DNA of 35,024 nucleotides from an uncultured Pelagibacteraceae bacterium (GTDB lineage Bacteria; Pseudomonadota; Alphaproteobacteria; Pelagibacterales; Pelagibacteraceae). This document shows positions 1 through 35,024 of this stretch, in pieces; the first letter of the stretch is position 1, and the number at the start of each line of letters is the position of its first letter. The DNA lies in contig CACPOX010000012.1 of NCBI GenBank assembly GCA_902635665.1, positions 1 to 35,024 on the forward strand, in the 5' to 3' direction. The notes below the pieces were generated by a model, which worked only from the letters and a program-made list of their open reading frames with translations, did not search any database and was not told the DNA's origin. The translations under genes were made by a program, and so were the position numbers.

Positions 1-79
1 TTTTTTTATCGAGTACATAAATCCCAATAATTTTAGGAGAAATTCTTATATAAGTTTCAAATTCTAATTCCTCAGTCAT
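1..79 (-). CDS. ftsA: Probable cell division protein FtsA, N-terminal fragment
   Basis: The start of an open frame reads leftwards out of the window; only about 26 codons are present, beginning MTEELEFETYIRIS. The ATG (79-77) overlaps the ftsQ stop (74-72), the tight spacing expected of the next gene in a dcw operon, where alphaproteobacteria carry ftsA after ftsQ. FtsA is an actin-like ATPase that tethers FtsZ to the membrane. The name rests on position, because the visible residues do not show the usual phosphate-1 motif (DIGT/S type) where most FtsA proteins have it; the aligned stretch reads KIIGIYVLDKK. It could therefore be a divergent FtsA or, less likely, another gene. The fragment ends at the window edge, not at a stop. 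Confidence 0.6.
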   Translation of the reverse strand, partial: MTEELEFETYIRISPKIIGIYVLDKK

Positions 80-743
80 TCAAGATAATTTGATTTTTAA
101 CTCGTGCATCAATTGTTTTAATATTGTTGATATTATTGTTATTTAAAAATCTAAATATAATATCTAAAGAATTACTAACATTTTCTCTTGGTAATTTTAT
201 AATAATTTTATTTCTTAATTCTATATCCCACCTTTTTGAAGGAAAAAAATATAAGTTTTTTATTTGTTCATAGGAAAATTTAGATTGATCAATTTTTTTT
301 TTAAACAGTAGAAATTCTTCAATATTTGGTTTACCAAATATAAAAGGTAATTCTCTATTAAGAAAATTTTTTTTAGATAATTTTCCATTTGTACCAATAT
401 AAAAAATTTGTTCATCTTTGCTAATCTTAGCTATTAATTTAGTTTCTTGAATTTCTATGTATAGGGTCGATGGATACTTTTTAAATATATTAAAACTTTC
501 AATTAAAGGATTTGAGTTAATTTTATTTGTTATATCTTTTTTATTTAATGAAAAAATATTATCTAATTTTAAATCTTCAATTTCTTTTTGAAACTTTTCT
601 TTATTTAAATTATTTAACCCAGAAATCTCTACATACTTAATTTTTTCAAATTTGTAATTCTTGATTGTTAAATTATTTATTGATCCAACTGTAAATAATA
701 AAAAAAAATAAATAAATATTTTTTTACTTTTTCGTTGATGCAT
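72..743 (-). CDS. ftsQ: Cell division protein FtsQ
   Basis: A 223-residue single-pass membrane protein of the divisome. A short basic N-terminus is followed by one hydrophobic segment at about residues 9-24. A POTRA-like domain then covers about 35-105: it begins with a strand reading IKYVEISGLNN and ends with the typical YPSTLYIEIQE segment. The rest is the extracytoplasmic beta domain. In other bacteria FtsQ recruits FtsL/FtsB and FtsW/FtsI to the septum. The protein is a little shorter than most alphaproteobacterial FtsQ proteins, which often carry longer cytoplasmic tails. Its start overlaps the end of ddl by 20 bases and its end overlaps the next gene by 8, so it is read as part of the dcw operon. 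Confidence 0.87.
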   Translation of the reverse strand: MHQRKSKKIFIYFFLLFTVGSINNLTIKNYKFEKIKYVEISGLNNLNKEKFQKEIEDLKLDNIFSLNKKDITNKINSNPLIESFNIFKKYPSTLYIEIQETKLIAKISKDEQIFYIGTNGKLSKKNFLNRELPFIFGKPNIEEFLLFKKKIDQSKFSYEQIKNLYFFPSKRWDIELRNKIIIKLPRENVSNSLDIIFRFLNNNNINNIKTIDARVKNQIILND

Positions 744-1638
744 CTTTTATCAACCACTCAATTAAGTTTTTAAAACTGATACCTTTGTATGCTGCAATCT
801 CTGGTACAAGTGAAAGTTTTGTCATTCCAGGCTGTGTATTTATTTCCAATAAATAAAATTTATTTCTAAAGAATTTGAAATCTGATCTTGTGACTCCTTT
901 ACAGCCAATAATTTTATGCGCTCTAAATGCCATATTTATTACCTTTGTTAATTTGTCTTTACTTAGATTTACAGGAATTAGGTGTTCAGTTTTTGCACTG
1001 GTATTATATTTTGCCTCATAATCATAAAATTTTCTTTTTGGTTTTAATTCAATCGCCCCAAGTTTTTTATTTCCCATAATTGCTACTTGTATTTCTCTAC
1101 CTCCTATAAATTCTTCAATCATCACTTTTTTATAATTCTTTAGTTTCTTCAAGATAGTAATAATATTTTTTTGGTTGCAGATATAAACATTTACACTTGA
1201 CCCCTCATTTAAAGGTTTAACTACAACTGGAAATTTTAATTTTTTATTTATTATTTTTAACAAATTTTTATTTTTAAAATTATAAGAATAAGTAAAAAAC
1301 TTTGGTGTATTTATTTTATTCTTTATAAATATTTTTTTAGAAATCTCTTTATCCATTGCGATTGAAGAAGCAATGACACCAGAATGTGTATAGGGGATTT
1401 GAAAACCTTCGAGAATTGTTTGTATATATCCATCCTCACCGAATTGACCATGAAGTGCATTAAAAATTACATTTGGCTTAAAAATTTTTATATTTTTTTC
1501 TAAATTATTATTTGGTTCTGAAACTTTTACTTTATATCCGTTTTTTTTTAATTCTTTAGCGACCTGATAGCCTGTATCGAGACTAATTAATCTCTCCTTG
1601 GAAATTCCACCTGATAATATAAGTACCTTTTTTTTCAA
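724..1638 (-). CDS. ddl: D-alanine--D-alanine ligase
   Basis: A 304-residue ATP-grasp enzyme that joins two D-alanines for the tip of the peptidoglycan stem peptide; its product is the substrate of the MurF half of the fused ligase in this operon. Visible family marks are a GG(I)SKER segment near residues 10-16, ALHGQFGEDG at 61-70 (the conserved HG.GEDG), a serine in THSGV near 86, the ATP-binding VVKPLNEGSS strand, and a C-terminal EINTQPGMT near 265, with the metal-binding Glu/Asn and the substrate loop. Length is normal for DdlB. It begins one base after murB ends and overlaps ftsQ by 20 bases, the usual dcw order. Confidence 0.96.
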   Translation of the reverse strand: MKKKVLILSGGISKERLISLDTGYQVAKELKKNGYKVKVSEPNNNLEKNIKIFKPNVIFNALHGQFGEDGYIQTILEGFQIPYTHSGVIASSIAMDKEISKKIFIKNKINTPKFFTYSYNFKNKNLLKIINKKLKFPVVVKPLNEGSSVNVYICNQKNIITILKKLKNYKKVMIEEFIGGREIQVAIMGNKKLGAIELKPKRKFYDYEAKYNTSAKTEHLIPVNLSKDKLTKVINMAFRAHKIIGCKGVTRSDFKFFRNKFYLLEINTQPGMTKLSLVPEIAAYKGISFKNLIEWLIKDASTKK

Positions 1639-1639
1639 T

Positions 1640-2545
1640 TTATTCTAAAATTTTTATCTCTGTTTCTAGTTTAATCCCAGTTTTTTTATAAACACTATCG
1701 GATACAAAATTTATTAATTTTTTCATATCCTCAAACTTAGCATTACCTTTGTTTACAAAAAAATTACAGTGTTTTTCAGAAATCGACGCATCACCAAATG
1801 ATTTTTCTAGAGGCACAGATTCTTTAATTAACTGCCAAACTTTTTTATCCGATTGATTTATTGGATTTTTAAAAGTACTACCGCTTGTTTTGATTCTTGT
1901 TGGCTGGGCTTGCTCTTTCTTATCTTTAAGAATTTTTATTTCAGTATTAATTAAATCTTTATCTTTTTTAAAACCTTTAAATGATGCACTTAAAAAAATT
2001 AAATCATCTGACAATCCACTATCTCTATATTTAAAATTTATTTTCTTCGCAGGTATACTTCTAACTTGTCCAGATTTATCTATGGCCTGAATAGAAACTA
2101 AAATATCTTTAAACTCTCTTTGAAAACAACCTGCATTCATTTTTATTCCACCACCAACAGTCCCTGGTATACAGGATAAAAATTCAAAGCCACCTAAACT
2201 ATTTTCCATAGCGAAGTCTGACAATGTTTTGTCTGTTACAGCACTTCCGGCTATTATAATTTCATTATTCATTAAAGAAACGTTATTAAAATCATTTGAA
2301 AGCTTGATCACAACACCATTAAATAGTTTGTCAGTAATTAATGTGTTTGAGCCAGCTCCTAATACAAATATCTTTTCCTGATTTTGAATTTTTTTTAAAA
2401 ACTTAATTAAATCTTTTAAGCTTTCTGCCTTATAAAATGCTTTCGTTTTACCACCTATATTAAACCAATTTTTTTTTTTTAAATCATAATCTAACTTTAA
2501 ATTATTTCTAAATTCTGGAATTAGCTCTTTTAAATCAATTTTCAT
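1640..2545 (-). CDS. murB: UDP-N-acetylenolpyruvoylglucosamine reductase MurB
   Basis: A 301-residue cytoplasmic FAD enzyme that reduces enolpyruvyl-UDP-GlcNAc to UDP-MurNAc with NADPH. The FAD-binding GAGSN motif is at 63-67, the GTVGGGIKMNAG segment at about 128-139, and the catalytic serine region SGSTFKNP at 221-228, followed by GDASISEKHCNFFVN and a final acidic LETEIKIL. The length fits the shorter type of MurB common outside enterobacteria. It overlaps murC by 4 bases upstream and stops one base before ddl, so the three are very likely translated from one message. Confidence 0.96.
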   Translation of the reverse strand: MKIDLKELIPEFRNNLKLDYDLKKKNWFNIGGKTKAFYKAESLKDLIKFLKKIQNQEKIFVLGAGSNTLITDKLFNGVVIKLSNDFNNVSLMNNEIIIAGSAVTDKTLSDFAMENSLGGFEFLSCIPGTVGGGIKMNAGCFQREFKDILVSIQAIDKSGQVRSIPAKKINFKYRDSGLSDDLIFLSASFKGFKKDKDLINTEIKILKDKKEQAQPTRIKTSGSTFKNPINQSDKKVWQLIKESVPLEKSFGDASISEKHCNFFVNKGNAKFEDMKKLINFVSDSVYKKTGIKLETEIKILE

Positions 2546-3939
2546 GATAATAATTTAGGTAACTCCCGCATCCAACTTGAGATAGTCCCAGCACCCATTC
2601 CTATAACAATTTTTTTTCCATATATGTTTGCTTTAATAAATTTTGCTAATTGAAATTTGTCATCTGCTAAAAATAGCTGAACTCTTGAATTTTTAATTAT
2701 TTCTTTTGCAAAATTTGTATAGCTAAATCCAAGTTTTATTTTTTCTCCAGCTGTATAAATTGGAAACAAAATGACTTTATCTGCATTTTTAAAAGCATGA
2801 GTAAATTCTTTTTTTAAATCTTTTAATCTTGAAATTCTATGTGGTTGAAAAACACATATCTTTTCATAATCTTTATATACAGTTTTTACACCATCCAACA
2901 CTTCTTTAATTTCTGTAGGATGGTGGGCATAATCATCGTAAAAATCTACATTATTAAAATTGAAAATTTTATTAAATCTTCTTTGAACCCCTTTAAAATT
3001 TTTAAGTCCTTTTTTAATATTATTTATTGGCAGACCTACTGTTAATGCTAACGCTGCTGCAGCTACAGAATTTTTAATATTATGATTTCCTATTAAAGGA
3101 ATTTTTAATTTTTTTATTATTTGATTTTTTTTATTAGGTAATTTTATATTTAAGTCAAACTCAGAGAATTTTTTTAACTGTTTTATATTTTTTATACAAA
3201 AATTTGATTTTGAGTCCAAACCATATGTATAGAAGTTTTTATTTTTGATATTTTTAATTAAATTTTTATTATTTTTGTCATCTAAACAAATAAATGATTT
3301 TCCAAAGGAAGGAACCTTATTAACAAAATTTTCAAAATATTTATTTAATTTATCCATAGTGCCGTAATAATCCATATGCTCTCTATCTATATTGGTGATG
3401 ATTGAATATGTGGGCGGTATGAAAATAAAACTTCCATCAGACTCGTCTGCTTCTAATATAGACCAATCACTTTTCCCCAGTTTTGCAGAATTATTAATTG
3501 AATTTATTACTCCACCATTGATAATAGTGGGATCAATTTTTGTTTCTTGAAATATAGATGCTATTAAAGATGTTGTTGTAGTTTTGCCGTGTGATCCTAC
3601 AACTACAATATTTTTTGTTAAAGAGACAATGTTGGCTAACATTTCTCCTCTTTTGTAAATGGGAAATTGTTTTTTTTTGGCTGCAACAAGCTCAGGATTA
3701 TTTTTTTTAATAGCTGAAGATATAACTAAGATAGTTCCCTTATCTATATTTTGTTTTTTATGTCTGATAAAAACTTTTATTTTTTCTTTTCTTAATCTTT
3801 CAATATTTTTATTATTTGCAATATCACTTCCTTGAACTTTAAAACCTTTAGCTTTCATTATTAATGCCAAACCACTCATACCTATTCCACCTATTCCAAC
3901 GAAATGTATCAGTTCTGATTTTGCTAATTTAATTTTCAT
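2542..3939 (-). CDS. murC: UDP-N-acetylmuramate--L-alanine ligase MurC
   Basis: A 465-residue Mur ligase that adds the first amino acid (L-Ala) to UDP-MurNAc, using ATP. The N-terminal Rossmann-like domain shows HFVGIGGIGMSG at 12-23. The central ATPase domain has the P-loop GSHGKTTTT at 114-122 and the EADESDGSF segment typical of MurC, and the C-terminal domain carries DDYAHHPTE. Size is normal for the family. It overlaps murG by 11 bases and murB by 4 bases, so it is firmly inside the operon. Confidence 0.97.
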   Translation of the reverse strand: MKIKLAKSELIHFVGIGGIGMSGLALIMKAKGFKVQGSDIANNKNIERLRKEKIKVFIRHKKQNIDKGTILVISSAIKKNNPELVAAKKKQFPIYKRGEMLANIVSLTKNIVVVGSHGKTTTTSLIASIFQETKIDPTIINGGVINSINNSAKLGKSDWSILEADESDGSFIFIPPTYSIITNIDREHMDYYGTMDKLNKYFENFVNKVPSFGKSFICLDDKNNKNLIKNIKNKNFYTYGLDSKSNFCIKNIKQLKKFSEFDLNIKLPNKKNQIIKKLKIPLIGNHNIKNSVAAAALALTVGLPINNIKKGLKNFKGVQRRFNKIFNFNNVDFYDDYAHHPTEIKEVLDGVKTVYKDYEKICVFQPHRISRLKDLKKEFTHAFKNADKVILFPIYTAGEKIKLGFSYTNFAKEIIKNSRVQLFLADDKFQLAKFIKANIYGKKIVIGMGAGTISSWMRELPKLLS

Positions 3940-4993
3940 TAAGAATTTTTAATATTTTTTGATTAACATTATTCCAGGTATTTTGATAATTTAATTTTAG
4001 TAAATTATTTTTTTTTGTCACATAATCCTGACTTTTATTTATCAATTCCAGTAAAAATTTCTCAAATTTTTGATCATCAAAATTTTTTTGATCAATTATC
4101 CAACAACAATCCTGTTGCTTGTAATATTTTGCGTTTTCATACTGATGATTATCTTTTGATGACGGGAGTGGTATTGCTACAAACGGAATATTTAAGTAGG
4201 ATAATTCAGCTAAGCTAGATGCACCCGCTCTTGTTACACATAAATCTCCCTGTTTTAAAACTTCATTAAGATTATGATCAAAACTGAAAACTCTACTTTC
4301 AATATTATTTTGAGAATAAAAATTTTTTAAAAAATGAACATTTTTCTCACTTGTTTGATGAATAATTTTTATAGAAACCTGTTTTGCTATATTTAAAAAG
4401 GATTTATTTAAAAGCTCATCAAAGATTTTTGCACCCTGACTACCTCCTATGATTAAAATTGTGAATAATTTTTCCTTTTTTTGATACGTGCTAGACTCAT
4501 AATATTCTTTTCTTATCAAAGGCTTTATAGTGGCTAATTTTTCACTACTGCCAGATGGAAAATTAATTAAATTCTTCGAATAACATATTAATTTTTTTGA
4601 AAAATTTAAAAAAAATTTATTTGCCCTTCCAAGAACCATGTTTGGTTCAATTAAAAAAATTTTAATGCCTAATGCTTTTGCTGCTAAACAGAGCGGCAAA
4701 GACATATAACCACCTGTAGAAATTAAAATTGAAATATTTTTTTTTTTTATAAAAAAAAAAGATTTAATGGTTAGAAATAAAATTTTTATAAATGAAAAAG
4801 GTAGTAAAAAATAATTATTTAATTTAGGAGTGTTAATTACTACTGCATTATACTTCTTATCTAGATATGAAAGACCCCTGGCATCAGTAGAAATCAAAGT
4901 TTCATGCGTACTTTTTAAATGATTATATATTGTAATTGCAGGTATCACATGACCTCCTGAACCGCCTGTAGATATCAAAACTTTTTTTGTCAT
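3929..4993 (-). CDS. murG: Undecaprenyl-PP-MurNAc-pentapeptide GlcNAc transferase MurG
   Basis: A 354-residue peripheral membrane glycosyltransferase (GT-B fold) that converts lipid I to lipid II on the inner face of the cytoplasmic membrane. The N-terminal glycine-rich loop TGGSGGH is at 9-15, a second loop with ISTGGYMSLP at about 91-100, and GGSQGA at 183-188, all hallmarks of MurG. The C-terminal donor-site region includes RAGASSLAE and PLPSSKDNHQ. A strongly hydrophobic patch lies at about 61-82 (YFLLPFSFIKILFLTIKSFF), as expected for the membrane-facing surface. It sits 3 bases after ftsW and overlaps murC. Confidence 0.97.
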   Translation of the reverse strand: MTKKVLISTGGSGGHVIPAITIYNHLKSTHETLISTDARGLSYLDKKYNAVVINTPKLNNYFLLPFSFIKILFLTIKSFFFIKKKNISILISTGGYMSLPLCLAAKALGIKIFLIEPNMVLGRANKFFLNFSKKLICYSKNLINFPSGSSEKLATIKPLIRKEYYESSTYQKKEKLFTILIIGGSQGAKIFDELLNKSFLNIAKQVSIKIIHQTSEKNVHFLKNFYSQNNIESRVFSFDHNLNEVLKQGDLCVTRAGASSLAELSYLNIPFVAIPLPSSKDNHQYENAKYYKQQDCCWIIDQKNFDDQKFEKFLLELINKSQDYVTKKNNLLKLNYQNTWNNVNQKILKILNEN

Positions 4994-4996
4994 TTT

Positions 4997-6118
4997 TTAG
5001 CTTATTTTTCTTTTTGTTAAATTTAAAATTATTCCAGCAAGTATAGATGTACTTATTATTGATGAACCACCATAGCTTAAAAAAGGTAATGTCATTCCAG
5101 TGGTTGGGAATAATCTTATATTTACTCCAATATGAATAGTGGCCTGCATTAATATAAGGCTAATAGATCCAATTAAAATAAGTTTAACTTTATCATTTGC
5201 CTCAAAACTTATTTTTTTAAAAACCATATATATTAAGATCAAAAACAATAATAATATTAACATTATGGCAACAACACCAAACTCTTCGGAAATCACTGAA
5301 ATAATATAGTCAGTATGGGCTTCTGGAACTCTATTTTTAAGAATTCCCTCGCCTATACCTTTTCCAAAAAAACCTCCGCTTGTTATCGATTCTATCGCTT
5401 TATCAGATTGAAAATTATGAGTCCCTACCTCTCTGTTAAAAAAAGAAAAAATACGTGCATGAATATAATCAAACTTAGGAACATAAATAACAAGGTAAGC
5501 TAATAAAGATGCACCAATAACAAATATTGCTAAGAGGGTATATATATTAATACCTGAAGTGAAGATTAAAACAGCCCAAGAAAAAACTACTAATAATGTT
5601 TGACCAATATCTGGTTGAATTATTAAAAGCAAAGAAATAACAGCTATCAAACTAGTTGTTATCAAATACTTAAATAAAATATTTGATCTACTGCTGCATA
5701 AAATAGTTGCTAAAATAATTATCAAAAATGGCTTTAAAACTTCTATTGGTTGAAATCTCGGTAAGAAAAATAAGTCTATCCATCTTTTAGAGCCTTTAAC
5801 TTCAACACCAATTAACGGCACTAAAAACAAAGAAATAAGCGAAATAAAAAAAAGAAAAATAGAGTATTTATATAATTGATCTGAATTTAAAGAGGAAAAT
5901 ATAAAAATAAGAAATATTCCAATTGATACATAAATTAAATGTTTAAAAAAAAAGGAATAACTGTTTGTCTCTAACTTGTCAGATGCAATTAAAGAAGTTG
6001 AAACTAAAGAAAAAAATAATCCAATAACAAATAATAAACTTATTAATATAAAAATTGATTTATCTATGTTTTTCCACCATTGATAATAAAATTTGTAGAT
6101 AATACTATCGCTTTGCAT
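4997..6118 (-). CDS. ftsW: Peptidoglycan glycosyltransferase FtsW (SEDS family)
   Basis: A 373-residue polytopic membrane protein with about ten hydrophobic segments. It belongs to the SEDS family (FtsW/RodA/SpoVE), whose members polymerise lipid II glycan strands together with a class B penicillin-binding protein. Family marks include RFQPIEVLKP, QPDIGQTLL, GFFGKGIGEGILK, the PEAHTDYIISVISEEFG stretch and the closing LPFLSYGGSS. Its place between murD and murG, in the same operon as ftsI, argues for FtsW instead of RodA. Its start overlaps the end of murD by 14 bases. Confidence 0.95.
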   Translation of the reverse strand: MQSDSIIYKFYYQWWKNIDKSIFILISLLFVIGLFFSLVSTSLIASDKLETNSYSFFFKHLIYVSIGIFLIFIFSSLNSDQLYKYSIFLFFISLISLFLVPLIGVEVKGSKRWIDLFFLPRFQPIEVLKPFLIIILATILCSSRSNILFKYLITTSLIAVISLLLIIQPDIGQTLLVVFSWAVLIFTSGINIYTLLAIFVIGASLLAYLVIYVPKFDYIHARIFSFFNREVGTHNFQSDKAIESITSGGFFGKGIGEGILKNRVPEAHTDYIISVISEEFGVVAIMLILLLFLILIYMVFKKISFEANDKVKLILIGSISLILMQATIHIGVNIRLFPTTGMTLPFLSYGGSSIISTSILAGIILNLTKRKIS

Positions 6119-7403
6119 TTATATACTTTTTAATTAATTGATTAAAAAAATCTCCTCTATCTTCAAAATTTTTAAAACTATCAAATGAAGCTCCAGCTGG
6201 ACTAAAAAAAATAATATTTTTTTTAGATTTCTGTAAATTAATTTCTGAAAATATAGCCTTAAGAGCCTCTTGCATATTCCTAAAGCTTTTTACTTTTAAT
6301 TTATTTTTTAAAATTCTCAAAAATTTATTACGATATGCTCCAAAAATAAAAGCTTTGATATTTCTGGTCTTTAGTTTTGATAACTTAAATTTATCTCCTT
6401 TTTTTGGAATTCCTCCTAATACCCAATATACATTATTTAATTTTTGTAACACATTTTCAGAAGAAGCAAAGCTTGTAGATTTTGAGTCATTAATTATTGT
6501 AAGGTTTTTTTTATCAAATATAATTTGCTGTCTGTAATCTAGGCCTTTAAAATTATTAATAGTATTAATTAATTTATTCTTATTAAGTTTCAACTTTGAA
6601 GCAATTTTTAATATAAATGATAAATTTTCTTTATTACCAGCTGATACAAAATATTTATTAGTAACTTTATTAAACTTTTTATTTAAATTTGAAGTCTGAA
6701 CTTTAAAAATTTTTGCTTTATAATTATTTTTGTTAATTTTTTTAGCAATTAAATCATCGTTTTGTTTGATAAAAGCGAATGATCCTTTGATTTGAGATTT
6801 TAATAAATTAAATTTTGCATTAACATAATTATTTAAACTTTTATGTCTTTCTATGTGATCTGAAGTAATGTTTAAAATTACTGCATATTTTGATTTAAAA
6901 ATTCTGCTATACTCTAGCTGATATGAAGAGGCCTCTATTACAAATATTGTTTTTTTCGTAATATTTTTTTCTAATAATGCTGGATTTCCAATATTGCCAA
7001 TTAGTCTTGAGTCTATGTTTTGATCGATTAAAACATCATGTAAAATTTTCGCAGTTGTTGATTTACCATTAGTTCCAGTAATCGTGATATTTTCATTGTT
7101 ATAAAATGAGTACAAAACGTCAAGATCGGTATGAATTTTTTGAAAATTCTTCTTTAAAAATTTTGATAATTTACAATTTGAAATATCAATACCAGGACTA
7201 ATAATAATTCTATCAAAATTTATTTTTTGAATTTGATTTAAACTAGTTTTTTTTTGATTGAATTTTAAATTAATTTTATAATTGTCATCAAACAAATATA
7301 CTTTCGATTTTTTTTTTAGAAACTTATAGGATGAAATTCCGCTCTTTCCTAAACCGTAAATTAATATTTTTTTTCCTAAAAAAATATTCTTAAATATTTT
7401 CAT
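6105..7403 (-). CDS. murD: UDP-N-acetylmuramoylalanine--D-glutamate ligase MurD
   Basis: A Mur ligase adding D-glutamate to UDP-MurNAc-L-Ala; 432 residues from the chosen start. The N-terminal domain has ILIYGLGKSG at 13-22 and IISPGID at about 67-73. The P-loop TGTNGKST is at 109-116, and the C-terminal domain carries INDSKSTS. The frame is open further upstream to 7460, but that would run 58 bases back into mraY and add a Lys/Phe-rich stretch without homology character. The ATG at 7403 shares its first base with the mraY stop (TAATG), the coupling seen across this operon, and it gives a normal MurD N-terminus. The start is inferred from these two facts. Confidence 0.95.
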   Translation of the reverse strand: MKIFKNIFLGKKILIYGLGKSGISSYKFLKKKSKVYLFDDNYKINLKFNQKKTSLNQIQKINFDRIIISPGIDISNCKLSKFLKKNFQKIHTDLDVLYSFYNNENITITGTNGKSTTAKILHDVLIDQNIDSRLIGNIGNPALLEKNITKKTIFVIEASSYQLEYSRIFKSKYAVILNITSDHIERHKSLNNYVNAKFNLLKSQIKGSFAFIKQNDDLIAKKINKNNYKAKIFKVQTSNLNKKFNKVTNKYFVSAGNKENLSFILKIASKLKLNKNKLINTINNFKGLDYRQQIIFDKKNLTIINDSKSTSFASSENVLQKLNNVYWVLGGIPKKGDKFKLSKLKTRNIKAFIFGAYRNKFLRILKNKLKVKSFRNMQEALKAIFSEINLQKSKKNIIFFSPAGASFDSFKNFEDRGDFFNQLIKKYINAKR

Positions 7404-8488
7404 TATCTTAATTTTAAAGTAGCTAAACCGATCATTGCTAAGATTATTGAGATAATCCAAAACCTAATTACAACTGTTGACTCTGGCCATCCCTTTTTCT
7501 CAAAATGATGATGAATAGGTGCCATTCTAAAAATTCTTTTTCCTGTAAGTTTAAAGGAGATTACTTGAACCATTACTGAAACTGCCTCTAGTACAAAAAG
7601 TCCACCAGTAATTGCCAAAACAATTTCATGCTTGGTTATAATACCTACTGCACCTAAGGATCCCCCAAGAGACAATGAGCCTGTGTCACCCATAAAAATT
7701 TTAGCTGGGGGAGCATTAAACCATAAAAAACCTAAACAAGAGCCAATAATTGCTCCACAAAAAATTGCTACCTCACCTGTTCCTTCGATATAGGGAATTT
7801 GTAAATAATTTGAAAATACAATGTTTCCAGTGACATAACTTATAAAGGCAAAACAAGCTGCAACTAATATTACAGGCACTGTTGCTAAACCATCTAATCC
7901 ATCAGTAAGATTGACAGCATTAGATGAACCTATGATTACAAATATTGCAAATGGTATAAAAAACCATCCAAGATTTACGATCAAATTTTTAAAAAATGGA
8001 AAATATAAATTATTTAAATCTTGATAATCGTTTAAATAAACAAAAAAACTTACTCCAATAATTGCCAATATTATTTGTGAAGTTATTTTAAACTTTGACG
8101 AGATTCCTGATGAGTTGGTATATTTAATCTTCTTAAAGTCATCATATGCTCCCAATAAACCAAAAGTAATTGCGATATACATACAAAATAAAATATTAAT
8201 ATTTGATAAATCTGCCCAAAATATTACTGACAATAGTAAGCCAAATAAAATTATTACACCTCCCATTGTTGGTGTACCAATTTTTTTAATTATATGATCC
8301 TCTGGCCCATCATCCCGTATAGGATTTAAAATTTTTTGTTTTGAAAAAAATTTAATAAAAGGACCTCCAATAATGAGTACAATAACTAATGAAGTAAAAA
8401 AAGATAAACCAGTTCTAAAAGTTAGATATTTGAAAACATTTAAAAAACTAAAAGTATCAACAAAATTTAATAAAAACTGATATAACAT
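7403..8488 (-). CDS. mraY: Phospho-N-acetylmuramoyl-pentapeptide transferase MraY
   Basis: A 361-residue membrane enzyme that transfers phospho-MurNAc-pentapeptide to undecaprenyl phosphate, giving lipid I. About ten transmembrane segments are visible. The catalytic residues of the polyprenyl-phosphate transferase family are intact: the DD pair at 116-117, NLTDGLDG at 193-200, MGDTGS at 266-271 and the triple histidine APIHHHFE at about 323-330. Length matches the family closely. It starts immediately after the murE-murF fusion and its stop overlaps the murD start by one base. Confidence 0.97.
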   Translation of the reverse strand: MLYQFLLNFVDTFSFLNVFKYLTFRTGLSFFTSLVIVLIIGGPFIKFFSKQKILNPIRDDGPEDHIIKKIGTPTMGGVIILFGLLLSVIFWADLSNINILFCMYIAITFGLLGAYDDFKKIKYTNSSGISSKFKITSQIILAIIGVSFFVYLNDYQDLNNLYFPFFKNLIVNLGWFFIPFAIFVIIGSSNAVNLTDGLDGLATVPVILVAACFAFISYVTGNIVFSNYLQIPYIEGTGEVAIFCGAIIGSCLGFLWFNAPPAKIFMGDTGSLSLGGSLGAVGIITKHEIVLAITGGLFVLEAVSVMVQVISFKLTGKRIFRMAPIHHHFEKKGWPESTVVIRFWIISIILAMIGLATLKLR

Positions 8489-11332
8489 CTAACGTAATCC
8501 TTTCAGATCTTTTACTATGTCGTTGAATCCTGTCGCAAGTGAGGCTTTAATCATCAAATAATCATTATTATTTAAATCTTTTCTAATCAATTCATTAATT
8601 TGTGATTTGTTTGATAAAATCCTACCTTTTTTAGCTTTTAAGATATTTTTAAATATTATTGAAGCCAATTTTCCTTTAACAAATACCTTGTCTATCTTAG
8701 TTTGATTAATTATAGGAGCAATAGATTGATGAAGTTTTTTAGAATGACTACCAAGCTCTAACATGTCACCAATTAATATATACTTATTTGATTTTTTTGT
8801 TTCAATTTTATCAAAATTCTTTATTGCTGATTTTAATGATAGGGGATTCGAATTATAACTTTGATCAATTAAATTAATTTTTTTATTATTTAGTTTTATT
8901 ACAGAGTGATCTCCTCTTCCCCCAGGAGTTTTAAAATTTAGAAAAATCTTTTCATTCAGTTTAAATATATTTTTATAAATACTAATAACTGCTATAGCAG
9001 AAAGTATATTGTATATATTGTTTTGAAAATCATTAGATAATGAGAAATATTTTTTTTTATTACCTAATCTAATATTAATTCTAAATTTTTTTCCAAATGT
9101 CTTTATACTAATTAATTTTATATCTGCTCTCTGACTTTTAATACCAAAAGAGATTACTTTAAGTTTCTTTTCTTTAGCAATTTTTTTATGTACTTGAAAA
9201 AAACTATCATCTGCATTCAATACAATATAACCATGAGGTTTTATGTTGTAAATAATTTCAGCTTTTGCCAGAGCAATTTGTTTAATATTTTTAAAATTTT
9301 TAGCATGTGCATAATTTATATTTGTTATTACACCAACATCTGGTTCTATAATTTTTGACAAATAATCAATTTCACCTTTTCTATCCATTCCAACTTCTAA
9401 AATTCCAAATTCGTCATCTTGTTTAATATTAAAAAGACTCAAAGGAACCCCAAATTTATTGTTGTAAGATTTTGGAGAAATACTTACTTTTGAAATTTTA
9501 CTTAATATATTGCCCAACAATTCTTTAAGTGTAGTTTTGCCACAACTGCCTGTAATTGCTATTATATTTGTATCAATACTTTTTCTGTAAGTTTTTGAGA
9601 TATCTGTTAAAAATTTTAAAGTATTTTTTACTTTAATCTGTCGACTTTTATTTATTTTATTTTGAATTTTGTTTACTACAGCTAACGACGCTTTTCTTTT
9701 GAATGATTGTTTAACAAACTTATTACCATCATTTTTTCTTCCCTTAATTGCAAAAAAAATATCATTTTTATTGATTTCTTTTGAATTAATTCTTGCTTTT
9801 TTTAAAGATGTAGAAATAGGAAATTTTTTAATTTTAGCTATCTCTCTAACTACATTTAATTTTAAATTATCTGATAATTTAATATTTTTATTTTTAATTG
9901 CGTTTAAAATTACTTTTCTATCTGAAAAGAAAATTTTCTTATTTCCAATATCTTGAGTTTGCTCGTGACCTTTTCCAGCAACCAATAAAATATCACCTGA
10001 ATTCAAATTATGTATAGCTTGTGATATTGCTATTGCTCTATTGGATGTTTCTGTAATACTCTTTTTTTTAATTCCTTTTTTAATATCTCTTCTTATTTTT
10101 TGTGGATTTTCAGATCTAGGGTTGTCGTTTGTAAGAATAATACTATCTGCGTAATCACTTGCTATTTTTCCCATTTTTGATCTTTTATTTTGATCTCTAT
10201 TTCCTCCGCAACCGAATAGCACTGTGATATTTTTGCTGGGAAATTGTTCTCTGAGATTTATAAGACAGGTTTTTAAAGCATCAGGTGTATGAGCATAATC
10301 AAGAATTACTTTAGATTGATTTTTAATTTTACCAACTTTTTCAAGTCTTCCTTCAACTGGTTTCAATTTTGAAATTGTATTTAAAACTTTATGCAAACTA
10401 ACGCCACTATATTTTGCTGCAATTATTGCCATCAAAACATTTTTTAATTGTATTTTTCCAATTAAATTTAAATTTAGATCCTGTATTGAATTATTTAATT
10501 TAATTCTTAGAAATTGAACTTCTCCTTTAAAACTATGCGAGATGACTTTCAAATCATTTTTTTTACCATTTAATACATGTAATTTTAATTTTTTATTAAT
10601 TGTAATTTTTTTTATATTTTTAAACTCTGGTATCAGTTGATCTGTAATTACATTTCCCCTTTTTTGGATTAAATTTTCAAATAAATAAAGTTTTGCATTT
10701 AAATAGTTTTTAAAATTTTTATGATAATCAAGATGATCCTGAGATAAGTTAGTAAATATACCTGAATTGAACTTTAAACCATCTAATCTATTTTGCTTTA
10801 AACCATGGCTTGAGGCTTCCATAATTACATTTTCTATTTTTTGACTTTTTAACCTACTCAGTATTTGAGCTAACCTGATTGGATCTATTGTGGTATTAGA
10901 TAAATTCAAATTAATGCTTTTAGATTTAACTCCTAAAGTACCGATGGAAGCAGCTTTTTTATTATTTAATTTTAATATTTGATAATAAAAATCAGCAACT
11001 GATGATTTTCCATTTGTACCAGTAACTGCAATTATATTTTTTGGTTTTTTATTATAAATTTTAAAAGCTGTTTCGGCTAACAGTTTTCTTATATTGCTTG
11101 TATGAATATATAGAATTCCATTTTGAAATTGATTTACTTTTTTTTCAGTTACAATAATTTTAGATCCTTTTTTAATTGCTTTTGGAATAAATTTATTACC
11201 ATCAACGCTATTTCCTTTGATTGCAAAAAAAATATTATTTTTTTTTATACTCCTCGTATCAAATGAAATCCCTGAAAAAGAAAAATTTTTATAATTCTTG
11301 TTTATGTTGTAAAAATAGTTTCTTAGAAGCAT
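8489..11332 (-). CDS. murEF: Fused MurE-MurF: UDP-MurNAc-tripeptide synthetase and pentapeptide synthetase
   Basis: One uninterrupted frame of 947 residues holding two complete Mur ligases. Residues 1 to about 480 are MurE: SFDTRSIKKNNIFFAIKG near 23-40, P-loop TGTNGKS at 104-110, ASSHGL near 173-178, and the DNPR motif at 403-406, which in other MurE enzymes marks meso-diaminopimelate as substrate. Residues from about 485 are MurF: a second N-terminal domain (INSKEINKNDIFFAIKG), P-loop GSCGKT at 595-600, and a C-terminal GDMLELG segment. MurE adds meso-DAP and MurF adds D-Ala-D-Ala, so the fusion joins consecutive steps. Each half has normal length and its ATP site, so both are probably active. 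Neighbours are ftsI (2 bases upstream) and mraY (directly downstream). Confidence 0.96.
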   Translation of the reverse strand: MLLRNYFYNINKNYKNFSFSGISFDTRSIKKNNIFFAIKGNSVDGNKFIPKAIKKGSKIIVTEKKVNQFQNGILYIHTSNIRKLLAETAFKIYNKKPKNIIAVTGTNGKSSVADFYYQILKLNNKKAASIGTLGVKSKSINLNLSNTTIDPIRLAQILSRLKSQKIENVIMEASSHGLKQNRLDGLKFNSGIFTNLSQDHLDYHKNFKNYLNAKLYLFENLIQKRGNVITDQLIPEFKNIKKITINKKLKLHVLNGKKNDLKVISHSFKGEVQFLRIKLNNSIQDLNLNLIGKIQLKNVLMAIIAAKYSGVSLHKVLNTISKLKPVEGRLEKVGKIKNQSKVILDYAHTPDALKTCLINLREQFPSKNITVLFGCGGNRDQNKRSKMGKIASDYADSIILTNDNPRSENPQKIRRDIKKGIKKKSITETSNRAIAISQAIHNLNSGDILLVAGKGHEQTQDIGNKKIFFSDRKVILNAIKNKNIKLSDNLKLNVVREIAKIKKFPISTSLKKARINSKEINKNDIFFAIKGRKNDGNKFVKQSFKRKASLAVVNKIQNKINKSRQIKVKNTLKFLTDISKTYRKSIDTNIIAITGSCGKTTLKELLGNILSKISKVSISPKSYNNKFGVPLSLFNIKQDDEFGILEVGMDRKGEIDYLSKIIEPDVGVITNINYAHAKNFKNIKQIALAKAEIIYNIKPHGYIVLNADDSFFQVHKKIAKEKKLKVISFGIKSQRADIKLISIKTFGKKFRINIRLGNKKKYFSLSNDFQNNIYNILSAIAVISIYKNIFKLNEKIFLNFKTPGGRGDHSVIKLNNKKINLIDQSYNSNPLSLKSAIKNFDKIETKKSNKYILIGDMLELGSHSKKLHQSIAPIINQTKIDKVFVKGKLASIIFKNILKAKKGRILSNKSQINELIRKDLNNNDYLMIKASLATGFNDIVKDLKGLR

Positions 11333-11334
11333 TG

Positions 11335-13026
11335 TTAATTAACTTCTATATATTTTGTGGCTAAAATAGGCCCAATTTTTTCTATTACCTTTCCAGCTAC
11401 CTCAACTGAGGTCCATCCAGCAGTATTATAAAGTGTGCCCTTCCAGCCTCCTTTTCTATGTCTATACTTATAATAATAATCTTTAGATTTTTTTGGAGTA
11501 TCTAACATTACAACAAAAACAAATTGTGGATTTGATGTAGGAAAAATAGAGGCGAAAGTATTTATTTTTGCCTCAGAATATACTCCACCTTCAGGCTGAT
11601 CAGCAGTTCCTGTTTTTCCTCCGACTTCATAATTTTGAACATCTGCAAATTTAGCTGTACCCTCCTCAGTATTTACAATTTTTCTTAAAGCTGTAACAAC
11701 TTGTTCTGAAATCCCTTTTTTTAATATTCTTTCATTTTTTTTGTTTTTGTAATTTTCTTCATAAATCAATGTTGGCTTAATTTTATAACCCCCATTTGAT
11801 AATACAGCATAACCTTTTGCTAATTGAAGAATTGTAGTTGCTATACCATGTCCAAAAGAAGCTGTAGCTAATCTGCATTTACCAAAATCATAATTTTTTT
11901 GAGGAGCAACTTCCTCAATATCAAAATCTATATCACTTAAAACACCAACTTTTTCTAAAAATAATTTAAATTTTTCTGAGCCAACTTTTTGAGCAATTCT
12001 AACAGATCCTATATTTCCAGATCTAACTAAAATTTGTTCTGCAGTTAAATCTGATGGTATTTCATTGTCATATTCACCTATCCTATGTTCGTCGCATTTA
12101 ATTGATTTAGGTAAATCTAAAAATTCAGTTTCTGGCTTAATTACATTTTCATTTAAGGCACTAGCAAAAGTAAATGCTTTAAAAACAGAACCAAGCTCAT
12201 ATGTTCCTTTTGTTACTCTATTAATGTAATTTAAATCAGTAATATTTATTCTTTCATTTGGGTCAAAGTCCGGCAAGGAAATTAAAGAGAGAATGTTGCC
12301 ATTATTAACATCCATTAATATAGCTCCACTTCCTTTGCTTTTAAAAATTTCCCCATATTTAATTAATTCTTTTCTTATTAAAAATTGAATATCTTTATCT
12401 AAAGTTAGTTTTATTGATTTTTTTGATTTTCTGAGTTCATCGTTTAGTGATTTTTCTAATCCAGAAATACCATTATTATCATTATCTATCTGTCCTAAAA
12501 CATGACTAAATAGATTTTTTTGAGGATATATTCTTAAAACTTTTTCTTCTGGAACTAAAGATTTGTCCCCTAATTGCATAATTTTTTCATAATTTTCCTC
12601 TGATATTTTCTTCTCTAAGTAAAAAAATTTCTTGCTATCTATTTTTTGTTCGATTTGCTTAAAATTTTTATCTGGAAAAATTATATTTAAACTAAGTAGT
12701 AATTTTTTTTTATTAATTATATCGGAAGTTTTCAATCCAATATCAATAGATTTTACGGTCTTAGCTAAATAATTTCCATTAATATCTATAATGTCTGCTC
12801 TATAAAGTTCATCCTTAGATAAAGACAAATTATTTCTTTGTGTTAAATTATCCTTTCGTGAACCTAGATGAATTAAATGAATTGTGAAAATCAAATATAT
12901 AACAAAGAAAACAAAGAAAATAAAAGCTACACGGTTAAATTGTATATTTAGCCTATTCTTATTTTTCTCATATGTAAAATCACTTTTATAATCTTCTATA
13001 ATTAATTTTGATTTATTGTCAGACAT
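11335..13026 (-). CDS. ftsI: Septal transpeptidase FtsI (penicillin-binding protein 3)
   Basis: A 563-residue class B penicillin-binding protein that cross-links peptidoglycan at the division site. A cytoplasmic tail of about 30 residues precedes one membrane helix at about 32-52. Then come the non-catalytic pedestal domain and the transpeptidase domain, with all three active-site motifs: SVFK (280-283, nucleophile Ser280), SGN (336-338) and KTG (471-473). Size is typical of proteobacterial FtsI, and no PASTA repeats are seen. The start overlaps the ftsL stop by one base. FtsI is expected to work with FtsW of the same operon and with FtsQ/FtsL. Confidence 0.96.
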   Translation of the reverse strand: MSDNKSKLIIEDYKSDFTYEKNKNRLNIQFNRVAFIFFVFFVIYLIFTIHLIHLGSRKDNLTQRNNLSLSKDELYRADIIDINGNYLAKTVKSIDIGLKTSDIINKKKLLLSLNIIFPDKNFKQIEQKIDSKKFFYLEKKISEENYEKIMQLGDKSLVPEEKVLRIYPQKNLFSHVLGQIDNDNNGISGLEKSLNDELRKSKKSIKLTLDKDIQFLIRKELIKYGEIFKSKGSGAILMDVNNGNILSLISLPDFDPNERINITDLNYINRVTKGTYELGSVFKAFTFASALNENVIKPETEFLDLPKSIKCDEHRIGEYDNEIPSDLTAEQILVRSGNIGSVRIAQKVGSEKFKLFLEKVGVLSDIDFDIEEVAPQKNYDFGKCRLATASFGHGIATTILQLAKGYAVLSNGGYKIKPTLIYEENYKNKKNERILKKGISEQVVTALRKIVNTEEGTAKFADVQNYEVGGKTGTADQPEGGVYSEAKINTFASIFPTSNPQFVFVVMLDTPKKSKDYYYKYRHRKGGWKGTLYNTAGWTSVEVAGKVIEKIGPILATKYIEVN

Positions 13027-13331
13027 TATTCTTTAATAATTTTAAAATTTTGGATTTTTTTCATATCATCTGAAATATTATAAATTTTAATATCATTTAT
13101 TTTTTTTTGAATTAACTCATCATCAAAATACAGAGATTGATATTCAAGTAATTTTTCTGCAGAACTAAGATAATCATACTCTAAAGATACATTTTCAAAT
13201 TCAGATTTTAAAACTCTAATATTCTCGTTAACTGTAAATATTTCATCTTCAATCTGTTTGGTCGTATTTTTAATTATAGCAGTTGATAATATTAAAAAAA
13301 AAATAATTGCTGCTAAAGCAAACTTTTTCAT
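13026..13331 (-). CDS. ftsL: Cell division protein FtsL
   Basis: A small bitopic protein of 101 residues: a very short cytoplasmic end, one hydrophobic helix at about 4-20, then a periplasmic helical segment rich in Glu, Lys and Leu with heptad-like spacing, as expected for the coiled coil that pairs with FtsB. Sequence identity in this family is weak, so the call leans on architecture and on the diagnostic position between rsmH (4-base overlap) and ftsI (1-base overlap). In well-studied bacteria FtsL links FtsQ to activation of FtsW/FtsI. Confidence 0.85.
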
Positions 13332-14338
13332 AATTTTTTTCCATAGTTTTCAATTTCAATATAATTTCTGAATTGGTCCTCTATATCTGTGTCAAAATTA
13401 TAAAAATCAGTTTTTTTTATTGCATATCTAAATTTGGCAGATCTGGATGATGGATTTTCTCTTACCTCTTCATCTGAAGGTATTATCGGTTTTTTTTGAA
13501 TTAAGTTAAATAAGGTATCTGCTTGTTTTATAAGAGGACTATATCGTGAAATACTTTTGTTTTTAGAAAGACTTTTTAAAAAATATTTTACAATTTTATC
13601 TTCTAATGAATGAAATGTTACTACTCCTAAAACACCACCTTTTTTTAAAACTTTAGTAGCATTGATAAGTCCTAAAATTAGCTCACTTATTTCTTTATTT
13701 ACAAATATTCTAAGGGCCTGAAAAACCTTGGTGGCATTGTGAACTTTAAAATTTTTTCTTTTTTTTGATTTGTCTATAATTTCAACTAAACCCTTGGTAT
13801 CAATCTTATTTTTTAATCTCTCTTTTATAATATTTCTTGCAATATATTTGCCCTCTTTTTCATCACCAAAAAATTTAAAAATCCTCTCTAATTCATTTTC
13901 ATCAAGTTTATTGATTGCATCTTCTGCTGAATAACTATTTAATCCAAGCTGCATATTTAGTTTACCATCTGCTTCGAATGATAAACCCTTTTGTGGATCT
14001 TTTATTTGTGTGTAAGAGTAACCAAGATCAAAAATTATACCTCTTATATTTTCATTTTTAAGTTTTAAGTTATTTAATTGACTAAATTTAATATTTTTAA
14101 AAATAAATCTATTTTCAAAATTTTCTTTGAATTGATTTGCAATTTTTTCACTCTCTTTATCTCTATCAATAGCAATTACACTTGTGTTCTTAAAATCTAA
14201 AATTTTTTTGGAATAGCCTCCTTGACCGAAGGTACAATCAATAAATGTGCCACCATGTTGAGGGGAAATAACACTAATAATTTCTTTTAGTAGTACCGGA
14301 TAGTGTTTTTGTACATCTGGTACTATGGTGGCGTCCAT
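13328..14338 (-). CDS. rsmH: 16S rRNA (cytosine1402-N4)-methyltransferase RsmH
   Basis: A 336-residue SAM-dependent methyltransferase (formerly MraW) that modifies C1402 in the ribosomal P site. The N-terminal [10 protein letters not shown] is typical. The SAM-binding loop [17 protein letters not shown] lies at about 32-48, followed by AIDRD, the FDLGYS segment, the inserted helical domain, and the late [13 protein letters not shown] and PSSRSAKFR motifs. Length is normal. It follows ftsZ after an 18-base gap and overlaps ftsL by 4 bases. In most proteobacteria rsmH comes directly after mraZ; here ftsZ separates them. Confidence 0.97.
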
Positions 14339-14356
14339 TTATTTCTTTGAAGACCA

Positions 14357-15835
14357 TTAATTCTTTTGTCTTCTCAAGAATGCTGGAATTTCAAGATCAT
14401 CCTCTTCATCTTCATTTGGAGACAATAAATCTTCTGAACTTAAATTCTCATTTTCTGAACTAAATAAATCCGGTGCATCATTATCAACACCAAATTCTTT
14501 TAGGTCATTATTGGCTTCTTTAATATTGTTTTCTTGAATTTCTTCGTTAGTTTTTTCCATTGCCTCTTGTGCAAAAGATATTTCCATATCATTGACTGAA
14601 CTATCCTCTACTATACTTTCACTCTCAGAGTTGGTATTTTCAACAATTTCATCATTCATCATTTGATTGTGAGAATTTTCAGTCTGTCGTTCTTGGACAA
14701 TCTCATTTTCAAGTTTTAAAGCATTAGCACCATGTGTAATTGGATTTGATGCTGTTGTGTTTGAAAAATTGAAAGATTGTGATGATCCGATATTTGAAAA
14801 ATCAGAATAACCAGGGTTACGATTGTGAATTCTATGAACCATATTTACTACTGATTTTGATTCAGGTTGTTGACCATCTAATGATGTTGCAACAATTGAA
14901 ACTCTAATTTTTCCATCAAGCTCCGTATCAGTAATGGCTCCAATTATTACCTCTGCCTCTGCATCTACTTCAGATCTAATTTTATTCACCACTTCATCTA
15001 CTTCAAAGAGTTTAAGATCTTTTCCTCCAGTAATATTAACTAACAATCCTTTAGCACCTTTTAAAGTGTAGTCGTCAATTAAAGGGTTGCTTATTGCCAT
15101 CTCTGCAGCTTGCATTGCACGACCTTCACCTTCAGCTTCTCCAGTTCCCATCATAGCTTTGCCCATCGCTGCCATAACAGTTTCAACATCAGCAAAATCT
15201 AAGTTGATGATTCCAGGCCTTACCATCAAATCTGTAACACTTTGAACACCATGCCTTAAAACATTGTTTGAAAGATTAAAAGACTCTTCAAATGTCGTTT
15301 GTTCATTAGCTATTTTGAATAGGTTTTGGTTTGGAATAACAATTATTGTATCAACGTGTTTTCTTAATTCTTCTAAACCTTGTTGTGCTCTTCTCATTCT
15401 AGAGGGGCCTTCATATAAAAATGGAAGAGTCACAACACCTACAGTTAAAATATTTAATTCTTTAGCAGCTCTAGCAATGACATGAGCAGCACCAGTGCCT
15501 GTTCCACCGCCCATACCAGCTGCAATAAAAACCATGTTTGCACCTTGAAGTGTATTTACAATTTCATTTAAAGATTCATCAGCAGCTGCTTGACCAATGT
15601 CAAGTTTTGCACCAGCTCCTAATCCTTTGGTTAAATTTAAACCAATTTGAATTCTTGTTTTTGCTTTACTGAGCTTCAAATCTTGAGCATCGGTATTCAC
15701 TGCAATAAACTCTACTCCTTGCATATTGTTTTCAATCATTTCATTAATTGCATTTCCGCCTGCTCCACCTACACCTAATACTAGTAATCGTGGTTGTAAC
15801 TCTTTTATTTCTGGTGCTTTAAAGTTAATTGTCAT
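14357..15835 (-). CDS. ftsZ: Cell division protein FtsZ
   Basis: A 492-residue tubulin-like GTPase that forms the Z ring. The GTP-binding domain shows VGGAGGNAI near 22-30 and the signature GGGTGTG at 109-115. The T7-loop region follows ([15 protein letters not shown]), with the NPLIDD segment in between. After about residue 340 comes a roughly 140-residue acidic, Asn/Glu/Ser-rich linker, and the protein ends with the conserved C-terminal peptide EIPAFLRRQ, which in other species binds FtsA and other partners. A purine-rich ribosome site (ggggatt) precedes the ATG. Its location is unusual: second in the dcw operon between mraZ and rsmH, not after ftsA. It would share the mraZ promoter and its control. 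Confidence 0.98.
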
Positions 15836-15844
15836 CTTAATCCC

Positions 15845-16303
15845 CTATTGTTTGTTTTGTTGAAGCTCCCATTTAAGATTACCTCGATTAATATTTGCTT
15901 TTTTTCTCGCAGTTACCTTAAATTTTTCAAATGCTGTTGGTTCCCATATTTGAAATGTCTGACCTTGACCAACAAACAACATGCTTTTTTTAATCTTTGC
16001 ATGTTTTAATAATTTAGGAGAAAGTGAAACTCTTCCCTCGCTATCAAATTGTAAATTTATACTCTCAGCTAAAATCGATGTAGAAAAATAATCTCTTTTT
16101 TCTTCAAATGGATTTAAAGAGTCAATTGCTGAAGAAATTTTTTCAATCCTGTCTTGAGAACACGCCTCTATTGAAGAATTATTAAAGGATGGATAACAGA
16201 TAACACCATTGTATCCTAAATTTGATAAATATGACCTGAAGCTAGCAGGCACTGAAACTCTCCCTTTTTTGTCTAATTTGTTTTCGTAAGTTGATAAAAA
16301 CAT
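15845..16303 (-). CDS. mraZ: Transcriptional regulator MraZ
   Basis: A 152-residue protein made of two SpoVT-AbrB-type swapped-hairpin domains. The first begins FLSTYENKLDKKGRVSVPASFR; the second carries the matching FDSEGRVSLSPKLLKHAKI near residues 85-105. MraZ proteins form rings that bind tandem TGGG repeats and control their own dcw operon. It is the first gene of the operon, 9 bases ahead of ftsZ, and a fitting operator lies 28 bases upstream of its start. No strong ribosome-binding site lies at normal distance from the ATG. Confidence 0.96.
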   Translation of the reverse strand: MFLSTYENKLDKKGRVSVPASFRSYLSNLGYNGVICYPSFNNSSIEACSQDRIEKISSAIDSLNPFEEKRDYFSTSILAESINLQFDSEGRVSLSPKLLKHAKIKKSMLFVGQGQTFQIWEPTAFEKFKVTARKKANINRGNLKWELQQNKQ

Positions 16304-16330
16304 ATTTTATAAATTTCATATATTCCTTAT

Positions 16331-16354
16331 TGGGAATATATGGGAATATATGGG
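16331..16354 (+). promoter_or_regulatory. MraZ operator: three TGGG direct repeats with 10-bp period
   Basis: Two identical 10-base units TGGGAATATA (16331-16340 and 16341-16350) and a third TGGG (16351-16354) lie on the plus strand, 28 bases upstream of the minus-strand mraZ start. Known MraZ sites are three TGGGN repeats separated by 5-base spacers, which gives exactly this 10-bp period. The middle spacer coincides with the predicted -10 element, so bound MraZ would block its own promoter. That outcome is inferred from geometry. Confidence 0.88.
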
Positions 16355-16373
16355 TTATTTTAATTAGAGTCAA
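16345..16373 (-). promoter_or_regulatory. Predicted sigma-70 promoter of the mraZ/dcw operon
   Basis: On the minus strand TTGACT (16373-16368) is followed after exactly 17 bases by TATATT (16350-16345), each matching five of six consensus bases. The predicted start lies near 16338, leaving a leader of about 35 bases to the mraZ ATG. It overlaps the TGGG operator. It is the only good promoter seen ahead of this long tightly packed operon; internal promoters were not searched in full. Confidence 0.75.
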
Positions 16374-16544
16374 ATGGTGATTCTAGCCCCTTTTTATTTG
16401 AACTTTTGATTGATATTTCACTTAATTTAAAATTTGATCAATTTTTGAATTCAGAATTTGTAGACTGAATCGAATAATTTTTTGAAAATTATAACTAAAT
16501 TAAAAATTAAAATTTTTTATGAAAAGAACAAAAACTTTATTTTA

Positions 16545-16908
16545 CGCCAGATAAACTATAAGCCGGGTTCTGTCATTTAAACTTATCATTTGTCTAGGCA
16601 TAAGATCACTCTTATGCTCAAGCAACTAACCCTGATGACGAGCCAAGGACGGCTTTTTGTTTTACAATTGTATAACAATGTCATCTCTACTTAGTCTTGC
16701 TCTCAGTGGGGTTTTCCAGCGTTCATTGTTACCAATAGAACCGGTGTGCTCTTACCACACCTTTTCACCCTTGCCATGTTATGGCGGTTTATTTTCTGTG
16801 GCACTGTCCCTAGGGTTTCCCCTGCCAGGCATTACCTGGCACTGTGTCCTTGTAGAGCCCGGACTTTCCTCTTTAATTAATTAAAGCGATAAGTCATTTA
16901 TCTGGCAA
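16545..16908 (-). ncRNA. rnpB: RNase P RNA (bacterial type A)
   Basis: The catalytic RNA of RNase P, which trims tRNA 5' ends. On the minus strand the conserved GAGGAAAGTCCGGGCTC element (near 16872-16856) and the late GAACCCGGCTTA element (16570-16559) are both present; in known RNAs these form the P4 core. The terminal sequences GCCAGATAAA (5', from about 16906) and TTTATCTGGCG (3', about 16545) pair to form P1. Other family marks are AGGGTGAAA and the GGTAAGAGCACACCGG segment. Ends are set by the P1 pairing and are accurate to a few bases. A 75-codon plus-strand frame inside it is not credible as a gene. Confidence 0.96.
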
Positions 16909-16912
16909 ACAC

Positions 16913-16940
16913 AATTTACAATCTTAACTCAAAATATCAA
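16913..16940 (-). promoter_or_regulatory. Predicted promoter of rnpB
   Basis: On the minus strand TTGATA (16940-16935) and TAAATT (16918-16913) are 16 bases apart, and the predicted start falls at about 16906, which is the first paired base of RNase P RNA helix P1. The -35 element overlaps the stop codon of the upstream ampD-like gene. The agreement between promoter position and RNA end supports both calls. Confidence 0.6.
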
Positions 16941-17683
16941 GAAAATTTGTTTATTTTTTTAATTAAATTTTCGCTTATTAATAGACATTCTTGGTCAGCC
17001 ATGCCATTAACTAAATTTTGTCTAAATCTTCTTTGAAAAGCAGTAATAAGTTTTTTTAAATTTTTTGAATTTAAAACATTATTATTTTTTGAGTAACCAA
17101 TTTTAAATAAATTTTCAATAAATCTATATTTTTTTAAATTACTTATTTTTTTTTTTCTATTTTTTTTTAATTTATTTAAATCTAAATCATGCCAAAAACC
17201 AATATTATTTTGTGATAAATATTTCCAAGGAAATTTTTCACCAGGATCTTTTTTTCTATCTGGAGCTATATCAGAATGACCTAAAATGTTTAAAGGTTTG
17301 ATTTTATATTTTTTTATTAAATTTTTTGCTAATTTAATTATTGATTTTATCTGGCTGGCTGAAAATTTTTTATAATTATTCCCATGCCCAGGGTTGCTTA
17401 TTTCAATTCCAATTGAGTATTTATTTATTGATTTGTAATTTTTCCAAAATGATACTCCTGCATGCCAAGCAATATATAAATCTGGCACCATTAAAACTAT
17501 TTCACCGTTTTTTTTAATCAAATAATGGCTACTAACCTCAGATTGAATATTTGTGAGTCTGCTAATAGCATTAATTTCTTTATTCATTCCTGTGTAATGA
17601 AATACTAAAAATTTAATTTGTCGAAAATTTCTTTTTTTTAAATCAAAATTAGGCGAATAATTAATTATTTTTTTAATTTTCAT
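16937..17683 (-). CDS. ampD: N-acetylmuramoyl-L-alanine amidase, AmpD/AmiD family
   Basis: A 248-residue amidase_2 enzyme that cuts the bond between MurNAc and the stem peptide in cell-wall recycling. Zinc ligands expected for the family are visible: the histidine in VFHYTGM near residue 29, and the histidine and aspartate of ILGHSDIAPDRKKDPG near 134-149. SSHYLIKKNGE and IAWHAGVS are further family segments. The last 60 or so residues (LKKLITAFQRRFRQNL) look like a small peptidoglycan-binding helical domain, as found in AmiD-type proteins. There is no clear signal peptide, so a cytoplasmic role is possible. It is divergent from mlaA and just upstream of rnpB. The symbol is for the family; ampD versus amiD cannot be settled here. 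Confidence 0.88.
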   Translation of the reverse strand: MKIKKIINYSPNFDLKKRNFRQIKFLVFHYTGMNKEINAISRLTNIQSEVSSHYLIKKNGEIVLMVPDLYIAWHAGVSFWKNYKSINKYSIGIEISNPGHGNNYKKFSASQIKSIIKLAKNLIKKYKIKPLNILGHSDIAPDRKKDPGEKFPWKYLSQNNIGFWHDLDLNKLKKNRKKKISNLKKYRFIENLFKIGYSKNNNVLNSKNLKKLITAFQRRFRQNLVNGMADQECLLISENLIKKINKFS

Positions 17684-17744
17684 TTTTAATAATTTAAACT
17701 TTATTAATAGCCATATTTAAGTCTTTTTTCGCACTAAATCTTGA

Positions 17745-17774
17745 TTTACTTTAAGTATATATTCACTATATAAT
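17745..17774 (+). promoter_or_regulatory. Predicted promoter of mlaA-mlaC
   Basis: A perfect -10 TATAAT (17769-17774) is preceded after 18 bases by TTTACT (17745-17750). The predicted start near 17781 lies about four bases ahead of the mlaA ATG, so the message may be almost leaderless, and no Shine-Dalgarno sequence is seen. The -35 match is moderate. Confidence 0.5.
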
Positions 17775-17784
17775 TCGACAAATA

Positions 17785-18576
17785 ATGAATAAATTATTTA
17801 ATACACTTTTAATAATTCTTCTATTAACGAGCACTGCAAATGCAGGTTCAGACGGAAAAATTGAATTGACTAAAAAAAGCGAAAAAACTGAAATTAGCAA
17901 AGATTGTTTTGAGGGATTAAATAGAGCGACCTTTGCGTTCAATCAAGGATTAGATAAAGTAGTTTTTAAACCTATTGCTCAAGGTTATAGAAAATTACCC
18001 CCTCCTGTAAGAGAGGGGACCAGTAATGTTTTAGATAATTTATCTACTTTAATAACAATACCAAACAATGTTCTTCAAGGAGACTTTAAAGGAGCTGGAA
18101 CTAATTCTGCAAGACTAGTTATAAATACCACTTTAGGAATATTGGGTATTTTTGATATTGCTCATCTCTTGGGATTCCCTGATTATGAAAAGGAAGACTA
18201 TGGACAAACTCTTGGTACATGGGGATTGGGACATGGATGTTATTTAGTTTTACCAGTATTAGGACCTACAACTGTGAGGGATACTGCTGGAATGTTTATG
18301 AATGTTATGGGAGGGGATCCATATTATAGAATATCAGTTAATGGAAATAACGAATATTTAGATGGTCAACTTTATGCTGCAACTAAAATCTTGTCTGGCA
18401 TAGATTTTAGAGCAAAAAATTTAGAATCTTTAGACAACTTAGAAACAAATTCTATGGACTTCTATGCTTCAGTTAAAAGTTTATATCTCCAGGATAGAGA
18501 GAGAAAAATTGCTAACTCTAATTCTAGCCCAGAAGCTATGGATGATAGTGATTGGGAAGAAATAGACACTAAATAA
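17785..18576 (+). CDS. mlaA: Phospholipid-transport outer-membrane protein MlaA (VacJ)
   Basis: A 263-residue MlaA family protein, which in Gram-negative bacteria removes misplaced phospholipids from the outer leaflet and hands them to MlaC. Family segments include FEGLNRATFAFNQGLDK (about 44-60), the P.PVREGTSNVLDNL stretch, NSARLVINTTLGILGIFD, EDYGQTLGTWGLG and GCYLVLPVLGPTTVRD. An N-terminal signal (about 1-20, ending TANAGS) is present, but there is no lipobox cysteine, unlike enterobacterial MlaA; it may be cleaved by signal peptidase I. The C-terminus is acidic. mlaC follows after 10 bases. The other Mla genes (D, E, F) are not in this window. Confidence 0.93.
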   Translation: MNKLFNTLLIILLLTSTANAGSDGKIELTKKSEKTEISKDCFEGLNRATFAFNQGLDKVVFKPIAQGYRKLPPPVREGTSNVLDNLSTLITIPNNVLQGDFKGAGTNSARLVINTTLGILGIFDIAHLLGFPDYEKEDYGQTLGTWGLGHGCYLVLPVLGPTTVRDTAGMFMNVMGGDPYYRISVNGNNEYLDGQLYAATKILSGIDFRAKNLESLDNLETNSMDFYASVKSLYLQDRERKIANSNSSPEAMDDSDWEEIDTK

Positions 18577-18586
18577 TAAAAAAAAT

Positions 18587-19180
18587 ATGAAAAATTTATT
18601 TTGTTATTTTGTAATTTTTATTTTTTCAATTTTATTTTCTAACAAAGCATTCTCAGTTTCTCCTGATACCTTTATTCAAAATACCGTTAATGATGCATCA
18701 CAAATACTATCACTTGACATTACCAAAGAAGAAAAAATAAATAAGTTAAAAATTATTGCTAAGCAGACTGTTGATATTAGAGGGGTTGGGTTTTATTCTC
18801 TAGGATCAATAAGAAAAACTTTGAATAAAGACCAGTTGGGAAATTATTCTAAACTTTTTGAAAAATATTTTCTAAAAAGCTTTTCAAGTAGATTAGCAGA
18901 ATATACCAATCCACAGATTGAGGTAAAAGGTAAAGAGATACTTAACGAAAATTATACCATAGTTAACAGTATTTTAGTTGGAACAGCAGAAAGACCAGAG
19001 GTAAATATCGATTGGAGAGTTTATACAAAAAATCCAAATAATCCATTAATAAGAGATTTAATTATTGAGGGCTTAAGCTTGGCCAGAACACAAAAAGAAG
19101 AATTTGCATCAATATTAAATTCCAATGACAGCGATATTGAAGCTTTGTTTAACACTTTAAAAAAATTTTCTAATAATTAA
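18587..19180 (+). CDS. mlaC: Periplasmic phospholipid-binding protein MlaC
   Basis: A 197-residue secreted protein with a signal peptide at about 1-23 (hydrophobic FVIFIFSILFS, then KAFSVS). The mature part has the tol_tol_Ttg2 / MlaC pattern: a helical N-terminal half with FIQNTVNDASQIL, then YSKLFEKYFLKSFSSRLAEY, and a beta-rich half with the typical VNIDWRVY and DLIIEGLSLARTQKEEF segments. MlaC carries phospholipid between MlaA at the outer membrane and the MlaFEDB transporter. It directly follows mlaA and is probably co-transcribed with it. Confidence 0.9.
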   Translation: MKNLFCYFVIFIFSILFSNKAFSVSPDTFIQNTVNDASQILSLDITKEEKINKLKIIAKQTVDIRGVGFYSLGSIRKTLNKDQLGNYSKLFEKYFLKSFSSRLAEYTNPQIEVKGKEILNENYTIVNSILVGTAERPEVNIDWRVYTKNPNNPLIRDLIIEGLSLARTQKEEFASILNSNDSDIEALFNTLKKFSNN

Positions 19181-19201
19181 TTTAAATATATTAAATTTAA
19201 T

Positions 19202-19225
19202 AATAAAAAAATTTCTTTTTTTATT
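19202..19225 (+). terminator. Possible A/T-only terminator hairpin after mlaC
   Basis: A perfect 10-base inverted repeat, AATAAAAAAA (19202-19211) and TTTTTTTATT (19216-19225) with a 4-base loop TTTC, lies 22 bases after the mlaC stop. The stem has no G-C pairs, so it would be weak; in such an A+T-rich genome it may be chance. Confidence 0.35.
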
Positions 19226-19264
19226 TCATAAATAAAACAAATTTGAAGCAAACTTTGAACATAC

Positions 19265-19373
19265 CCCAATGATTTACTTTTGTAATGCATTGGATTTCAA
19301 TCCTTTTCTATCGTATTCCGCTTTTTTTATTATCTCCCTTGTTGCGTAATTCGAAACAAACGAAAAGGATTGA
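19265..19373 (+). other. Unexplained structured intergenic block (candidate RNA leader or small RNA)
   Basis: Two nested-repeat structures sit side by side ahead of the 61-residue gene. The first (19266-19293) folds as a 12-base arm hairpin with CCAATG/CATTGG, a 2-base mismatch, TTAC/GTAA and a TTTT loop. The second has a perfect 12-bp outer stem, TCAATCCTTTTC (19297-19308) with GAAAAGGATTGA (19362-19373), enclosing an inner stem, TCGTATTCCGC (19311-19321) with GCGTAATTCGA (19344-19354), with two mismatches. The block is visibly richer in G+C than neighbouring spacers. No known riboswitch or RNA family was recognised, and the strand is not certain; plus is assumed because a gene with a good ribosome site follows. 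Confidence 0.45.
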
Positions 19374-19436
19374 TACCATTACCAATTACAAACTTTTAAA
19401 CCTCAAAAAATCACTCAACAATAGGAGTTCCAATAT

Positions 19437-19622
19437 ATGGAAATAGACCGTATCTGTAAGTACTGTCACGTTAGTGCATACGTTGCGTATGATAACTGCG
19501 ACCCCGTTTATAAACAAACATTTAAATTTGAAATAAAACCAGGCGAACACAACAGCTTAATTTGGGACAAAATTATTAAAATATTCCGAAAAAATGGTTT
19601 CAAAGTAGAGCTCAAATCATGA
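19437..19622 (+). CDS. Small protein of unknown function with CxxC motif (61 residues)
   Basis: Not recognised. A 61-residue frame starts with an ATG that has a strong ribosome site, AGGAG at 19423-19427, nine bases upstream, which is rare in this window. The N-terminus reads MEIDRICKYCHVSAYVAY, with Cys7-x2-Cys10-His and a further Cys in DNCDP near 21, so metal binding is possible but not shown. The C-terminal half (KPGEHNSLIWDKIIKIFRKNGFKVEL) looks like an ordinary cytoplasmic alpha/beta fragment. No signal peptide or membrane helix is seen. The first 25 codons use several C- and G-ending codons (CGT ATC TGT AAG TAC) that are scarce in neighbours. Its stop overlaps the next start (ATGA), so the two genes are probably translated together. 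Confidence 0.65.
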   Translation: MEIDRICKYCHVSAYVAYDNCDPVYKQTFKFEIKPGEHNSLIWDKIIKIFRKNGFKVELKS

Positions 19623-20182
19623 AAAGAGTTATGCTAATTATTCTTTTACATCTTTCTCTATTTTTAATTGTATTCGCGTACCAAGCTCAAGCTAATGAGG
19701 AAGAATGGAAAATAGATAGATATGAAGGCCTAATATTTGCTAGAGTATATGGTGAAATTATTCATGGTGACTCTTTAAATTTTTTTATTCACTCTAGTGA
19801 TAATTGTGGAAAAGTATGGCATAATTTTACTTTCTACACACATCAGCAACCAGGTGATATAAAACAAATATTACACAAACATATCCCAATTAAAATCAAT
19901 GGAGAAAAAGTAACTGCTTATGTAGATTATATTCAACCATTTTTACTTGGCTATAGAGTTTTGTTTTCTTTAGGTTCTTTTCCAATTAAAGAATATATAT
20001 ATAAATTAAACAATTTTTACATCAAAGAAAAAAAATTTGAGATCCAAATAATTGATGGAATTGATTTTAAGGCTAGTAAATATTTTGATATATCAATAAA
20101 TAGTTGGAAGCTTGATAAACTCGTGCCCTCTGTACTCGAAGCTCATAAAAAGTGTAAAGAAATTAACAATTTAAATAGTTAA
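19619..20182 (+). CDS. Predicted secreted protein of unknown function (187 residues)
   Basis: Not recognised. The N-terminus is a clear signal peptide: basic MKRVM, a hydrophobic run LIILLHLSLFLIVFAY, and a likely cut after AQA near residue 25. The mature part is predicted to be largely beta strands (FARVYGEIIHGDSLNFFIHSS) and has two cysteines, one in DNCGKVW near 63 and one in HKKCKE near 181, which could form a disulphide in the periplasm. The last 20 residues suggest a helix. The general pattern (short beta-rich secreted domain with paired cysteines and a closing helix) recalls invasion-associated-locus-B-like proteins, but that is only a loose resemblance. The start overlaps the stop of the 61-residue gene (ATGA). 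Confidence 0.75.
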   Translation: MKRVMLIILLHLSLFLIVFAYQAQANEEEWKIDRYEGLIFARVYGEIIHGDSLNFFIHSSDNCGKVWHNFTFYTHQQPGDIKQILHKHIPIKINGEKVTAYVDYIQPFLLGYRVLFSLGSFPIKEYIYKLNNFYIKEKKFEIQIIDGIDFKASKYFDISINSWKLDKLVPSVLEAHKKCKEINNLNS

Positions 20183-20241
20183 AGTTTTTTTAATCGTTGA
20201 GCAAAACACTTAAAAATTATTAACTTTAAAATAGTGAGATT

Positions 20242-20318
20242 TGGTGGGCCCGCCAGGACTCGAACCTGGGACCAATACATTATGAGTGTACTGCTCTAAC
20301 CAACTGAGCTACAGGCCC
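20242..20318 (-). tRNA. tRNA with CAU anticodon, probably tRNA-Ile2 (lysidine type)
   Basis: A 77-nt cloverleaf on the minus strand with 7-bp acceptor stem GGGCCTG/CGGGCCC, normal D arm (AGCTCAGTTGGTTAGAGC), anticodon loop CTCATAA, T loop TTCGAGT and encoded CCA. A CAU anticodon fits initiator Met, elongator Met or Ile2. The pairs C4-G69 and C5-G68 are those that E. coli TilS recognises in tRNA-Ile2, whereas its elongator tRNA-Met has other pairs there. This favours Ile2, decoding AUA after lysidine modification. It is not an initiator, because the acceptor starts with a paired G1-C72. Confidence 0.85.
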
Positions 20319-20376
20319 AAATTTAGATTTAGTTATATCATTTTTCCAAAGTAATCAATTAAAGATAATTGAATAA

Positions 20377-20451
20377 TGGTGGGCCGTGTTGGTTACGCTC
20401 CAACTACCCCTGCAATGTCAATGCAGTACTCTACTATTGAGCTAACGGCCC
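20377..20451 (-). tRNA. tRNA-Val (GAC) with highly atypical D and T loops
   Basis: A 75-nt cloverleaf on the minus strand. All stems pair: acceptor GGGCCGT/ACGGCCC, D stem GCTC/GAGT, anticodon stem CTGCA/TGCAG around TTGACAT (anticodon GAC), T stem GTTGG/CCAAC, then A and encoded CCA. The T loop reads AGCGTAA where nearly all bacterial tRNAs have TTCRANY, and the D loop AATAGTA lacks one of the two conserved guanines (G18). C56 and G19 are still present, and positions 54 and 58 read A and T, the reverse of the usual T54-A58. The RNA starts 4 bases after the rpoD stop codon, so it is probably cut from the rpoD message. It may be a working divergent tRNA or a decaying one; intact stems favour the former. 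Confidence 0.75.
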
Positions 20452-20455
20452 AGAT

Positions 20456-22279
20456 CTAGCTTTCTAAGAAACTTTTTAATTGTTTAGATCTACTAGGGTG
20501 CTTTAATTTTCTAAGTGCTTTAGCTTCAATCTGTCTAATTCTTTCTCTTGTTACAGAAAACTGCAAACCTACCTCCTCTAGAGTATGATCGGTATTCATT
20601 CCAACTCCAAATCTCATTCTTAAAACTCTTTCTTCTCTTGGAGTTAGTGTAGATAAAATTTTTGTAGTTGCCTCCCCAAGATTTGATTTAATAGCTTGTT
20701 CAAGTGGGGCTAGAGCTTTTGTATCTTCAATAAAATCACCTAAACTACTATCTTCTTCATCACCAACTGGTTTTTCTAATGAAACTGGCTCTTTTGAAAT
20801 TTTTAAAACTTTTCTTACTTTGTCTAATGGCATTCTTAATTTTTGAGCAAGTTCTTCTGGAGTCGCTTCTCTACCAAATTCGCTTAATATTAATCTTTGA
20901 GTTCTGACAATTTTGTTAATTGTTTCTATCATATGGACTGGAATACGAATAGTTCTTGCTTGATCAGCGATTGATCTTGTTATGGCCTGTCTAATCCACC
21001 ATGTTGCATATGTTGAAAATTTATAACCTCTCCTGTATTCAAACTTATCAACTGCCTTCATCAATCCAATATTTCCTTCTTGAATCAAATCTAAAAATTG
21101 TAGGCCTCTATTGGTATATTTTTTTGCAATTGATATAACTAATCTTAGATTTGCCTCGACCATCTCTTTTTTTGCTATTCTTGACTCTTTTTCTCCTTTT
21201 TGGACCCTGCTAACTAATTTTTTAAAATCAGTTACTGATATGCCAAGTTTGCGGCTAATCTCAATCAGTCTCTCTCTTATGTTTTTAAATTCACTTTTAT
21301 TTTTTGCAAAAAATTGTTTCCATACACTGTTAGTGTCTAAAAATTTTTTAAGATTTGGATTAATTTCGTTTCCTACATAAAATTTGATAAATTCATTTCT
21401 TGGAATTTTTTGGTCCATTGCTAATCTTAAAAGATTTCCCTCTAGAGAAATTATTTTTTTGTTTTCTATATAGTGCTTTTGAACTAATTCCTCTAAAACA
21501 GATGGAGACAATTGAAGAGATTTTATATTATCTAAAATATCATTAACTATTTTTTCATATCCTTTTTCTTTAGCTAACGAAAAACTTTGAGAGTTTAGTG
21601 CGCATTCCAATTTATCTTTTTGGTATTTAATTAACTTCGTATATTCTTTAGTAAGTGTGCTTACAGTTTTTAAAACTTTAGGTTTAATTTCAGTCTCCAT
21701 TGCAGCTAACGTTGGATTAAATTCCTCGTCTTCATCAGTAGGACTTTCGTCTTTATCGGTTTCCCCAGAATTTTTTTGCTTTGCACTTGGTCCCGTAGTT
21801 TCATCTTCCATATAGTTTGTATCAATATCAATAATTTCTCTAACTAAAATTTCATCTTTTTGTAACTGATCATTCCACTCGAAAAATTGTTGAGCAGTTA
21901 TTGGGCTTTGTGAAAGTGCAATTAGCATTACATCTTTTCCTGCTTCAATTCTTTTTGCTATTGCTATTTCACCCTCTCTAGAAAGCAACTCAACTCCACC
22001 CATTTCTCGTAAGTACATTCTTATAGGGTCGTCACTTTTTTCAATTGTTTTTCCTTCTTCTTTGTTTGCATTTTCTTTTTTTCTTAAAATTTTAAAATCA
22101 GATTTTTTTTCTACGAGAGTAACATTTTCATCTAAAATATGGATGAATGCCTGTGCTAAGTTTTCATCAGATAAATTTCTTTTACCTAAAGATTTGCTTA
22201 ATTCTTCATATGTTATAAAACCTCTATGAGTTCCACGACCCATTAGTCTAGCAAATGATTTTGTAATTATTCTTTCCAC
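20456..22279 (-). CDS. rpoD: RNA polymerase primary sigma factor RpoD (sigma-70)
   Basis: A 607-residue housekeeping sigma factor. The N-terminal part has region 1.1-like sequence ([10 protein letters not shown]) and region 1.2 ([21 protein letters not shown], about 85-105 read in two parts). Then come an acidic non-conserved insert (about 160-195) and regions 2 to 4: [28 protein letters not shown], the promoter-melting [14 protein letters not shown], region 3 ([12 protein letters not shown]) and the region 4 helix-turn-helix ([20 protein letters not shown]). Length is normal for alphaproteobacteria. It lies 68 bases downstream of dnaG in the classic yqeY-dnaG-rpoD cluster; that gap could hold its own promoter, but none was firmly identified. 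Confidence 0.98.
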
Positions 22280-22347
22280 AATAAATTGATTTTAGGAATT
22301 CTTATATAATGTCAAATATATAAAAATCCATTACTAATTTGGTCAGT

Positions 22348-24123
22348 TTAATTGAGATTCTGCTTTTTTTTTAGCTCTTTTAGCTCATTAAATGTAGTCT
22401 CGCTCATATCTATTGAAAACTTCGATTCTAATTCTTGAATTCTAAACTCAAGATCATAATTCAACAAATCTCTAGAAATGTCCTCTAATAATTCTATTAT
22501 TTTTTGATCATTGTCGGTTTTATTTTTTAGAATATGTTTAATTGGAGCAAATTTGTTTATTTTTTCGGTCAATTGAAGATCTAAATTAAGATCTTGAATT
22601 GTAATTGGTATACCAGATTTTAATTTAACAATTATATTTTGAAATATTTTTTTATTAAACTCCGTAAATAGCTTCATATTTTCAATCAAATGAATATTTG
22701 CTTGCAACAAATCCAAATTATTTATCACCAAATATAATAGAGAAAACTCTTTAAGTTCAACTCCAGTCAAAGACTGACTTTCTTTAAAATATTTTTTTGT
22801 ACTTTCTAAAGATTTTGTTTTTTTTGAAAAAAATTTTTTATTATTTTGGTTGGAATGAGGGGTTAACTCTGCAATTTTTTCTAAAAAGTATTCTAAAACA
22901 TATTTTTTTATAAAATCATCTTTAATTGTATTTGCAATACCTCTAAGTTTTTTTTCAAAAATAGCCATGGATGAAGGATTGTTATTAGTTTGTTTTTTAT
23001 AATGACTAAATATAAATTGATGAATTGATAATTTGCCCTGCTTTGTAAAATCTAAAAAATTGGCTTTACCATTTTTATTAACATAACTATCTGGATCTTC
23101 TTTATCTGGCAAAAATAGAAATGAAATTTGCTTTTCTGGTTTTAATTCCTTAATAGAATTTTCTGCCGCTCTAACAGCAGCTTTATATCCACTTTCATCA
23201 CCATCAAAACAAATTATGATATCATCAAAAAATTGATTTAAAGTTAAAATTTGTTTATCAGTTAAAGATGTACCAAGATTTGCTACTACATTTTCAATAC
23301 CATTTTTACTGAGACCTACAACATCCATGTATCCTTCAACCAAATAAATATGATCAATTTTATTAGAGAGTTTTCTTGCTAAATCTAAGTTATATAAATT
23401 TGATCCTTTTTTAAAAAAATTTGTTTCAGGTGAATTTATATATTTTGCTAGATAATCTAAATTTTCAATAATTCTTCCACCCAAAGCAATTGATTGGCCT
23501 GAAATATTTTTGATTGGAAATATTAATCGACCTCTAAATCTTTCAACATAATTTTTTTTTTTTTCGTCAAAATAAAATAGACCAGTTTCCATTAAAGTTT
23601 GTTCACTATAATCTTTTTTCAGTTTTTCAAAAAAATTTGGATTTTTTTCTATGTATCCTATTTTAAATTTTTTTACTTCCTCTTTACCTAATGATCTATT
23701 TTTTAGATAATCTCTAGCGATTGAGTAATTTTCATTTTTTAAAAGTTCATTGTGATAAAAATCAATATACTTACTAAAAATAGATTTATACTCATCCCAT
23801 CTTTTTTGTCTTTCTTCATCTTGTTTTGAAAACATATATGGCTGCATACCTGCTAATTGAGCTAAATATTTAACGGCTTCGCCAAATCTCAAGTTTTGAG
23901 TTTTCATCACAAAATCAAAAATATTACCGTGTTCAGAGGTTGCAAAACAATGATAAAATTCTTTTTCATCATTAACAGTGAATGAAGGTGTTTTTTCATT
24001 TTTGAAAGGTGATAAACCTACAAATTCTTTGCCTCTTTTTTTTAAGGAAACACTTTTAGATACTACTGTTGAAACCTTCAGTCTGTTTTTAATTTCATCA
24101 ATATACTCTTTTGGGTACTTCAT
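22348..24123 (-). CDS. dnaG: DNA primase DnaG
   Basis: A 591-residue primase that makes RNA primers at the replication fork. The N-terminal CHC2 zinc-ribbon domain is recognisable (GLSPFKNEKTPSFTVND, EFYHCFATSEHGN, residues 36-66), but three of the four zinc ligands are replaced: Ser38, Lys41 and Thr62 stand where Cys, His and Cys are usual, leaving only Cys59. The catalytic TOPRIM part is intact: ERFRGRLIFPI (about 194-204), LVEGYMDV with Glu263, and FDGDESG with Asp307 and Asp309. The last 150 or so residues form a helical domain expected to bind the DnaB helicase. The start overlaps the yqeY stop by one base. Confidence 0.96.
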   Translation of the reverse strand: MKYPKEYIDEIKNRLKVSTVVSKSVSLKKRGKEFVGLSPFKNEKTPSFTVNDEKEFYHCFATSEHGNIFDFVMKTQNLRFGEAVKYLAQLAGMQPYMFSKQDEERQKRWDEYKSIFSKYIDFYHNELLKNENYSIARDYLKNRSLGKEEVKKFKIGYIEKNPNFFEKLKKDYSEQTLMETGLFYFDEKKKNYVERFRGRLIFPIKNISGQSIALGGRIIENLDYLAKYINSPETNFFKKGSNLYNLDLARKLSNKIDHIYLVEGYMDVVGLSKNGIENVVANLGTSLTDKQILTLNQFFDDIIICFDGDESGYKAAVRAAENSIKELKPEKQISFLFLPDKEDPDSYVNKNGKANFLDFTKQGKLSIHQFIFSHYKKQTNNNPSSMAIFEKKLRGIANTIKDDFIKKYVLEYFLEKIAELTPHSNQNNKKFFSKKTKSLESTKKYFKESQSLTGVELKEFSLLYLVINNLDLLQANIHLIENMKLFTEFNKKIFQNIIVKLKSGIPITIQDLNLDLQLTEKINKFAPIKHILKNKTDNDQKIIELLEDISRDLLNYDLEFRIQELESKFSIDMSETTFNELKELKKKQNLN

Positions 24124-24584
24124 TACTTATTCAACAATTCTTTAATCAATGGTCCTGCTTTAGAAAAGTCGATTTCGTCTGAATGAATTTTTTTTAGTTC
24201 ACCCATAACTTTTCCCATATCTTTTAATGAATTTGCTCCAATTTTTGAAATAACATCTACGCAGATTTTTTTGGTTTCCTCTTCACTAAGCTGCTTCGGT
24301 AAAAAACTTGTTAAAATATCATATTCATTTTGTTCAACCTCTAAAAGATCTGTTCTATTGTTTTTTTTATAAATATCGATCGATTCGGCTCGCTGTTTAA
24401 CCATTTTTTTTAGAAGTTTCTTAATATCCTCATCATCGGTTTCTTTTTTATTAGGGCCCGATCTATTAACAATGTCCAAATCCTTAATGGAAGATAATAT
24501 TAACCTATAGGTTGATATTTTATTTTTATCTTTAGATTTTAGAGCATTTTTATATTCGTTTTCAATAGTCTGTTTTAATGACAT
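24123..24584 (-). CDS. yqeY: GatB/YqeY domain protein
   Basis: A 153-residue all-helical protein of the YqeY family, related to the tail domain of the amidotransferase subunit GatB, which contacts tRNA. Family segments are the opening LKQTIENEYKNALKSKDK, the LILSSIKDLD stretch, KKMVKQRAESIDIYKKNNR, the EQNEYDILTSFLPKQLSEEE core and the closing GKVMGELKKI. The precise role of free YqeY is not established. The gene heads the cluster with dnaG and rpoD, as in many alphaproteobacteria, and diverges from carA over a 127-base region that carries promoters in both directions. Confidence 0.92.
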   Translation of the reverse strand: MSLKQTIENEYKNALKSKDKNKISTYRLILSSIKDLDIVNRSGPNKKETDDEDIKKLLKKMVKQRAESIDIYKKNNRTDLLEVEQNEYDILTSFLPKQLSEEETKKICVDVISKIGANSLKDMGKVMGELKKIHSDEIDFSKAGPLIKELLNK

Positions 24585-24649
24585 AGTTTTTTTAATCTAC
24601 TTTAAAGAAAAAATTCTTCAAAAGAAAAATTGTTTTTTTACAATTTTAT

Positions 24650-24678
24650 ATTACATCTCTGTTGCGATAATAAAGCAA
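24650..24678 (-). promoter_or_regulatory. Predicted promoter of yqeY-dnaG-rpoD
   Basis: On the minus strand TTGCTT (24678-24673) is followed after 17 bases by TGTAAT (24655-24650). The predicted start is near 24643, about 60 bases ahead of the yqeY ATG. It overlaps the divergent carA promoter, so the two transcription units may compete for polymerase. The -35 match is weak. Confidence 0.4.
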
Positions 24679-24690
24679 TTATTGTATTAA
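24662..24690 (+). promoter_or_regulatory. Predicted promoter of carA-carB
   Basis: TTGCGA (24662-24667), a 17-base spacer and TATTAA (24685-24690) give a plausible sigma-70 promoter, with four of six bases matching in each element. The predicted start near 24697 leaves only about 15 bases before the carA TTG codon, so no room exists for a long attenuator leader of the kind that regulates pyrimidine genes in some bacteria. Confidence 0.45.
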
Positions 24691-24711
24691 CCTTTAACTC
24701 ATGAGTTGTAA

Positions 24712-25908
24712 TTGAACAAAAAACCAAAAAAAACTAACTCAAAAATAAAATCTCAAATCAATACAGGCGTTTTAGTTCTTGAAAATAAAAAGGTATTTAA
24801 AGGAATTGGAATTGGATACCAAGGAGAAGCCACAGGCGAAGTTTGCTTTAATACATCCTTAACAGGCTATCAAGAAATTATTTCAGATCCATCATACGCA
24901 GGTCAAATTATTAACTTTACCTTTCCTCATATTGGAAATGTTGGAACTAATAAAGAGGATCATGAGTCTGACAAAATATGGGCTAGAGGAGTGATTTTTA
25001 ACTCTGAAATAACTTCACCCTCAAACTATAGATCATTCCAACATTTAGATGCTTGGCTTAAAAAAAATAAAATTGTTGGAATTACTGGCTTAGATACTAG
25101 AAGCCTAACAAGCTTTATAAGGGACAAAGGTGCCCCAAAAGGTACGATAAGTTACTCAAAAAAAGGAAGATTTAATATTAATAAATTGACTAATACCACC
25201 ATCAAATGGAGTGGATTAAAAAATCTTGATCTTGCAAAAGTAGTTTCAACTCAGAAAAATTATATTTGGAAAGGTCTTAAAACCTGGAAAAAAGAATTTG
25301 GATATAAAAAAAATAATAAGAACTCATTTCATGTTGTTGCAATTGATTATGGAATAAAAAAAAATATCTTAAGATATTTCTCTGACTTTAATTGTAAAGT
25401 TACTGTCGTTTCTTGTAAAACTAATGCGCAAAAAATTTTAGCTTTAAAACCAAATGGAATATTTTTATCAAATGGTCCAGGTGATCCAGCTGCAACAGGG
25501 AAATATGCTATAGAAATTATTAAAGATCTAATTAAAAAAAATTTACCAATATTTGGTATTTGTTTGGGTCATCAAATTTTAGCATTAGCGTTAGGTGGTA
25601 AAACAAAGAAAATGAAACTTGGTCATAGAGGAGCAAATCACCCTGTTAAAAATTTAATTCATAAAAATGTTGAGATAACCAGTCAAAACCATGGATTTGA
25701 AGTAGTTAAAGAAACATTACCAAAAAATATTGAGGTCACACATAAATCTTTATTTGATAATAGTATTGAAGGTATCAAACTAAAAAATAAACCAGTCTTT
25801 TCAGTTCAATATCATCCAGAGTCTAATCCAGGACCTCAAGATAGTGTTTATTTGTTTCAAGAATTTATTAACAACATGAAAAAAAATGCCAAAAAGAAAA
25901 GATATTAA
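24712..25908 (+). CDS. carA: Carbamoyl-phosphate synthase small chain CarA
   Basis: A 398-residue glutamine amidohydrolase subunit that releases ammonia for carbamoyl phosphate, the precursor of pyrimidines and arginine. The N-terminal domain has [20 protein letters not shown] and the [10 protein letters not shown] segment. The class I amidotransferase domain has the nucleophile Cys284 in GICLGHQIL and the His368/Glu370 pair in QYHPES. The start is a TTG: an in-frame TAA sits directly before it, and the first in-frame ATG is deep within the amidotransferase domain. A four-codon frame (ATG at 24701) ends with a TGA overlapping this TTG. The end overlaps carB by 23 bases. Confidence 0.96.
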
Positions 25909-28900
25909 AAAAATACTTGTTGTGGGAGCTGGTCCAATAATTATAGGACAAGCATGTGAATTTGACTATTCAGGTACACAAGCATGTAAAGCTCTAAAAG
26001 ATGAAGGTTATAAAGTAGTCCTAATAAATTCAAATCCAGCAACAATTATGACAGACCCAGATGTTGCAGATAAAACTTATATTGAGCCCATTACACTTGA
26101 TGTATTAGAAAAAATTCTCAAGAAAGAAAAACCAGATGCAATTCTACCGACAATGGGTGGTCAAACCGCGCTTAACCTTGCAATGGAAGCAGAGAAAAAA
26201 GGAATTTTAAAAAAATATAAAATTGAATTGATAGGAGCAAATTCTAAAGCAATTTCTAATGCCGAGGACAGAAAGAAATTTAGAAAAAATATGATTGATA
26301 TTGGTTTAGATTTACCAAAATCTGAAATTGTTAATAACAATAACCAGGCATCAAAAGTGTTAAAAAAAATTGGATTGCCAGCAATTATAAGACCTGCTTT
26401 TACACTTGGTGGACTTGGTGGGGGAATAGCTAAAAATAAAAAAGATTATTTTAAAATTGTTAAAAATGGATTGCATGAGTCTCCTGTAAGCCAAGTTCTT
26501 GTTGAGGAATGTTTGGAGGGCTGGAAAGAATTTGAAATGGAAGTTGTAAGAGATAAAAAAGATAATTGTATAATTATTTGCTCAATTGAAAATCTAGATC
26601 CAATGGGAATTCATACGGGTGACTCAATAACAATTGCGCCTGCCCTTACTCTAACAGATAAAGAATACCAGGTAATGAGAAATGCTTCTATTGCGTGTTT
26701 AAGAAAAATTGGAGTTGAAACTGGAGGATCAAATGTTCAATTTGCTATCAACCCTAAAAACGGTCGAATGGTTGTAATTGAAATGAACCCACGAGTATCA
26801 AGATCGTCAGCACTTGCATCAAAAGCAACTGGATTTCCAATTGCGAAAGTGGCTGCAAAATTAGCAGTTGGTTATACTCTGGATGAATTAAAAAATGAAA
26901 TAACTAAAGTTACTCCCGCATCATTTGAGCCAAGTATAGATTATGTGGTGACTAAAATTCCAAGATTTACTTTTGAAAAATTTTCAACTTCTCCTGCAAC
27001 TTTAGGAACATCTATGAAATCAGTAGGTGAAGCAATGGCAATAGGAAGAAACTTTAAAGAATCTCTACAAAAGGCTTTAGTATCTCTGGAGACAGGTTTT
27101 TCAGGTTTAGACAGAATTTTTGATTTAAATAAAAAACAAATTGAAAAGAAACTTAAAGAAACTATTCCGAATAAGCTATTGCTAGTCGCTGAAGCAATTA
27201 GAAAAAAAATAAACTTAAAGAGAATATACAATTTATCTAAAATTGACCCTTGGTTTTTAGAACAAATTAAAGAAATAGTTGATTGTGAAACACTGATCAA
27301 AAACAAGGGACTTCCTAAAGATTTTGTAGAATTTAATAAAATAAAATCAATAGGATTTTCAGATAAAAAACTTTCGGAATTAACTAAAACTTCTGAAGAC
27401 GTTGTTAGAAGAAAAAGATCAGCGCTTAAAATACTTCCAGTTTATAAAAAAGTAGATACTTGTGCGGCTGAATTCAAATCTTTTACTCCATATATGTACT
27501 CAACTTATCAAAGAAATTTTTCAATTAACTCTGAATGTGAAGCTGATCCATCAAATAAGAAAAAAATAATTATTCTTGGAGGTGGACCAAATAGAATTGG
27601 TCAAGGAATTGAGTTTGATTATTGCTGTTGTCAGGCAAGTTTTTCATTAAAAGACGCAGGTTTTGAGACTATCATGGTTAATTGCAACCCTGAAACAGTA
27701 TCAACAGACTATGATACGAGTGATCGATTATACTTTGAACCTTTAAAAGAAGAATACGTTTTTAATATAATTAAAAAAGAGCAAGAAAAAGGAAACCTTA
27801 TAGGTGTAATAGCCCAGTTTGGTGGCCAAACTCCGATTAAGCTTGCTAAATTTTTACACGACAATAAGCTTCCAATTTTAGGAACCCAATATACCTCTAT
27901 TGATTTAGCAGAGGATAGAGATCGATTTAGAAATTTATTAAATAAATTAAACTTAAAACAAGCAGAAAGTGGAATTGCAAAAACATTTAATCAGGCAATA
28001 AAAATTGCAGATAAAATAGGATTACCATTAATGGTAAGACCTTCGTATGTTTTAGGTGGAAGAGCAATGGAAATCGTTCATGAAAAAAATCAACTTAAAA
28101 AATTTGTTGAAGAAGCTTTTAAAGCTGCAGAGGAAAATCCAATTTTGATTGATAAATTTATCGATCATGCAATGGAAGTGGATGTGGATGCCATATCAGA
28201 TGGAAAACAAGTTCATGTCGCAGGTATTATGCAACATATCGAAGAAGCTGGAATTCATTCGGGAGACTCGGCATGTAGCCTACCTCCTGTATCAATTAAA
28301 CCATACCTTCTTAAAGAAATTGAAAATCAAACTAAAAAATTAGCAATAGCTTTAAATGTTAAAGGTTTCATGAATATACAGTTTGCAATTAAAAAAGATG
28401 AAATTTATGTGATTGAAGTAAATCCTAGAGCAAGTCGAACAGTACCTTTTGTGTCAAAAGCAAAAGGATTGCCCCTAGCTAAAATTGCATCAAGAATAAT
28501 GGCTGGTGAAAAGTTATCTAAGTTTAATTTAAAAGATAAATCTAAAGGTATGTACGCAGTTAAAGAAGCTGTATTTCCATTTAATAAATTTCCAAACAGT
28601 GACTTATTGTTAGGGCCTGAGATGAAGTCGACAGGAGAAGTTATGGGATTTGATAAAAATTTTGGAATGGCTTTTGCTAAAAGTCAAATAGCAGCAGCTA
28701 ACTCATTACCAAAACAAGGATTAGCTTTTATATCTCTCAAAGATAGTCACAAAGATGAAGGAATAGATTTAGCTAAAGAACTTCTTAAACTTAAGTTTAC
28801 ATTATGTGCAACTAGAGGAACTGCAGAATATATTCGAAAGCATCGGATGAAATGTAAAATTATAAATAAAGTAAGCACAGGTTCACCACATATAGTAGAT

Positions 28901-29110
28901 GTTTTGGACTCTAAAAAAATTGCGTTGGTGATAAACACTGGGGGCGGAAACAGTGAACATCGATTAAGTGACGCAATAGCTTTAAGAAGAGCAACACTAA
29001 AGAACAAAGTTCCTTACTGTACTAATATGTCTACTGCTCAAGCTTGTTTAGAGGCAATTAGATCACTAAAAACAAAAAAATTAGAAGTGACTTCTCTTCA
29101 GGACGTTTAA
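25886..29110 (+). CDS. carB: Carbamoyl-phosphate synthase large chain CarB
   Basis: A 1074-residue synthetase with the standard internal duplication. Each half has a biotin-carboxylase-like ATP-grasp unit: the first opens [20 protein letters not shown], the second [21 protein letters not shown] at about 560-580. Both carry the EMNPR or EVNPR metal-binding segment. The linking oligomerisation domain lies between them, and the last 140 or so residues are the methylglyoxal-synthase-like regulatory domain ([18 protein letters not shown]). It combines bicarbonate, ammonia from CarA and two ATP. Length is normal. It overlaps carA by 23 bases in another frame, and its tail overlaps the convergent next gene by 4 bases. 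Confidence 0.98.
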
Positions 29111-29772
29111 GAATTTACTTTCCAATCAGTTTCAAAGGTAACATAATTTACTTGAATACATCGTCTTTCTTTAACGATCTTTTTCTTCTCCATACCATGC
29201 CAAGTGTTTGGTCCACTTGTAAAAAGATAGCCATAATTATGTTTGTAAGGAAGTGTCTTAACTTTCTCTAATTTTTCATTGTAAAAATCAGTTCCTAAAT
29301 CCTCAGATTCATTTGTATTATTAACAAATATTAAGCCTGACATAAGTTTTTCTTTTATGTCGCAATGAGGTTTTAACCAAAAACCCTCTCGATCACATAT
29401 AACCTCAACTCTAACATAAGAATTTGATAAATCTTTATTTATCATTTTAGAAATTGTTTCGTATGTTTCTTTAGATTGAAGTTCGTTTATAAATTTTACT
29501 AAATTTGGAAATTTTGATGCATTTTCTTTATTAATAAAACATCTAAACTTTATTGCTTGTCCTCCAGAAGCTATACCTTGTCTAAATTCTGCAGCTCCAC
29601 CATCTATTGCTCTTGTTCCATCATAATTAAGATTATGTTTACTCACATCAGGAATGTCTGCTTTGACTATTTCATCAATAGCATCTTCTGACAAGGCATC
29701 GCTATACTCCCAGTGATCGAAAGGGAAATTGTGTTGCTTTGAATTATTTTTAATTGAATTTAAGAATGACAT
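29107..29772 (-). CDS. 2-oxoglutarate/Fe(II)-dependent oxygenase-like protein
   Basis: A 221-residue soluble protein with the double-stranded beta-helix iron site: His136 and Asp138 in LKPHCDIK, His192 in NTWHGME, and an Arg (203 or 204) in [10 protein letters not shown] that would hold the 2-oxoglutarate carboxylate. Spacing and strand order match the prolyl-4-hydroxylase-like 2OG oxygenase superfamily. The substrate is unknown. It lies one base after the ELM1-like gene (shared A of the start and stop), so both are probably one transcript, and it converges on carB. Because the neighbour belongs to a family found with cell-surface polysaccharide genes, a sugar- or protein-modifying role is possible; that is inference. 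Confidence 0.78.
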
Positions 29773-30716
29773 TATAATTGAATTTTTTCTTTAATAATTT
29801 TTGCTACTCTATTCGTTTCATCTAATTTTTGATAGTTCCAATTTTCAATTTCTTCACCTAAGTTTCTAGTAATATTTAATTCTCTGAATAAATTTCTAAA
29901 ATTCTGAAATCTAACGTCTTTTCTTTTGGGTAAAATATTAGCAACATAAATTGGTTTTCCAGTTAAAGCAGCTTCAGATATCATTGAGCTAGAGTCACAT
30001 GTAACAACTATATTTTCCGAAATTGCTAAAGCTGAAAGATAAGCTTTTTTATCAACATTCATAATCACAGTGTGATTTTCTCCAAAAAACTCTTTTGCAT
30101 AATGTATAGTATTTAATGGTGTTCTCATTGAAGGTATCACCACAAGTTGAAAATCATGTTTTTTCAATAGTTTGTAAAAAATTGAAAATATATGCTTCAT
30201 ATTTTTTGTTGAGTAGTCATAATATTTTGTAGGACCACCCATTATCAAACACCAAACTTTTCTATTATCCTGTTTGATATATGAATTTAAATAACTTCTA
30301 TTTTCTTCAATTTCATTTTCCGTTAAATAATGAATTGCACCTTTTGTTTTAATTATATTTGTACCGCTTATCCCATCATGTTCGGGAGCAACAATAAAAT
30401 CAAAATGATTAAAATCTACGTTTGGATCTTGAATATGAATATTTGAAACTTTTTTTTTTGAGATACTTTTTAAGTGGATTGATGGAATCACACTTTTTCT
30501 TCCACATGAAATAATTACATCAAAATCATACTCGTTTATTTTTTTATAGACATTTTGTGATATTGGAGTCAATTTTGGAGGAACAATTTTCCAAAAATTA
30601 TTTAGTTCAACCTTATGGTGTGTAAAATCCAAATCTAAAGCTTTAGCTAAACCTTCTACCTGGCTTATCATGCCATGCATACCTTGAGTTAATAAAATAC
30701 CTTTTAATTTAGTCAT
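29772..30716 (-). CDS. ELM1-like protein (COG3660 type, GT-B fold)
   Basis: A 314-residue protein resembling the ELM1 family, named for a plant mitochondrial fission factor and common in alphaproteobacteria. Typical features are the opening LLTQGMHGMISQVEGLAKAL, ISCGRKSVIPSIHL, the IQDPNVDFNHFDFIVAPEHDG stretch (read in two parts), the central MGGPTKYY, and the late TCDSSSMISEAALTGKPIYV, which resembles the donor-site region of GT-B glycosyltransferases. No signal peptide or membrane helix is seen. The bacterial role is not known; a glycosyltransferase-like or envelope role is plausible. It is divergent from trxB over only 21 bases and followed by the 2OG oxygenase gene. Confidence 0.82.
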   Translation of the reverse strand: MTKLKGILLTQGMHGMISQVEGLAKALDLDFTHHKVELNNFWKIVPPKLTPISQNVYKKINEYDFDVIISCGRKSVIPSIHLKSISKKKVSNIHIQDPNVDFNHFDFIVAPEHDGISGTNIIKTKGAIHYLTENEIEENRSYLNSYIKQDNRKVWCLIMGGPTKYYDYSTKNMKHIFSIFYKLLKKHDFQLVVIPSMRTPLNTIHYAKEFFGENHTVIMNVDKKAYLSALAISENIVVTCDSSSMISEAALTGKPIYVANILPKRKDVRFQNFRNLFRELNITRNLGEEIENWNYQKLDETNRVAKIIKEKIQL

Positions 30717-30737
30717 TAATCACTATATAGCTTTCAT

Positions 30738-31682
30738 ATGAGTCAAAATCCAACTAAACACACAAAAGTGTTAATAATTGGATCAGGTCCAGCTGGATAC
30801 ACTGCAGCAGTTTATGCTGCTCGTGCAATGTTAAATCCTATTTTAGTTTATGGATCTGAGCCGGGAGGACAATTAACAACGACAACTGATGTTGAAAATT
30901 ATCCAGGATTTTCTGAAGTTATTCAGGGGCCATGGTTAATGGATCAAATGAAAGAACAAGCAAAAGCAGTTGGAACTGAAATGATTGAAGACCATATTGG
31001 ATCTGTAAATTTAAAAAGTTCACCATTTGAAGCAATTGGTGATAGTGGTCAGAAATATACTGCTGATAGCATTATTATTTCTACTGGAGCTCAAGCAAGA
31101 TGGTTAAATATAAAATCAGAACAGGAATTTAGAGGATTTGGAGTTTCTGCTTGTGCAACTTGTGACGGTTTCTTTTTTAAAAATAAAGAAGTTGCTGTAG
31201 TTGGAGGAGGTAATGCAGCGGTTGAAGAAGCAATGTTCCTTACAAAGTTTGCATCTAAAGTAAAATTAATCCACAGAAGAGATAGTTTAAGAGCTGAAAA
31301 AATGCTTCAAAAAAAATTAATGGAAAATAAAAAAATAGAAATAATTTGGGACTCTGTAATTGAAGATGTGTTAGGTGATAAAGATCCTAAAAATGTCAAA
31401 GGAATAAAGATTAAAAATGTTAAAACAAATAAAATACAAGAATTAAAACTTGATGGCGTATTCATTGCTATTGGTCATGATCCAGCTACTCAACTTTTTA
31501 AAGATCAATTAAAAATGGATAATGAGGGATATTTAATTACCAAACCTGACTCAACAGAAACTAATGTTCCCGGTGTTTATGCAGCTGGAGATGTAAAAGA
31601 CAAAACATTTAGACAAGCTGTAACCGCTGCAGGTATGGGATGTATGGCTGCACTTGAAGCAGAAAAATTTTTATCTCACTAA
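30738..31682 (+). CDS. trxB: Thioredoxin-disulfide reductase
   Basis: A 314-residue FAD enzyme that passes electrons from NADPH to thioredoxin. The FAD-binding loop is IGSGPAGYTAAVYAAR near 14-29, the redox-active Cys139-Ala-Thr-Cys142 sits in SACATCDGFFF, the NADPH-binding loop is VVGGGNAAVEEA near 154-165, and the C-terminal FAD site is GVYAAGDVKDKTFRQAVTAAG. Length is that of the low-molecular-weight bacterial type. The small membrane protein gene follows after 3 bases. Upstream there are only 21 bases to the divergent gene, so the promoter must lie partly inside it. Confidence 0.97.
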   Translation: MSQNPTKHTKVLIIGSGPAGYTAAVYAARAMLNPILVYGSEPGGQLTTTTDVENYPGFSEVIQGPWLMDQMKEQAKAVGTEMIEDHIGSVNLKSSPFEAIGDSGQKYTADSIIISTGAQARWLNIKSEQEFRGFGVSACATCDGFFFKNKEVAVVGGGNAAVEEAMFLTKFASKVKLIHRRDSLRAEKMLQKKLMENKKIEIIWDSVIEDVLGDKDPKNVKGIKIKNVKTNKIQELKLDGVFIAIGHDPATQLFKDQLKMDNEGYLITKPDSTETNVPGVYAAGDVKDKTFRQAVTAAGMGCMAALEAEKFLSH

Positions 31683-31685
31683 AAA

Positions 31686-32099
31686 ATGAAATTAAATTGG
31701 ATTATTTTTGTAACTGGATGGATGTCATTCAGAGCAGTTGGGTCAAGTTTGTTTTTGTTTTGGATTTTTACCGAAAATGAACGTTCGGCACCATCCGAAT
31801 GGATAATTCCTTTTGTGGGTGACTTTTTTATTGGGATAACTGCTTTATTTTTAGTTTACCACATTATAAAAAAACCAAGCACTATACTATGGGGTCTTTT
31901 GCTGTGTTGGAATGTGATTGGTTTATTAGATTTAATTGGGGCAATAAATGTAAGTTTTGCTGCTCCTTATGGACCTATACCAGAAATAGGATTTAATGAA
32001 TTGGTTGTAAGATTTATTTTAAGTTTGAATACTTTATTTCAGATTTCTTGTATTTACTTATTGTTTCAAAAAGACATAAAAGAATATTTTAAATTTTAA
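31686..32099 (+). CDS. Small integral membrane protein of unknown function
   Basis: Not recognised by function. The protein has 137 residues with four hydrophobic segments: about 5-26, 41-60, 66-88 and 107-130. The loops carry few charges (ENERSAPSEW near 30-39; the tail KDIKEYFKF is basic/acidic mixed). There is no obvious catalytic motif; a GWMSFRAVGS segment early in the first helix and PYGPIPEIG near 98 are the only distinctive stretches. It starts 3 bases after trxB, so the two are probably co-transcribed, and it ends 3 bases from the convergent TIP30-like gene. Confidence 0.8.
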   Translation: MKLNWIIFVTGWMSFRAVGSSLFLFWIFTENERSAPSEWIIPFVGDFFIGITALFLVYHIIKKPSTILWGLLLCWNVIGLLDLIGAINVSFAAPYGPIPEIGFNELVVRFILSLNTLFQISCIYLLFQKDIKEYFKF

Positions 32100-32102
32100 A
32101 AA

Positions 32103-32758
32103 TTAATTATTACTAATTTCAACTATTTCATTAGACTCGAATACTTGTTGTCTAAAGTCACCATTAGAAATTTTAATCATTGCTTTTGCAACTTTTTTAG
32201 AATGAATTGGTTTCATTTTTTTTAATGGTCCTAAAAATAAAGGTGATAATAATTTAAATACAAAAATACCTAATTTCTCTCCTAATCTTTTTTCTTTTCT
32301 ATCTCCAATTAAAAAAGAAGGTCTCATTATTCCAAGTTTATTAAAACTCAATCTTTTTAACTCTTCCTCTACTAATCCTTTAAATTTTAAATAATCTCCT
32401 GAACTATTAGGATCTGCATAGCCTGAAGAGACAAAAACGAATGAATTTACTGAGTTAGATTTTGTTATTTGTGCGATTTGTTTTGGTAAATCAAGTTCAA
32501 CTCTTCTATATTCATTTTTATCAGGTGAATTTTGCTTTGTAGTACCAATGCAAAAATAACAGTGGTCACCTTTCATCTCTTCTTTATGCTTTTCCATATT
32601 ATTAAAATCAGTTTTAACAATCTCAACTTTAAGGTCATTAATGATGATTTCTGAACGTACAAAAAGTTTAATTTTATTATAGTTCTCATTTTTTATTAAT
32701 TGATCAAGAAGATGACCACCAACTAAACCTGTTGAACCAAAGACTAAGGCTGTTTTCA

Positions 32759-32759
<1 letters not shown>
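32103..32759 (-). CDS. NAD(P)-binding Rossmann protein, TIP30/HTATIP2-like
   Basis: A 218-residue member of the atypical short-chain dehydrogenase group. The dinucleotide-binding loop is ALVFGSTGLVGGHLL at 4-18, followed by LFVRS at the end of the second strand, the CFCIGTT-like segment (YFCIGTTKQN) typical of the TIP30 group, and VFVSSGYADPNSSGDYLKFKG, where the family's Ser and Tyr-x3-Lys lie (YLKFK). IMRPSFLIG follows. Substrate is unknown. The start shares one base with the aminotransferase stop (TAATG), so the two are probably co-transcribed. Confidence 0.85.

Positions 32760-35024
<2,265 letters not shown>

Follow-up and report, generated by a model that had tools for sequence, protein, structure and literature searches.

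A probable A18-G55 elbow with an inverted 54-58 pair in a conserved tRNA-Val(GAC) of SAR11 bacteria

Introduction

A tRNA gene whose stems all pair while its D and T loops depart from the canonical sequence raises the question of whether it encodes a working tRNA with a different elbow, a pseudogene or a sequence error. Such a gene is found in DNA of an uncultured Pelagibacteraceae bacterium (SAR11). The window analyzed, i.e., the whole stretch of 35,024 nt, lies on contig 12 of a 1.1 Mb, 37-contig assembly (85% complete). Free-living cells are generally taken to have the G18-Psi55 and T54-A58 contacts almost without exception. In the standard elbow, residue 18 lies between residues 57 and 58 and forms a one-bond G18-Psi55 pair, G19-C56 is the outer pair and a U-A pair closes the T loop (excerpts of PMC4810234). 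The features of the window needed here are as follows.

20377..20451, minus strand: tRNA-Val(GAC) gene, 75 nt, CCA encoded (ARAGORN, Rfam RF00005, minimum-energy fold)
20393..20399, minus strand: T loop AGCGTAA, i.e., A54 G55 C56 G57 U58 A59 A60 (sequence)
20417..20419, minus strand: anticodon GAC (ARAGORN and bracket structure)
20432..20438, minus strand: D loop AATAGTA, i.e., A14 A15 U16 A18 G19 U20 A21 (sequence and bracket structure)
20456..22279, minus strand: rpoD (NCBIfam NF004208 and neighborhood in relatives)
20242..20318, minus strand: canonical tRNA(CAU), T loop TTCGAGT (ARAGORN; Rfam 72.7 bits)

Results

The tRNA-Val(GAC) gene and its setting

The first-pass annotation had described a tRNA-Val(GAC) with paired stems, encoded CCA and rewritten D and T loops. 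This description was confirmed by ARAGORN, by a score of 53.6 bits with the Rfam tRNA model RF00005 (gathering score 29) and by a minimum-energy fold that is a full cloverleaf (z = -3.74). The 7-4-5-5 stems are paired and the CCA is encoded in the sequence. The canonical T loop is U54 U55 C56 R57 A58 N59 Y60. In the window tRNA, position 18 is changed from G to A (20435), 55 from U to G, 54/58 from U/A to A/U and 60 from a pyrimidine to A, the last a detail missing from the annotation; G19 (20434), C56 and purine 57 are unchanged. The canonical G18-U/Psi55 contact (here A18 and G55) and the U54-A58 closing pair (here A54 and U58) are absent, and the outer G19-C56 pair is present. The annotation had read the G18-psi55 and 54/58 contacts as changed together, with 54/58 swapped (A/T) and G19 and C56 kept, and the sequence agrees. 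A15 lies opposite A48, which is not a Levitt pair; the same two bases occur in a relative's copy with canonical loops (L138).

E. coli Val identity elements are A35, C36 and A73, with G20, G45, G3-C70 and U4-A69 as minor elements (PMC9976931, accessible portion). By this list, the window tRNA has A35, C36, A73, G45 and G3-C70, and two minor elements are absent (U at position 20 and C-G at pair 4-69). Its score, four stems, CCA and Val identity elements all place it in RF00005 with isotype Val. The GAC anticodon is expected to read GUU and GUC. The Val codons in the window ORFs are GUU 274, GUC 30, GUA 187 and GUG 47, counted in 29 of 30 ORFs (one overlapping a longer ORF was left out).

Among the 21 tRNAs of the window's own assembly, tRNA-Val(GAC) is the only Val tRNA seen. 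The annotation had suggested a check for another tRNA-Val(GAC) in the genome. In the complete genome G012, Val(GAC) and Val(TAC) are each present once, and no second, normal tRNA-Val(GAC) was found among its 32 tRNAs. Four assemblies of the window's genus, here called g1 (G093, G144, G162 and G167, 92 to 97% complete), gave no tRNA-Val(GAC) at E <= 1e-13; all their matches were read as tRNA-Val(TAC), Phe or Ile, and each genome has Val(TAC). If Val(UAC) reads all four codons in these genomes, they may manage without the Val(GAC) gene; alternatively, it may be missing from the four assemblies.

The rpoD stop codon is located 4 nt upstream of the tRNA gene on the same strand, and rpoD served as the marker of the orthologous locus. 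The neighboring tRNA(CAU), which we take to be tRNA-Ile2, provides an ordinary elbow for comparison beside tRNA-Val(GAC). In two loci (L002 and L018) about 0.9 to 1.0 kb separates the tRNA-Val and CAU tRNA genes, a possible insertion site; the spacing is about 50 to 75 nt in the other loci of the first relatives set that hold both. The window also carries a complete class A RNase P RNA gene (16543-16905, minus strand; 292 bits, Rfam), a ribozyme expected to read the tRNA-Val elbow.

Conservation in relatives

A first search of relatives matched 30 of 61 genomes and 30 loci were read: 28 hold the rewritten tRNA-Val (the window's own counted), one holds a tRNA-Lys and one has no tRNA. The T loop AGCGTAA is found in 28/28 copies and the D loop AATAGTA in 27/28. 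This T loop is not due to chance, because all 28 loci holding tRNA-Val carry it. Five of the 28 copies have other stems, with six distinct sequences in all. In these six sequences 126/126 stem cells are paired without mismatch, and two-sided changes are found at 10/21 stem pairs, a level reached by 0/500 shuffles. The comparison of the locus in relatives that the annotation had proposed shows covarying stems, which change in pairs while AGCGTAA stays constant.

A scan of named genomes for the loop pair gave at least 106 rows identical to the window's 75 nt among the 120 matches listed; the rest of these 120 are eight Pelagibacteraceae Val variants and six rows from other organisms. The named records with the identical tRNA are Pelagibacteraceae or Candidatus Pelagibacter. 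Single-cell and metagenome assemblies are among the named records of the scan, and the same top score is found in single-contig genomes (e.g., G062 and G063). In two further rows of the scan (L216 and L234) the T stem is imperfect and several other tRNAs are located nearby; these rows are unclassified.

The identical 75 nt was found in 109 loci with 105 distinct rpoD sequences. Compared pairwise, the rpoD genes of these loci have a median nucleotide identity of 81% overall and 58% at third positions. An identical tRNA gene beside divergent rpoD indicates that selection or frequent gene exchange keeps the loops constant. It was concluded that the tRNA-Val(GAC) of the window is neither a sequence error nor a pseudogene. 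The recent pseudogene or error offered as an alternative in the annotation was rejected on the stem covariation with constant loops, the identical copies in relatives (at least 106 rows among the matches listed) and the conservation beside divergent rpoD. One relative (G337) carries a decayed rewritten copy (L139) with mismatched stems, the T loop AGTGTAA and C56 lost, and a canonical tRNA-Val(GAC) (L168) is found elsewhere in the same assembly. This is possibly a replacement caught in progress, or contamination.

Two alleles at one locus

A model of the tRNA-Val (R1) was tried on 15 loci. Rewritten copies scored at least 101 bits, canonical Val(GAC) 76.8 bits and other tRNAs 60.2 bits or less; beyond this trial, diverged rewritten copies scored down to 86.3 bits and one canonical copy up to 89.2 bits. 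The order-wide search matched 298 of 397 genomes at E <= 1e-15 (41 in family f2, 20 in other genera of family f1 and 237 in g1). In g1, 12 of the 237 matched genomes score below the rewritten level and the other 225 are at E <= 1.2e-24, a level where every g1 copy read was rewritten. The rewritten form is the usual state of tRNA-Val(GAC) in the genus. The annotation had called such an elbow rare in free-living bacteria; this is corrected by its prevalence in g1 and by the related forms in candidate-phylum bacteria and phages described below. The f2 genomes are at the canonical score level, and the one read (G037) has TTCGATC. In a class-wide search, three of 385 genomes passed E <= 1e-19, all in g1, the window's own included.

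ARAGORN called tRNA-Val(GAC) in 185 Pelagibacteraceae loci. The gene is within 40 nt of the rpoD match end in 131 (123 rewritten and 8 canonical) and farther away in 16 (13 rewritten and 3 canonical); 38 loci have no rpoD in the covered DNA. According to the annotation, relatives with a normal TTCGA T loop at this locus would point to an error. Such alleles do exist (11 loci near rpoD, including 8 with a gap of at most 40 nt), but they are a minority (12/237), which indicates an evolutionary switch and not an error. The canonical copy L138 differs from the window tRNA only at one acceptor pair, position 18 and the T loop. In L148 the D loop is ATTAGTA and the T loop is TGCAATC, so that A18/G55 is combined with an unchanged U54-A58; this copy is a plausible intermediate between the canonical and the rewritten elbow.

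In the other genera of the family, rewritten Val is found in 3/3 genomes read from g7 and in G105 and G410 of g8. Canonical Val is found in G256, G287 and G338 of g8 and in the genomes read from g5 (two), g6 (one), g9 (two), g10 (one) and g11 (one). The alleles are interleaved on a tree built from the rpoD genes of 61 loci, 9 of which are canonical. The allele label needs at least seven changes, and branches with good support force three of these. Of the 58 inner branches, 25 are open, and 31 to 43 of 500 label shuffles are equally low. A single origin within the genus is not supported by these seven or more changes, on a tree with many weak branches, and recombination of a 75-nt gene would give the same pattern.

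Covariation of positions 18 and 55

The Steinberg laboratory (2003-2004) reportedly selected "specific purine trap" suppressor tRNAs in E. coli. In these, G at position 55 is said to go with A18 and U with G18, and G54-G58 is said to be able to replace U54-A58. In complete genome G012, the TTC motif is missing from three of the 32 tRNAs, namely those for Val(GAC), Phe(GAA) and Thr(GGT), and all three have A18 and G55. The loops of tRNA-Phe(GAA) are AGGAGTA (D) and TGCGAAT (T), and those of tRNA-Thr(GGT) are AGGTAGTA (D) and TGCAAGT (T) (G012 loci L072 and L082). U54-A58 is kept along with A18/G55 in this Thr(GGT) and in Phe(GAA) of many Pelagibacteraceae genomes.

Among distinct ordinary-size tRNAs of the Pelagibacteraceae loci, 62 have G18/U55, 25 have A18/G55 and 0 are mixed, in accord with the reported purine-trap rule; the 62:25 ratio is not a frequency because the loci were partly chosen for tRNA-Val, but this choice does not account for the absence of mixed states. 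Fourteen tRNAs (>80 nt or with unusual loop lengths) were skipped in this count. G037 of f2 has 18 tRNAs with G18/U55 (nine skipped). Further skips in the tally, for length or loops, are 7 other and 238 viral tRNAs; two viral tRNAs were misparsed.

Related forms were found in other bacteria. Two Daviesbacteria records (one of them a chromosome of 821 kb) and one Microgenomates record carry a tRNA-His(GTG) whose D loop is AAAAGTA and whose T loop is AGCGTTA. A tRNA-Phe with the loops AGTAGTA and AGCGTTA is present in a record of Gribaldobacteria, a candidate phylum (NCBI listing).

Viral contigs scanned for A18 with G55 gave at least 123 hits among the matches listed. Of these 123, 77 match an ARAGORN tRNA, with many isotypes (mainly Gly, Phe, Ile and Met). 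The same contigs hold 351 phage tRNAs that were not chosen by the pattern: 320 G18/U55, 19 A18/G55, 9 G18/C55, 2 A18/U55 and 1 G18/G55, so that 339 are in the two states of the purine-trap rule and 12 in others. The 19/351 is not a general frequency because the contigs were picked for holding one A18/G55 tRNA. This tally skipped 303 viral tRNAs, and 21 had no register giving a Watson-Crick 19-56 pair. The outer elbow pair itself is apparently swapped in some phage tRNAs (viral loci L292-L411), A19/U56 in 7/351 and U19/A56 in 4/351; the register was chosen by 19-56 pairing and these two counts are biased.

Covariation of positions 54 and 58

The A18/G55 tRNAs form 85 clusters at 80% identity (75 viral). 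Their 54-58 bases are U-A in 42, G-G in 21, A-U in 15, A-A in 4, C-A in 2 and C-C in 1; ten of the 85 clusters are non-viral, many of them fetched by a pattern fixing A54 and U58. The mutual information between 54 and 58 is 1.283 bits compared to 0.076 bits after shuffling, where clustering reduces but does not remove shared ancestry and the shuffles ignore it. The next of the nine pairs tested are 54-60 (0.761 bits) and 58-60 (0.745 bits); position 60 is A in 15/15 A-U clusters and 16/21 G-G clusters. The viral pattern left positions 54, 58, 59 and 60 free, and 95 distinct viral A18/G55 tRNAs have U-A in 43, G-G in 24, A-U in 18, A-A in 4, C-A in 3, C-C in 2 and G-U in 1. Hits with fewer than 4/5 T-stem or 5/7 acceptor pairs were dropped from the viral and non-SAR11 tally, leaving four of six non-SAR11 loci. 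As judged by this covariation, 54 and 58 still act as a pair in A18/G55 tRNAs; in a purine trap this pair would be of the reverse-Hoogsteen type. In G18/U55 phage tRNAs with the same D-arm context the pair is U-A in 36/38 and A-U in 2/38, and the latter two indicate that the 18-55 and 54-58 switches can occur apart.

Modification enzymes

TruB, the Psi55 synthase, belongs to a widespread enzyme family, and all 14 control genomes matched (14/14). No TruB match was found in 7/7 single-contig g1 genomes (99 to 100% complete), compared with a match in 5/5 near-complete genomes of g5, g6, g7 and f2. Order-wide, 56 of 397 genomes matched, 14 in g5, g6, g7 and g11 and 42 in f2, with none in g1, g8, g9 or g10 in a search that would miss a very diverged TruB. 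Given the lack of TruB matches in the genus, Psi55 is probably absent from its tRNAs, and this may have made the 18-55 switch easier. TrmFO gave no match over the cut-off in 12/12 genomes; the search picked up a 622 to 640 aa paralog, probably MnmG.

Genus g7 has both TruB and rewritten Val, so TruB loss was not required for the Val change; g9 and g10 have no TruB match and canonical Val. TruB loss as the full cause was rejected, since in the seven further genera read from the family the Val state does not track TruB. The fit to TruB is better for tRNA-Phe than for tRNA-Val. A Phe match was obtained in 24 of the 30 genomes asked, and A18/G55 Phe occurs only in genera without a TruB match (24 genomes read). 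It is found in 4/4 genomes read in g8 and 2/2 in g9. In g1 the state is mixed, with A18/G55 in G222, G063, G062, G067 and G081 and canonical Phe in G068 and G082. Phe is canonical in the single g10 genome and in 10/10 genomes read from g5, g6, g7 and g11. For tRNA-Thr(GGT), 12 of 30 genomes matched and the nine read (g5, g6, g7, g9 and g11) are all canonical; these nine are all outside g1, and an A18/G55 Thr was seen in G012 alone.

Discussion

The tRNA-Val(GAC) of SAR11 is, on sequence comparison, very probably a working elongator tRNA in which A18-G55 forms the elbow and an inverted 54-58 pair closes it. A18 would replace G18 and pair with G55 instead of U/Psi55, still lying between residues 57 and 58. 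The pair closing the T loop would be inverted from U54-A58 to A54-U58, with A60 changing alongside. Because G19-C56 and purine 57 are retained, no change is expected in the flat outer face that RNase P and the ribosome read. The 54/58/60 change probably followed the A18/G55 swap, as suggested by the one genome with A18/G55 and U54-A58. The tRNA would be charged by ValRS and decode normally, T54 and Psi55 are presumably absent from it, and TruB loss would have eased the elbow switch in the genus. The functional tRNA with a different elbow suggested in the annotation gains support from the stem covariation, the conservation and the covariation at 18-55 and 54-58. It counts against the elbow model that A54-U58 is not obviously isosteric with U54-A58.

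The same bases could have arisen by neutral relaxation, if loss of the T-loop modifying enzymes removed selection on positions 18, 54, 55, 58 and 60 and the drifted loops were inherited. The lack of TruB matches in single-contig g1 genomes and of TrmFO matches over the cut-off in all 12 genomes is in keeping with this. Drift, however, would not keep the loops constant next to rpoD genes whose third positions are only 58% alike, nor would it give covariation with 0 mixed 18/55 states, and g7 has TruB yet rewritten Val. We consider relaxation improbable. The decayed copy L139 and the canonical alleles near rpoD are what a pseudogene or a sequencing or assembly error might leave behind, but six distinct sequences covarying in their stems without mismatch, at least 106 identical rows among the 120 matches listed and the top score in single-contig genomes make this reading hardly credible.

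It might also be argued that the tRNA-Val is diverted from translation, like the staphylococcal cell-wall tRNA-Gly, and is charged but used for another purpose. The non-proteinogenic S. aureus tRNA-Gly is also altered at 18/19 (PMC4052509, sections available), and four near-complete g1 genomes are apparently without tRNA-Val(GAC). The diverted tRNA-Gly, however, have GG replaced by UU or CU and are extra isoacceptors in the same sections, whereas tRNA-Val(GAC) keeps G19-C56 and is sole in G012. The A18/G55 elbow is also present in tRNA-Phe and tRNA-Thr(GGT), each single in G012, and in many phage isotypes. The chance of diversion is very small.

With a working elongator tRNA as the preferred reading, the natural, repeated use of A18-G55 and the A54-U58 pair appear to be new. 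A literature search of titles and abstract openings, with subscription journals mostly outside its reach, found nothing on A18-G55 in natural bacterial tRNAs, SAR11 tRNA-Val or SAR11 TruB loss, which is not proof of absence. None of the terms looked for is present in the accessible text of the SAR11 tRNA-signature paper PMC3937112, and the phage-tRNA literature checked, available in part, has no mention of the terms looked for on the D-loop, T-loop or elbow.

In a dominant ocean lineage, both elbow contacts are replaced within a chromosomal tRNA, and the covariation indicates that the positions still behave as pairs. In the genus, the rewritten elbow coincides with the apparent absence of a Psi55 synthase. 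This elbow offers a natural experiment on the elbow needs of the ribosome, RNase P, EF-Tu and modification enzymes. More tentatively, and with doubts outweighing our confidence, A18-G55 with an exchangeable 54-58 pair (U-A, A-U or G-G; more rarely A-A, C-A or C-C) could amount to a second elbow code in nature. It would have evolved repeatedly, in streamlined bacteria and in phages, and would maintain the L shape with neither Psi55 nor T54. If true, such a code would let lineages drop TruB, and phage tRNAs could stay independent of, or unseen by, host enzymes reading the canonical elbow. There is also a possible blind spot of tRNA finders, as 46 of the 123 listed viral pattern hits have no matching ARAGORN call; some of these may not be real tRNAs.

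Comparison with known systems

The SAR11 tRNA-Val shares with canonical bacterial tRNA (RF00005) the cloverleaf lengths, G19-C56, purine 57, U8/A14, CCA and a normal anticodon loop. It differs in having A18-G55 for G18-Psi55, A54/U58 for U54/A58 and A60 for Y60. The eukaryotic initiator tRNA keeps U55. It has an A54-A58 pair (PMC7912444, in excerpt) and shares A54 and a changed 54-58 pair with the SAR11 tRNA, which in contrast is an elongator Val tRNA with U58 opposite A54 and with a further change at 18-55. tRNA-Pyl and metazoan mitochondrial tRNAs are also without the standard G18 and TPsiC contacts (PMC7609411, in part); these have shortened loops or other D-loop contacts, whereas the loop and stem lengths and G19-C56 of the SAR11 tRNA are standard. 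The non-proteinogenic tRNA-Gly is an extra isoacceptor with UU or CU at 18-19 and the weak EF-Tu pairs A49-U65 and A51-U63 (PMC4052509, sections available). The SAR11 tRNA-Val is not of this type, being single in G012 with A18 G19, G49-C65 and U51-A63.

The closest parallel is with the purine-trap tRNAs. Those are laboratory selections, whereas the SAR11 elbow is natural, conserved across a genus and recurrent. We know of no A54-U58 among the purine-trap variants. If the Steinberg work is as reported here, the principle was predicted, the SAR11 elbow is its natural occurrence and A54-U58 is an addition to it.
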